Source: Candidatus Azobacteroides sp.
GTDB lineage: Bacteria; Bacteroidota; Bacteroidia; Bacteroidales; Azobacteroidaceae
Length of the DNA stretch: 46,783 nt
Direction: 5' to 3'
Assembly (NCBI GenBank): GCA_009778655.1
Contig: WRFZ01000172.1
Coordinates: forward strand, 1 to 46,783
Positions within the stretch are counted from its first letter, which is position 1. Every line of letters starts with the position of its first letter. The notes under the pieces are model-generated. The model saw only the letters and a list, made by a program, of their open reading frames with translations. It made no database searches and was not told where the DNA came from. The position numbers and the translations under genes were made by a program. Below, piece by piece: positions 1 through 46,783 of the stretch.

Positions 1-79
1 GATAATGGAATGTATTTACACTTGTTTTTGTAATATTTATTGCATAACTTACAAAATATTAATATCTGCGTATTAAAAA

Positions 80-430
80 TTACCTTATCTCCAAGATAAA
101 ACCTTCACCGGTCGGTTCAAAATCCGGTCTGAAGATGCCTTCCTTTTCGCTACTTACTGTCTGACTTTATGACATCTGTTTTTTTGGCTTTTTCTATGGC
201 CTTACGAATCAAATCCGTACCGATTCCCTTCCCTCCGGATTCGGGCCGGATGTATCAGTCATCCAAATACGGTAATTTTCTCATGGTTATAATGCGCGAC
301 AAACCGTCTTTCTTCTCTTCTCCGGAATGAATATTATCACTCATCTCTTTCATGGAATAATAAACGACATACCGGTTACTATTTATTGGCTAAACATCTG
401 TTCCGCAAGGCCGGTTTTAAACGAGACACG
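80..430 (-). pseudogene. Decayed GNAT-family N-acetyltransferase
   Basis: Read on the minus strand, this stretch gives recognisable pieces of a GNAT acetyltransferase, but in more than one frame. Around 195-245 the translation includes the acetyl-CoA binding motif A (RPESGGKGIGTDLIRKAIEK), preceded by LPYLDD and an in-frame TGA at 255-257. That frame stops again at 150-152. A neighbouring frame continues with EGIFRPDFEPTGEGFIL and stops at 80-82, which indicates a frameshift near 150-160. The N-terminal part also changes frame near 390-400. The gene is therefore interrupted by at least one nonsense codon and two frameshifts. Sequencing error could explain one lesion but hardly all of them. 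Confidence 0.7.
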
Positions 431-436
431 AACCGA

Positions 437-472
437 AAAAACAAAGAGGCTGTTTTTAGGCAGCCTCTTTAT
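437..472 (-). terminator. Intrinsic terminator of the outer-membrane protein gene
   Basis: A 10-bp perfect stem (AAAGAGGCTG, 443-452, with CAGCCTCTTT, 461-470) encloses an 8-nt loop. On the minus strand it is followed by a T-rich run (GTTTTTTCGG). It lies about 30 nt past the stop codon of the minus-strand gene at 500-1174. Confidence 0.8.
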
Positions 473-499
473 TCTTAGTTCATCAATTTTTCAATCGGT

Positions 500-1174
500 T
501 TAATTAAAGAAGAATTTGATACCGACAGAAATAGGAGTCAATAAACCGCTTTGTTCGCCAAGTGGAATGACTGCGGGTATGTTTCCGCCATTTTGCAGAT
601 TGGCTACATGAGCCAATTGGAAATTGGTAGTTGAAATTTTTTCAGCTAATCCCAATGTGGTCAAATCTGATCCTTTACATCTGGTAAATGATAAATTGGC
701 AATGTTGTAGGAAAATTCGATAGAAACGCTTTTCCAAATTACCATATCAAAGCCGGCAGAAGCTCCGATTCCGAATTGGGAAACCTTAATATTGGTATCT
801 TGCACTTTACCGAAAGCCAAAGGCACCGCCAATTGTCCGAAGAAGAAGAAAGGCCCGCTGATGTTCCAATATCTTCTTGCCAACGGTTCAAAAGCCCAAG
901 CTCGAACTTCTGAATCTAAAACTCCGGTAGTAGCAAGATCATAGCCTTTTGATTTATTATCCAAATAACCAAAAGCCAGACCAACCGTTACATCCGGGCT
1001 GATAAATGTACCTACAATCGGAAGCACATTAAAATAAGAAGTTTTTTCATTTCCTGCTTTAGTATCAGAATACCCAACTTGAGCGGTACCGTACCATTTC
1101 CCTTTTAATCCTTGTGCATTTGCAGTAACCAAACCTGCAATAACTAAACACGATAATAAAACCAGTTTTTTCAT
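500..1174 (-). CDS. Outer-membrane beta-barrel protein (OmpX/OMP_b-brl-like)
   Basis: This 224-residue protein has a clear Sec signal peptide: basic MKK, a hydrophobic core to about residue 18, then ANAQG. The mature part alternates hydrophobic and polar residues in short strands separated by turns (GTAQVGYSDT, FGYLDNKSKG, VGIKFFFN), as expected for an 8- to 10-stranded outer-membrane barrel, and it ends in aromatics. Conserved-barrel features such as GIGASAGFDMV and ISVGIKFFF resemble the OMP_b-brl family. Its substrate is not evident; the protein may be structural. It is a single-gene unit with its own promoter (1220-1249) and terminator (437-472). The start is secure because the signal peptide begins at this ATG. 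Confidence 0.8.
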   Translation of the reverse strand: MKKLVLLSCLVIAGLVTANAQGLKGKWYGTAQVGYSDTKAGNEKTSYFNVLPIVGTFISPDVTVGLAFGYLDNKSKGYDLATTGVLDSEVRAWAFEPLARRYWNISGPFFFFGQLAVPLAFGKVQDTNIKVSQFGIGASAGFDMVIWKSVSIEFSYNIANLSFTRCKGSDLTTLGLAEKISTTNFQLAHVANLQNGGNIPAVIPLGEQSGLLTPISVGIKFFFN

Positions 1175-1219
1175 CTTTTTTCAAATTTAGTTAATAATCC
1201 TTAATTCATTTCACGGGTG

Positions 1220-1249
1220 CAAATATATTGCAATATTTTGATAAAACAA
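1220..1249 (-). promoter_or_regulatory. Bacteroidota promoter of the OMP gene
   Basis: On the minus strand, TTG (1247-1249) is followed after exactly 19 nt by TATATTTG (1220-1227), matching the Bacteroidota -33/-7 consensus TTG-N19-TAnnTTTG. The start codon follows about 45 nt downstream. Confidence 0.85.
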
Positions 1250-1400
1250 AAAAAAATAAAAAAAAATTATATTTAGTTAAAAAATAATCCGAATTTTGGC
1301 TGTTTTAGTCCTAATTTTGCCGAAAACAGGATGAAAAAAGTGACACGTCGCCCCGCCGCTGTCGGTTTTCACTTCGGGATAATCGGTATTCAAACAAATG

Positions 1401-1520
1401 ATTTCGAGCACGGAAGAAAATATTACCGGTTTTGCGAATATTTTCGAGTGTGGAAGAAAATTTTTATCTTTGCGGAAACATTTTCGGGTATGGAAGAAAT
1501 TTTTGCAATTCTTGAGAAAT
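1401..1520. repeat. Three tandem 40-bp imperfect repeats over promoter and start of the DUF4143 gene
   Basis: Units are 1401-1440, 1441-1480 and 1481-1520. Each begins with (A/T)TTTCGRGYRYGGAAGAAA and then diverges. The second unit contains the -7 element TATCTTTG (1465-1472). The third contains the probable start codon (ATG at 1490). Because 40 is not a multiple of 3, the copies lie in three different reading frames. They are therefore unlikely to be protein repeats and look like duplicated leader/start-region DNA. Confidence 0.75.
1465..1472 (+). promoter_or_regulatory. -7 promoter element (TATCTTTG)
   Basis: TATCTTTG matches TAnnTTTG and lies 18 nt before the ATG at 1490. No good TTG is seen at the expected distance upstream. 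Its position inside the second 40-bp repeat favours the start at 1490 over the upstream ATG at 1331. Confidence 0.6.
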
Positions 1521-2758
1521 ATAATTTCCGAAATGAAGCGTTTTCGGAGTTAGGATTTATACGAAAGTATTACATGGATAAAATTTTTGCGTATAAAGGA
1601 AACCGACTGATTAAAGTACTTGTGGGACAGCGGCGTTCCGGCAAAAGCTATGTGCTGCGACAAATTATATCCGAACTGATAAAAACAGGCGTAAATCCGA
1701 ATAATATTTTGTATATCAATAGAGAATTTACTGATTTTGATTTCATCGAAACTTACAAAGAACTCGAAACCTTATTCAACCTGTACAAAAACAAATTGCA
1801 ACCGGTCGGGAAAATTTGGCTCTTCATTGATGAAATTCAGAATATATCGGGATGGGAACATTTTGTAAATTCCTGTTCACAGAATTTTACGGAAAACTGT
1901 GAGTTATTCATCAGCGGTTCCAACTCCAAAATGTTGTCGGGGGAATTGGCAACGTTACTTTCGGGCCGCTATGTGAAATTTGAAATAATTCCGTTCAGCT
2001 TCAATGAATACGCGGGGATAACAGGTAAGCCGGTTTCAAAACAAACTTATGTTGATTACATGGAAACCGGGGCCTTACCGGAACTGTTTGCATTGCCGAA
2101 TGAGGAAACCAAACGCAACTATATATCCGCTGTCAAAGATACCGTACTGCTGCGCGACATCATACAACGATACCCGGTTAAAGAGCCGAAATTACTGGAA
2201 GATATTTTTGCTTTTCTTGTGAACAATGCTTCAAATCCGGTTTCAATAAACCGGATTCTGAATTTTTTCAAAAGTAACCGACGCAAAACAACTTACGATA
2301 CGATTGCCGGCTATATCGGTTATATTCAAGACACCTTTTTGATACATCGGACGGAACGCTACAATATCAAGGGCAAAGAAACGATTTCCGGTAGTTGCAA
2401 ATATTACATCAACGATTTGTCGTTCAAAAATTACCTCTATCCCGGATTCGGATACGGAATTGGGTACAAACTTGAAAATCTCGTCTATCTCGAACTCCGA
2501 AGAGCAGGATATCAGATTTATACCGGAGTGATGCACAATATGGAAGTGGATTTCGTTGCGATAAAAGGCGACAGAGTCGTTTACATACAAAGCGCCTATC
2601 TTTTGGCGGACGAACAAACGGCACGACGCGAATATGCCTCACTGGAGGCTATACAAAATCATTATGAAAAAATGCTCGTTACGCTTGATGACGTTTCTTT
2701 TCCTTCAAATAACGGGATACGGCATATTCAAGCATGGAATTTGACGGATGAAATTTAG
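1490..2758 (+). CDS. AAA family ATPase with DUF4143 domain
   Basis: This protein of about 422 residues has a Walker A motif (GQRRSGKS) near residue 45 and a Walker B strand (IWLFIDEIQ) near residue 115. Its C-terminal DUF4143 region carries a PD-(D/E)XK-like signature (NLVYLELRR ... EVDFVAIKG ... YIQSAY). DUF4143 ATPases are abundant in Bacteroidota and archaea; their role is not settled, and links to mobile elements or stress have been suggested. The open frame extends upstream to an ATG at 1331, but those 53 residues lie in tandem repeats and upstream of a -7 element. I therefore choose ATG 1490, which gives the N-terminus MEEIFAILEKYNF. It is monocistronic and faces a glycosylase remnant at its 3' end. 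Confidence 0.85.
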   Translation: MEEIFAILEKYNFRNEAFSELGFIRKYYMDKIFAYKGNRLIKVLVGQRRSGKSYVLRQIISELIKTGVNPNNILYINREFTDFDFIETYKELETLFNLYKNKLQPVGKIWLFIDEIQNISGWEHFVNSCSQNFTENCELFISGSNSKMLSGELATLLSGRYVKFEIIPFSFNEYAGITGKPVSKQTYVDYMETGALPELFALPNEETKRNYISAVKDTVLLRDIIQRYPVKEPKLLEDIFAFLVNNASNPVSINRILNFFKSNRRKTTYDTIAGYIGYIQDTFLIHRTERYNIKGKETISGSCKYYINDLSFKNYLYPGFGYGIGYKLENLVYLELRRAGYQIYTGVMHNMEVDFVAIKGDRVVYIQSAYLLADEQTARREYASLEAIQNHYEKMLVTLDDVSFPSNNGIRHIQAWNLTDEI

Positions 2759-2782
2759 TATAGGAAGCTTGATGTGCAAAAA

Positions 2783-2905
2783 CTACAGCTTCTGACAAGC
2801 CGGGCAAAAATAAACGGCTCCGCCGAGATAGGCTTCTTTCACAATACTGTTGCCGCAATGACGCCTCTTTTTTAACAAATTTCCAATTGAAAACTTCGGA
2901 ATATT
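2783..2905 (-). pseudogene. Remnant of a formamidopyrimidine-DNA glycosylase (Fpg/Nei) zinc finger
   Basis: The minus strand between a TGA near 2906 and the TAG at 2783-2785 encodes only about 40 residues. They end in CGNSIVKEAYLGGAVYFCPACQ, the C-terminal zinc finger of Fpg/Nei glycosylases (C-x2-N/C ... Y-x-C-P-x-C-Q), with the second finger Cys replaced by Asn (HCGN rather than CxxC). Nothing of the catalytic or H2TH domains lies upstream, where the divergent HU/SPOR gene starts. It is the 3' stump of a lost gene. A reading in another frame (76 residues, 2679-2909) overlaps the DUF4143 gene and is not protein-like. Confidence 0.7.
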
Positions 2906-2917
2906 TCATTTTTTTTG

Positions 2918-2925
2918 TATTTTTG
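2918..2925 (+). promoter_or_regulatory. -7 element adjacent to the start codon (possible leaderless mRNA)
   Basis: TATTTTTG ends 4 nt before the ATG at 2930. If the -7 element works at its usual distance, transcription would begin at or within a base or two of the A of the ATG. Confidence 0.6.
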
Positions 2926-2929
2926 CAAT

Positions 2930-3811
2930 ATGCAAACCGTTCCCTTTCATATTGCTTATTTACTCACCCGGCACGAATGCGTGGTCGTTCCGGGGTTAGG
3001 GGCTTTTGTCGTCTCTTCGTCCGACAGGGAAACGGCTAATCGGTGGGGAATTTTATCGCCCCCGACCCGGTTTTTAGAGTTTAATCCCGAAATAAAACAC
3101 AACGACGGTTTATTAGCCGATTCTATCACGAAGGAAAAAGAATTTGCCTATAAAGAAGCAAATTTGTTGATAGCTCAATATGTAAACAATATACTGCATA
3201 CTTTGGATGAAGGGAAAAAGGTACGGATTCCGGGCGTGGGAACTTTGTATTCGGAAGATAATAAACCGTTGTTTCATCCGGATAAAACTTTAAGCTGTAA
3301 TGCTCTCAATTACGGATTAACCGGCTTTTCATTGCCGTTTCTGAGAGATGTTAAACAGCAGGTGAAAAATCACCCGGAAAATAAGATTTGGGCTTCGATT
3401 CGCCGAAAATTCCTTTTATATCTCAGTGCGGTTATTGTGATTTTTATCGCTATATGCTTTATTCCTACTTCTTTGAATACCGGTTATATTTCTCCCGTGT
3501 CCACGCAATATGCCGGTCTTATTCGTTTTTTGACTCGGAGCCCGGTCGTCAAAGAACCAAATGTAAATTCTTATCGTTATTACGTTATCATTGCCGATTC
3601 GCCGGATCAACTTTCGGCAGAAAAAGCCGCAGCCGAATTTCAATCTCAAGGTTTTGAAAATGCAACTATCCTTCTTTCAGACGGAAAATATCGAATTTAT
3701 ACGAATTACTTTGAAGACAGGACTGAAGCCGAACAATTTCTTATCCGATTTCAAAAGGATTATCCGGCACATGCAGATGCTTGGATATTGGAGCAAAAAA
3801 CAAAAAAATGA
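2930..3811 (+). CDS. HU-CCDC81 / SPOR domain protein
   Basis: This 293-residue protein has two N-terminal HU-like modules of the CCDC81-bac type, marked by VVVPGLGAFVV (18-28) and VRIPGVGTLY (98-107). A single transmembrane helix (about 161-178) follows, then a C-terminal SPOR domain (about 213-290, YYVIIADSPDQLSAEKAA ... YRIYTNYF). Known SPOR domains bind denuded peptidoglycan at the division septum; HU-CCDC81 modules are inferred to bind DNA or act as interaction domains. The likely role is a membrane-anchored link between nucleoid and septal wall. The open frame allows MYFCN upstream, but the -7 element overlaps that region, so the start is placed at MQTVPF. Confidence 0.85.
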   Translation: MQTVPFHIAYLLTRHECVVVPGLGAFVVSSSDRETANRWGILSPPTRFLEFNPEIKHNDGLLADSITKEKEFAYKEANLLIAQYVNNILHTLDEGKKVRIPGVGTLYSEDNKPLFHPDKTLSCNALNYGLTGFSLPFLRDVKQQVKNHPENKIWASIRRKFLLYLSAVIVIFIAICFIPTSLNTGYISPVSTQYAGLIRFLTRSPVVKEPNVNSYRYYVIIADSPDQLSAEKAAAEFQSQGFENATILLSDGKYRIYTNYFEDRTEAEQFLIRFQKDYPAHADAWILEQKTKK

Positions 3812-3841
3812 ATACGGCGTCTCCGGTAATTATTTATAAAT

Positions 3842-5218
3842 TTATAGATTGTACCTTCCCGTTGCATTCTTGTATTCCGCCAAGTTCACAAAATATTCGG
3901 TGACCGCTTCGGCATATTGGTCGCGGGATTGTTGCAAAAGATTTTGAGCTTCGAGCAGGTCGGAAAGAATTATTATACCGGCGTTGTAGTTATCGCGACT
4001 TATTTTCAAGTTCTCTTCGGCCGACAAAATGGATTTTTTCGCCACCAAAACCTGCTGATATGCCTCGTTTACTCCGTCCTGCAAGTTTTGCATTTGTATC
4101 CAAAGCAGTTCGGCGTTATCGCTTTTGGTGTTTTCGGCTTGTTGCAATTCGAGTTTTTTTCGTTTGATGGCATGAGAGCCGCCCCACCAGTCCGAAATCG
4201 GAACGGAAACGTTGGCAAACAGCATTCCGAAATTATTATTCATCCCGTCTTTTTTGTTCATATCGAAATTCAGATACTCGTAACCTGCACCAATTGCAAC
4301 TGTCGGCAAGTTTTTACCCACTTCTATATTCCGTTGTAAACGTGCAACTTCAACCGATTTTTCCAAAAGTTTGTATTCGGGACGGTTTTGTAACGTGGCG
4401 TTGTCGTATCCGTATAAATTCGGCGTTATTTCTTCAATTTCAGGTTGTTGTATATCAAAGCCGTCGGAAGGAACGCCGATTTTCTGTCCCAAAGTCATTT
4501 TCAGCATCATCATTCCGTTTTCGAGTTTGAGTTTACTGCTCTCCAGCTTGTTCTGTTCGAGTTCCACACGCAAAATATCATTGCTTGTAGTCAATCCTGC
4601 CGCAACTGCCGTTTTCACATCCGACAAAATGCGGAGAAGCATTACTTCCGAATCTTCAATGGTTTTCATCTTTTCCCGCAACGAAACGAGTTGCCAAAAA
4701 TAATGCTCTGTTTCGAGCAATACGTCGTTTTCGGCAATTTGTTTTTGTAATCGGCCGGCTTCTATTCCCGCTTTGGCAAGGCGATTCCCGTTGATAATCT
4801 GTCCGCCCGCAAAAATCGGCTGTGCAGCCATCACCCCCGCAATCATTCCGTTTTTCAGTATTTCGATTTTTTGTTCGATATTAAAAGCGGCAGGGTCCAA
4901 CGGCGCGCCCTGTTGCATCAGCCACCCTATTGTCGGCGTAAGCGCTTCCATTGTCGGCTGCATCATCGCCGACAGATCCATTGACAGCAACGGTTTGTTT
5001 GCCAAGAAACCCATACCGATAGCGTTAACGCTTGGGAAATATTTTGTAAATGCCTCTTTTTTCTGTTGTTCCGCCTTTTCGACCGACAATTCGGCATTTT
5101 TTATCTGCCGGTTGTTTTTTAATGCCAACGCTTTGCATTGTTCCAATGTCAGCATATTTTGCGAGAATACCGAATTAATCGTAAAACAAAGTATTATAAT
5201 AATTCCGATTTTTTTCAT
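3842..5218 (-). CDS. TolC-family outer-membrane efflux protein
   Basis: This 458-residue protein has a signal peptide (MKKIGIIIILCFTINSVFSQ) followed by two TolC repeats. Each opens with the family pattern seen here as LTLEQCKALALKNNRQIKNAELSVEKAEQQ (first repeat, about residues 23-55) and ends in a long coiled coil (QNLLQQSRDQYAEAVTEYF near the C-terminus). The protein would form the trimeric exit duct of the efflux pump encoded by the two genes upstream. It is the last gene of the operon, 23 nt after the RND gene. It converges on the HU/SPOR gene with only 30 nt between stop codons, and no clear terminator is visible there. Confidence 0.92.
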   Translation of the reverse strand: MKKIGIIIILCFTINSVFSQNMLTLEQCKALALKNNRQIKNAELSVEKAEQQKKEAFTKYFPSVNAIGMGFLANKPLLSMDLSAMMQPTMEALTPTIGWLMQQGAPLDPAAFNIEQKIEILKNGMIAGVMAAQPIFAGGQIINGNRLAKAGIEAGRLQKQIAENDVLLETEHYFWQLVSLREKMKTIEDSEVMLLRILSDVKTAVAAGLTTSNDILRVELEQNKLESSKLKLENGMMMLKMTLGQKIGVPSDGFDIQQPEIEEITPNLYGYDNATLQNRPEYKLLEKSVEVARLQRNIEVGKNLPTVAIGAGYEYLNFDMNKKDGMNNNFGMLFANVSVPISDWWGGSHAIKRKKLELQQAENTKSDNAELLWIQMQNLQDGVNEAYQQVLVAKKSILSAEENLKISRDNYNAGIIILSDLLEAQNLLQQSRDQYAEAVTEYFVNLAEYKNATGRYNL

Positions 5219-5241
5219 CTCGTAATTCGTAATTTTTAATT

Positions 5242-8200
5242 TTAACTTGAAATATTTTTATCGTCTTTTTTATAAACCAACCAATACACCACCGGCATTA
5301 CGGTAACGATCAGTACCATCGTAATCAGCGTTCCGAAGAAAATAATTGCCGCCATACCCGACCACATCGGACTTGCGGAGATAATCATCGGCAGTACGCC
5401 CATGGAGGCGCAAGCAGAGGTGAGGAATATGGGTCGCATTCGGCGTTTTCCGGCTTCAATAACGGCTTGGAGTACCGTTTCGCCTCGCGTAAATCGCAAT
5501 AATTCAATGTAATCGTACATTATTATTCCGTTACGAATGATAATGCCGACCAGTCCGATAATGCCCAAAATGGCAAAAGCGCTGAAATCAACGCCCAAAA
5601 CCCACACGCCGAACGAGGCCCCGAAGATACACAACGAAGAGGCAAGCATTATGATAACTGCCATTTTGATTTTGCGGAAATGGAAGATAAGAATGAAGAA
5701 CATGATGACAAACGAAATAGCCATTGCCAAATACATCGGCGACATCGTTTCGTCTTCAAGTTCATATAAACCGCCGTATTGACATTCCACGTCGGCAGGC
5801 AATTGCGGTACGATTTCTTTATTAACATAACGTCTCGCTTTTGCAAAAACCTTATTCGCGTATTTGCCGTATTTTACGTCGGCAAGAATGCTCAACGTCC
5901 TTACGCCGTTGCGATGCGTGATGTAACTGTCTTCCCATTCGGGCATAATGTTGCCGATTTGCCGCAAGGGAACAGTCGCGCCGAGCAAGCCGGAAATTTG
6001 CACATTTTGCAAATCGGAAATTGTACTGTTGAGTCTTTCCGGTTCAATATATACCGGCACATCATAGTTACCTTCCCACAAATCGCTGATTTTCATACCC
6101 GTCACACCCGATGCAATACCCAGCGAAACCAATGTTTTGTTAATTCCCAACCGTGAAGTTTCGTCAAGGTCAAGGTCTATTTTCACGCCTTGAAGAGAAG
6201 TATCGAAACTTGTACGTACCCACAAACATTCGTCGAGCGATTGGAGATATTTGACTATTTTTTCCCCTTGCGTTTTCAAATCGGCGACATTTTTGCCCAT
6301 AAGCCGAATTTCCACAGGTGCATCAACATCTTGAAAATCAAGTTGCTTAAACCTTACGTAAGCTTCGGGAAAATAGAAAGCATAGCTGTTGGTGTAATCT
6401 TTCAACATTTCTACGGTCGCCTCATCGGAAACGGTATTCACGATAAACTGTCCGTAGGCTTTTGAAGGCATATTGGGCGCATACACCATGTGAAAACGCG
6501 GCGAACTTGTGCCGATAAACGAGGAAACGGATTTGACACGCTTATCTGCCCGCAAAATGTTTTCCAAACTGTCGCAAACGGCAGCGGTTTTTTCGAGCGG
6601 ACCACCCTGCGGCAAATAAATTTCAACAGCAAACTGGTCGCGCTCAGCAACCGGCATCATTCTTTGCGGAAGGTGTATAAAAAGCAATCCGCCTCCCGCA
6701 ACACTTATCAAAGCAATGGCAACAGTGGTTTTCGGATAGGCAAAAACCGTTGCAAGCAGACGCTCATAAGTCGCTTGAACATAGTCGAGAATGGATTTCC
6801 TATCTCGTTTTCCGCTTTCTTTTTTCATTTGAAGAATTCCTTTTTTAATCAAAAAGTATTGAAAAATCGGAATGACGAGCATCGCCACAATGAGCGAAAT
6901 AAAGAGCGTAATGCCGATTACCCACGGGAAATGTATCAGAAAATCGTGAATAGTGCCGGTGGTAACAAAAATCAACGGAAAAAACGTAATGCTGATGGCA
7001 AGCGTAGCCGACAGAATGGATTTAAAATATTCCTGTGCGCTGCGGATAGTCGAATCCCAACGATTTTCGCCGCTGTCAAGTTTGTCTATGTAGCTATCCA
7101 CTACCACGATGGAGTTATCCACAATCATCCCCAACACCACAATCAATCCCGCCAAAGTAATCATATTTAACGGGATTCCCGCTAAAAACAGTACCGTAAG
7201 CGTTATACAGACGGTGATGGGAATAGAAGTCGCCGCTACCACCGCCACGCGGAACGGCAGCAAAATCATTGTTACAAGCACAACGGCGAGGATGGCAATC
7301 AACAATTCCCGCAAAAAATGGTTGATGGACTCGCTGACTATTTCCGGTTGGTCAACGATTCGATCAATCTTCACGCTATCGGGCAGTTCGGCTTTGAATT
7401 TGGCTAACACTTTATTGACTTCTTTCCCGAAAGCGATAATGTTTGCCGTAGAAACTACCTCAACCGACAACAGCACGCATTTCCGTCCGTTATAGGTAAT
7501 GTAACTGTCGGGTTTGGGATAATACTCGCGTACCACCCGCCCGATGTCTTTCACGCGCACTGCATCGCCTTGCGGCGAGGAAAAAATAATTTGGTCGGCA
7601 ATTTCCTGCTCATTACGGAAGCTTTCGGCAATATGAATCGGCATCTCGCTTCGAGTGTTATCCAACGAGCCGCTCACAGTGGTAAAACCTTGAGCAAAAA
7701 GATTTGTCATCAGCGTTTTAGCGCCGATACCGTAAGCCGACAGTTTTTCGTTATCAATATAAACGGTAATTTGTTCCTTTTGCGAGCCGAAACGCCGCAC
7801 ATTGGCGACCGTCGGCACGCAACGCAAAGCGTCTTCCAGATCGTCGGCGTAATCGTCGAGTTCACGGTAGGTTTTGTCGTCGGATTCTACTGTGATGAGC
7901 AATGCGGACACATCGCCGAAATCATCGTCGGCAATCACCGCTAAAACGCCTGAGGGTAAAGAAGATTTAAACTGAGCCAAGCCGTGTTTGATTTTACTCC
8001 AAACTATGTTTTTATCTTTCACATCGTCGTTCAATTCCACGAAAATGTAGCAAATGCCTTCTTCCGATTTGGAAGTGGTTTTGGCGCGTTTCACTTCAGT
8101 GTGAGTAAAAAGGTAGCGTTCAAGCGGTTTGGTCATTTGATCTTCTACCTGCTGCGAACTCGCTCCCGGATATACGCCTACCACAACGCCTTGACGAATT

Positions 8201-8334
8201 ATATATTCCGGCATTTCCTGTTTGGACATCACCACCAGCGAGTAAATCCCCGCAATAAACAGCACAGTTACCAACAAAATGATAATTTGCCGGTTCTTCA
8301 TTGCCCATTCAATGATTCTATTGTTTTTCTGCAT
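5242..8334 (-). CDS. RND-family efflux transporter permease (AcrB/MdtB-like)
   Basis: This full-length 1030-residue inner-membrane pump has an N-terminal cytoplasmic stretch and TM1 (residues 10-32), a porter/docking domain, TM2-6, a second periplasmic domain, and TM7-12. The proton-relay helix TM4 contains GMIVDNSIVVVDSY near residue 400, with the Asp pair needed for proton coupling. TM10-11 contains GIIGLVGIIIRNGIIMYDY. The pairing of one adaptor, one RND gene and one TolC is that of an HAE1-type drug or small-molecule exporter; a metal (CzcA) role is less likely but not excluded. It starts 11 nt after the adaptor gene. Confidence 0.93.
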   Translation of the reverse strand: MQKNNRIIEWAMKNRQIIILLVTVLFIAGIYSLVVMSKQEMPEYIIRQGVVVGVYPGASSQQVEDQMTKPLERYLFTHTEVKRAKTTSKSEEGICYIFVELNDDVKDKNIVWSKIKHGLAQFKSSLPSGVLAVIADDDFGDVSALLITVESDDKTYRELDDYADDLEDALRCVPTVANVRRFGSQKEQITVYIDNEKLSAYGIGAKTLMTNLFAQGFTTVSGSLDNTRSEMPIHIAESFRNEQEIADQIIFSSPQGDAVRVKDIGRVVREYYPKPDSYITYNGRKCVLLSVEVVSTANIIAFGKEVNKVLAKFKAELPDSVKIDRIVDQPEIVSESINHFLRELLIAILAVVLVTMILLPFRVAVVAATSIPITVCITLTVLFLAGIPLNMITLAGLIVVLGMIVDNSIVVVDSYIDKLDSGENRWDSTIRSAQEYFKSILSATLAISITFFPLIFVTTGTIHDFLIHFPWVIGITLFISLIVAMLVIPIFQYFLIKKGILQMKKESGKRDRKSILDYVQATYERLLATVFAYPKTTVAIALISVAGGGLLFIHLPQRMMPVAERDQFAVEIYLPQGGPLEKTAAVCDSLENILRADKRVKSVSSFIGTSSPRFHMVYAPNMPSKAYGQFIVNTVSDEATVEMLKDYTNSYAFYFPEAYVRFKQLDFQDVDAPVEIRLMGKNVADLKTQGEKIVKYLQSLDECLWVRTSFDTSLQGVKIDLDLDETSRLGINKTLVSLGIASGVTGMKISDLWEGNYDVPVYIEPERLNSTISDLQNVQISGLLGATVPLRQIGNIMPEWEDSYITHRNGVRTLSILADVKYGKYANKVFAKARRYVNKEIVPQLPADVECQYGGLYELEDETMSPMYLAMAISFVIMFFILIFHFRKIKMAVIIMLASSLCIFGASFGVWVLGVDFSAFAILGIIGLVGIIIRNGIIMYDYIELLRFTRGETVLQAVIEAGKRRMRPIFLTSACASMGVLPMIISASPMWSGMAAIIFFGTLITMVLIVTVMPVVYWLVYKKDDKNISS

Positions 8335-8345
8335 TGCTTCCGTCC

Positions 8346-9383
8346 TTAATCCGTGATTGAAATTTTCATTCCCTCGCTTATTTTTTGAAACCCTTCGACA
8401 ATGATTTTGTTGCCTGCTTGAAGTCCTTCGGTAACTATAATTCCGTCGTTGGTCAAATTGCCCGGTTTAACAAAGCAGCGGCAGGCTGTGCTGTCTTTTG
8501 CCAGCCATACAAAACATCGGCCGTCAGGTGAAATTTGAATAGCGTTGTCGGGTATGACAAAGGCTGGCGTACCGGTTTCTCCAGCCAGAAAAACTTTACA
8601 AACCATTCCGGGCAATAAAATATTTTTCGATTTCATATTATTCATAATTCCGATTTTAACTTCGTAGGTGTGCGACAATACATTGGCGGAAACGCCTTTT
8701 ATTTCGATTTTGCCGGTAAAAACGGCGTTGTTAAGCGCGGAAACGACAACGCTTGCCTCTTGTCCGATTTGAATACGGCCGATTTCGTTTTCCGGCACGG
8801 GAAATTTTATATTTACTTTATCCACTGTCAGAAGTCTGAAGGCCGCTATTCCCGGCATCGCATTCGTACCGACTTCAATGTTACGGAAGGCAATCGCGCC
8901 GTCGCTCGGCGCATACATTTTGCAGTCGTCCAGCGATTTTTTGCTAATGGCAACCATTGATTTTGCTTGTTGCAAGCCGGTCTCTACTTCGACAAATTTA
9001 ATGTCGGGCAAACTGCCGCTCTCATGAACTTTTGCAAGTCGGTCGTAAGCATCTTGCGCCTGCGCGAGTTTTGCCAGCGAGGCATCATAGGCGTTTTGCA
9101 TCGTGGTCGTGTTGAGCGTGGCAAGCAGCTGTCCTTTTGTTACCAACTGCCCTTCGGATACAAGCACCTGTTCTACCGTTCCCGTACCCGAAAACGAAAG
9201 TGAAACGCCAACCGATTCTTCCACCGTACCGACATACATTTTTTCGCTTGCCGTTTGCGATGCGGTAATTTCCATTATTTTTACAGGTATGATTTTTTCC
9301 TGCACTTGCGTTTTTTGTTTAGAACAGGCGGCAAAGGCACACAGCAATACTGCCGCAACAATTAATTTCAAACAGTTATTCAT
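8346..9383 (-). CDS. RND efflux periplasmic adaptor (membrane fusion lipoprotein)
   Basis: This 345-residue protein is first in the operon. Its N-terminus is a lipoprotein signal (LLCAFAAC, Cys20), so it should be anchored by a lipid, as AcrA-type adaptors are. The order is a biotinyl-lipoyl half-motif (VEQVLVSEGQLVTKGQLLATL), an alpha-helical hairpin (about 95-145), the second lipoyl half (MYAPSDGAIAFRNIEVG), a beta-barrel and a membrane-proximal domain (IIVEGFQKISEGMKI). It bridges the RND pump and TolC. The promoter lies at 9478-9507, overlapping the 3' end of dxr. No regulator gene is adjacent, so expression control is not evident. Confidence 0.92.
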   Translation of the reverse strand: MNNCLKLIVAAVLLCAFAACSKQKTQVQEKIIPVKIMEITASQTASEKMYVGTVEESVGVSLSFSGTGTVEQVLVSEGQLVTKGQLLATLNTTTMQNAYDASLAKLAQAQDAYDRLAKVHESGSLPDIKFVEVETGLQQAKSMVAISKKSLDDCKMYAPSDGAIAFRNIEVGTNAMPGIAAFRLLTVDKVNIKFPVPENEIGRIQIGQEASVVVSALNNAVFTGKIEIKGVSANVLSHTYEVKIGIMNNMKSKNILLPGMVCKVFLAGETGTPAFVIPDNAIQISPDGRCFVWLAKDSTACRCFVKPGNLTNDGIIVTEGLQAGNKIIVEGFQKISEGMKISITD

Positions 9384-9477
9384 TATTATTGATTTTGTTA
9401 TTTCATCTTATCCGCATTTTCAAAGCATACCGAGACACCGGCAAAAACCCGTCAAAGAAAACGGAAATGCCGCCCGG

Positions 9478-9507
9478 CAAATATAAAAATGCTTCCCGTT
9501 TTTTCAA
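9478..9507 (-). promoter_or_regulatory. Promoter of the RND efflux operon
   Basis: TTG (9505-9507) and TATATTTG (9478-9485) are separated by exactly 19 nt on the minus strand, the same geometry as at 1220-1249. The element overlaps the last codon and stop of dxr. The leader to the adaptor start is about 90 nt. Confidence 0.85.
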
Positions 9508-10670
9508 ATTGCCTTTATTATCTCCTCCGCTTTTCGTCGAGCTTCCGCATCGGTTTGAACATAGCTTTCCCAATCGGGTGAAGCAATGAACGAAACTTCT
9601 TCCATGGTTTGCTCAATTATTTCACTCACTGCCGGAAATTTGATTTTGTCTTCTAAAAAACCGGCTACAACAATTTCATTCGCTGCATTAAGTATGCAAG
9701 GCATATTTCCTCCTTTCCGGACGGCTCGGTATACCAATTCCAAGCAACGAAACCGGTTTTTGTCCGGCTCTTCAAATGTTAAAATCGGGACTCGATTGAA
9801 ATCCAATCGCTCAAAATCCGAATCAATCCGTTTCGGATAGGCTAAGGCATACTGAATCGGCAGACGCATATCGGGTAAACCCATTTGCGCTTTGATGGAA
9901 GAATCCCGAAATTGAACCATCGAATGAATAATGGATTGCGGATGAACAACGATTTGGATTTGGTCGGTAGTCAAACCGAAAAGCCATTTGGCTTCAATCA
10001 TTTCAAAACCTTTGTTCATTAAAGTTGCCGAATCAATGGTAATTTTAGCGCCCATATTCCAGTTGGGATGCTTCAACGCTTCTTTTGAGGTTACCTGCGC
10101 CAATTGCTCCGAAGAAAAAGTGCGGAAAGGTCCTCCGGAAGCCGTCAGTATTATTTTTTCGATCGGATTGTTCCGTTCTCCCGCCAAACATTGAAAGATG
10201 GCCGAATGTTCCGAATCAACCGGCAGAATGGGAACTTGTTTTTCCGCAGCCAATCGAGTGACTAAATCGCCGGCTACGACCAATGTTTCTTTGTTGGCTA
10301 AAGCGATCGCTTTTCCGGCCCGAATTGCGCTTAACGTTGGCTTTAATCCCGAATAGCCGACCATAGCCGTTAAAACCATTTGAATAGGTTCGGCTTGAAC
10401 AACCTGCGACAAAGCATCTTCGCCTGCCCAAACTTTAATCGGCAGATGACTGAGCGCTTCTTTTAAACGAGGATATTTTTGTTTATCGGCGATAACCACC
10501 ATTTCCGGCAAAAATTCCAGCGCTTGCTTAATCAACAGTTCTACTTTTTGGTTTGCTGTAAGTGCATAGATTTCAAATAAATCCGCATGCTTACGAATTA
10601 CGTCCAGCGCTTGAGTTCCGATGGATCCGGTTGAACCCAAAATCGCTATTTGCCTCTTATCGTCGTGCAT
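9504..10670 (-). CDS. dxr: 1-deoxy-D-xylulose 5-phosphate reductoisomerase
   Basis: This 388-residue enzyme of the MEP isoprenoid pathway converts DXP and NADPH to 2-C-methyl-D-erythritol 4-phosphate. The NADPH-binding loop GSTGSIGTQ lies at residues 12-20. ANKETLVVAGD and the metal-ligand segment PVDSEHSAIFQ follow, then LTASGGPFR and NWNMGAKITIDSATLMNKG with the remaining metal and substrate residues. Length and motifs are normal. Its ATG overlaps the stop of the M23 peptidase gene by one base (TAATG), indicating translational coupling in the long minus-strand operon. Confidence 0.97.
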   Translation of the reverse strand: MHDDKRQIAILGSTGSIGTQALDVIRKHADLFEIYALTANQKVELLIKQALEFLPEMVVIADKQKYPRLKEALSHLPIKVWAGEDALSQVVQAEPIQMVLTAMVGYSGLKPTLSAIRAGKAIALANKETLVVAGDLVTRLAAEKQVPILPVDSEHSAIFQCLAGERNNPIEKIILTASGGPFRTFSSEQLAQVTSKEALKHPNWNMGAKITIDSATLMNKGFEMIEAKWLFGLTTDQIQIVVHPQSIIHSMVQFRDSSIKAQMGLPDMRLPIQYALAYPKRIDSDFERLDFNRVPILTFEEPDKNRFRCLELVYRAVRKGGNMPCILNAANEIVVAGFLEDKIKFPAVSEIIEQTMEEVSFIASPDWESYVQTDAEARRKAEEIIKAI

Positions 10671-11533
10671 TAATTAAAATTTATATATTCGATGGGATCA
10701 ACCGCTTTCCCTTTGTACCACAGTTCAAAATGAAGATGATCGCCGGTTGACAGATTCCCGGTGCTTCCTACGAGAGCAATCACTTCTCCTCCGAATACTT
10801 CATCACCTTCTTCTTTCAATAAGAGCGCATTGTGTTTATATACGGAAAGAAATCCGTTGGAATGTTGAATATGAATAACATATCCGAAATTAGCGTCAAA
10901 ACCGGCATAAATAACCGTTCCTTTCATCGTAGCCAAAACCGACTCTTGGGGCTTAGCCGCAATGTCTATGCCGTAATGTTTTTCCTTCAGATTGAAAGAC
11001 GAAGAAATAAGTCCTTTTACCGGCCTGTAAAAAAAAGCGTTATCCGAACGAAGCGAGGAAGTCTGCACAACATTCAGGTTATATTTTTCTTCTTCTTCAT
11101 AATTGCGAACAAAATCGGCCGTTTGTTTTGATTTTTCCAGATTGACATTCGAATTATCCTTAACGGAATCTACCTGACGAACTTGATCCACCTTCATATC
11201 TCCTCGTAAAATAGCGGTTACATTTTGCAAATATTTCGATTGGATAAATAATTGCTGTTGGAGTGAATCGGTCCTTAAAGCATTATCAATCATCTCTTGA
11301 CGAATTTCAGAATCCAAATATCCGGGTAAATAATTGCGGATAGGCGTTTTAATAATAACGATTGCGGTAAGCGTAATCAAAAAGACTACAAAAACAGCCA
11401 AAGTCAACAACCCGGAAAGTCTGGATAAGCGTAATGCAAATACTTCTTCCAATGTATTCTCATTCAAAAAAGACAGCTTGTATTTGAAGCGCATCTTTTT
11501 CCAAAACGCCATATCTTTTGAAATACCTTTCAT
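10670..11533 (-). CDS. Membrane-anchored M23 (LytM) peptidase
   Basis: In this 287-residue protein an N-terminal cytoplasmic stretch precedes one transmembrane helix (about 40-65). A short coiled coil follows, then a C-terminal LytM domain with the zinc ligands H186-x3-D190 and the H266-L-H268 pair (DHLHFEL), so the active site looks complete. M23 enzymes cut peptidoglycan cross-links or serve as regulators; with intact residues this one is probably a DD- or LD-type endopeptidase acting in the periplasm. It overlaps the S46 peptidase gene upstream by ATGA and dxr downstream by one base. Confidence 0.9.
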   Translation of the reverse strand: MKGISKDMAFWKKMRFKYKLSFLNENTLEEVFALRLSRLSGLLTLAVFVVFLITLTAIVIIKTPIRNYLPGYLDSEIRQEMIDNALRTDSLQQQLFIQSKYLQNVTAILRGDMKVDQVRQVDSVKDNSNVNLEKSKQTADFVRNYEEEEKYNLNVVQTSSLRSDNAFFYRPVKGLISSSFNLKEKHYGIDIAAKPQESVLATMKGTVIYAGFDANFGYVIHIQHSNGFLSVYKHNALLLKEEGDEVFGGEVIALVGSTGNLSTGDHLHFELWYKGKAVDPIEYINFN

Positions 11534-13653
11534 TCGATATTCAATTCATCCAACAATCGCCGACAATGACCCCATTGATCAATTATATACAGTATGTAGC
11601 GAATATCAACGCCGATACATCTTTGAACATCCGTTTCGAAAGCAATATCACCGCTCATGGCTTCCCAATTTCCGTCGAATGCAAGTCCCAACAAACGTCC
11701 TTTTCCGTCGAAAATCGGACTGCCGGAATTTCCGCCGGTAATATCGTTATTCGTCAGAAAATCAACATTGATATCTCCTTTTCCGTTCGCATAGCGTCCG
11801 AAATCTTTTTTTCCGAGAAGTTCCAAAATTTCCGGTTGAACATCAAATTCATAGTCATCTTTCACATACTTTTCAAAGATGCCTTTCGTAGTCGTGAAAT
11901 ATTCGTACCACGCTCCGTCATAAGGTACATAGCCGCCAACGCTTCCATAGCTCATCCGCATGGTAAAATTGGCGTCGGAAGGAAAGTTCACTTCCGGTTC
12001 CATCTCTTGCAATCCGGCAAAAAACAACCGCTCTTCTTTGAGAATATCGTAACGATTCTTCGAAACGGCATCACGCAGAGCAGTCAGTTGTTTCTGTACC
12101 GATTGTGCCAATTGAACGGCCGGGTCTTTTTCCAAATTTTTGATTTTTTTCGGATTCAGAAGCGTTCCTTTTAATTTTTCTTGATAGGGTACAATTGATT
12201 TCTTGAACAAATCGTTGGAATATCTCGCGTAATTTCCTTTGTATTTTTTATCTATCATTGCATAAATATCCGGAAGATTTTGTGCCGGCACACGTTCTTT
12301 CACAATCCGGAGCATTGCAGTCAGCACTTTCTCGTCAAGGGCCGGTTCATAATCTTTGTATGCCGGAAGCAACCGTTTTTCATAAAGAACCGACAGGCTA
12401 TCTTGTTTCGTATTTGCATCCGCATTGGCAAGAGTGGCAAAACGAATGATTTCCGCTCCGCCGGTAAATGCTTCGGTCAGATACGTAAGAATGCGTTGCG
12501 CTTCGTCGGTCGAGATATAGGCGTTTTCCAACCGATCGAGAACTTCTCCGTAAGCGGCTTTTTTATCGGGATTCGCATTTAACCACTTGCGAAACTCCTG
12601 TTCGAGCGCCTGTTTTCGTTCGATGACATGCATGCGTTCGAGTCCCCGATTCATGCCGATGGAATTTTTCCAGTAATTGGAACTGCCCGAATATTTGGAT
12701 GCGTATTTAATCTTAACGGCTTCGGATTCCATCATGGCTTTCTGCCAGATTTCCTGCTTGATGCCGCGAACTTCAATGCGCGGTTCATTAGCGCTTTTGA
12801 TGCGTTGTTCCACTCCCCAAGAAGTTAAATAGCGGGCGGTTCGTCCCGGAAAGCCGATGGTCATCGCATATGAATTTTTGTCATATCCTTCGACGGATAC
12901 TTTAGAAAAGAATTTGGGTTTGTAAGGAACATTTTCTTTTTGATAGCCCCGTTTTTTATCCGGATTCGCATAAGCGCGGAAAATGCTGAAATCTCCCGTC
13001 TGGCGGGGCCACATCCAATTGTCGGTATCCCCTCCGAATTTACCGATAGACGATGGCGGGGCAAAAACCAAGCGAACGTCGGTTATTTCTTCGTAAAGAT
13101 TCAAGTAATAAGCATTGTTGGCAAAATACGCATTTACTCGCGCCATCACGGCGTTTTCTTGATCTGTATATTGTTTAACCAATTGATTCGAAGCTTTTTC
13201 AATTGCCTTTGTTCGTTCTTCTTCCGTCATGGTATCGCTCACTCCGGCAAGTACTTCCGGCGTGACATCCACCGTCTTTATCAAATAATAAACAGAAAGA
13301 TCGGGAATCGGGAGTTCTTCTTCCGGGGTTCGGGCGACAAAACCGTCGCGCAGATAATTGTGTTCGACCGAACTTTGGGATTGGATAGCGCCATATCCGC
13401 AATGGTGATTGGTAAAAATCAAGCCTTTATCGGATACGGTGATACCGGTGCATCCGCCGCCAAAAATCACTACCGCATCTTTCAGAGAGGGCTGAATCGT
13501 ATCGTACAATTGTTCGGGATTTAATTGAAACCCTAATTCTCTCATTCGCTTCCAATTCGTTTCTTTCAATTGATTCAACATCCACATTCCCTCATCGGCA
13601 TGAATGACAGAACATAAACAAAGGGAAATTAATAACCCCGTAATTCGTTTCAT
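11530..13653 (-). CDS. S46-family dipeptidyl peptidase, DPP7 type
   Basis: This 707-residue periplasmic serine exopeptidase starts with a signal peptide (cleavage near HADEGMW). It is a double-beta-barrel peptidase with the catalytic His in TNHHCGY (83-84), the Asp in the DNWMWPRQTGDF block (211-222), and Ser643 in GGNSGSP. The residue 18 positions after the Ser is Gly661 (FDGNW). In characterised S46 enzymes Gly at this position is found in DPP7, which prefers hydrophobic P1, while Arg marks the Asp/Glu-specific DPP11. It releases dipeptides for an asaccharolytic or protein-feeding metabolism and shares the operon with a C69 dipeptidase. Confidence 0.93.
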   Translation of the reverse strand: MKRITGLLISLCLCSVIHADEGMWMLNQLKETNWKRMRELGFQLNPEQLYDTIQPSLKDAVVIFGGGCTGITVSDKGLIFTNHHCGYGAIQSQSSVEHNYLRDGFVARTPEEELPIPDLSVYYLIKTVDVTPEVLAGVSDTMTEEERTKAIEKASNQLVKQYTDQENAVMARVNAYFANNAYYLNLYEEITDVRLVFAPPSSIGKFGGDTDNWMWPRQTGDFSIFRAYANPDKKRGYQKENVPYKPKFFSKVSVEGYDKNSYAMTIGFPGRTARYLTSWGVEQRIKSANEPRIEVRGIKQEIWQKAMMESEAVKIKYASKYSGSSNYWKNSIGMNRGLERMHVIERKQALEQEFRKWLNANPDKKAAYGEVLDRLENAYISTDEAQRILTYLTEAFTGGAEIIRFATLANADANTKQDSLSVLYEKRLLPAYKDYEPALDEKVLTAMLRIVKERVPAQNLPDIYAMIDKKYKGNYARYSNDLFKKSIVPYQEKLKGTLLNPKKIKNLEKDPAVQLAQSVQKQLTALRDAVSKNRYDILKEERLFFAGLQEMEPEVNFPSDANFTMRMSYGSVGGYVPYDGAWYEYFTTTKGIFEKYVKDDYEFDVQPEILELLGKKDFGRYANGKGDINVDFLTNNDITGGNSGSPIFDGKGRLLGLAFDGNWEAMSGDIAFETDVQRCIGVDIRYILYIIDQWGHCRRLLDELNIE

Positions 13654-13678
13654 ATGTTTTATTTGTATAATTAAGTTA

Positions 13679-14359
13679 TTAAACGCATATCTCTGTCAGA
13701 AAATTGTAAAAAGGCTGCATTAAAGTAAATTCATCGGATAAATGTTTTGCAAATCCTTCATCGAACAGCTCTTTCCCAATCGGACAGATTTTATAAAGAT
13801 AAATGTTTTTCCGTTGAAACCAAGTTTGAAAATAATCCGGCAGCGAATTGTTTATCGGCCGTTTGTATTCGTCTCCACCGAGAACAAACCGATGCTTGCC
13901 GACTAAGTTTTCCGTCATTTGTCGGAAAGATTCCGGTTCATACTCCATTTTGGCCCGATATTCATCCATTATGTTTTTCTTCGCCATGTACAAACCCATT
14001 CCGTATTGATAAGAATCCGAAGTAATTTCCATATAGAATCCGGGAAAACCTTCCCAATTCGGTACAATTCGTTGAAACATAATCCACATATTGGTTTTAT
14101 AGGGCGACTTGTCCGCTGAAAAACGAATATCCCGATAAATCCGGGAAATAGTTTTATTGGGACGGAAATCCATTTGAGAATCTATGGAATACATGACCGG
14201 CGTCATGGCGAGTACTAAAGCTCTTAACGGCAACAATACCTCATGCTCATAAACCGGCTTGTGTTCTTCAAACCATGGTTTATAATTGTTTTCTTTCAAG
14301 CCGGCGAAGAAGTCAAAAGTTGCTTGCGTAAAGCCGGTGAATTTTTGTATTTCTTTCAT
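13679..14359 (-). CDS. DUF2461 family protein
   Basis: This 226-residue cytoplasmic protein opens with FTGFTQATFDFFAGLKENNYKPWFEEHKP and contains RIYRDIRFSADKSPYKTN. Both blocks define DUF2461 (the TIGR02453 group). No catalytic function is established for the family. It is sandwiched between the phosphohexomutase gene (2-nt gap) and the S46 peptidase gene (25-nt gap), so it is cotranscribed with them. Confidence 0.88.
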   Translation of the reverse strand: MKEIQKFTGFTQATFDFFAGLKENNYKPWFEEHKPVYEHEVLLPLRALVLAMTPVMYSIDSQMDFRPNKTISRIYRDIRFSADKSPYKTNMWIMFQRIVPNWEGFPGFYMEITSDSYQYGMGLYMAKKNIMDEYRAKMEYEPESFRQMTENLVGKHRFVLGGDEYKRPINNSLPDYFQTWFQRKNIYLYKICPIGKELFDEGFAKHLSDEFTLMQPFYNFLTEICV

Positions 14360-14361
14360 AT

Positions 14362-16110
14362 TTATATCCCCAACGACCGGCGGACTTCTCCGATTTTCAC
14401 TTCGGCAGCCGCTTCGGCAGTCGCTAACTCTTCATGTGAAGCCACTTTACTGTGAATTTCAATATAAAATTTAATTTTAGGCTCGGTTCCGGAAGGACGA
14501 ATCGAGACCTTTGTTTGATCTTCGGTGAAATATTGCAGCACATTGGAAGTTGTCGGCATATCAAGCGAAACGGACTCATTGTCAAGTAAATCTTTCCCGA
14601 TCAATTTGACAAAGTCTTTAATGAAAATCACTTTCGAACCGGCAATTTCGCGCATCGGTTTTTCGCGGAAATTTTTCATCATGGCTTCGATTTCTTCCGC
14701 ACCCGATTTTCCTTTTCTGACCACCGAGATGCCTTTTTCTTTTGAAAATCCGTATTCCACGTAAATATCCTGCAACAACCGGTAAAGGGTTTTGCCGTTG
14801 TCGGCTGCCCATGCCGCAATTTCGGCCAAGAGCATACAAGCGGAAACCGCATCTTTATCGCGAACAAAATCTTCCGCCAAGAAACCGTAACTTTCTTCTC
14901 CGCCTCCTATATAGATTTTCTTTCCTTCGTTTTTACGCATCACATCGGCAATCCATTTGAATCCGGTGTAACAATCGTACATTTTGATACCGTTCTTTTT
15001 GGCTATACTTTCAACCGACTCGGTCGAAACAATCGTTTTCACTACGTATTCTTTTCCGGTTAATTTACCGGTTTCCCTCCAACGGGTAATTAAATAATAG
15101 ATGAAAATCAACAGGGTTTGATTCCCGTTCAGTAAGACAAATTCGCCGGCTTCATTGCGAACGGCAGCCCCTACCCTATCGGCATCGGGATCGGATGCCA
15201 TCACCAAGTCGGCGCCGGTTTCAATCGCTTTTTCGACAGCCATTTTCAAAGCAGCCGGTTCTTCGGGATTCGGTGAAACTACAGTCGGAAAATCGCCGCT
15301 GACGACATCTTGTTCGGGAACATGGATAATATTCGTGAAACCCATTGCTTTCAAAGCAGCCGGTATTAATGTTCCGCCGGTACCGTGTAACGGGGTGTAA
15401 ACAATCTTTATTGTTTTTTGCCGCTCAATGGCTTCGGGAGAAAGAGAAATCGTCAATAAATCCCGGATGAACCGCTTATCAATGGTTTCATCCAAGATTT
15501 GAATCAAGGCCGGATTTCCTTTGAAATTAATTTCTTTGATTGAAGTTATCGCATTAACTTCGGCAATAATGTTATGATCGTGGGGTGAAATCACTTGAGC
15601 GCCGTCGTTCCAATAGGCTTTATATCCGTTATATTCTTTCGGATTATGAGAAGCGGTTATGATTATCCCGCTTTGGCATCCTAATGTACGAATGGCGTAA
15701 CTGACTTCCGGCGTCGGACGCAAATCGGGAAATAAATAGGCTTTGATTCCGTTGGCGGAAAAAATATCGGCGGAAATTTCCGCAAACCGACGGCTGTTGT
15801 TCCGACAATCGTGACCGATGACCACCTTGATTTCCGGTAAATCGGCAAATTCTTTTTTCAAATAATTGGCTAATCCTTGAGTTGCAGCGCCGACCGTGTA
15901 TTGATTCATCCGGTTTGAGCCTACGCCCATAATGCCTCGAAGCCCGCCGGTTCCAAATTCCAAATCCCGGTAAAAAGCATCAATCAAATCGGCCGGATCT
16001 TCTTTGTCTAATAATTCTTGCACACTTTTGCGAGTCGCCTCGTCATATTCCCGCGATAACCAAGCTTTGGCTTTCGCTTGTACTTGTTCTAACAATTTTT
16101 CTTCTTCCAT
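14362..16110 (-). CDS. Phosphoglucomutase/phosphomannomutase (alpha-D-phosphohexomutase)
   Basis: This 582-residue enzyme has all four signature loops of the superfamily: the phosphoserine loop TASHNPKEYNG with Ser154, the metal-binding loop DPDADR (307-312), the sugar-binding loop GGEESYGF (about 405-412), and the phosphate-binding loop RPSGTEPK near residue 545. It interconverts hexose 1- and 6-phosphates. The long form of about 580 residues is closer to PgcA/PGM2-like phosphoglucomutases than to GlmM. It starts 4 nt after the C69 peptidase gene. Confidence 0.94.
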   Translation of the reverse strand: MEEEKLLEQVQAKAKAWLSREYDEATRKSVQELLDKEDPADLIDAFYRDLEFGTGGLRGIMGVGSNRMNQYTVGAATQGLANYLKKEFADLPEIKVVIGHDCRNNSRRFAEISADIFSANGIKAYLFPDLRPTPEVSYAIRTLGCQSGIIITASHNPKEYNGYKAYWNDGAQVISPHDHNIIAEVNAITSIKEINFKGNPALIQILDETIDKRFIRDLLTISLSPEAIERQKTIKIVYTPLHGTGGTLIPAALKAMGFTNIIHVPEQDVVSGDFPTVVSPNPEEPAALKMAVEKAIETGADLVMASDPDADRVGAAVRNEAGEFVLLNGNQTLLIFIYYLITRWRETGKLTGKEYVVKTIVSTESVESIAKKNGIKMYDCYTGFKWIADVMRKNEGKKIYIGGGEESYGFLAEDFVRDKDAVSACMLLAEIAAWAADNGKTLYRLLQDIYVEYGFSKEKGISVVRKGKSGAEEIEAMMKNFREKPMREIAGSKVIFIKDFVKLIGKDLLDNESVSLDMPTTSNVLQYFTEDQTKVSIRPSGTEPKIKFYIEIHSKVASHEELATAEAAAEVKIGEVRRSLGI

Positions 16111-16114
16111 AATT

Positions 16115-17755
16115 CTATTGCAGTGTTTTTTCTTTTAACCATTCTCCTTTTTCTTCTACGATCGTTCGTAAATATTTATCATCAAATTTGGGGCGATTCG
16201 GATACTGCGAACCTCCGTATTCATTATGAATAAATTCTCCGTCTTTTTCTTTTTTAACGACTCCGTCCATATATTTGACAATCATGTATTCGCCCAATGA
16301 TTTCCATTCATCCGTCGCTTTTTGGGCAACCCCTATGCTGTAATCCGTCAAGAAGGCAACGGCCTGTTCTTTGTCTGTTGAAAGCAATTCTTTCGCTTTT
16401 TGTTCGACCGATTGCTGCGAAGTTAAATAACCGTCTTCCAACCGGTCCTGCAAAGTTTTCGCATCCGGGAGCATCTGATTGTAGCGGGCATAAGCCATAT
16501 TGGCAACCCAATTGTGAATCCAGAAAGCCGAAGTCCATGAAAAATGCGTAAAATCACCGTTCCCGACGCGATAACATTCCGGCGTTTGAGTCATGCAGGA
16601 ATACATCGGCGTATAAACGGTAAATCGCGCATCGTCAACGCCAAACCAGAAAACGCCGCCTATTTCATCGGGTAAATAATTCCGCATTTGCCCTACAAAA
16701 GTAAATCCCGTTTGTTGCGTCGAAGTCGGACGTTCAAAAGCATATTCGACACTGTCCACTTTCCACGATAGCGGATGAAAACGATAAGGAGACCCGAAAG
16801 GTCCTGCGCCTATATCCAAAGTCGGATCGAAAGGCGTTCCTTCGTAATGATCGCGCATACTTGCCATCATATCTTTTACGCTTAGTTTTCGGTTGGGTTT
16901 CACATACAACGGTATAGGTTCCGGATTTTCACCCATGATATAAGGAAGCCATTGTCCGGCATTGTCGGTATATTGGTTGAAAAAGCTCCAAACGCGAGCT
17001 TCGCAAAATCGCAATCCACTCCAATCCAACGGATTATAAGCATCGGCAAAACTAAATTCATTATCTTTCCCGTTGAAATATCCTTTGGAACGAGCAAAAG
17101 AAATGACGTCCTTAGAATACAAGCAATTTTCTTTGTCATTTAGCGGGAATCGGTGGATTCGCGATTGATTGGCATGTGCAGCGATGCAATCGTCCGGAAT
17201 ACGAACGGCTACCCACACGGCGCCTTTATTTCCAACTCCTTTTCCAATCATTTCGAGTATCCAGACTTCGTTTTTATCCACAACCGAAAACGATTCGCCG
17301 CTGCTGCAATAACCGTAAGTCGCCACCAAATCGGTCATGAGTTGAATGGCTTCCCGCGCGGATTTCGATCGTTGCAAGGCTATATAAATGAGGCTTCCGT
17401 AATCCATTATCCCGGTCGAATCAATCAATTCGTTGCGACCGCCGTAAGTCGTTTCTCCAATGCAGAGTTGATGCTCATTCATGTTACCGATCACATTGTA
17501 TGTTTGGCTCGCCTGCGGAATTTTTCCCAAATACTTGCCGGAATCCCATTCTCGAACATCCATCCAAGTATTCGCCGGATAAGTCGCTGCCGGCCAGTGA
17601 TACAACTCGCCGTACAAGGAATACGAATCGGCCGAATAGGTAACCATCGTAGAACCGTCCACAGATGCGGCTTTACCGACTAAAAGATTGGTACAAGCCC
17701 AAGAAGAAATGATTGTAAAAATCATTCCCGTTAGTATCAATATTCTTTTTTTCAT
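16115..17755 (-). CDS. C69-family dipeptidase (PepD-like Ntn hydrolase)
   Basis: This 546-residue protein has a signal peptide followed immediately by the N-terminal nucleophile Cys21 in WACTNLLVGKAASVDGSTM, the family C69 hallmark. Cleavage after Ala20 would both export the protein and expose the catalytic Cys. The long C-terminal part matches secreted C69 enzymes of Bacteroidota. It should finish the digestion of dipeptides generated by DPP7, encoded three genes downstream. It is first in a six-gene minus-strand run ending with dxr; a promoter is visible at 17779-17807. Confidence 0.9.
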   Translation of the reverse strand: MKKRILILTGMIFTIISSWACTNLLVGKAASVDGSTMVTYSADSYSLYGELYHWPAATYPANTWMDVREWDSGKYLGKIPQASQTYNVIGNMNEHQLCIGETTYGGRNELIDSTGIMDYGSLIYIALQRSKSAREAIQLMTDLVATYGYCSSGESFSVVDKNEVWILEMIGKGVGNKGAVWVAVRIPDDCIAAHANQSRIHRFPLNDKENCLYSKDVISFARSKGYFNGKDNEFSFADAYNPLDWSGLRFCEARVWSFFNQYTDNAGQWLPYIMGENPEPIPLYVKPNRKLSVKDMMASMRDHYEGTPFDPTLDIGAGPFGSPYRFHPLSWKVDSVEYAFERPTSTQQTGFTFVGQMRNYLPDEIGGVFWFGVDDARFTVYTPMYSCMTQTPECYRVGNGDFTHFSWTSAFWIHNWVANMAYARYNQMLPDAKTLQDRLEDGYLTSQQSVEQKAKELLSTDKEQAVAFLTDYSIGVAQKATDEWKSLGEYMIVKYMDGVVKKEKDGEFIHNEYGGSQYPNRPKFDDKYLRTIVEEKGEWLKEKTLQ

Positions 17756-17778
17756 GTATTATATTATTTATCCGAATG

Positions 17779-17807
17779 CAAATTTACAAAAAAAAGACAC
17801 ATGACAA
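17779..17807 (-). promoter_or_regulatory. Promoter of the peptidase-dxr operon
   Basis: TAAATTTG (17779-17786) matches TAnnTTTG, with TTG (17805-17807) 18 nt upstream. It lies about 23 nt before the C69 start codon. Confidence 0.7.
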
Positions 17808-17855
17808 AAGATAAAACAAAACTCAGATTCATATTCACCGAATAAAATTATAAAA

Positions 17856-18407
17856 CTACCGTTTATTAAATAAGAGTTGCAAGCCTTGTCTTTCGTAAGA
17901 TTTGAATTTCCTGTCAGAAGAAATAATCGGAATATTGTCGGAAATAGATTGAGCAATGATCAAGTGATCGTTTGGATCTTTGTGATCAGCAACAGGTATA
18001 AGTTCCGCATAAGCAGATAGATTACTCCTTTGTACAGAAATTATCTTAATTCCTAAATCATCAACCGAATCAAATATTTCCTTATAGGATTTGTATTTTA
18101 AATGTTTGAGTTTTTCTTCTTTATACAAAAGTATTAACTCTTTTAAAACGAAAGTACTTATATAAAAAGTATTAGAATAATCTTCCAACACGTCTAAAAT
18201 TCGAGCACAAAACTCATCTTTATCATTACTCAAAATAAAAATAATGATGTTCGATCTAAGTAATATCGTAGAAGCGGCTTGGCGCAGTGGCGGGCTCACT
18301 GAGGCTCGTGGGGGAGACAAAACTTCCAAAATCGCACTGCCATTTCTGCGGGATACACCCGCCATTGTGCCAAACCGCCCGTTATCTGTAGTGCATTTTC
18401 TCATCAT
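17856..18407 (-). pseudogene. PIN-domain (VapC-like) toxin with replaced N-terminus
   Basis: Residues from about 48 to 183 match a PIN-domain ribonuclease, with the acidic residues E90, D147 (in DPNDHLIIAQ) and D165 (ISSDRKF). The first catalytic Asp, normally in a pattern like LLDTNIIIF, is missing: the sequence reads LLRSNIIIF (residues 49-57). The first 47 residues come from a GC-rich segment (about 18268-18407) and do not resemble a PIN start (Arg-, Pro- and Ser-rich). No antitoxin gene lies upstream, where the AbiF gene ends 11 nt away. The native start codon, the first active-site residue and the antitoxin all appear lost. An alternative is a translated but inactive fusion. Confidence 0.65.
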
Positions 18408-18410
18408 TTC
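18268..18410. other. GC-rich inserted segment with hairpins
   Basis: This stretch of about 140 bp is clearly richer in G+C than the AT-rich DNA on both sides. It contains the hairpin GCGGG/CCCGC around GATACA and a CTCACTGAG near-palindrome. It begins within codons of the PIN gene and ends just before the AbiF stop. It looks like a transferred or repeat-type sequence that overwrote the PIN gene's 5' end. Its source was not identified. Confidence 0.5.
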
Positions 18411-18418
18411 TCTTTCCC

Positions 18419-19348
18419 TTATTTTTGTCCTTTATTATCAGTCAAGTTTATTTTCCAAAGTGGCTCATTTTCCCAATCGGCAGGAAATCCCATTGCCCGA
18501 ATATCAACAGTTGGGTATTCCGACAATAAAGTTTTTAGTTTTTGTGTAAATCGGTTGTTGGGCGAAACAGTAAAAAGTAAGTATTTGATGATGCAAATGC
18601 GGAAGTAAACTCGCTTCATATCGGTATTGTCCGAATTTATCCAAGCGAATTTAGGGTTATTGAGTTTGTGCGAGGTAAAAGGAATTTCTCTATTCCACAA
18701 TCGGGCGTGGTGTCCGCAAATATTACGCAAATTAACTAACAACACAGTCCAAGAGGAAAAAACCGGCAACGGCAAGCCAAATTGATGTGCAACTTTTTTC
18801 AAAAGCGATTTATTCGCAAGATTATTGCACAGATTTATCAAAACTCCTAACGGAATTATTTCTGTAATCATCCAAACAGGCGGATACGGATTTGAATATT
18901 TGGATTGAAAATGCGCAATAAAATCTTCTTTATTTTTGGCTGTTTCTGTTTGTATTAGCGATAATGTTTTCGCAAAAATGGCAGGACTGCGAAAATATTG
19001 TGGATTAGTCGCCCAAAAAACATCTTTCAGTTCATCGCTAATCAAATTATTCATTGCACTGCGAATGGCGACTTCGATTTTTTCAATTTCATTGAAAATC
19101 AACATCCGTAATTTTCTGTCGAAACGGTACATATCCATTGCCTTGTCAAAAGTTGCACCATTTTTGTACAAATGTTCTGTTTTTGGCTCTTTTAGCAGCG
19201 GATAGAAATAAGCACTCAAACGAAAATAACCGATGTTTGTCAAATAACTGATTGCTTTTTGTTCGTTGGAAATTGTTAAACCTCTTTGTTTTAACAATGG
19301 CACTAAATCTTTCGGAAGTGTGCAAGTCTTGGAATAATTCTCTTTCAT
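18419..19348 (-). CDS. Abi_2 family (AbiF/AbiD) abortive-infection HEPN protein
   Basis: This 309-residue protein matches the Abi_2 family. The N-terminal block (TLPKDLVPLLKQRGL ... YLTNIGYFRLSAYFYPL) and IEKIEVAIRSAMNN are characteristic. The region near residues 205-221 (NLRNICGHHARLWNRE) contains R208-N-x3-H213, the RNxxxH motif of HEPN ribonucleases. Lactococcal AbiF and AbiD block phage growth, and the family is considered related to the HEPN lineage that includes Cas13. Function here is inferred: RNA cleavage on infection, leading to dormancy or death. A promoter-hairpin-U-run unit (19359-19449) lies directly in front and may encode an RNA partner or control readthrough. Confidence 0.88.
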   Translation of the reverse strand: MKENYSKTCTLPKDLVPLLKQRGLTISNEQKAISYLTNIGYFRLSAYFYPLLKEPKTEHLYKNGATFDKAMDMYRFDRKLRMLIFNEIEKIEVAIRSAMNNLISDELKDVFWATNPQYFRSPAIFAKTLSLIQTETAKNKEDFIAHFQSKYSNPYPPVWMITEIIPLGVLINLCNNLANKSLLKKVAHQFGLPLPVFSSWTVLLVNLRNICGHHARLWNREIPFTSHKLNNPKFAWINSDNTDMKRVYFRICIIKYLLFTVSPNNRFTQKLKTLLSEYPTVDIRAMGFPADWENEPLWKINLTDNKGQK

Positions 19349-19358
19349 AAGTGTATAT

Positions 19359-19412
19359 AAAAAAACGACTCGCCTAATTTAAGCATTGTAAAGAGGCTCG
19401 GCGAGTACTGTT
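19359..19412 (-). ncRNA. Candidate small structured RNA with terminator-like end, upstream of AbiF
   Basis: On the minus strand, transcription from the promoter at 19418-19449 would start near 19412. The RNA has a perfect 7-bp stem (ACTCGCC, complement of 19400-19406, with GGCGAGT, complement of 19368-19374) enclosing a 25-nt loop. It runs into CG followed by seven T's (19359-19365). That gives a roughly 54-nt RNA ending like an intrinsic terminator, 10 nt before the AbiF ATG at 19348. It could be a free RNA, an attenuator, or both. Confidence 0.55.
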
Positions 19413-19417
19413 GGCGA

Positions 19418-19449
19418 CAAAAGTACAACAATATTTTTAATCCACCAAA
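19418..19449 (-). promoter_or_regulatory. Promoter of the AbiF-associated RNA
   Basis: TACTTTTG (19418-19425) matches TAnnTTTG, with TTTG (19446-19449) upstream (20-nt spacing). It lies only about 20 nt downstream of the stop codon of the preceding gene, so the RNA-AbiF unit can be transcribed separately from the SPFH operon. Confidence 0.65.
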
Positions 19450-19469
19450 CGAAAAAACAAAAAATCACA

Positions 19470-20066
19470 TTAAACGCTCAAACATTCAGGCATTTCAACT
19501 TGCAATATTTCAGAAAACTGTGTAATGTCCGCATTTGGAAGTCCTGTTTCGATTGCAGTTTCTAACTCATTTTTCCAATTTGGTGTAATATTAAGATATT
19601 TTCGTTCAAAATAATCGTTCTTAATATAAGCCAAAAAGTAGTGATAAATTCCTCGCGGCTCTATCATAATAGCTGCATTTAGATATTCCAAAATTTTGTC
19701 GATGTCGGCACGAGGTGCAACAAATGCTTTTTTCCCTTTCAGTAAATTTATGGCTGCATAAAAGAATGTTTCCGAATTATCGAAATTATCTTCTATTGCT
19801 TTTGCGAAAGGAACGGCTGCGTTGTCATACATTTTTAGTTTGAAATAGCACATTGCAAGCGACATATGTAAGTCTTTGCTGTCGGGATTTGTCGCTAATT
19901 CTTTGCGGTAAGCATTGGCGTATTTGTTCACTTCGAGTGTGGACATTGACGCAATTGCCGTTATCGAAGCGATAACAATCGGGCGAGTGCAAAATTCACA
20001 GATTTTATGTTTGGTTGAAACAGGTGCACCACAACCCGGGCAGTTCAAATTGATTACTTTTTCCAT
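19470..20066 (-). CDS. Zinc-ribbon and TPR-like protein
   Basis: This 198-residue protein has an N-terminal zinc ribbon with C9-x2-C12 and C23-x2-C26 (NCPGCGAPV ... ICEFC). A helical region follows with TPR-like repeats (KDLHMSLAMCYFKLKMYDNAAVPFAKAIED and similar, about residues 60-130). There is no signal peptide or membrane segment. The function is unknown; the architecture suggests an adaptor for the membrane and SPFH proteins encoded just upstream, with which it forms an operon (4-nt gap). Confidence 0.75.
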   Translation of the reverse strand: MEKVINLNCPGCGAPVSTKHKICEFCTRPIVIASITAIASMSTLEVNKYANAYRKELATNPDSKDLHMSLAMCYFKLKMYDNAAVPFAKAIEDNFDNSETFFYAAINLLKGKKAFVAPRADIDKILEYLNAAIMIEPRGIYHYFLAYIKNDYFERKYLNITPNWKNELETAIETGLPNADITQFSEILQVEMPECLSV

Positions 20067-20070
20067 TATT

Positions 20071-20826
20071 TTATCTTCGTGTTAAATTTTTCAACATATC
20101 TATTTCCGCAATAGCGTTATCTACAAAGCGTTGCATTTTCTTTTGCGCTTCTACCAATGTATCATCTGTTGCCGATTCAGTTTCTTCAATAATATCCTCA
20201 CATTTGTTGAACAACGAAGTTAATTGAGAAACTGCCGTATCGTTATTCAAAATATTGGGAGTTAGAAAACTTATTTTTCCTTTCAATCGGTCGAGTGTCG
20301 TGCGATTATTGGAATCTGTTTCGTATTTCAATCCTTTTTCTGTGCAAAGTTTTTCGTAACGATTAGCGAGCAAGTTAATTTTCTGCGTGTAGAAGTTCAA
20401 TGTATGCGTATCGTCTTTTAATTTTTCTACCGTTTCCTTATAATTGCTATCGGTTTGGGCGGTCAATACGGAAATAATTATCCATAGTAATGTAAGCACC
20501 ATTAACGCGGCAACATAAAATTTTATCGGCAAAAAGTGTGAAAGTATCAGCGAATAAGCCAACATACAAACAAACCCGATTACAACATAATAAATAGCGT
20601 AAACGCCAAATACAGCAAGAAAAGGACTTGAAAATTCTTTTACTTTGGCGTACAACAAATTGAGATACCCGAAAAATACGGCTTCGAGAAATATTGTATA
20701 TCCAAGATTTAGATAAAACAACGCTGTTGTTTCATGTGGCTTAAACATAAAAAACAGTGTAATTGTTATCGCAATTACTACTATCGGCAACACATAGTTT
20801 GCAATGAGATTGATTTTCTTTGACAT
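20071..20826 (-). CDS. Multi-pass membrane protein with C-terminal coiled coil
   Basis: This 251-residue protein of unknown family has four predicted transmembrane helices: about 8-28, 36-58, 68-92 and 97-120. A cytoplasmic or periplasmic helical tail follows (about 125-250) with heptad-like stretches (YTQKINLLANRYEKL, AQKKMQRFVDNAIAEI). It lies 19 nt after the SPFH gene and 4 nt before the zinc-ribbon/TPR gene, so the three products probably form one membrane-associated assembly. No catalytic motif was seen. Confidence 0.7.
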   Translation of the reverse strand: MSKKINLIANYVLPIVVIAITITLFFMFKPHETTALFYLNLGYTIFLEAVFFGYLNLLYAKVKEFSSPFLAVFGVYAIYYVVIGFVCMLAYSLILSHFLPIKFYVAALMVLTLLWIIISVLTAQTDSNYKETVEKLKDDTHTLNFYTQKINLLANRYEKLCTEKGLKYETDSNNRTTLDRLKGKISFLTPNILNNDTAVSQLTSLFNKCEDIIEETESATDDTLVEAQKKMQRFVDNAIAEIDMLKNLTRR

Positions 20827-20845
20827 AATATTCTATTGTTAAAAG

Positions 20846-22024
20846 TTAAACAATCGGCGGTGGTGGCGGTGGAGTTGCACCGAAAAATCCTTGTAATTCG
20901 GGGCAATCGCTTGTTTTTGCCCATTGTGCCATTCCATTTTTCCAAACCAATGTATCGCGAGTTATTTGTCCGCTTTGAATGTATTGACCAAGTGTGTTAG
21001 TATCGTATTGATACTGCTGATTATTTACCAACACAAACCAAACCGTCGCAGTTGGTGGCGGTGGCGGAGTTGCTTGTTGCTGTTGTTGCATAACGCCTGC
21101 CATATTACCCATTTGTTGACCAAATGCTCCGCCTACGCCAAAGCCCATTCCAAGTCCCATTCCCGCACCCATCATTTGACCTGCACTGCCCTCGTTGCCT
21201 GCTGCTGTTTCCATTACATCAAGTTGTCGTTCTTGCTGATAAGTGTAACCTTCCATTCGGCGTTTTGCGGCTTCCGATTGAGAATCAAGAATTTTCTGAA
21301 CATTCGGGTCTGCTTTATCGAAATTCAAAGAAGCAATATTGAAACTTGCTATGCGAACTCCGTATTGTGCAAATTCTTCGTTGATAGCATCACGCACATA
21401 ATTTGCGACTTCGTCAATGTACGCATTAATTTTTACTACCGTAACTTCTTTTTGTACAACAAATTTGCTGATTGAGGCAGTAAGTTTTTGCACGATTAAA
21501 GATTTGAATTGCTCAATAATGTCATCGGTTGTAAAAAGGTGCAAAGTTCCAACCATTTGTTGTAAAAATGCCGAAGAATCTGTTACTTGCACACCAAACT
21601 CGCCAAACGAGCGAACAGGAATAGAAACGCCGTAAAGTGGGTCTAATAAATCAATCGGCTGCGGTGTGCCGAATTTTAGATTACGGCGAATTGTTTTACT
21701 GACATACCATACTTCGGCTGTAAATGGACTTCGTCCGCCGAAAGGAATGTTTATTAATTTTTGAAGAACAGGAATATTATTTGCCGAAAGCGTATGCGTA
21801 CCTGCACCGAAAATATCGGCAATCGCACCGCCTTTCACAAAAACTGCTTCCTGTGTTTGATTTACAATCAACTGCGCTCCGATTGACAAATTTTCGTATG
21901 GAAATTTCCAAACGAGTTCATCTTCTTCGCCGTTGTATTTTATTCGGTCTATAAAACCTTTTCTTTCTTCGCCTTGTCCGTCATACGTTGTGCCGTCTGT
22001 GCGGTTTTTATTAAATAGTCCCAT
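20846..22024 (-). CDS. SPFH-domain protein with C-terminal GYF_2 domain (YdjI-like)
   Basis: In this 392-residue protein, residues about 45-250 form an SPFH/band-7 domain of the YdjI (virion core protein-like) branch (VWKFPYENLSIGAQLIVNQTQEAVFVKGG, then YGVRIASFNIASLNF). A Gly/Met-rich linker (about 275-312), a poly-Gln/Pro tract (313-324), a GYF_2 domain (about 327-382, VWFVLVNNQQYQYDTNTL ... DTLVWKNGMAQW) and a Pro-rich tail follow. SPFH proteins make oligomeric membrane microdomains; GYF_2 modules usually bind Pro-rich peptides, and its own tail is a possible ligand. It has no transmembrane helix, so membrane contact may go through the neighbouring four-helix protein. Confidence 0.85.
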   Translation of the reverse strand: MGLFNKNRTDGTTYDGQGEERKGFIDRIKYNGEEDELVWKFPYENLSIGAQLIVNQTQEAVFVKGGAIADIFGAGTHTLSANNIPVLQKLINIPFGGRSPFTAEVWYVSKTIRRNLKFGTPQPIDLLDPLYGVSIPVRSFGEFGVQVTDSSAFLQQMVGTLHLFTTDDIIEQFKSLIVQKLTASISKFVVQKEVTVVKINAYIDEVANYVRDAINEEFAQYGVRIASFNIASLNFDKADPNVQKILDSQSEAAKRRMEGYTYQQERQLDVMETAAGNEGSAGQMMGAGMGLGMGFGVGGAFGQQMGNMAGVMQQQQQATPPPPPTATVWFVLVNNQQYQYDTNTLGQYIQSGQITRDTLVWKNGMAQWAKTSDCPELQGFFGATPPPPPPIV

Positions 22025-22068
22025 TTTTTGTTTTTATTTTAAGGATAAAAATACTGTACAAAGTAAAA

Positions 22069-22106
22069 ATCCAACCAACAAAACAGACTTTTTCTGTCAG
22101 TTGGAT
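22069..22106 (-). terminator. Bidirectional terminator between the 226-residue protein gene and the SPFH gene
   Basis: A 7-bp stem ATCCAAC/GTTGGAT (22069-22075 and 22100-22106) holds an inner CAGA/TCTG hairpin. T-runs follow on both strands (GGATTTTTA on minus, GGATATTTTTTTT on plus). It probably ends the minus-strand gene at 22128, making the SPFH operon a separate unit. Confidence 0.65.
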
Positions 22107-22127
22107 ATTTTTTTGCAATATTCTATC

Positions 22128-22808
22128 TTATGTTGTTTGTTTCTTTTCACGGAGTTTTGCTTTCATTCCTTGAATAACTTTTTCATAAGAATCCCCCCAC
22201 GGTGGTAGTGCGCACATAAATTTATTGCCCGGAACAACTATCGCAAATTGATGTGATTCAAATGTTTCGTTATTTCCCAGAATTTTAATTGTTACGGTTT
22301 CTGTCAATGTGGAAAAGTTTGTGATGTCTTTATAAAAATATTCTTCCGTTCGTATGCTCGTAACACTTTCCGTTAAGTTAAAATTGTCTTGATAAATATA
22401 AATTTGGGTAGAAGAAAAGAAAATCCTCGTAATTTGTATTTTTGATGCTCGATACTTACCATCGTTTCCTTTTTTAAAAAAACCGTCATCATATTTATTT
22501 CCCCAAAAATTAACAGGCTCTACTTCGTTGACTTCGCTTTCATCAATTCCTATTTTGTCCAATGCTTTTTGTCTGCTATTATTTACATTTAAGGCTTTTT
22601 CTACCAAATCATCAAACTCTTGGTCTGAAACAAGTTTGGCTTTATTCAGCCAACCGCCATCTCCTCGAAGTAAAAAATATTTCAAAGCGGTTATTTGCTC
22701 ATCCGTTTTTCCACGAGATAAATTTTCTACTCTCTCCATTCCCGAATCTTTTTTGAATGGTTTTGTAAGGAAAAAGATAATTACAATTGCTATTAAAACA
22801 TATATCAT
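22128..22808 (-). CDS. Membrane-anchored protein of unknown function
   Basis: This 226-residue protein starts with one transmembrane helix (MIYVLIAIVIIFFLTKPF), followed by a soluble part. A helical region (about 25-95) contains RGDGGWLNKAKLVSDQEF, and a predicted beta-rich C-terminal half (about 105-215) has strands IQITRIFFSSTQIYIYQDNF and TVTIKILGNNETFESHQFAIVV that resemble a PH-like sandwich. No family is recognised with confidence. It lies upstream of the SPFH operon on the same strand and shares its low G+C composition; a terminator separates them. Confidence 0.65.
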   Translation of the reverse strand: MIYVLIAIVIIFFLTKPFKKDSGMERVENLSRGKTDEQITALKYFLLRGDGGWLNKAKLVSDQEFDDLVEKALNVNNSRQKALDKIGIDESEVNEVEPVNFWGNKYDDGFFKKGNDGKYRASKIQITRIFFSSTQIYIYQDNFNLTESVTSIRTEEYFYKDITNFSTLTETVTIKILGNNETFESHQFAIVVPGNKFMCALPPWGDSYEKVIQGMKAKLREKKQTT

Positions 22809-22833
22809 AACATTTAAATTTTAACTATTCCTT

Positions 22834-23100
22834 CTACTCGTGTGGCTTTTCGTAGGAAATAATCCGCCCGTTTTTGAGAGTTTCTGCTCTCTCCGCAATA
22901 TGATTTAAGTGTTTTGCGGTTTCACTTCGCTCTTTTTTGGGGAACAGTTGCGAATCTGTTTTATATGTTGTGGCGGTTTTTACCGCTGTCGGATTTTCAA
23001 TTTTTGACAATAAAAATAGCGTGGAAACAACCTGTCTGTTGTTCAGGTTTCCACGCCTATATATCTCCACGCCGTTGTACACGACATTTCACTAACTACT
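22834..23100 (-). other. Structured leader or small ORF upstream of the 226-residue protein gene
   Basis: The stretch holds several strong hairpins on either strand: GCGTGGAAAC/GTTTCCACGC (10 bp, 23019-23028 with 23047-23056), GCGG/CCGC near 22970 and GAGAG/CTCTC near 22880. On the minus strand it is also an open frame of 82 codons (22834-23082). That frame has protein-like content (PKKERSETAKHLNHIAERAE) but only a GTG start just after a TGA and no ATG. I cannot decide between a small gene, a truncated gene and a structured RNA leader. Confidence 0.4.
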
Positions 23101-23243
23101 CTTGATATATAAACCCATAAATGGGTCAAATTGTGGAAAAATGAACAACAAGAAGTAACAACAATACGCTATTTTTATTAAAATGTTTATTTTGTGCTTA
23201 TTAGCACTGTTTTTATATCATACGCAATATTTTATGTTTATAA

Positions 23244-23439
23244 TTCGAGTTGACTTTGTTGCAACGAGTAATATATTAATTTTTTTAAATAATTACAAAT
23301 GCTGATTTTTGATTGATTTAAGATGCTGTTTTTTGCAATCGTTTATAAATAAATCTATTAGCAAAAAATGCTTATTTTTTATGCTACTTGTATATTATTG
23401 ATAATCAATACTCAATTGTTGCAACAAAGTCATTCGAGT
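23244..23439. mobile_element. 182-bp MITE with 15-bp terminal inverted repeats and 7-bp target duplication
   Basis: Perfect terminal inverted repeats TGACTTTGTTGCAAC (23251-23265) and GTTGCAACAAAGTCA (23418-23432) enclose AT-rich DNA without an open frame. The 7-bp sequence TTCGAGT lies immediately outside on both sides (23244-23250 and 23433-23439). The element itself is 182 bp, too short for a transposase, so it must be mobilised in trans. The interior carries related short motifs (ATGCTG-T-run-GC and GCAAAAAATGC) that could pair. The transposase family is not identifiable from this window. Confidence 0.85.
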
Positions 23440-23499
23440 TGCAAAATTATCTAAAATTTTTGACTTACTCTTTGAAAATTGAAAAATATTTTTTTAACG

Positions 23500-23737
23500 C
23501 TATGCCACCCGCTTGTCGGGTGGTGGGTGGGCAAAGCCGAAAAATGGCGTAGCCCATTTTTGGGCGTGGATTGGCGGTGCGGTATGAGCGCAGCGAATAC
23601 GGCAAGAGCCAATTTTTCTGCCGTTTTCGACAAGCAAAGTCGTCCGATTACTCCGAATTGTCCCATTTTGCAAAACTTTCAACCTTATTTTCTTCAAAGT
23701 CGCACTGCTGCTCGGTTGCCCGCGCATTACAGATATC
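23500..23737. other. GC-rich palindromic intergenic block
   Basis: This gene-free stretch is packed with inverted repeats: CCACCCG/CGGGTGG (about 23507-23525), AAAAATGG/CCATTTTT (about 23542-23563), TTGGC/GCCAA ending in T's (about 23575-23617) and GTAT/ATAC with GCG cores. Composition contrasts with the very AT-rich MITE region just before it. Short open frames exist on both strands but none is protein-like. It may be a cluster of REP-like hairpins or a structured RNA. Confidence 0.45.
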
Positions 23738-23908
23738 TCATTTTAATACCGCTTTCCTATCTGCAATTTCAAAAATCCCGTTTGGATTTTTTTCCCACCA
23801 AAGAGTAATTTTAGATTTTCTCTTCTTAGACGGGGTTCCATCTCTTTTCCTTGATTTTACGATTTGTTTTTTGTCTTTAGCTTCCATAAATTTTATCCAT
23901 TCAATCAT
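23738..23908 (-). CDS. Small conserved-type basic protein (WWEKNPNG motif)
   Basis: This 57-residue product starts MIEWIKFMEAKDKK and has a very basic middle (KSRKRDGTPSKKRKSK). It ends in ITLWWEKNPNGIFEIADRKAVLK, a pattern I associate with small uncharacterised Bacteroidota proteins (FWEKYPNGIGEIVDMKAVLK-like). The frame extends to a TTG at 23926, but the -7 element TAAATTTG (23924-23931) overlaps that codon, so ATG 23908 is preferred; ATG 23887 is possible. The function is unknown; a nucleic-acid-binding role would fit the charge but is speculation. Confidence 0.55.
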   Translation of the reverse strand: MIEWIKFMEAKDKKQIVKSRKRDGTPSKKRKSKITLWWEKNPNGIFEIADRKAVLK

Positions 23909-23923
23909 TATCCGTTTGCCAAA

Positions 23924-23931
23924 CAAATTTA
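23924..23931 (-). promoter_or_regulatory. -7 element of the 57-residue protein gene
   Basis: TAAATTTG matches TAnnTTTG and is 15 nt upstream of the chosen ATG at 23908. No TTG is found at the usual distance. Confidence 0.5.
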
Positions 23932-23986
23932 CGACTTATTTTCGACATATAAAAATCTTCGGAACAATTACAACATATGCAACCCT

Positions 23987-24838
23987 TTACAAAGAGGAAT
24001 AATCGGATGAAAAAGTATCTCCGTCGGTAATTCGGCCGGTAGTCGCTCCTTTTTTGAGCCAGCGAACCCGCTGCTCGGAAGTGCCGTGATTGAAAGCGTC
24101 GGGAACCGTATAGCCTTGCGCCTGCATTTGTAAGCGGTCGTCTCCGATGGCGGATGCGGCATTGAGTCCTTTTTCTATATCTCCGGCTTCCAACGAATTA
24201 AACATTTTATTATCGTAGTAAGCCCAAATACCGGCATAAAAATCGGCTTGCAATTCCAACCGAACGCTTAATTGGTTGCTCTCTTTTTCGCTTGCCCGAC
24301 TTTGCATTTGATGCACTTTATCAAGAGTCCCCAAAAGATATTGTACATGATGCCCTACTTCGTGAGCGACGACATAAGCGTACGCAAAATCGCCGCCTGC
24401 TCCCAATTGATTTTTCATTTGGTCAAAAAACGAGAGGTCAATATATAAGGTTTGGTCGGTAGGACAATAGAACGGCCCGGTTTGAGAAGATGCGTTTCCG
24501 CACCCCGAACTTGTCGCTCCCGAAAATAAAACCATTTTGGGAGGAACGTATTTCCGCCCCATTTTTTCAAACTCCTTTGTCCAAACATCTTCTGTTCCCG
24601 CTAAAATTGTCGAAGTAAAAGTAGCCATTGCTTCTTCGGCTTCAGTAGGCACATATTCCTTCCCGGATTGCGTGACATTCGACAATTGATTAGTTATCAC
24701 ATCTAATGGATTTCCACCCATCAGCCAGGTAATAATTCCTGCGATAATAAGACCGCCTATTCCTAAAGTTGCGGTTGTTTTTCCACTTCTACGGCGATCA
24801 TCTACATTATCGCTCGTACGTCTTCCTTCTAATTTCAT
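23987..24838 (-). CDS. YpfJ-type putative neutral zinc metallopeptidase
   Basis: In this 283-residue protein a hydrophilic Arg-rich N-terminus (RRTSDNVDDRRRSGK) precedes one transmembrane helix (about 24-40). A periplasmic domain follows with the zinc motif HEVGHH (H159, E160, H163) in YAYVVAHEVGHHVQYLLG, and a downstream ELQADFYAGIWAYY block that supplies the third ligand. GNASSQTGPFYCPTDQTLYIDLSFF is diagnostic of the YpfJ/KPN family. The substrate is unknown. It follows the PgpH-like gene on the same strand, separated by a short heptamer repeat array. Confidence 0.92.
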   Translation of the reverse strand: MKLEGRRTSDNVDDRRRSGKTTATLGIGGLIIAGIITWLMGGNPLDVITNQLSNVTQSGKEYVPTEAEEAMATFTSTILAGTEDVWTKEFEKMGRKYVPPKMVLFSGATSSGCGNASSQTGPFYCPTDQTLYIDLSFFDQMKNQLGAGGDFAYAYVVAHEVGHHVQYLLGTLDKVHQMQSRASEKESNQLSVRLELQADFYAGIWAYYDNKMFNSLEAGDIEKGLNAASAIGDDRLQMQAQGYTVPDAFNHGTSEQRVRWLKKGATTGRITDGDTFSSDYSSL

Positions 24839-24845
24839 AGCATAT

Positions 24846-24894
24846 AGTTTATAATTTATAGTTTATATTAATTCATAATTCATAATTCATAATT
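24846..24894. repeat. Short CATAATT heptamer array
   Basis: Four clean copies of the heptamer CATAATT plus degenerate flanks (TTTATAATTTATAGTTTATA) fill the gap between two minus-strand genes. The same unit recurs at 28522, 32721, 33197, 39849, 40797, 41000-41130 and 45088. Confidence 0.8.
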
Positions 24895-26929
24895 ACTTTT
24901 TCTCCAGCTCCGGATAAATAACTCGCGAGTGATAAACCGATAGCAGTCGTTCGACAAAAACAGCCTTAATATCCGTAATATTTTTGAATGTTAAGGGAGC
25001 TTCACTCAGCAATCCCTCGGCAATTTGCATATCTACGATTCGATTAACCAAATTTCGGATTGATTCTTCCGTATAGTCTTTCAAACTGCGGGATGCGGCT
25101 TCCACCGAATCGGCCATCATCAGAATTGCAGTCTCTTTTGTATCGGGATTATCTCCGTCATAGGTAAAAGCTTCTTCGTCAATAACCGCATCCGGAAATT
25201 GATTCCGAAACGAATTATAGAAATATCGGGCCTTTCCTTTTCCGTGATGCGTCCGAATAAACTTAACGATGGCTTGCGGAAGATTGTTTTTCCCGGCTAT
25301 TTTCACTCCTTCCGGAACATGACCGGTAATAATCCGGGCGCTTTGTTCGAGACTCAGATTTTCATGCGGATCATGTCCTTCAATTTTATTTTCTATAAAA
25401 AAATGCGGATTCGCCATCTTTCCCACATCATGATACAGGGCGCCTGTACGGACCAATTGCGAATTGGCGCCTATTTTCGCCGCCGCCGCAACTCCCAGCA
25501 TGGAAACTTGCAGCGAATGTTGAAACGTTCCCGGGCAAGTTTCGGACAGTTCCACCAAAATCCCACTGTTTATATCCGAAAGTTCCACCAAAGTAATGTT
25601 GGAAATATATCCGAAAACCTTTTCAAGGATGTATATAAAGGGATAAGTAAACAAAACAAAAAGAAAATTGATTCCGAAACATATCAACATGCGCTCGTTG
25701 ATCTTCGAAAAATTACCTTCTTGAAACAACAGCAGTCCGAAATAAACCGAAAAATACGCGGCAAAAATCCATAATGCACATTTCATCAGCTCGGAACGTT
25801 GCGACAAATCTTTCAGAACATATAAGGCAACCCAGCAAACAATCAATTGCATCAAAACAAATTCGAAAGACAGGGGAACCAGTAGCGAACAAATGAGAAT
25901 CGTCACTAAATGAGTCGCCTGCGCCGTTCGCGAATCAAAGAAAGTACGGACAATGATCGGAATAATGGCATACGGAATAATATAGATGCTGAAAGGGTCG
26001 TATGTAATGGAAATTTCCGTCAAAAGCGTGAAAAACGTTACGATAAAAAGAGAGAAAATAATGTCTTTTCTGTTCGCGTAAATATTTTTTCGGAAATAAT
26101 AGAAATAGAAAAAATAACAAGCGATTAAGCCGCCGACAATAATCACCGTCCCGGCCCACAACCCGACTTGGCGATTCACTGTCCCGGCTTGTTTATCGTA
26201 GTTTATCTTCAGCGAGCGAAGTATATTGTAAATCGTTCCGTCAATGATCTCGCCTCGATCAACAATTTTCTCGCCCGCTTGCACCATTCCGTTGGAGGGA
26301 GAAATCTTTCGCAGCAATTCCTGTTTTACTTTTTCGGTCATTGCTTCATCGTATGCCATATTTTCGCGAAGATAATTATCCGGCATAAGCTTATTCAATT
26401 CATTTGTATTCAAATAAGGCGGACAATTATCCCATAAAAAAGAATAAGCCGTTCGTATCGTAAAAAACTCTTTCACGGCATGCGGTTCCGCCAGATTATT
26501 CCGTAAAATCATCAAGTGAGTATAATGATGATCTTGCAAATATTGATAATCGTTTGCGCTGATTATGCCGATATTGTAAATTTTTGTCAACATTTCATCC
26601 AGATATTTTTTATAATCCAAAGCGTGAGGAACAGCATAAAACGGTTTGAAATTTTCATTAAACTGTTGTATTTGCCGATTAGCGACTTCTTCATCCCATT
26701 GAAAATAAGGAAATGATTGCGTTTCAACGGAATCCTGTTCCGTCTTGATTTCCGCATCGGTCTTATAAATCGGAAAATCAAAAGGCGCAATCAACAAACC
26801 GTATCGCCAGGGACGCCCTTCGATGAAAGAATAGCTGAATTTTCCTTCACGCGGAAAGAAGAACAGAACGAGCAAACCTACGATAATAAAATAGATATAC
26901 TTCGGCATAGCAAACGATTTCTTGTCCAT
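24893..26929 (-). CDS. 7TM-HD family membrane phosphohydrolase (PgpH-like)
   Basis: In this 678-residue protein TM1 (11-25) is followed by a large extracytoplasmic domain (about 30-255). A 7TM bundle (about 256-440) and a cytoplasmic HD domain come next, with H471 in FQHS, the HD pair H500-D501 in YHDVGK and HDPHENLS. The architecture is that of PgpH, which hydrolyses cyclic di-AMP in Firmicutes; that substrate here is inference. It is divergent from gltX with 76 nt between the two start codons. The -7-like TACATTTA (complement of 26948-26955) is a weak promoter candidate. Confidence 0.92.
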
Positions 26930-26977
26930 ACATCTAATAATTTTCGCTAAATGTAGTAAAAAAATAAGAAATATACG

Positions 26978-26985
26978 TAATTTTG
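26978..26985 (+). promoter_or_regulatory. -7 element of gltX
   Basis: TAATTTTG matches TAnnTTTG and lies 20 nt before the chosen gltX start. The upstream -33 position is AT-rich without a TTG. Confidence 0.55.
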
Positions 26986-27005
26986 CAAAAAATTTTTTTT
27001 ATTAC

Positions 27006-28532
27006 ATGTCAAACAAGAAAATCAGAGTTCGTTTTGCCCCCAGTCCAACTGGTCCGTTGCATATCGGAGGCGTTCGAACCGCATTATACAATTATTTTTT
27101 TGCAAAAAAACACGGCGGCGATTATATCCTCCGAATCGAGGATACCGATTCCCAACGTTTCGTTCCGGGAGCGGAAGAATACATCATTCAATCGCTTAAT
27201 TGGATGGGAATTACTTTCGACGAAGGTCCGCATGCGGGCGGTAAATACGGCCCCTACCGGCAATCGGAACGAAAAACCGTCTATAAGCGCTATACAGATC
27301 AATTATTAACCGATCATCGGGCATATATAGCGTTCGATACTCCCGAAGAATTGGAAGCAAAACGGGCTGAAATTCCGAATTTTCAATACGATGCTTCAAC
27401 TCGTTTGACGATGCGCAATTCGTTGACTTTATCTCCGGAAGAAACCCGAACGTTGATGGAATCCGGCCAACCGTACACCGTCCGTATCCGGATTGAACCG
27501 GGTCAAACCGTTCATGTTCAAGATTTGATTCGGGGAGAAATTACCGTAAATTCTTCTATTATTGACGACAAAGTGTTGTATAAATCTTCCGACGGATTAC
27601 CTACTTACCATTTAGCGAATATTGTGGACGATCATTTGATGGAAATTACGCATGTGATTCGCGGTGAAGAATGGTTGCCTTCGGCGCCTTTGCATGTCAT
27701 TTTATATCAATATTTGGGTTGGGAAGATACTCGCCCGGCGTTTGCTCATTTGCCTTTGCTGCTTAAGCCGGAAGGAAACGGAAAGTTGAGTAAACGCGAC
27801 GGCGACCGTTTGGGGTTTCCCGTTTTTCCGTTGCAGTGGAAAGACCCGAAAACCGGAGAAACCGCATCGGGATACCGTGAAGCCGGTTATTTACCGGAAG
27901 CGTTGTTGAATTTTCTTGCCTTATTGGGATGGAATCCGGGCGATGATCGAGAAATACTCTCCCGCGATGAACTCATTGATTTGTTCACTTTGGAAAAGTG
28001 CAGTAAGAACGGCGCAAAATTCGATTATAAAAAAGGCGAATGGTTCAATCATCAATACATTCAATCCAAATCCGATGAAGCCATCGCCGATTTATTCCTG
28101 CCGGTTTTGAACGAAAAAGGAATCCGGGCTTCCCGGAATCAAGTAGTGAAAATCGCCGGATTGATTAAAGAACGGATTCATTTCACGACCGAACTGTGGG
28201 AACAATCCGCTTTCTTTTTCACGGCTCCGGACGCTTACGATGAAAAAACCGTAAGCAAACGATGGAAAGAAGATTCACCGGAAAAGATGCAAGCATTAAT
28301 TTCCGTTTTGGAAACCGTTGACGATTTTTCGGCATCAACAACAGAAACGGCAGTCATGTCTTGGATCGAATCTAACGGCTATTCTGTCGGCGCAATTATG
28401 AATGCATTCCGCTTGGCGCTGGTAGGCGAATCCAAAGGTCCGCATATCTTCAACATCACGGAAATAATCGGCAAAGAAGAAGTAATCAAACGACTAAAAA
28501 AAGCGATTGAAGTATTGGGAAATAATTCATAA
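27006..28532 (+). CDS. gltX: Glutamyl-tRNA synthetase
   Basis: This 508-residue class I aminoacyl-tRNA synthetase starts at [22 protein letters not shown], which contains the HIGH-type motif. The second signature, KLSKRDG, lies around residue 260. It charges tRNA-Glu and supplies protein synthesis. The open frame continues 28 codons upstream to 26922, but those residues precede the conserved start and overlap the promoter, so they are excluded. The last codons and stop (N-N-S-TAA) lie in a heptamer repeat, so the C-terminus may have been reshaped by repeat growth. Confidence 0.96.
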
Positions 28533-28553
28533 TTCATAATTAATAATTAATTA
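28522..28553. repeat. Heptamer array at the gltX-waaA junction
   Basis: ATAATTCATAATTCATAATT followed by TAATAATTAATTA overlaps the gltX stop codon and ends at the waaA ATG. Confidence 0.75.
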
Positions 28554-29786
28554 ATGTATTCTATTGCCATCATTCTTTATGCACTCGTCGTCCGGTTGGT
28601 TGCTCCGTTCAACAAAAAAGCGAAAAAAATGTTGGTCGGGCAAAGGAAAACATTTTCTATTCTGAAAAATCAATTGGATCCGAATGCATCTTATATCTGG
28701 TTTCATGCCGCTTCCTTAGGCGAATTTGAGCAGGGACGACCTTTGATGGAAAAAATAAAAAAAGAAAAACCGGAATACAAAATCCTCTTAACTTTCTTTT
28801 CTCCTTCGGGATACGAAATTCGGAAAGACTATCCCGGAGCGGACATGGTTTGTTACCTTCCTTTTGACCACTATTGGAATGCTCGGAAATTCCTCCGGTT
28901 AGTGAAACCGGTAATGGCGGTTTTCATCAAATATGAATTTTGGATGAATTATTTGAATCAATTGAAGCGTTTGCAGATCCCGACTTATATTATTTCAGCT
29001 GTTTTCCGGCCATCGCAGATTTTTTTCCGTTGGTATGCTTACCGGTACCGAAAAGTTTTGAACAATTATACTTGGTTTTTTGTGCAGGATCAACCTTCGA
29101 TGGAGTTACTGAAACAATTCAATCACAACAATGTAAGTATCACCGGCGATACACGCTTCGATCGGGTATATGAAATATTTGAACAACGAAAAGAATTGCC
29201 GCTTGTCGCAAAATTTTTGAATCAAACGGAAATCGGGAACGATCTTGTTTTTGTTGCCGGCAGCACTTGGGTGAAAGATGAAGCAATACTTATTCCGTAT
29301 TTCAATCGGCATCCCGAAATCAAATTGATTATCGCTCCGCATGAAATTTGCGAGCAACGAATCGAAACGTTGATAAGCCGTTTTACCCGTCCCGTGATAC
29401 GGTATTCGCAAGCAAGCGAAAGCGCCGTCCGAGATGCCGATTGTCTGATTATTGACTGTTTCGGGTTACTGTCTTCGATTTATCGCTACGGAAATTGGGC
29501 ATATATAGGCGGCGGATTCGGAAAAGGAATCCACAATATCCTCGAAGCAGCCGTTTACGGTATTCCCGTTATGTTCGGTCCTAACTACCGTAAATTCAAA
29601 GAAGCGAAAGAATTAATCGCCTGTCAAGGCGCTTTTTCGGTTACCGGCGAAGATGAATTTTCTTCTCGCATGAATGACTTTCTTTCTTACGCCGATTTGA
29701 CTCGGAAAATCGGAAAAAACGCCAAGGAATACGTTATCCGTAACCTTGGCGCCACACTTAAAATTTATGAAAAAATATTTCCGTAA
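28554..29786 (+). CDS. waaA: 3-deoxy-D-manno-octulosonic acid (Kdo) transferase
   Basis: This 410-residue inner-membrane glycosyltransferase of lipopolysaccharide synthesis adds Kdo to the lipid A precursor on the cytoplasmic face. A short N-terminal membrane anchor (about 3-19) precedes WFHAASLGEFEQGRPL, whose Glu57 corresponds to the catalytic base region. KYEFWMNYL and the C-terminal half GGGFGKGIHNILEAAVYGIPVMFGP, which binds CMP-Kdo, follow. It confirms a Gram-negative envelope. It lies 21 nt after gltX and is likely cotranscribed. Confidence 0.93.
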   Translation: MYSIAIILYALVVRLVAPFNKKAKKMLVGQRKTFSILKNQLDPNASYIWFHAASLGEFEQGRPLMEKIKKEKPEYKILLTFFSPSGYEIRKDYPGADMVCYLPFDHYWNARKFLRLVKPVMAVFIKYEFWMNYLNQLKRLQIPTYIISAVFRPSQIFFRWYAYRYRKVLNNYTWFFVQDQPSMELLKQFNHNNVSITGDTRFDRVYEIFEQRKELPLVAKFLNQTEIGNDLVFVAGSTWVKDEAILIPYFNRHPEIKLIIAPHEICEQRIETLISRFTRPVIRYSQASESAVRDADCLIIDCFGLLSSIYRYGNWAYIGGGFGKGIHNILEAAVYGIPVMFGPNYRKFKEAKELIACQGAFSVTGEDEFSSRMNDFLSYADLTRKIGKNAKEYVIRNLGATLKIYEKIFP

Positions 29787-29804
29787 TGAATAATTGTTGT
29801 TAGC

Positions 29805-29993
29805 TTAAGTCAGACCGACGCTACTTGGTAATACATGCTTAACAGGGTATTTCCTTGGCAAATGCACCTTTTGCTTACTGCGTTCCTCCTTTTGCTTCTT
29901 TATTAATTCACTGAACTCTTTTTCTTCTTCCTCTGTCCAAACCTTGGATAGTACCGTAAAGTCTATTTCTCTCGGCTCTTTTATTAATCCCAT
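29805..29993 (-). CDS. Small Bacteroidota-type hypothetical protein
   Basis: This 62-residue hydrophilic protein starts MGLIKEPREIDFTVLSK and continues with WTEEEEKEFSELIKKQKEE, a pattern I recognise from small uncharacterised Bacteroidota proteins. The tail is basic (KVHLPRKYPVKHV). It has no signal peptide or catalytic motif. It converges with waaA (18 nt apart) and lies downstream of the carbonic anhydrase gene. An antitoxin or adaptor role is conceivable but unsupported. Confidence 0.55.
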   Translation of the reverse strand: MGLIKEPREIDFTVLSKVWTEEEEKEFSELIKKQKEERSKQKVHLPRKYPVKHVLPSSVGLT

Positions 29994-29995
29994 AA

Positions 29996-30061
29996 TTACT
30001 GTTTTTTATTATTAAAATATTGCTTCAATAAGCGTTGTGCCGCTAATGTCTCAATATACAT
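29996..30061 (-). CDS. Possible 21-residue peptide
   Basis: An ATG at 30061 opens a frame MYIETLAAQRLLKQYFNNKKQ that ends 2 nt before the ATG of the 62-residue gene. The peptide is amphipathic and the spacing is suggestive of coupling, but it could be chance or the end of a degraded gene. Confidence 0.25.
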   Translation of the reverse strand: MYIETLAAQRLLKQYFNNKKQ

Positions 30062-30088
30062 TTTAGTTCCCTTTTTTGCTTAAAAAGA

Positions 30089-30607
30089 TTACTCCTCTTT
30101 ATACCAACCCGCATACATAAGATAGTTTCGGGCAATTTTCCGGTTGATTTCCTTGGATTGTTCCGGATCCATTTTCTTGATGAACTTCGCCGGCGTCCCT
30201 CCGTAAATACATCCCGGTTCAACCTTTGTTCCTCCGAGAACCACCGAACCGGCAGCAACCAAAGCGCCTTCGCCGACCACCGCATGATCCAGCACCACCG
30301 CATTCATCCCTATCAACGCTCCTTTCTCAATCTTCGCACCGTGGATCGTTACATTATGCCCGATACTGACATCATCGTCAATCTCGGCAACCGATTTTTC
30401 ATACAAAGTATGAATAACCGTACCGTCTTGAATATTCACCCGTTTCCCGATCCGTATCGAATTAACGTCGCCACGCAAAACGGTATTGAACCAGATGCTC
30501 GAATCGTCGCCGATAACCACGTCGCCGATAACCGTTGCGTTATCGGCTAAATATACATTTTCTCCTATTTCCGGAGTAAATCCCCGTACTGATTTAATTA
30601 ATGCCAT
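30089..30607 (-). CDS. Gamma-carbonic anhydrase family protein (left-handed beta-helix)
   Basis: This 172-residue hexapeptide-repeat protein has repeats running from about residue 20 to 145 (VIGDVVIGDDSSIWF, VSIGHNVTIHG, ALIGMNAVVLD, ALVAAGSVV), then a C-terminal helix. Three candidate zinc ligands are present: H66 (TVIHTL), H84 (IGHN) and H89 (TIHG). The YrdA/PaaY-like subgroup contains enzymes with weak or redox-dependent carbonic anhydrase activity; an acyltransferase-like role cannot be excluded. It starts 6 nt after the PspC/GIN gene and belongs to the PadR-headed operon. Confidence 0.9.
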   Translation of the reverse strand: MALIKSVRGFTPEIGENVYLADNATVIGDVVIGDDSSIWFNTVLRGDVNSIRIGKRVNIQDGTVIHTLYEKSVAEIDDDVSIGHNVTIHGAKIEKGALIGMNAVVLDHAVVGEGALVAAGSVVLGGTKVEPGCIYGGTPAKFIKKMDPEQSKEINRKIARNYLMYAGWYKEE

Positions 30608-30613
30608 CGTTTT

Positions 30614-32296
30614 TTATTCTTTTCCTATTTTTCCAATCCCTATCGAATTGATATTCTTTACTCTCGGTTCTTCTTTGTAGGTGATTTTCCCCACCCCGTT
30701 CAAACGACCCTCCAGATAATCCGTCGGATTACATTCAATGGAACCGACGCCTTCAACAGTTGCATAAACCGTGTCGGAAAGTAACTCAAGAGCATCAATT
30801 TTTCCAGCGCCGGCAAGATCGAAATGCGCTTGATTGGCTTTTCCCGATACGTTAACGGAACCGATTCCTTCCGAACGCACATTCAATGAATGTACATACA
30901 GGCTGTCGGCCCGAAAACTTCCCGGCCCGTTCATTTTAACTTCCAACACGTCGCCCGTAAACGTCCGATCTACTTGTATATTTCCCGCAATATTCGACCG
31001 AATCTCTTTTAATTTATTTGTTTGAAGTTTGATAATCAAATTGTTTTCACTGCGAAGCGGATCCGAAGAGGATAAATTCAACCGGCCGTCTTGTATGTCA
31101 TACATAACCAAGTCAATCAAGTTATCGTCACCGCTTATTACAATCGAAGAGGTATCGGATGAGATTTGCTCTATTTGCAGATTGGCATACAAATTTTTAC
31201 CGATTTCTACGGATGTAACCGGTTCATCCAAAACATACGTTTTTTCGGATAAAATTCCGTTTCCCAGAATTGCATGGTTATCGGATACCTGCGACCAATT
31301 CCAATTGTTAAACCAATTGTTCTTGTCAATCCGGAACCCCGAAAACAGGATCAGCACCAAAGCCAACAGCCAAATAATAAGAAATGTCCACTTCACAGAC
31401 CGACTTAACGGGTTCAACTTGGCAAAATGAGCGATAAGCGCATAAATCAAAGCGACAACGGGTATTCCCACAATCAAAAGGAAAGTGACTGTCGCCAAAA
31501 TCGGACGATCCACAATTAAGAATGAAGGTAAAGCGCCCAACATACCGCCGCCTACACCGAATAATACAGCGAATAATACAATGATAACGATGACGAAAGC
31601 AAATAACAACGGCAATCCGACCAAGCATCCCAAACCAATCAAGAACACTTTCATCAAGCCGACGCACAAATCAATAAATCCGGCTAAACAGCCTTTCGAC
31701 TTGCTGTCGGCAGTCGGGCCTTTTTCGGCCGCAACCGTTTTTCCGATGTTTTCCAGCGTAATAGGCTTGCCGCGCATTTGCAATTTCTGTTCTGCCGTAT
31801 AGGCGCCGGGCAAAAGAATCCAAGCCAAAATATAAAACGGAACAATCCAAAACGAAGTGGCAAAAATAAGAACAATGGATATGATCCGCACGACTAATAT
31901 ATCCCACCCGAAATAAGCGGCAATACCGGAACAAACGCCGCCGAACATTTTGTCGTCTGTATTGCGGTAAAGTTTTTTCCCGACTTCTTTCGGTTCGGTA
32001 AAAAGGGGTTGTTTTTCTTCTTCCGCATCTTCCCGATCGGCAAAATCATCGGGTTTCCCTACGCGGGCAATTACTTCTTCCACATGCTCGATGGTAATCA
32101 CTTGATAGCCCAAGCGTGTTTTTTCACTGAACAGTTCTTCTATGCGCGCTTCAAAATCAGCGATAATCTCCGGCCCCCCCTCTTCTTTCCGAAAATAGAT
32201 CCGAAGGTTGTTCAAGTAGTTATCCAGCAGCCGATAAGCGTCTTCATCCATGGTAAATACTCTGCCGTTGAGATTTACAGTTATTGTCTTTTTCAT
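30614..32296 (-). CDS. PspC domain and GIN-domain (DUF2807) membrane protein
   Basis: In this 560-residue protein an N-terminal cytoplasmic region (1-100, with KKTITVNLNGRVFTMDEDAY) precedes a PspC domain (about 108-170, KLYRNTDDKMFGGVCSGIAAYFG). Several transmembrane helices follow (about 130-160, 210-245, 260-290, 305-325). The exported C-terminal GIN/DUF2807 beta-helix (about 345-550) has short repeats such as VKMNGPGSF and ATVEGVGSI. PspC proteins take part in envelope-stress sensing; GIN domains are surface or periplasmic beta-helices. Being directly behind a PadR regulator, it is probably induced by an envelope signal. Confidence 0.88.
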   Translation of the reverse strand: MKKTITVNLNGRVFTMDEDAYRLLDNYLNNLRIYFRKEEGGPEIIADFEARIEELFSEKTRLGYQVITIEHVEEVIARVGKPDDFADREDAEEEKQPLFTEPKEVGKKLYRNTDDKMFGGVCSGIAAYFGWDILVVRIISIVLIFATSFWIVPFYILAWILLPGAYTAEQKLQMRGKPITLENIGKTVAAEKGPTADSKSKGCLAGFIDLCVGLMKVFLIGLGCLVGLPLLFAFVIVIIVLFAVLFGVGGGMLGALPSFLIVDRPILATVTFLLIVGIPVVALIYALIAHFAKLNPLSRSVKWTFLIIWLLALVLILFSGFRIDKNNWFNNWNWSQVSDNHAILGNGILSEKTYVLDEPVTSVEIGKNLYANLQIEQISSDTSSIVISGDDNLIDLVMYDIQDGRLNLSSSDPLRSENNLIIKLQTNKLKEIRSNIAGNIQVDRTFTGDVLEVKMNGPGSFRADSLYVHSLNVRSEGIGSVNVSGKANQAHFDLAGAGKIDALELLSDTVYATVEGVGSIECNPTDYLEGRLNGVGKITYKEEPRVKNINSIGIGKIGKE

Positions 32297-32308
32297 ATCT
32301 TTTTGATT

Positions 32309-32635
32309 TTATAATTCTTTTATATGACTGATAGTTTCCGTAATTTCACGCCAAGCTTGTTCCAGCTCGACCAAAAACAGCTCGCCGTTAGAGGTTAGCT
32401 CGTAGTACTTACGGGGAGGTCCTTGATTTGATTCTATCCATTGATAGGTCAACAAATCCATATTTTTTAATCGGGTCAGCAAAGGATACAACGTTCCTTC
32501 AACAACGATCAACCGAGCTTCCTGCAACAACTGAATAATATCGTTGGCATACGCTTTTCGGCGATTAAGAATCAACAGGATGCAATATTCCAAGATTCCT
32601 TTCCGCATTTGAGATTTCACATTATCTGTATTCAT
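32309..32635 (-). CDS. PadR-family transcriptional regulator
   Basis: This 108-residue winged-helix protein has MRKGILEYCILLILNRRKAYANDIIQLL (helix-turn-helix) and VVEGTLYPLLTRLKNMDLLTYQW (recognition helix and wing), the classical PadR pattern. The short C-terminus suggests the PadR-s1 subgroup. The open frame extends 25 codons upstream, but the promoter element and palindrome lie there, so ATG 32635 is used. It probably represses its own operon (PspC/GIN gene 12 nt downstream), with the palindrome at 32676-32688 as operator. Confidence 0.9.
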   Translation of the reverse strand: MNTDNVKSQMRKGILEYCILLILNRRKAYANDIIQLLQEARLIVVEGTLYPLLTRLKNMDLLTYQWIESNQGPPRKYYELTSNGELFLVELEQAWREITETISHIKEL

Positions 32636-32656
32636 AATGATAATAATTTTATGATG

Positions 32657-32688
32657 CAAAGATACGAAAATAAATAATACCTTGTATT
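32657..32688 (-). promoter_or_regulatory. Promoter and candidate PadR operator
   Basis: The -7 element TATCTTTG (32657-32664) is preceded by the perfect palindrome AATAC-CTT-GTATT (32676-32688). It lies between the -7 and -33 positions, where a bound repressor would block polymerase. Confidence 0.6.
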
Positions 32689-32720
32689 GCATAGTACTAA
32701 TATTTAACAATAATTAACGA

Positions 32721-32803
32721 TAATTATGAATTAGGAGTTATGAATTAGGAGTTATGAATTATGAATTATGAATTATAAATTATGAATTATGAATTATGAA
32801 TTA
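32721..32803. repeat. Heptamer array (ATTATGA orientation)
   Basis: About 11 copies of the complement heptamer AATTATG, some varied to AGTTATG or AGGAGTT, lie between the PadR promoter and the four-helix-bundle gene. The opposite orientation is found on the other side of that gene. Confidence 0.85.
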
Positions 32804-32810
32804 TTTGGAT

Positions 32811-32818
32811 TATCTTTG
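32811..32818 (+). promoter_or_regulatory. -7 element of the four-helix-bundle gene
   Basis: TATCTTTG matches TAnnTTTG, 30 nt before the ATG at 32849. The -33 region falls inside the heptamer array. Confidence 0.6.
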
Positions 32819-32848
32819 TTCTATTATTTGTAATTAATTGCCGAAACT

Positions 32849-33211
32849 ATGAAAAAAGGAAATGTTATCCGAGAAAAGAGTTTTAAATTTGCTATTCGCT
32901 CCATTAATTTATACAAAACGCTTAGCAATGACCACAAAGAATTTATCCTTAGCAGACAATTGTTACGTTCGGGAACTTCTATCGGTGCAAATATTCGTGA
33001 AGCCTTAAATGCCGAGAGTAATGCCGATTTTGTTCATAAGTTGGCAATAGCACAAAAAGAGTGCGATGAAACCGGTTATTGGTTGGAACTTCTTCATGAA
33101 ACCGGATTTATTAATACTTCCGAATTTAACTCCATCCATAGCGATGCTTCCGAATTACTTAAAATTATCCGCAGCATCATTTTAACATCAAAAAAAATTC
33201 ATAACTCATAA
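32849..33211 (+). CDS. Four-helix-bundle protein (S23 / 23S rRNA intervening-sequence protein family)
   Basis: This 120-residue protein contains IREKSFKFAIRSINLYKTL, QLLRSGTSIGANIREALNAES and KECDETGYWLELLHETG, the signature of the four-helix-bundle family first seen in 23S rRNA intervening sequences. No rRNA is present here, so it is a stand-alone copy. The family is related in fold to Avd of diversity-generating retroelements, but no reverse transcriptase lies nearby. Both flanks are heptamer arrays in inverted orientation, and the stop codon lies inside the right array (H-N-S-TAA). The gene plus arrays may move or be copied as a unit. Confidence 0.88.
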   Translation: MKKGNVIREKSFKFAIRSINLYKTLSNDHKEFILSRQLLRSGTSIGANIREALNAESNADFVHKLAIAQKECDETGYWLELLHETGFINTSEFNSIHSDASELLKIIRSIILTSKKIHNS

Positions 33212-33367
33212 TTCATAATTTATAACTCATAATTCATAACTCATAATTCATAATTCATAATTTATAATTCATAATTCATAATTCATAATTCATAATTCAT
33301 AATTCATAATTCATAATTCATAACTCATAATTCATAATTCATAATTCATAATTCATAATTCATAATT
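33197..33367. repeat. Long CATAATT heptamer array (about 24 units)
   Basis: About 170 bp consist of tandem CATAATT with occasional ACTCATA and TTTATAA variants. It starts inside the last codons of the four-helix-bundle gene and ends at the terminator of the giant secreted protein gene. Period 7 and no spacers rule out a CRISPR. Confidence 0.9.
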
Positions 33368-33400
33368 AAAAAAAGGGCGCCTTTGGAGCGCCCTTTTTTA
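33368..33400 (-). terminator. Strong terminator of the 2006-residue protein gene
   Basis: AAAAAGGGCGC (33370-33380) and GCGCCCTTTTT (33388-33398) form an 11-bp stem with a 7-nt loop, with A- and T-runs on the two sides, so it can work in both directions. It lies 22 nt past the stop codon at 33422. Confidence 0.9.
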
Positions 33401-33421
33401 TTTATTCAGCAGAAATTTCGT

Positions 33422-36400
33422 TTATTTCACAACTACTTTAACCACTTTAGAACCATTCTTCACGATTGCAATACCGCGAGGAGCCGGGATTGTTTGTTCG
33501 CCGCCGGTCAGTTCAGCCGATTTGATCAAACGTCCGTCAATCGAGTAGATATCTACTTTGCCCGTTGTGTTCAAGAACCGGATACCATCTTTAACACCGA
33601 AGATACCGCCTTGTCCGACTACTTGTAAATCAGTATATTTACCGTCTTCAATATGACCCCATTGGAAGACTAAAGCATCGTTATAGTTTTCTAAGAATAC
33701 CAATTGGGTATTGATATCAGCCAAGAAACGATATTGGTCTTCTGCCGTCGGATTCTTGCTGTAGTCTGCATTCGAAACTACGTAGAACGCTTGATTCGGA
33801 TCCGAAGAATCGGTGATGTATCTGAACCCGAAGGTTTGCAAGAAGTCTTTATCAGCGGTAATACCTTCTTTTACATACGGAGCATAATCATCAAGTTTAT
33901 CTCCGAAGTAAGCGTACGGCCATGTGTTGTCATAGAATTGATAATAATAATTGCCGTCTGTTTTCGCGATTTCGGTTCCATCGGTCAAATATTTACCATC
34001 CAATTGGATGCGATAGTACCAAATCGGACGTTGCGCATAAGCGCCGATCAAAGTATCGCCTTCAAATTCAACCGTCAAACTGGAAGCATTTCCGAGTCCG
34101 GTTACAGTACCGTAGTTTACAGGCGCTTTTTTGCTTTGCTCAATAAAGAGAGCGCCGCCGCCTAACACATCGTCATAACCCGTCAAAACGCCTTGCGTAG
34201 AGCCTTCAGCAATTGCACCGGCTATCGGAACCCAGATCTGGCCTGCAGGTACTTGACCACCGAAGATCCAAGCGGTAACTTGATCTTTGTCAATATAACG
34301 ATAATCAACCGTATAGATATTCCAATCCAAAGAGGTTAAGTTTGGAATAGCATCGCTTAATTTTCTTGCGGTTACATACATCGTAGAAGAACCGGCTACT
34401 ACAAGGAACGGATAATCTTTAATACCGGTATCCAAGGTTTGCAAATAAACGGGAGGATATTCCGAATCGCCGAAAGCGACAGAGTCTTTTCTTACGCCGT
34501 TTTCATCAACCTGATAGGGCAGACAGAATTTATAGGTCGGTAAGAAGTTTTCGTTAGCTTGCCAATTAAGTAATTTAGTCTTATCATCGGTCGAAAGTTT
34601 CGTCCAATAAACAGAATCGTTACCATTGGTCGGATTCGTATATACATTCAAGAAATAATCTACGGCAGCGCCATTTTCTTGCGTCGTTATAGAGAATGAA
34701 TAGTACGGAATAATGTGATTATCGGCATCGTCCGTAGATCTGGAGGTCAAAGCTCTTTTGTTTTCTCTCCAAACGGTCAAGTATTCGGCTTGATCGAAAT
34801 TGTCGTTAATCCGATTGATATAGGTCCTGTAACCGACTAATTCACCGCCGCTGTAAATCGGAGTCGGAGTTGTCTTGTCATCAGGAACTACATAAGTCAA
34901 ATTACGGTCTTTAAACGGAGTTTCCAAAATCGCCAATTTATTGAGGAGATTGAAGTGACCGTCTTTTTCCAGATCGAAGAACGGAACTTTATGATCTACA
35001 CAGTCAAATACCAAAGTATCAAACTTCGCTACATAATTTTCTTGGTCATATCCGGAAACGTCAATTGTACGATAACCGATTTTATCACCGATTTTTACTT
35101 CTTTAACAAAGTAATACTTGCCGGTTAACAGATTTTGAATAACGTCGCCGCTACCCATCGCCGTATCATATACTTTTTCCAATTCGGGAATGAAAGTCGC
35201 TAATTTTGTATCGGTTGCATCATAGCTGATTTTCCAGTGCGCGGATAACGTATAGTCATCTGCAGCGGCGATCCATTGATTGAATGCAGCATATTTACCG
35301 GAGACTTCGCTCCATACCAAGTTATCAAAGTTGTCGCAACCCGGAGTGAGGTATTCCATTTTCGATAATTTGAATTCGATAGGAACCAAACTGCCAACGC
35401 CGGTGGTTGTGTTAGAGTTGAATACAACTAAATCTTTTTGCGGGAATTGAACGGGAGCCCATTGCGAAATACGCCAGCAATTGGTTACGTCATTTCCTGC
35501 ATAATAGGTATATCCTTTACCCAAATTCCAGTTATAGAACACGTCGTTTTGTTCGGTTGAACGACCGGTCGTTGTTTGAACGATTGAACCATCCTTATAA
35601 TTGGCCATATAAGAAGCCAAAGGCAGATAGATGAATTTACCGTACCAACCGTCGTTTACATCCTTACAGCCGCTGATAGCGAACAATTGTACCACTTGCG
35701 TGTCGTAACCGTAGTTATTATAGATTGATTGACTGAATGGAATTTTGGCTTGCCATTCCAAACGGATACCGCTTACGTCCGCAGTAGTTGAATATTGATC
35801 GCGCATTTCGGTAGCCGGAACAACGGTCAAATACAGACCTTCGTCATTTTGTATATAATACAAAGGTACATCCAGATCTTTTTGGAAAGATAAATTTCCT
35901 CCCGCAGCTCCACCGCCGTTATGTGCATTGGCTTTATTTCCTGCAATCCAAGTTGTATCTCCAACGTTTACTCCGTGAGGAATTGCCACTTTGGCAATAT
36001 CCGCTTCGTTATACGCAGACAGAGGATTACTTGACGGATAATTATAAACGCGAATGGTGGTTGCGTAGGTATGCGTCAATGTGGTTGCCGGAATATCCGT
36101 TGTATTGTTCGTTACAATGGCCCGCGTTTTATCGGTATTGGTAGCAATCCAAGCATTTACCGCATTACTTTCTACCCAAATTTGGTTGTTCAACGGCAAG
36201 TTCAACAAGCGATTAGCGCCTAACCATTGCGGATCAATGAATTCGCTTGCGCATTCAACTGTCGTTTCTTGAGCCGTCCAGTGGAAGCGGGTACCGGTAG
36301 TAAGGCCCGTGTAAGCGCGTGTTCCGTAAATAAAGTTCGATTCATTCGAAAGGGTAGCGAAACATACTTCGCCTCCACCCGGTTTCGTATCGGTAGCTGT

Positions 36401-39400
36401 TTGAGATTCAATATCCGGGAATGTATTGGGATATGATTTCAACAGCGGACTTACAGCGTTCGGGTTGTAGGTATATTTCGGCATGTAGAATTGAATCAAG
36501 AAATTATCTTTATTCTTATCTCCTACTAAAGGTTGATACAAGCGAACCGGCGTAGCATTTTCCAAAATAGCGCTGAATACCAATCCCACTTTTTCACGGT
36601 TGGTACGTGCAGCCACGTTTACCGTATCAAAAGTTAAGTAATCATTGCCCAATTTTACCAAATACCATTTATAGGTTTCTCCGTATAATGTATCAATACC
36701 CATATCTGTTCTACTGTCGTCAGCAGCTATTTTTCTCAAAGATTCTGTTCTTTGAGCGCCGGTCAGACTATTCAGCGGAATAAATTGAAGAATCCTGGTT
36801 TCCGTTGTGTTGATCAATTGAGCGGCATTAACGGTTTTGGATCCGTCATTAATTAACACGGATTTTGCGCCTAATTTCAAGCCGTTGTTTACTTCAGCGG
36901 CTTCCACCAAGTCGTAGTTTCCTTCCAAGAAAGTATAAGCCGTCAAAGAGTCTTGTTTATTGAAATTCACATCATTGGTATTGTGGATACCGTTATCGTT
37001 TCCTGCGCCTCTATCGCCCGGATAGTACGGACCATGAGTAGGAACATACTCAATTTCTTCCATAGAAACCAACAGACCGAAGCAAGAAGATGCGGGTTTT
37101 GTATCACAGGTATAACCGTTCAATTGGGTATTATCGGCAAAATCCAACAAAATGGGTTTCTGCCAATAAAGAGCATTCACGTCGGCTCCTATTGAACCGT
37201 TGTATCCGTGTTCCCAATCGCCTTCTTTCAAAGTAACCGTATATTCGGTTGTGGACGGTACCGCCAATTCCATAAAGAATGATTTTTGGCTGTACGGATC
37301 ACCCTTTGCATTCAAGCCGAAACGATAAGGATCTTGTAATTTATGGAATTTCCATATATTCTGTATATTAACGCCGGAAGTCTCCGTGTTTTTGACGAAC
37401 CAATGCGTTACATCGTCCCAAGTAAGACCCGTATCGAGCGGACGACCGAAATATTTATTTCCTGCATTGGCTGCATCTGCAGCGCCCGGCCAAAAATGAT
37501 TCACAGGCACAAAACCACCCGCTATCTTGTCGTTAGAAGTGGGAGTAGCAGCGCCAAAGTCAATATTGTACTGCAACGTATCTCCTAACATATTGATCAA
37601 AAGATAACCATCATCCTTTGCCTGCACTTCCCAATGAGCGGCCATATTTACCGAGTCGTAGGGGAAACGCCAATATTGGGTATCGGTAGTGCGAACCAAT
37701 TCTTTCGGAACGGCGACCAAACGTTTGGAATCGCCATCCGGTTGGGTAGCAAGCACATAGTCGCGACCATAGTTATAACCATTCGCTGCAAAAGCAGCGC
37801 CGTTGTTTGCCCATGCTCCCGCTGTATCTATAGATACTTGCAAGAAATAGAAACGACCGGATAGGTCACCGTCATCTTCTTTACAAACATCCGTCAACGG
37901 ACGTTCTTCATAGTCGGTCAAAGATTGCAAATAATTGGGAATACCGCCAATATAACCCGTCACATTGCCGCCTTGCGTACGATTTCCGTTCCACCATCCT
38001 ATTTGCACGCCGTAATTCTTATCTACATTAGCAAGAGAACCGGCAATATAACGTACATGAATATCGTTATAAATCAATACCGAGTTAGCAATAATGTTAT
38101 CAACAGCCGCTTTTCTTTGGCTATCAGTGTCACCATATTGCCAAGAGTATGAAGCAGCCGGATAAAGAGTCATTTCTCCGTCTTCGTTGATCCAGATAGC
38201 AAATTTCTGCAAACCGGTATATTTATGATAAATCTCTTGATCGGTAGTGCAGGTCACTTTATTGCTCAAATATTTGCCATCCGCATTTTGATAATCGAAA
38301 TATTCTTCATAATCTCTTACTTCCAATTTGTTGGCATAAACTCCGTTAGCCTGGCTCTGAGTTCTGAGGTCATTTTGACGACTGACAGACAACACTTTGC
38401 AATTGTTTTCCGGAGTAGATAATAAGAACAAAGGAATAACGCTGTCCGTTTTGGACGGAGTACCCGGGACCCGATCGGTGGTACCAAAATATTCAGAAGA
38501 GGGAGTACTTCCCAAATCCTTATCTAAACCTTGGAACGTAGCGTTAATAAGATTACGGTTATCTGCAAAATTATCGCCATTTTTAACATAATCAACTTGT
38601 TTTACGTTAAAAACGCTGAAACCTTTTATTTTCGTACCGGCTTCTGTTTCCGCAGCGCTGTAAGCGGTAATCACTCCGTCAGAAGAAGTGAATTGCCAGA
38701 ATTTGCAATCGGCAAAATCAGCCGGAGTAGCCCAACGGCCACCCAACGGATTCGATTTTACATACAAAGGATAGTACTGAGGAGCCTTAGCAAATCCGGT
38801 TATGTAATCGCCAAACGACATCAACGAAAGTTTTCCGTCTTTGTCATGAACCACGATCAATAAATTACTGTCATCAGTCCACGGTCCGACTGCTTGAACG
38901 GCCAAAAATCCGCCAAAACTGCCCGCGTTAAAATTCTGATAAGCAAATTCTTGACCGGCAACTTCGTTAGCGGCATCATCTTTGCTGTCGGGATTCACAA
39001 GAGGGAGAGTAAAATCTTTGGACGTAAACACTACAAAGCGATTGTAAGCGATCCCGTCATAGCTTAAAGTAAGCGGATTAGTTCCTTCCTTATTGGGAGA
39101 AAAAGCGATATAGTTCACCGCCGGATTATACACATAGATACGATCGGCAGAGCCCGCAAGCGTGTTTGCTTTTTCATTTTTATACACAAATGTCCCACCC
39201 GAATAAGTCAATTTCGCATTCGCTTCACCGACATAAGCAAGATCCTTAGGATAACCCCATTTTTCCCCATAATAGTCATTGGGTTTCCCCGCAGGAGCAA
39301 CATTGTTCGGGCGGGTCGTAATGGAGTCACCTGTTGCTACCCAAGCTAAAACCGTCTTCGTCTGATAGTCGCTTTGGGCATTCGCCTGAAAGCCGGCAAT

Positions 39401-39442
39401 AGCAAGAAAAGCTACAAGTAAAGTAAATAGTTTTCTTTTCAT
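33422..39442 (-). CDS. Giant secreted protein with T9SS/DUF6383-like C-terminal domain
   Basis: This 2006-residue protein has a signal peptide (KLFTLLVAFLAIAGFQANAQ). The body is Asn-, Asp- and aromatic-rich, with repeated segments such as RFYFLQVSID, KYYFVKEVKIGD, YWRFPYDSV and KYFGRP that look like many diverged copies of a beta-rich module. The last about 60 residues (VDIYSIDGRLIKSAELTGG then TIPAPRGIAIVKNG and KVVKVVVK) match a type A T9SS sorting or DUF6383 domain: GR turn, P-x-G-I-x-x-V strand and terminal Lys. It is presumably exported and attached to the surface; an adhesin or polymer-binding role is inferred only. It is monocistronic, with a long leader and a strong terminator. Confidence 0.85.
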   Translation of the reverse strand: MKRKLFTLLVAFLAIAGFQANAQSDYQTKTVLAWVATGDSITTRPNNVAPAGKPNDYYGEKWGYPKDLAYVGEANAKLTYSGGTFVYKNEKANTLAGSADRIYVYNPAVNYIAFSPNKEGTNPLTLSYDGIAYNRFVVFTSKDFTLPLVNPDSKDDAANEVAGQEFAYQNFNAGSFGGFLAVQAVGPWTDDSNLLIVVHDKDGKLSLMSFGDYITGFAKAPQYYPLYVKSNPLGGRWATPADFADCKFWQFTSSDGVITAYSAAETEAGTKIKGFSVFNVKQVDYVKNGDNFADNRNLINATFQGLDKDLGSTPSSEYFGTTDRVPGTPSKTDSVIPLFLLSTPENNCKVLSVSRQNDLRTQSQANGVYANKLEVRDYEEYFDYQNADGKYLSNKVTCTTDQEIYHKYTGLQKFAIWINEDGEMTLYPAASYSWQYGDTDSQRKAAVDNIIANSVLIYNDIHVRYIAGSLANVDKNYGVQIGWWNGNRTQGGNVTGYIGGIPNYLQSLTDYEERPLTDVCKEDDGDLSGRFYFLQVSIDTAGAWANNGAAFAANGYNYGRDYVLATQPDGDSKRLVAVPKELVRTTDTQYWRFPYDSVNMAAHWEVQAKDDGYLLINMLGDTLQYNIDFGAATPTSNDKIAGGFVPVNHFWPGAADAANAGNKYFGRPLDTGLTWDDVTHWFVKNTETSGVNIQNIWKFHKLQDPYRFGLNAKGDPYSQKSFFMELAVPSTTEYTVTLKEGDWEHGYNGSIGADVNALYWQKPILLDFADNTQLNGYTCDTKPASSCFGLLVSMEEIEYVPTHGPYYPGDRGAGNDNGIHNTNDVNFNKQDSLTAYTFLEGNYDLVEAAEVNNGLKLGAKSVLINDGSKTVNAAQLINTTETRILQFIPLNSLTGAQRTESLRKIAADDSRTDMGIDTLYGETYKWYLVKLGNDYLTFDTVNVAARTNREKVGLVFSAILENATPVRLYQPLVGDKNKDNFLIQFYMPKYTYNPNAVSPLLKSYPNTFPDIESQTATDTKPGGGEVCFATLSNESNFIYGTRAYTGLTTGTRFHWTAQETTVECASEFIDPQWLGANRLLNLPLNNQIWVESNAVNAWIATNTDKTRAIVTNNTTDIPATTLTHTYATTIRVYNYPSSNPLSAYNEADIAKVAIPHGVNVGDTTWIAGNKANAHNGGGAAGGNLSFQKDLDVPLYYIQNDEGLYLTVVPATEMRDQYSTTADVSGIRLEWQAKIPFSQSIYNNYGYDTQVVQLFAISGCKDVNDGWYGKFIYLPLASYMANYKDGSIVQTTTGRSTEQNDVFYNWNLGKGYTYYAGNDVTNCWRISQWAPVQFPQKDLVVFNSNTTTGVGSLVPIEFKLSKMEYLTPGCDNFDNLVWSEVSGKYAAFNQWIAAADDYTLSAHWKISYDATDTKLATFIPELEKVYDTAMGSGDVIQNLLTGKYYFVKEVKIGDKIGYRTIDVSGYDQENYVAKFDTLVFDCVDHKVPFFDLEKDGHFNLLNKLAILETPFKDRNLTYVVPDDKTTPTPIYSGGELVGYRTYINRINDNFDQAEYLTVWRENKRALTSRSTDDADNHIIPYYSFSITTQENGAAVDYFLNVYTNPTNGNDSVYWTKLSTDDKTKLLNWQANENFLPTYKFCLPYQVDENGVRKDSVAFGDSEYPPVYLQTLDTGIKDYPFLVVAGSSTMYVTARKLSDAIPNLTSLDWNIYTVDYRYIDKDQVTAWIFGGQVPAGQIWVPIAGAIAEGSTQGVLTGYDDVLGGGALFIEQSKKAPVNYGTVTGLGNASSLTVEFEGDTLIGAYAQRPIWYYRIQLDGKYLTDGTEIAKTDGNYYYQFYDNTWPYAYFGDKLDDYAPYVKEGITADKDFLQTFGFRYITDSSDPNQAFYVVSNADYSKNPTAEDQYRFLADINTQLVFLENYNDALVFQWGHIEDGKYTDLQVVGQGGIFGVKDGIRFLNTTGKVDIYSIDGRLIKSAELTGGEQTIPAPRGIAIVKNGSKVVKVVVK

Positions 39443-39848
39443 ACAAAAAAATTTAAATTAATAATAAATTAAGTATATATAATTCTCGTTAATAATTCTT
39501 GTCTTACAATTTTTCACATCCCGTAATTTTCAGATAATTTTCTTACTCTCACCCTCTTATCGCTTTGTTCTCTTGCAAGCGAAGCGAAAAATAGCCAAGA
39601 AGCCTGCAAAGTAACCGCTTTTTTCGCAAACAAACAAGGAAAAGCCGATTTTTTTTCTTTTTTCCCGTTTTTTTTATCTTCCTCCCAACGGTAACACAGA
39701 ACGGAAGTTGCGTCATAATAGGCATGCAAAAGTAAAAATTTTTATTTGTCTAACATTTTTTAACTCGCTTTTATTTTGACAATCTTGACCAACACTACCG
39801 GTTTATGTACGAAACCGCAGATTTTAAGGACAAAAACGAAAAAGGAAT
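39443..39848 (-). promoter_or_regulatory. Long leader and -7 element of the giant protein gene
   Basis: TACTTTTG (39727-39734) matches TAnnTTTG and would give a 5' leader of about 275 nt. The leader is AT-rich next to the start and contains a 71-codon open frame (39514-39729) whose Lys/Arg-rich content does not look like a real protein. No other promoter-quality element is nearer the start. From 39735 to 39848 I see nothing else. Confidence 0.45.
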
Positions 39849-39919
39849 GATGAATTATAAATTATGAATTATGAATTATGAATTTCCGCTATTACGGACT
39901 TGATCCGCAATTCGGTGAT
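39849..39919 (-). repeat. Left inverted repeat flanking higBA (heptamers plus hairpin motif)
   Basis: On the minus strand this reads ATCACCGAATTGCGGATC, then AAGTCCGTAATAGCGGAAA, then heptamers. It is the inverted copy of 40763-40833; the match is essentially perfect over about 70 bp, with one visible difference in the heptamer part. Confidence 0.9.
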
Positions 39920-40002
39920 ATTTCTTAAACCTTATTCCCTATTGACAAAATAAAAACACAAAAAATAATCGGTAAAAAGTTCTCAAATCAAGAATTTTGT
40001 TT

Positions 40003-40010
40003 TATCTTTG
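40003..40010 (+). promoter_or_regulatory. -7 element of higBA
   Basis: TATCTTTG matches TAnnTTTG and lies 18 nt before the higB ATG. The -33 region lacks a clear TTG at the right distance. Confidence 0.6.
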
Positions 40011-40028
40011 TAATGTTATCCGGAAGAA

Positions 40029-40325
40029 ATGGAACGAATTTTTGCAAAAAGCGCCTTGAGAAAATATTGGCAAATACACCCTGATACAGAGCAGTACCTC
40101 AAAACTTGGTACGATACGGCGATGGATGCAGATTGGCAAAATCCAAGCGATGTGAAACAGTCGTATGCTACAGCAAGTATTCTGAAAAACAGTCGTATGG
40201 TGTTCAACATAAAAGGAAATTTGCATCGGCTTGTCGCCAAATTTAATTTTGAAAAACAATGGATTTTCATCCGTTTTATAGGTACGCATTCCGAATATGA
40301 TAAAATTAATGCAAACACTATTTAA
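40029..40325 (+). CDS. higB: HigB-family mRNA interferase toxin
   Basis: This 98-residue RelE-fold toxin has MERIFAKSALRKYWQIHPD at the start and NIKGNLHRLVAKFNFEKQWIFIRFIGTHSEYDKI at the end, the HigB_toxin (PF09907) pattern. HigB toxins cut mRNA on the ribosome. Length is normal and no catalytic residue is evidently missing. The toxin gene comes first and the antitoxin second, with an 11-nt gap, the usual hig order. The pair is enclosed by 70-bp inverted repeats. Confidence 0.92.
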   Translation: MERIFAKSALRKYWQIHPDTEQYLKTWYDTAMDADWQNPSDVKQSYATASILKNSRMVFNIKGNLHRLVAKFNFEKQWIFIRFIGTHSEYDKINANTI

Positions 40326-40336
40326 ATATTAAAGAA

Positions 40337-40693
40337 ATGAGCATAAAACCCATAAAAACAGAAACCGACTATCTTGAAGCGCTAAAAAGGATGGAATTGC
40401 TTTTTGATGCTCCCATTGATACTCCCGAAAGCGATGAAGCCGATATTCTCGGTTTGCTGATTGACGAATACGAAAAAAAACACTATCCGATAGACAGTCC
40501 CGACCCGATTGAAGCAATAAAAATCCGTATGGAAGAAATGCAACTCAAGCAAGTGGATTTGGTTAATGTAATTGGTTCTCGCAGTCGTGTTTCGGAAGTA
40601 CTGAACCGCAAACGTCGCCTAACCGTACCAATGATACGGAATTTGCATCGCCGCTTGAATATTTCACCCGAAATTCTGATAAGCGATTATTAA
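40337..40693 (+). CDS. higA: HigA-family antitoxin
   Basis: This 118-residue protein starts MSIKPIKTETDYLEALKRM and has an acidic middle (TPESDEADILGLLIDEYE) that fits toxin binding. Its C-terminal XRE helix-turn-helix (MEEMQLKQVDLVNVIGSRSRVSEVLNRKR) should bind the shared promoter and autoregulate it. It neutralises HigB. Confidence 0.92.
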   Translation: MSIKPIKTETDYLEALKRMELLFDAPIDTPESDEADILGLLIDEYEKKHYPIDSPDPIEAIKIRMEEMQLKQVDLVNVIGSRSRVSEVLNRKRRLTVPMIRNLHRRLNISPEILISDY

Positions 40694-40762
40694 TTTTTCC
40701 TACGCTTAGAATTACCGAGAATTACCGATACCACTTTTGTTATACTTGTAATGAATGGCGAC

Positions 40763-40865
40763 ATCACCGAATTGCGGATCAAGTCCGTAATAGCGGAAAT
40801 TCATAATTCATAATTCATAATTCATAATTCATAATTCATAATTCATAATTCATAATTCATAATTA
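40763..40865 (+). repeat. Right inverted repeat flanking higBA, continuing as heptamer array
   Basis: The inverted copy of 39849-39919 occupies 40763-40833, and the CATAATT array continues to 40865. The core contains a hairpin with stems ATTGCGGA and TCCGTAAT around the loop TCAAG (40771-40791). Confidence 0.9.
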
Positions 40866-40870
40866 TTTAT

Positions 40871-40878
40871 TACCTTTG
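40871..40878 (+). promoter_or_regulatory. -7 element of the riboswitch-TonB receptor transcript
   Basis: TACCTTTG matches TAnnTTTG. Transcription would start around 40883, just before the P1 stem of the TPP riboswitch. Confidence 0.7.
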
Positions 40879-40886
40879 CCCCGAAT

Positions 40887-40964
40887 ATCTTTAGGGGTGC
40901 CTTTACGGGCTGAGATCATACCCTTTGAACTTGAACAGGTTAGTACCTGCGTAGGGACAAAGAT
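40887..40964 (+). promoter_or_regulatory. TPP (thiamine pyrophosphate, THI-element) riboswitch
   Basis: Conserved blocks are in order: GGGGTGCC, GGGCTGAGA, ACCCTTTGAAC, then AGGTTAGTACCT and GCGTAGGGA. P1 is ATCTTT (40887-40892) pairing with AAAGAT (40959-40964). The bulge CTGAGA and the TTTGAAC loop are the ligand-binding signatures. Just downstream, GCCGATCGGC and TTTTCGAAAA form hairpins, and ACCCC followed by T's (about 40992-41003) could pair with the GGGG of the aptamer. The exact expression platform is unclear. Confidence 0.95.
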
Positions 40965-40999
40965 GCCGATCGGCAAAATTTTCGAAAAGAATACCCCTT

Positions 41000-41130
41000 T
41001 TTTAATTATGAATTATAAATTTTTAATTATGAATGATTGTGTTATTGCGAATCAAGTTCGTAATAGCGGAAATTCATAATTCATAATTGACTGCGCCGAA
41101 CATTATTTCATAATTCATAATTTATAATTA
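41000..41130. repeat. Heptamer arrays with a third hairpin repeat copy between riboswitch and receptor gene
   Basis: ATTATGAATTATAAAT-type heptamers (41000-41037) are followed by a diverged hairpin copy (41044-41064: ATTGCGAA, loop TCAAG, TTCGTAAT) and AGCGGAAATTCATAATT. Then comes TTGACTGCGCCGAACATTA (41088-41106), which recurs near 45108, and more heptamers to 41130. All this lies in the leader of the TonB receptor mRNA. Confidence 0.8.
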
Positions 41131-41139
41131 GATTATAAC

Positions 41140-43437
41140 ATGAAAAAGGAAATTATTTTTCTGACAGCTTTTTTACTGTCGTTTGCACGCGGATTTTCGG
41201 AAAACGTTGTTGGAGACAGTGTTAAGAACATCCCTCTGCAAGAAGTGGAAGTGGTATCAGTTCGCGCTACCGATCGTACGCCGGTAACTTTTTCCGGTTT
41301 GGATAAGGAAACCCTCCGATCGGTCAATTTCGGAGCGGATATTCCTTTCCTGCTTTTGCTGACGCCGTCCGTAATTGCTACTTCCGACGCCGGAACCGGT
41401 ATCGGATACACCGGATTTCGGATTCGCGGTACGGATGCCAACCGTATTAATGTTACCGCCAACGGAATACCGTTGAACGATTCCGAGTCGCACGGCGTTT
41501 TCTGGGTCAATATGCCCGACTTCGCTTCTTCGTTAGAAGATTTGCAGGTGCAACGCGGCGTCGGGACTTCCACCAACGGCGCCGGCGCTTTCGGGGCGTC
41601 AATCAACATGAAAACGGAGAACATTCCTCTTCAACCCTACGGAGAAGCGAACGGCGGCTATGGTTCGTTCAACACCTCAAAAGCAACGTTTAAAACCGGT
41701 TCGGGAGTTCTCGGCAAGCATTGGGCGTTCGATGCCCGGCTTTCCTCGATTCGCTCCGACGGATTTATTGACCGGGCGTGCGTTGATTTGAAGTCCTATT
41801 TCGTTCAAGGAGCGTATTTCAACGAACGAACGATGGTTAAATTCATCACTTTCGGCGGGAAGGAAAAGACCTACCATGCTTGGGACGGGGTTCCGGATTA
41901 TATCCTCTTTCCGGTAGCCGGCGAAAAAGAAAACCGAACGTATAATCCTTCGGGATACATGGGCGACGATGCCGCCAGGAATCCCTTGTATTATCCGAAT
42001 CAAACGGATAATTACAAACAAACCCACTATCAGCTCAGCCTTTTGCAGGTTTTGAATCCACAGTTAAAATTCAATGTTTCCCTGCATTATACAAAGGGCT
42101 TCGGGTATTATGAAGAATATAAATCGGGAAGAACGTTGGAAGAATACGGATTAAAACCCTTTGAGTTGAACGGAGAACAGATTAAGAAAAGCGATTTGGT
42201 TCGGCAAAAGTACTTGGATAATGATTTCGGCGGTCTTGTATTCTCCATGGATTACAACAAGAATAAGGGAAATTTCTCGTTGGGCGGAAGTGCGAATCGT
42301 TACGACGGTCACCATTTCGGACGAGTGATTTGGGTGAAAAATTATGCCGGCGATTCGGATTTCGATCCGTTGCACGAATATTATCGCAGCAAAGGCGAAA
42401 AATCGGACGCCAATTTATATATACGGGGAAACTATTCGTTGACAAAGAATCTGAGTGTTTACGGAGATTTGCAGTTTCGGCGTATTGACTACACCATTCG
42501 AGGTAAAAACGACACGTGGGATTGGTTGGCCGGTGAAATGCAGAATTTGAACGTACATGAAATTTTTAATTTTTTTAATCCCAAAGCCGGTTTATATTAT
42601 CAATGGAATGCTCAAAACGTTCTGTACGGATCAATTGCAGCGGCACACCGGGAACCGAATCGGAACAATTACACCGATGCCGGAATCAATGAGATTCCCC
42701 AACCGGAGCGTCTAACCGATTACGAATTGGGTTATCGGTTCAATCGTAAAACTTGGGCTTTCGGCGCGAACTTATATTATATGGAGTACAAAGATCAATT
42801 GGTCTTGAACGGGAAAGTCAATGAAATCGGAGAGCCTTTGACTTCCAACGTGCCGAACAGCTACCGGACCGGAATCGAATTAACAGGCGGCATGCGAATC
42901 ATTCCCGGTTTGGAATGGAGCGGCAACTTGACTTTGAGCCGAAACAAAATCAAAAATTATACGGAATACGTTACGGTTTACGACAGCGACGGAAATCCGG
43001 AAGCGGAACAACAAGCCGATTATTACGGAACGACAAATATTTCGTTCTCGCCCGACGTCATTGCCAATAGTTTGTTTACATTTAAATATCGGTCGTTTAC
43101 CGCCGGATTTCATTCGAATTACGTCGGTAAGCAATACCTTGATAATACCGGTCGAACGGATGCCAATCAAACGCAGTCCCGAAAAAAAGAGCGAAGCATT
43201 GACGCTTATTTCGTCAATAATCTTCGGTTGGGTTATGATTTTTCATACAAAGGCCGGAAACAATTGTCCGTGCATTTATCCGTAAACAATTTATTCAACG
43301 AAAAGTACGAAACGAACGGTTGGGTTTGGTCGTGTTATTACCGTCAAGCCGACGGCAGTTTAGAGCCTTATACCGAAAAGAGTTATTTTCCGCAAGCGGG
43401 AATTAATATAATGACAAACGTGGCGTTGCGGTTTTAA
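41140..43437 (+). CDS. TonB-dependent outer-membrane receptor under TPP riboswitch control
   Basis: This 765-residue protein has a signal peptide (KKEIIFLTAFLLSFARGFS) and a short stretch with VVSVRATDRTPVTFSGL (TonB-box region). A plug domain (about 50-165, with GFRIRGTDANRINVTANGIPLND and LQVQRGVGTSTNGAGAFGASI) and a 22-strand barrel follow, ending in LRF. The TPP riboswitch in the leader strongly suggests import of thiamine, its phosphate or a precursor; THI-controlled TonB receptors are known in Bacteroidota. There is no N-terminal carboxypeptidase-like or STN domain. No thiamine synthesis or PnuT-like gene lies downstream. Confidence 0.92.
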   Translation: MKKEIIFLTAFLLSFARGFSENVVGDSVKNIPLQEVEVVSVRATDRTPVTFSGLDKETLRSVNFGADIPFLLLLTPSVIATSDAGTGIGYTGFRIRGTDANRINVTANGIPLNDSESHGVFWVNMPDFASSLEDLQVQRGVGTSTNGAGAFGASINMKTENIPLQPYGEANGGYGSFNTSKATFKTGSGVLGKHWAFDARLSSIRSDGFIDRACVDLKSYFVQGAYFNERTMVKFITFGGKEKTYHAWDGVPDYILFPVAGEKENRTYNPSGYMGDDAARNPLYYPNQTDNYKQTHYQLSLLQVLNPQLKFNVSLHYTKGFGYYEEYKSGRTLEEYGLKPFELNGEQIKKSDLVRQKYLDNDFGGLVFSMDYNKNKGNFSLGGSANRYDGHHFGRVIWVKNYAGDSDFDPLHEYYRSKGEKSDANLYIRGNYSLTKNLSVYGDLQFRRIDYTIRGKNDTWDWLAGEMQNLNVHEIFNFFNPKAGLYYQWNAQNVLYGSIAAAHREPNRNNYTDAGINEIPQPERLTDYELGYRFNRKTWAFGANLYYMEYKDQLVLNGKVNEIGEPLTSNVPNSYRTGIELTGGMRIIPGLEWSGNLTLSRNKIKNYTEYVTVYDSDGNPEAEQQADYYGTTNISFSPDVIANSLFTFKYRSFTAGFHSNYVGKQYLDNTGRTDANQTQSRKKERSIDAYFVNNLRLGYDFSYKGRKQLSVHLSVNNLFNEKYETNGWVWSCYYRQADGSLEPYTEKSYFPQAGINIMTNVALRF

Positions 43438-43457
43438 GATTTCCGATAGATTGTCTC

Positions 43458-43473
43458 TGTAGCGGATGCTACA
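43458..43473 (+). terminator. Possible weak terminator after the TonB receptor gene
   Basis: TGTAGC-GGAT-GCTACA forms a 6-bp stem with a 4-nt loop, followed by AGTTTTG, 21 nt past the stop codon. The T-run is short. Confidence 0.35.
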
Positions 43474-43566
43474 AGTTTTGAAATATTTTAGCCACTGTAT
43501 TGTCAAATTCGAAAAAAACATATAACTTCGCCGAAATATTACATTAATTTAATCAAAACGGTAATT

Positions 43567-44475
43567 ATGGAAGAAGCTTTTGACGAATTGAAAGCGAGAT
43601 ATCTGAATTTGTTAACAGATTACGGATTTCACAAGGTATTCGGGGTGAAAAATTTACTGATTGATTTTCTCAATCTTGCGATTCGGGAAGAAAGCTTGAT
43701 AACCGACATTCAATACCTTCCCCCGGAACAGTGGGGAAATTTGAAAACCGAGCGAAAAGCGATTTTTGACATTTTCTGTACCAATGAAAAGGGGGAATAC
43801 TTTATTGTGGAAATGCAAAAAGAAAAACAACCGTTCTTTCGAGACCGATGTCTTTATTATGCATCGTTGCCGATACAAAAACAGGCGCCTCGCGGAATTT
43901 GGGACTTCCGCTTGAAAGCGGTTTATATGATAGGTATTTTGGATTTCGTGCTTTTCGACGAATCGGAAGAAGATAAAGAACAGGTAGTCGAATACGTTTA
44001 TCTTGTTCGAGAGCGAACGAAAACGCAATATTCACATAAGTTAAAATTTGTATTCATCGAATTGCCGAAGTTCCGAAAGACGGAGAAAGAATTGAAAACC
44101 CGGTTTGACCGATGGTTGTTTATACTGAAAAACTTATATAAATTAAAAGAACGCCCGGCTTCAATTCGGGACGAGATTTTTGAGGAGTTGTTTCGCTTGG
44201 CTGAAATAAAACAATTAACAAAAAAAGATATGAGAACGTACAAGAAAAGTATAACGGATTATCATGAAGTTCGCAGCGCTATGGATTGTGCACGCGAAGA
44301 AAGTCGTGAAGAAGGTATAGCAGTAGGGATTGAGAAAGGCATAGAAAAAGGTCGTGAAAGAGAAAAGATTGCTGTCATTCAAAAATGTCTCCTAAAGAAT
44401 ATGTCAATAGACGATATTATTGACCTAACCGGCTTTTCAAAAGAGCAAATAATGGAGATGAAAACTAAAAACTAA
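43567..44475 (+). CDS. Rpn family / PD-(D/E)XK nuclease family transposase protein
   Basis: This 302-residue protein has TDYGFHKVFGVK near residue 17, FDIFCTNEKGEYFIVEMQ (D68, E82, Q84 of the PD-(D/E)XK core) and PFFRDRCLYYASLPIQKQ. These are the pattern of the PD-(D/E)XK transposase-like family related to Rpn recombination-promoting nucleases. The C-terminus has the usual repeated GIEKGIEKGRE helix and ends in MSIDDIIDLTGFSKEQIMEMK. Such genes are scattered in many copies in Bacteroidota. No inverted repeats flank it closely. It may cut DNA or act in defence; the exact role is unknown. Confidence 0.9.
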   Translation: MEEAFDELKARYLNLLTDYGFHKVFGVKNLLIDFLNLAIREESLITDIQYLPPEQWGNLKTERKAIFDIFCTNEKGEYFIVEMQKEKQPFFRDRCLYYASLPIQKQAPRGIWDFRLKAVYMIGILDFVLFDESEEDKEQVVEYVYLVRERTKTQYSHKLKFVFIELPKFRKTEKELKTRFDRWLFILKNLYKLKERPASIRDEIFEELFRLAEIKQLTKKDMRTYKKSITDYHEVRSAMDCAREESREEGIAVGIEKGIEKGREREKIAVIQKCLLKNMSIDDIIDLTGFSKEQIMEMKTKN

Positions 44476-44540
44476 CAGTTAAAAACTGCTTCATTCATTT
44501 GATAGCCGGTAGATTGCGGTAACATTTTCATCCGGATCCG

Positions 44541-44954
44541 TTATTGAAAGTCAACAATCCTTGAGCCGTCATCTTGCTCGACAATATCCACCCAAACGGT
44601 GTCGTCGGGTAACAAGGGTTCTACCTTTTCCGGCCATTCAATAAAGCACAAAGCTCCGCTGTCGAAGTAATCTTCGGCGCCTATATTCACGGCTTCTTGA
44701 AGGGAATTGATCCGATAAAAATCAAAATGATAGATTGTTTCTCCGGTTCGGTCCGACAGGTATTCATTGATGATGGCAAACGAGGGACTGTTAATCGTAT
44801 CCGAAACGCCTAATTCTTTACATATCGCTTTGATAAAAGTCGTCTTCCCCGCGCCCATTTTTCCTCTGAAAGCAAAAACGGAGCGGTTGCCCATGTGTTT
44901 AGTAAACTCTTCAGCCGCCTTGTTAATTGATGCTAAATCCTTAATTTCAAGCAT
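44541..44954 (-). CDS. tsaE: tRNA threonylcarbamoyladenosine synthesis ATPase TsaE
   Basis: This 137-residue P-loop protein has Walker [10 protein letters not shown] (31-39), [10 protein letters not shown] (switch region), HFDFYRINS and CFIEWPEKV near residue 108, the typical order for TsaE. With TsaB and TsaD it makes the t6A37 modification of ANN-decoding tRNAs. It is monocistronic, with its own promoter 27 nt upstream. Confidence 0.95.
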
Positions 44955-44980
44955 AAATCAAACGACAACGATTTCGCACC

Positions 44981-45008
44981 CAAAAATAGAAGCGATCCAT
45001 GAGTTCAA
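44981..45008 (-). promoter_or_regulatory. Promoter of tsaE
   Basis: TATTTTTG (44981-44988) matches TAnnTTTG, with TTG (45006-45008) 17 nt upstream, slightly shorter than the usual spacing. Confidence 0.55.
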
Positions 45009-45087
45009 GTAACATTCGGATGATTTCCCTAACTTTTTCCACAATTCCCTGTTGTTTTAGTTATGAATTACGAAACAAAAACAGTTT

Positions 45088-45185
45088 AAACAAAAATAAT
45101 TCATAATTGACTGCCTTGAACGTTGTTTCATAATTCATAATTCATAATTCATAATTCATAATTCATAATTTATAATTCATAATTA
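45088..45185. repeat. Heptamer array with shared TTGACTGC motif
   Basis: After AATAATTCATAA comes TTGACTGCCTTGAACGTTG (45108-45126), a diverged copy of the motif at 41088-41106, then about eight CATAATT units up to the promoter of the DUF3127 gene. Confidence 0.85.
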
Positions 45186-45194
45186 AAAAAATTG

Positions 45195-45202
45195 TACCTT
45201 TG
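45195..45202 (+). promoter_or_regulatory. -7 element of the DUF3127-nuclease operon
   Basis: TACCTTTG matches TAnnTTTG and is 57 nt before the ATG. Its -33 position falls at the edge of the heptamer array. Confidence 0.6.
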
Positions 45203-45258
45203 CCTATTAAACTATCCTTTTCAGAAAAACGACGCAAGTTAATAAAAAGTTTACAGAA

Positions 45259-45627
45259 ATGCAAATAACGGCAAAATTAATTCAAATACTTCCGCTTCAA
45301 ACCGGAGTAAGCCGGAACGGAGAATGGAAAAAACAAGATATAGTTGTTGAAACAACCGACCGGTTTCCCAAAAAAATCTGTGTTTCCATTTGGGGCGATA
45401 AAATTCAGCCTTCGCAATTGAATCCGGGGAATACGTTCACTATTGATTTCGATATTGACAGCCGTGAGTTTAACGGTCGGTGGTACAACGACGTCAAAGC
45501 ATGGAAAGTCGAGCCGGTTGATGCGGCAAATAACACAACGGCTCCTCCGGTTATAAACGATCCGGGTTTTCCGGAACCTCCGCCTCCTCCTCTGCCAACG
45601 GATGAACCGGATGATTTGCCTTTTTAA
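45259..45627 (+). CDS. DUF3127 protein with SSB-like acidic tail
   Basis: In this 122-residue protein the first about 90 residues form a DUF3127 domain, an OB-fold related to single-stranded DNA-binding proteins (MQITAKLIQILPLQTG ... ICVSIWGDKI ... NGRWYNDVKAWKVE). A Pro-rich linker (PEPPPPPLPTDEP) leads to the terminus DDLPF, close to the DDDIPF tip with which SSB recruits repair enzymes. It lies 12 nt upstream of an AddB/RecB-like nuclease gene, so a role in recruiting nuclease or helicase to ssDNA is an attractive inference. Confidence 0.88.
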   Translation: MQITAKLIQILPLQTGVSRNGEWKKQDIVVETTDRFPKKICVSIWGDKIQPSQLNPGNTFTIDFDIDSREFNGRWYNDVKAWKVEPVDAANNTTAPPVINDPGFPEPPPPPLPTDEPDDLPF

Positions 45628-45639
45628 TTTACCGATACA

Positions 45640-46783
45640 ATGAGCGATACACATTCGACTCCTTTTCTTCGCTTGGTAGCCGACGATTTGCTCAAGCGAT
45701 TTGGAACGAATTTATCGGAACTTACGGTTGTTTTTCCGAGTCGGAGAGCGCGTTTGTTTTTTAACCGGTATTTGTATGAAGCGGTAAATCATCCGCTTTG
45801 GTCGCCGCAATACGTTTCGATTGACGAGCTTTTCGAAAGCGTATCGCCTTATCGCAATGCGGATCCGATTCAACTGACCGGCGATTTATATCAATCGTAT
45901 GTTTCGATTTATAATGCCCGATCGGAACAGCCTTTGAAAGAAACCCTCGACGAGTTTTTCTTTTTCGGGGAAATCCTGCTCCGGGATTTTGACGATATAG
46001 ATAAAAATCTGGTCAACCCGCGATTACTGTTCGACAATCTCCGTGATTTAGACTCGTTGAAAGACGATTTTTCCCATTTGTCCGAGAATCAACGGGAGGC
46101 GTTGAGTCGTTTTCGGAATATTTTTATCGGAGAAAGCGATCTGAAAACCGCTTTTGCATCCATTTGGAACCTGCTGGGAGACGTTTATTCCGAATTGAAA
46201 GAAAAATTGCGATCGAAAGGCATTGCTTACCCCGGTATGTTACTGCGAGAAGTAATCGAAAACGAATCCGGTGAATTTCCGGACAAGCCATACGTTTTTG
46301 TCGGATTCAATATACTGAACAAATGTGAAGAACATTTATTCAAGCGACTGAAACATAAATCTTTATTCTATTGGGATTATGACGCTTATTATCTCCGATC
46401 GGAAGCCGGGCGATTTATCCGAAATAATATAAATACCTTCGGTTCGGCTTTGGATGATTCCGGTTTCGATGTGTTTTTGAATCATCACAAGGAGATTACC
46501 TTTTTGGCTGCCTCGACCGAAAGCGGACAAAGCGGCGCCATTCCGTCTTGGCTCGATTCTTTGCGTCAATCAACGGATTTTAACGATCCGGATTCGGCGA
46601 TTGTGCTTTGCAATGAATCGGTTTTGCCGGCAGTGATACACACTATTCCTCCGACCGGAATCGAGAATGTGAATATCACCATGGGGTTTCCCATCACTCA
46701 AACGCCTATTGCCGGATTCATTCAAGTATTGACCGACTTGCAAACCAAAGGCTCCGGTTCTTCCGGCGCTTTTCATTACAAAT
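45640..46783 (+). CDS. PD-(D/E)XK / AddB-like exonuclease subunit (N-terminal part, runs off the window)
   Basis: The frame starts at ATG 45640 (MSDTHSTPFLRLVADDLLKR) and stays open to the end, 381 codons without a stop. The segment ELTVVFPSRRARLFFNRYLY is the start of an AddB/RecC-like inactive helicase fold. KPYVFVGFNILNKCEEHLFKRL and the later AIPSWLDSLRQ and ITMGFPITQTPIAGFIQ follow the order of Bacteroidota PD-(D/E)XK nuclease proteins involved in double-strand-break resection. The nuclease domain itself would be C-terminal, outside the window. It is cotranscribed with the DUF3127 gene. Confidence 0.85.
   Translation, partial: MSDTHSTPFLRLVADDLLKRFGTNLSELTVVFPSRRARLFFNRYLYEAVNHPLWSPQYVSIDELFESVSPYRNADPIQLTGDLYQSYVSIYNARSEQPLKETLDEFFFFGEILLRDFDDIDKNLVNPRLLFDNLRDLDSLKDDFSHLSENQREALSRFRNIFIGESDLKTAFASIWNLLGDVYSELKEKLRSKGIAYPGMLLREVIENESGEFPDKPYVFVGFNILNKCEEHLFKRLKHKSLFYWDYDAYYLRSEAGRFIRNNINTFGSALDDSGFDVFLNHHKEITFLAASTESGQSGAIPSWLDSLRQSTDFNDPDSAIVLCNESVLPAVIHTIPPTGIENVNITMGFPITQTPIAGFIQVLTDLQTKGSGSSGAFHYK

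What the first reader, a model, noticed from the sequence alone, without database searches (positions are those of the whole stretch)
18419..19449. AbiF-type HEPN protein with a dedicated small RNA unit directly in front
Seen: on the minus strand a promoter (TTTG, 20 nt, TACTTTTG) is followed by a 7-bp perfect stem with a 25-nt loop and then seven T's, ending 10 nt before the ATG of an Abi_2 protein with an RNxxxH HEPN motif (R208-H213). Known: Abi_2 proteins (AbiF, AbiD) are phage-exclusion factors in the HEPN group, and, as I recall, AbiF-like proteins with a partner non-coding RNA have been proposed as relatives of the Cas13 ancestor. Inference: the RNA of about 54 nt could be an RNA antitoxin or guide-like partner, or an attenuator that controls readthrough into the toxin.
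Basis: partly seen in the sequence, partly recalled or inferred. Interest (0 to 1): 0.82.

Follow-up and report, generated by a model that had tools for sequence, protein, structure and literature searches.

The report
AbiF toxin with its RNA antitoxin
This is an ordinary copy of a known bacterial anti-virus toxin (AbiF) with the small RNA that keeps it silent; following it up showed that many phages carry the same small RNA without the toxin, which looks like a way to disarm the defence.

Summary
On the minus strand a Bacteroidota-type promoter, a 38-nt hairpin and seven T's precede a 309-aa Abi_2/AbiF protein, the T's ending 10 nt before its ATG. The hairpin is a known RNA, Rfam RF03085 'abiF RNA' (43.1 bits, cut-off 37). 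The protein is closely related to PbAbiF, solved with its RNA (PDB 8VZ6; E 1e-91). I read the locus as a type III-like toxin-antitoxin unit: the RNA silences a HEPN ribonuclease, and its hairpin probably also limits read-through. The locus is a new member of a known kind. RNA and promoter are conserved in Bacteroidota relatives (hairpin in 16 of 18 AbiF loci; promoter box 10-12 nt before the hairpin in 25 of 27 rows).

The new part lies outside the window. The RNA's 22-nt core occurs in 103 viral records, and 101 of them have no Abi_2 gene. The orphans covary as a stem, mostly avoid genes and often sit beside tRNA genes (22 of 103 within 60 nt, 1.8 expected). Named carriers include T4-like, T7-like, cyano- and mycobacteriophages. 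My reading: decoy antitoxins. This is untested, and no matching host AbiF was shown.

The parts
19418..19449 (-). Bacteroidota-type promoter (TTTG, 20 nt, TACTTTTG; the type is recalled)
   Evidence: TAnnTTTG lies 10-12 nt before the hairpin in 25 of 27 rows read, a few of them the same locus twice. Transcription itself not shown.
19368..19405 (-). abiF RNA hairpin (RNA antitoxin, AbiFr): closing stem 19406-19400 with 19374-19368, inner helix 19398-19396 with 19384-19382, conserved loop
   Evidence: Rfam RF03085 43.1 bits, cut-off 37; model R1 46.1 bits, E 4e-9, window held out; covariation in the closing stem of 16 relatives.
19359..19365 (-). run of seven T's after the hairpin: likely RNA 3' end / intrinsic terminator
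   Evidence: many relatives have an interrupted run TTTTATTTTA here. Termination inferred.
18419..19348 (-). AbiF (Abi_2) HEPN ribonuclease toxin, 309 aa
   Evidence: Pfam PF07751 170.1 bits; PADLOC AbiD E 3.7e-65; PDB 8VZ6 chain A E 1.1e-91 over residues 6-299.
18710..18727 (-). HEPN catalytic motif R208-N-x-x-x-H213
   Evidence: aligns with R210/H215 of PbAbiF, whose double alanine variant is inactive according to PMC12373285.

Best explanation
A type III-like (RNA-protein) toxin-antitoxin defence unit of the AbiF family. The promoter at 19418-19449 makes a short RNA (about 50-54 nt, predicted) that folds into the abiF hairpin. The RNA binds the AbiF dimer and blocks its HEPN ribonuclease. 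Most transcripts probably stop at the T-run after the hairpin, so RNA is made in excess over toxin mRNA, and read-through supplies a little toxin. When infection or stress lowers the RNA, free AbiF would cut RNA and stop growth. Shown here: the RNA family, protein family, catalytic residues, promoter geometry and conservation. Reported by others for relatives: toxicity, loss of toxicity on R/H mutation, RNA-protein binding, neutralisation in cis and in trans, premature termination. Inferred for this locus: expression, termination at the T-run, the trigger and antiphage activity.
For: RF03085 match. The only Abi_2 match in the draft genome (89.6% complete) lies directly after the only abiF RNA match. 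In all 15 bacterial RF03085 loci over the cut-off that I examined (11, read, L011 by eye; 4, read) an AbiF start lies within about 35 nt, although some of those frames are broken. Promoter-hairpin spacing is nearly fixed. The stem covaries in 16 bacterial RNAs: 94.4% of cells paired against 88.5% shuffled, 4 pairs changed on both sides. Homology to PbAbiF. Literature on relatives: PMC12373285.
Against: No expression data. The folding z-score is only -2.15. In many relatives the T-run is interrupted, so the terminator role may differ between loci. Two of 18 AbiF loci (L015, L031) lack the RNA. Antiphage activity was not shown for the C. difficile relative.
Confidence: 0.9

Rival explanations
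1. The hairpin is only a cis attenuator/terminator of the abiF mRNA and does not act as a separate RNA.
For: Hairpin plus T-run 10 nt before the ATG; premature termination is part of the C. difficile mechanism.
Against: The loop is conserved where a plain terminator would not need it: GCCTCT and AATGCT are the same in all 16 hairpins reached through the protein, while the stem varies; trans neutralisation is reported for RCd22; the same RNA occurs without an Abi_2 gene in phage records.
Confidence: 0.05
2. The RNA guides AbiF to target RNAs, as a Cas13-like forerunner.
For: AbiF is a proposed ancestor of Cas13 (PMC12165695, one passage; PMC12737573, passages).
Against: No spacer-like variable segment in the hairpin: the same loop in 16 relatives; no repeat array at 16000-23000; a review passage states that AbiF lacks RNA-targeting specificity.
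Confidence: 0.02
3. A degenerate, inactive remnant.
For: Some relatives have broken or shortened abiF frames behind an intact RNA (L003, L005, L006, L010).
Against: The window's frame is full length with the catalytic motif, and promoter and RNA are intact.
Confidence: 0.03

Closest known systems
PbAbiF-AbiFr (Prevotellaceae; PDB 8VZ6; Zilberzwige-Tal et al. 2025, not seen, known through PMC12373285 and PMC12737573)
   Same: Closely related protein over residues 6-299, same R/H pair; one AbiFr RNA per monomer as described in the review.
   Different: No difference tested; the RNA sequence of 8VZ6 was not available here.
C. difficile AbiF-RCd22 (PMC12373285)
   Same: abiF RNA directly upstream, Abi_2 HEPN protein, one promoter for both, RNA antitoxin.
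   Different: RCd22 has two abiF motifs plus a separate terminator; here one motif is itself followed by the T-run. RCd22 is prophage-borne; I did not look for a prophage here.
ToxIN and phage PhiTE pseudo-ToxI (Blower 2012, PMC3475682, abstract read)
   Same: RNA-protein toxin-antitoxin; a phage-borne antitoxin mimic is the precedent for reading the orphan abiF RNAs as decoys.
   Different: ToxN is not a HEPN protein and ToxI is a pseudoknot repeat RNA (both recalled).

Membership tests
abiF RNA (Rfam RF03085) | Covariance model score at or above 37 bits | tested here: met
   43.1 bits
abiF RNA (Rfam RF03085) | Closing stem supported by covariation | tested here: met
   16 bacterial relatives, 4 pairs changed on both sides; the 6th pair is unpaired in 7 of 16
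AbiF/AbiD (Abi_2) protein | Pfam PF07751 above 25.6 bits | tested here: met
   170.1 bits; PADLOC AbiD; no NCBIfam match at E up to 0.001
AbiF/AbiD (Abi_2) protein | RNxxxH HEPN catalytic motif | tested here: met
   R208/H213, aligned with R210/H215 of 8VZ6
Type III toxin-antitoxin | RNA antitoxin encoded upstream of the toxin, same strand | tested here: met
Type III toxin-antitoxin | RNA binds and neutralises the toxin protein | not testable with these tools
   reported for relatives only (PMC12373285)
Cas13 / RNA-guided nuclease | Variable guide segment or repeat-spacer array | tested here: not met
   no array at 16000-23000; same loop in 16 relatives
Viral orphan RNAs as members of RF03085 | Score at or above 37 bits | tested here: inconclusive
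   69 of 100 IMG/VR records (36 of 50, 33 of 50) and 11 of 12 named phages reach it; the rest score lower

The most novel reading that the evidence does not exclude
Many unrelated phages carry the abiF RNA antitoxin without the abiF toxin, often in tRNA arrays and in T7-Ah straight after a phage promoter, as an RNA anti-defence decoy: during infection the phage RNA replaces the decaying host antitoxin and keeps AbiF silent. Where the hairpin abuts a tRNA, tRNA-processing enzymes would cut it free.
Probability: 0.6. Interest if true: 0.85.

Novelty: new member of a known kind. Interest (0 to 1): 0.55.

Why it matters
The locus itself adds a well-conserved Bacteroidota example of the system from which Cas13 is thought to descend. 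The follow-up matters more: if the orphan phage RNAs are AbiF decoys, a widespread class of RNA anti-defence elements has been sitting largely unannotated between phage genes and tRNAs, PhiTE's pseudo-ToxI becomes one case of a common strategy, and which phages carry the RNA would predict which hosts have been defended by AbiF. It can be tested with small plasmids.

Tried and rejected
Guide RNA / CRISPR reading: no repeat array nearby. The paper that described the abiF motif (Weinberg 2017, named in PMC12373285) is not held.

Is the viral signal an artefact of a short pattern? The same core written backwards gave 0 hits against 103. Are the viral copies broken AbiF modules? Abi_2 is absent from 101 of 103 whole records, from 10 of 10 in a second pattern set and from 9 of 9 named phage records, 8 of which are titled complete genomes (CGphi29 is titled genomic sequence). 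The IMG/VR records may be fragments.

Results against the decoy reading. (1) Two other AbiFr types were searched in phages: the enterobacterial type had no match, the Acinetobacter type only a 21-nt stretch inside an ndh gene. (2) One canonical hairpin query has no match in E. coli genomes; the second canonical form was not run there. (3) For no named phage did I show an AbiF with the canonical RNA in its own host; the AbiF loci that I read on Acinetobacter, Rhodococcus and Paenarthrobacter plasmids have other loops. (4) 31 of 100 viral records are below the Rfam cut-off (one has no match at all), and some cores have no closing stem (L061, L080, L102). (5) On the measure 'pairs with a change on both sides' the viral alignments do not beat shuffles (239 and 242 of 500 shuffles reach it); the other measures do. 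(6) Weak BLAST rows (for example Rhizobium, Escherichia, Bacillus, Rhodococcus) cover about half the query and were not counted as abiF RNAs.

Choices that favour my reading. Viral loci were picked by the core, so only stem, placement and gene context are independent. A4 and A5 were fitted to the model; slid controls pair 27-52% and 24-53% of cells. A2 misregisters rows with a 2-nt linker, so five of its 21 rows, the window's included, were dropped before the model was built.

Full report
The observation. Window 18419-19449 on the minus strand holds, in order, TTTG-20 nt-TACTTTTG, a hairpin, seven T's and a 309-aa reading frame. The promoter pattern occurs 6 times in the window where shuffles give 1.76, so it is meaningful mainly by position. 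The hairpin matches Rfam RF03085, 'abiF RNA', at 43.1 bits (cut-off 37) over the whole model. The protein is Abi_2 (170 bits), AbiD in PADLOC, and matches the chain of PDB 8VZ6 at E 1.1e-91. According to PMC12373285 (seen: abstract, sections 6, 7, 11, 12, first part of 13, and passages), 8VZ6 is PbAbiF bound to its RNA. R208 and H213 align with PbAbiF R210 and H215, whose double alanine variant is reported inactive there. The draft genome (2.9 Mb, 182 contigs, 89.6% complete) gives one match for the RNA family and one for Abi_2, and they are this pair.

Conservation. Ten of 97 genomes, the window's own included, have RF03085 (11 loci). In all 11 an AbiF N-terminus begins 17-33 nt after the hairpin (L011 read by eye), although some of the frames are short or broken. 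Four more loci over the cut-off, from 392 sampled genomes of the phylum, are also followed by AbiF; the two sub-threshold loci L143 and L144 were not assessed for a gene. Starting from the protein instead, 18 loci were found in records titled Bacteroidia, Bacteroidales, Prevotellaceae, Tannerella and the like. 16 have the hairpin upstream; L015 and L031 do not. The box TAnnTTTG lies 10-12 nt before the hairpin in 25 of 27 rows read, a few of them the same locus twice. A sequence-structure model made from 16 such RNAs, window left out, finds the window at E 4e-9. The stem covaries. On plasmids, 12 further AbiF genes were read upstream. By eye 11 of 12 follow a hairpin, mostly with a T-run; L161 is unclear. 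Of the 8 scanned with Rfam (L155-L162), three Acinetobacter loci score 33-34 bits, below the cut-off, and five have no abiF match. Two plasmid loci with the canonical type (L152 Phocaeicola, L153 Legionella) are followed directly by AbiF.

Mechanism. For the C. difficile relative, PMC12373285 reports toxicity, RNA binding, neutralisation in cis and in trans, and premature termination with some read-through. The window has the same parts in a simpler layout: one motif whose stem is itself followed by the T-run. I take it as a type III-like toxin-antitoxin unit (confidence 0.9). Expression, termination and trigger at this locus are inferred.

Orphan RNAs in phages. The 22-nt core AGCCTCTNNACNATGCTNAAAT occurs in 103 IMG/VR stretches; the same core reversed occurs in none. 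Whole-record searches found an Abi_2 gene in 2 of the 103 records (1 of 50, 1 of 50, 0 of 3). In 100 of the records RF03085 reaches its cut-off in 69 (36 of 50, 33 of 50). The bacterial model R1 finds 87 of 98 orphan loci at E up to 0.01 (the 2 records with Abi_2 were left out and 3 loci not given). Since loci were chosen by the core, the fair test is the stem: among 77 distinct orphan RNAs 95.9% of pair cells are standard pairs against 76.7% shuffled, with 99 two-sided cells against 21, and all six closing pairs show two-sided changes (shuffles reach that last count in 239 of 500). A variant core starting TGC was found in 10 further records, about four groups by flanking sequence. All 10 carry the compensating A (TGC...GCA), and none has Abi_2. 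Orphan cores lie inside a reading frame of 100 aa or more in 19 of 101 cases, against 1433 of 2020 random positions in the same loci.

Placement. 22 of 103 loci, none of them the two with Abi_2, have a tRNA gene on the same strand within 60 nt. 2000 random placements, position and strand both random, gave 1.8 on average and 7 at most. With near copies merged it is 19 of 91 against 1.6. In S-SZBM1 the hairpin ends 4 nt before tRNA-Ala; in S-CREM1 it ends 4 nt before tRNA-Gly and starts 29 nt after tRNA-Asn; in MrMagoo it lies between tRNA-Gly and tRNA-Val; in Lolly9 it ends 4 nt before tRNA-Asn; in Mimi it lies between tRNA-Tyr and tRNA-Lys. In the T7-like phage T7-Ah, 17 sites resemble this promoter, all on the plus strand; one of them would start a transcript about 18 nt before the hairpin (start point recalled from T7), between the connector and scaffold genes. 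The named carriers examined belong to Straboviridae, Kyanoviridae, Autographiviridae, Vilmaviridae and Omegavirus, with CGphi29 and Mimi not placed further. Of 12, 11 reach the Rfam cut-off and Mimi (33.0 bits) does not. Abi_2 is absent from 9 named records; Acj61, LittleE and Lolly9 were covered as IMG/VR records of the same length (G182, G173, G176). Phages in which tblastn finds an AbiF protein (60 records; 39 Streptococcus, 10 unnamed, 4 Clostridioides, 3 Lactococcus and others) share no named genus with the RNA carriers; unnamed 'Bacteriophage' records occur in both lists. Two loci carry three abiF-like RNAs in tandem, one over the cut-off and two just below (L101, L109).

Reading of the orphans. 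Phage PhiTE carries a pseudo-ToxI that can silence ToxIN (PMC3475682, abstract), and phage tRNAs have been proposed as a counter to tRNA-cutting defences (PMC10264068, abstract). By analogy the orphan abiF RNAs would replace the host antitoxin during infection. This absence rests on the searches, several with capped lists, in an open-access library in which I did not find the Cell 2025 AbiF paper. Against the reading: no host-phage match was shown, two other AbiFr types have no convincing phage copies, and the RNA might bind something other than AbiF.

Verdict. The window's finding is correct and belongs to a described family. The orphan RNAs are the part that deserves work.

Noticed in passing
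103 IMG/VR loci L032-L134; 10 further loci L168-L177; named phages L135-L138, L145-L151, L154: abiF RNAs without an Abi_2 gene in nearly all records, often next to tRNA genes (see full report).
   Followed up: partly
L101 and L109 (records G166, G174), about 590-711 and 4412-4533: Three abiF-like RNAs in tandem (one over the Rfam cut-off, two just below) in loci with 23 tRNA genes, reminiscent of the two motifs of RCd22.
   Followed up: no
L113, L169, L173, L174, L176: The abiF core seems to be embedded in a larger conserved phage RNA (similar flanks of about 30 nt on both sides).
   Followed up: no
L003, L005, L006, L010: Intact abiF RNA in front of a broken or shortened abiF frame in relatives; drafts, so assembly error is possible.
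   Followed up: no
17856-18407 (-): PIN-domain protein right after abiF; where PIN toxins usually carry the first acidic motif (recalled) it reads LLRSN, and about 45 N-terminal residues are encoded by a palindromic stretch.
   Followed up: partly
18270-18400: Long GC-rich imperfect palindrome after abiF (z -2.07); one match in the genome.
   Followed up: partly
L155, L156, L157, L159: Acinetobacter plasmid abiF genes lie next to restriction genes (specificity subunit and helicase, or type I subunit R).
   Followed up: no
40883-40975 (+): TPP riboswitch, 69.9 bits.
   Followed up: no
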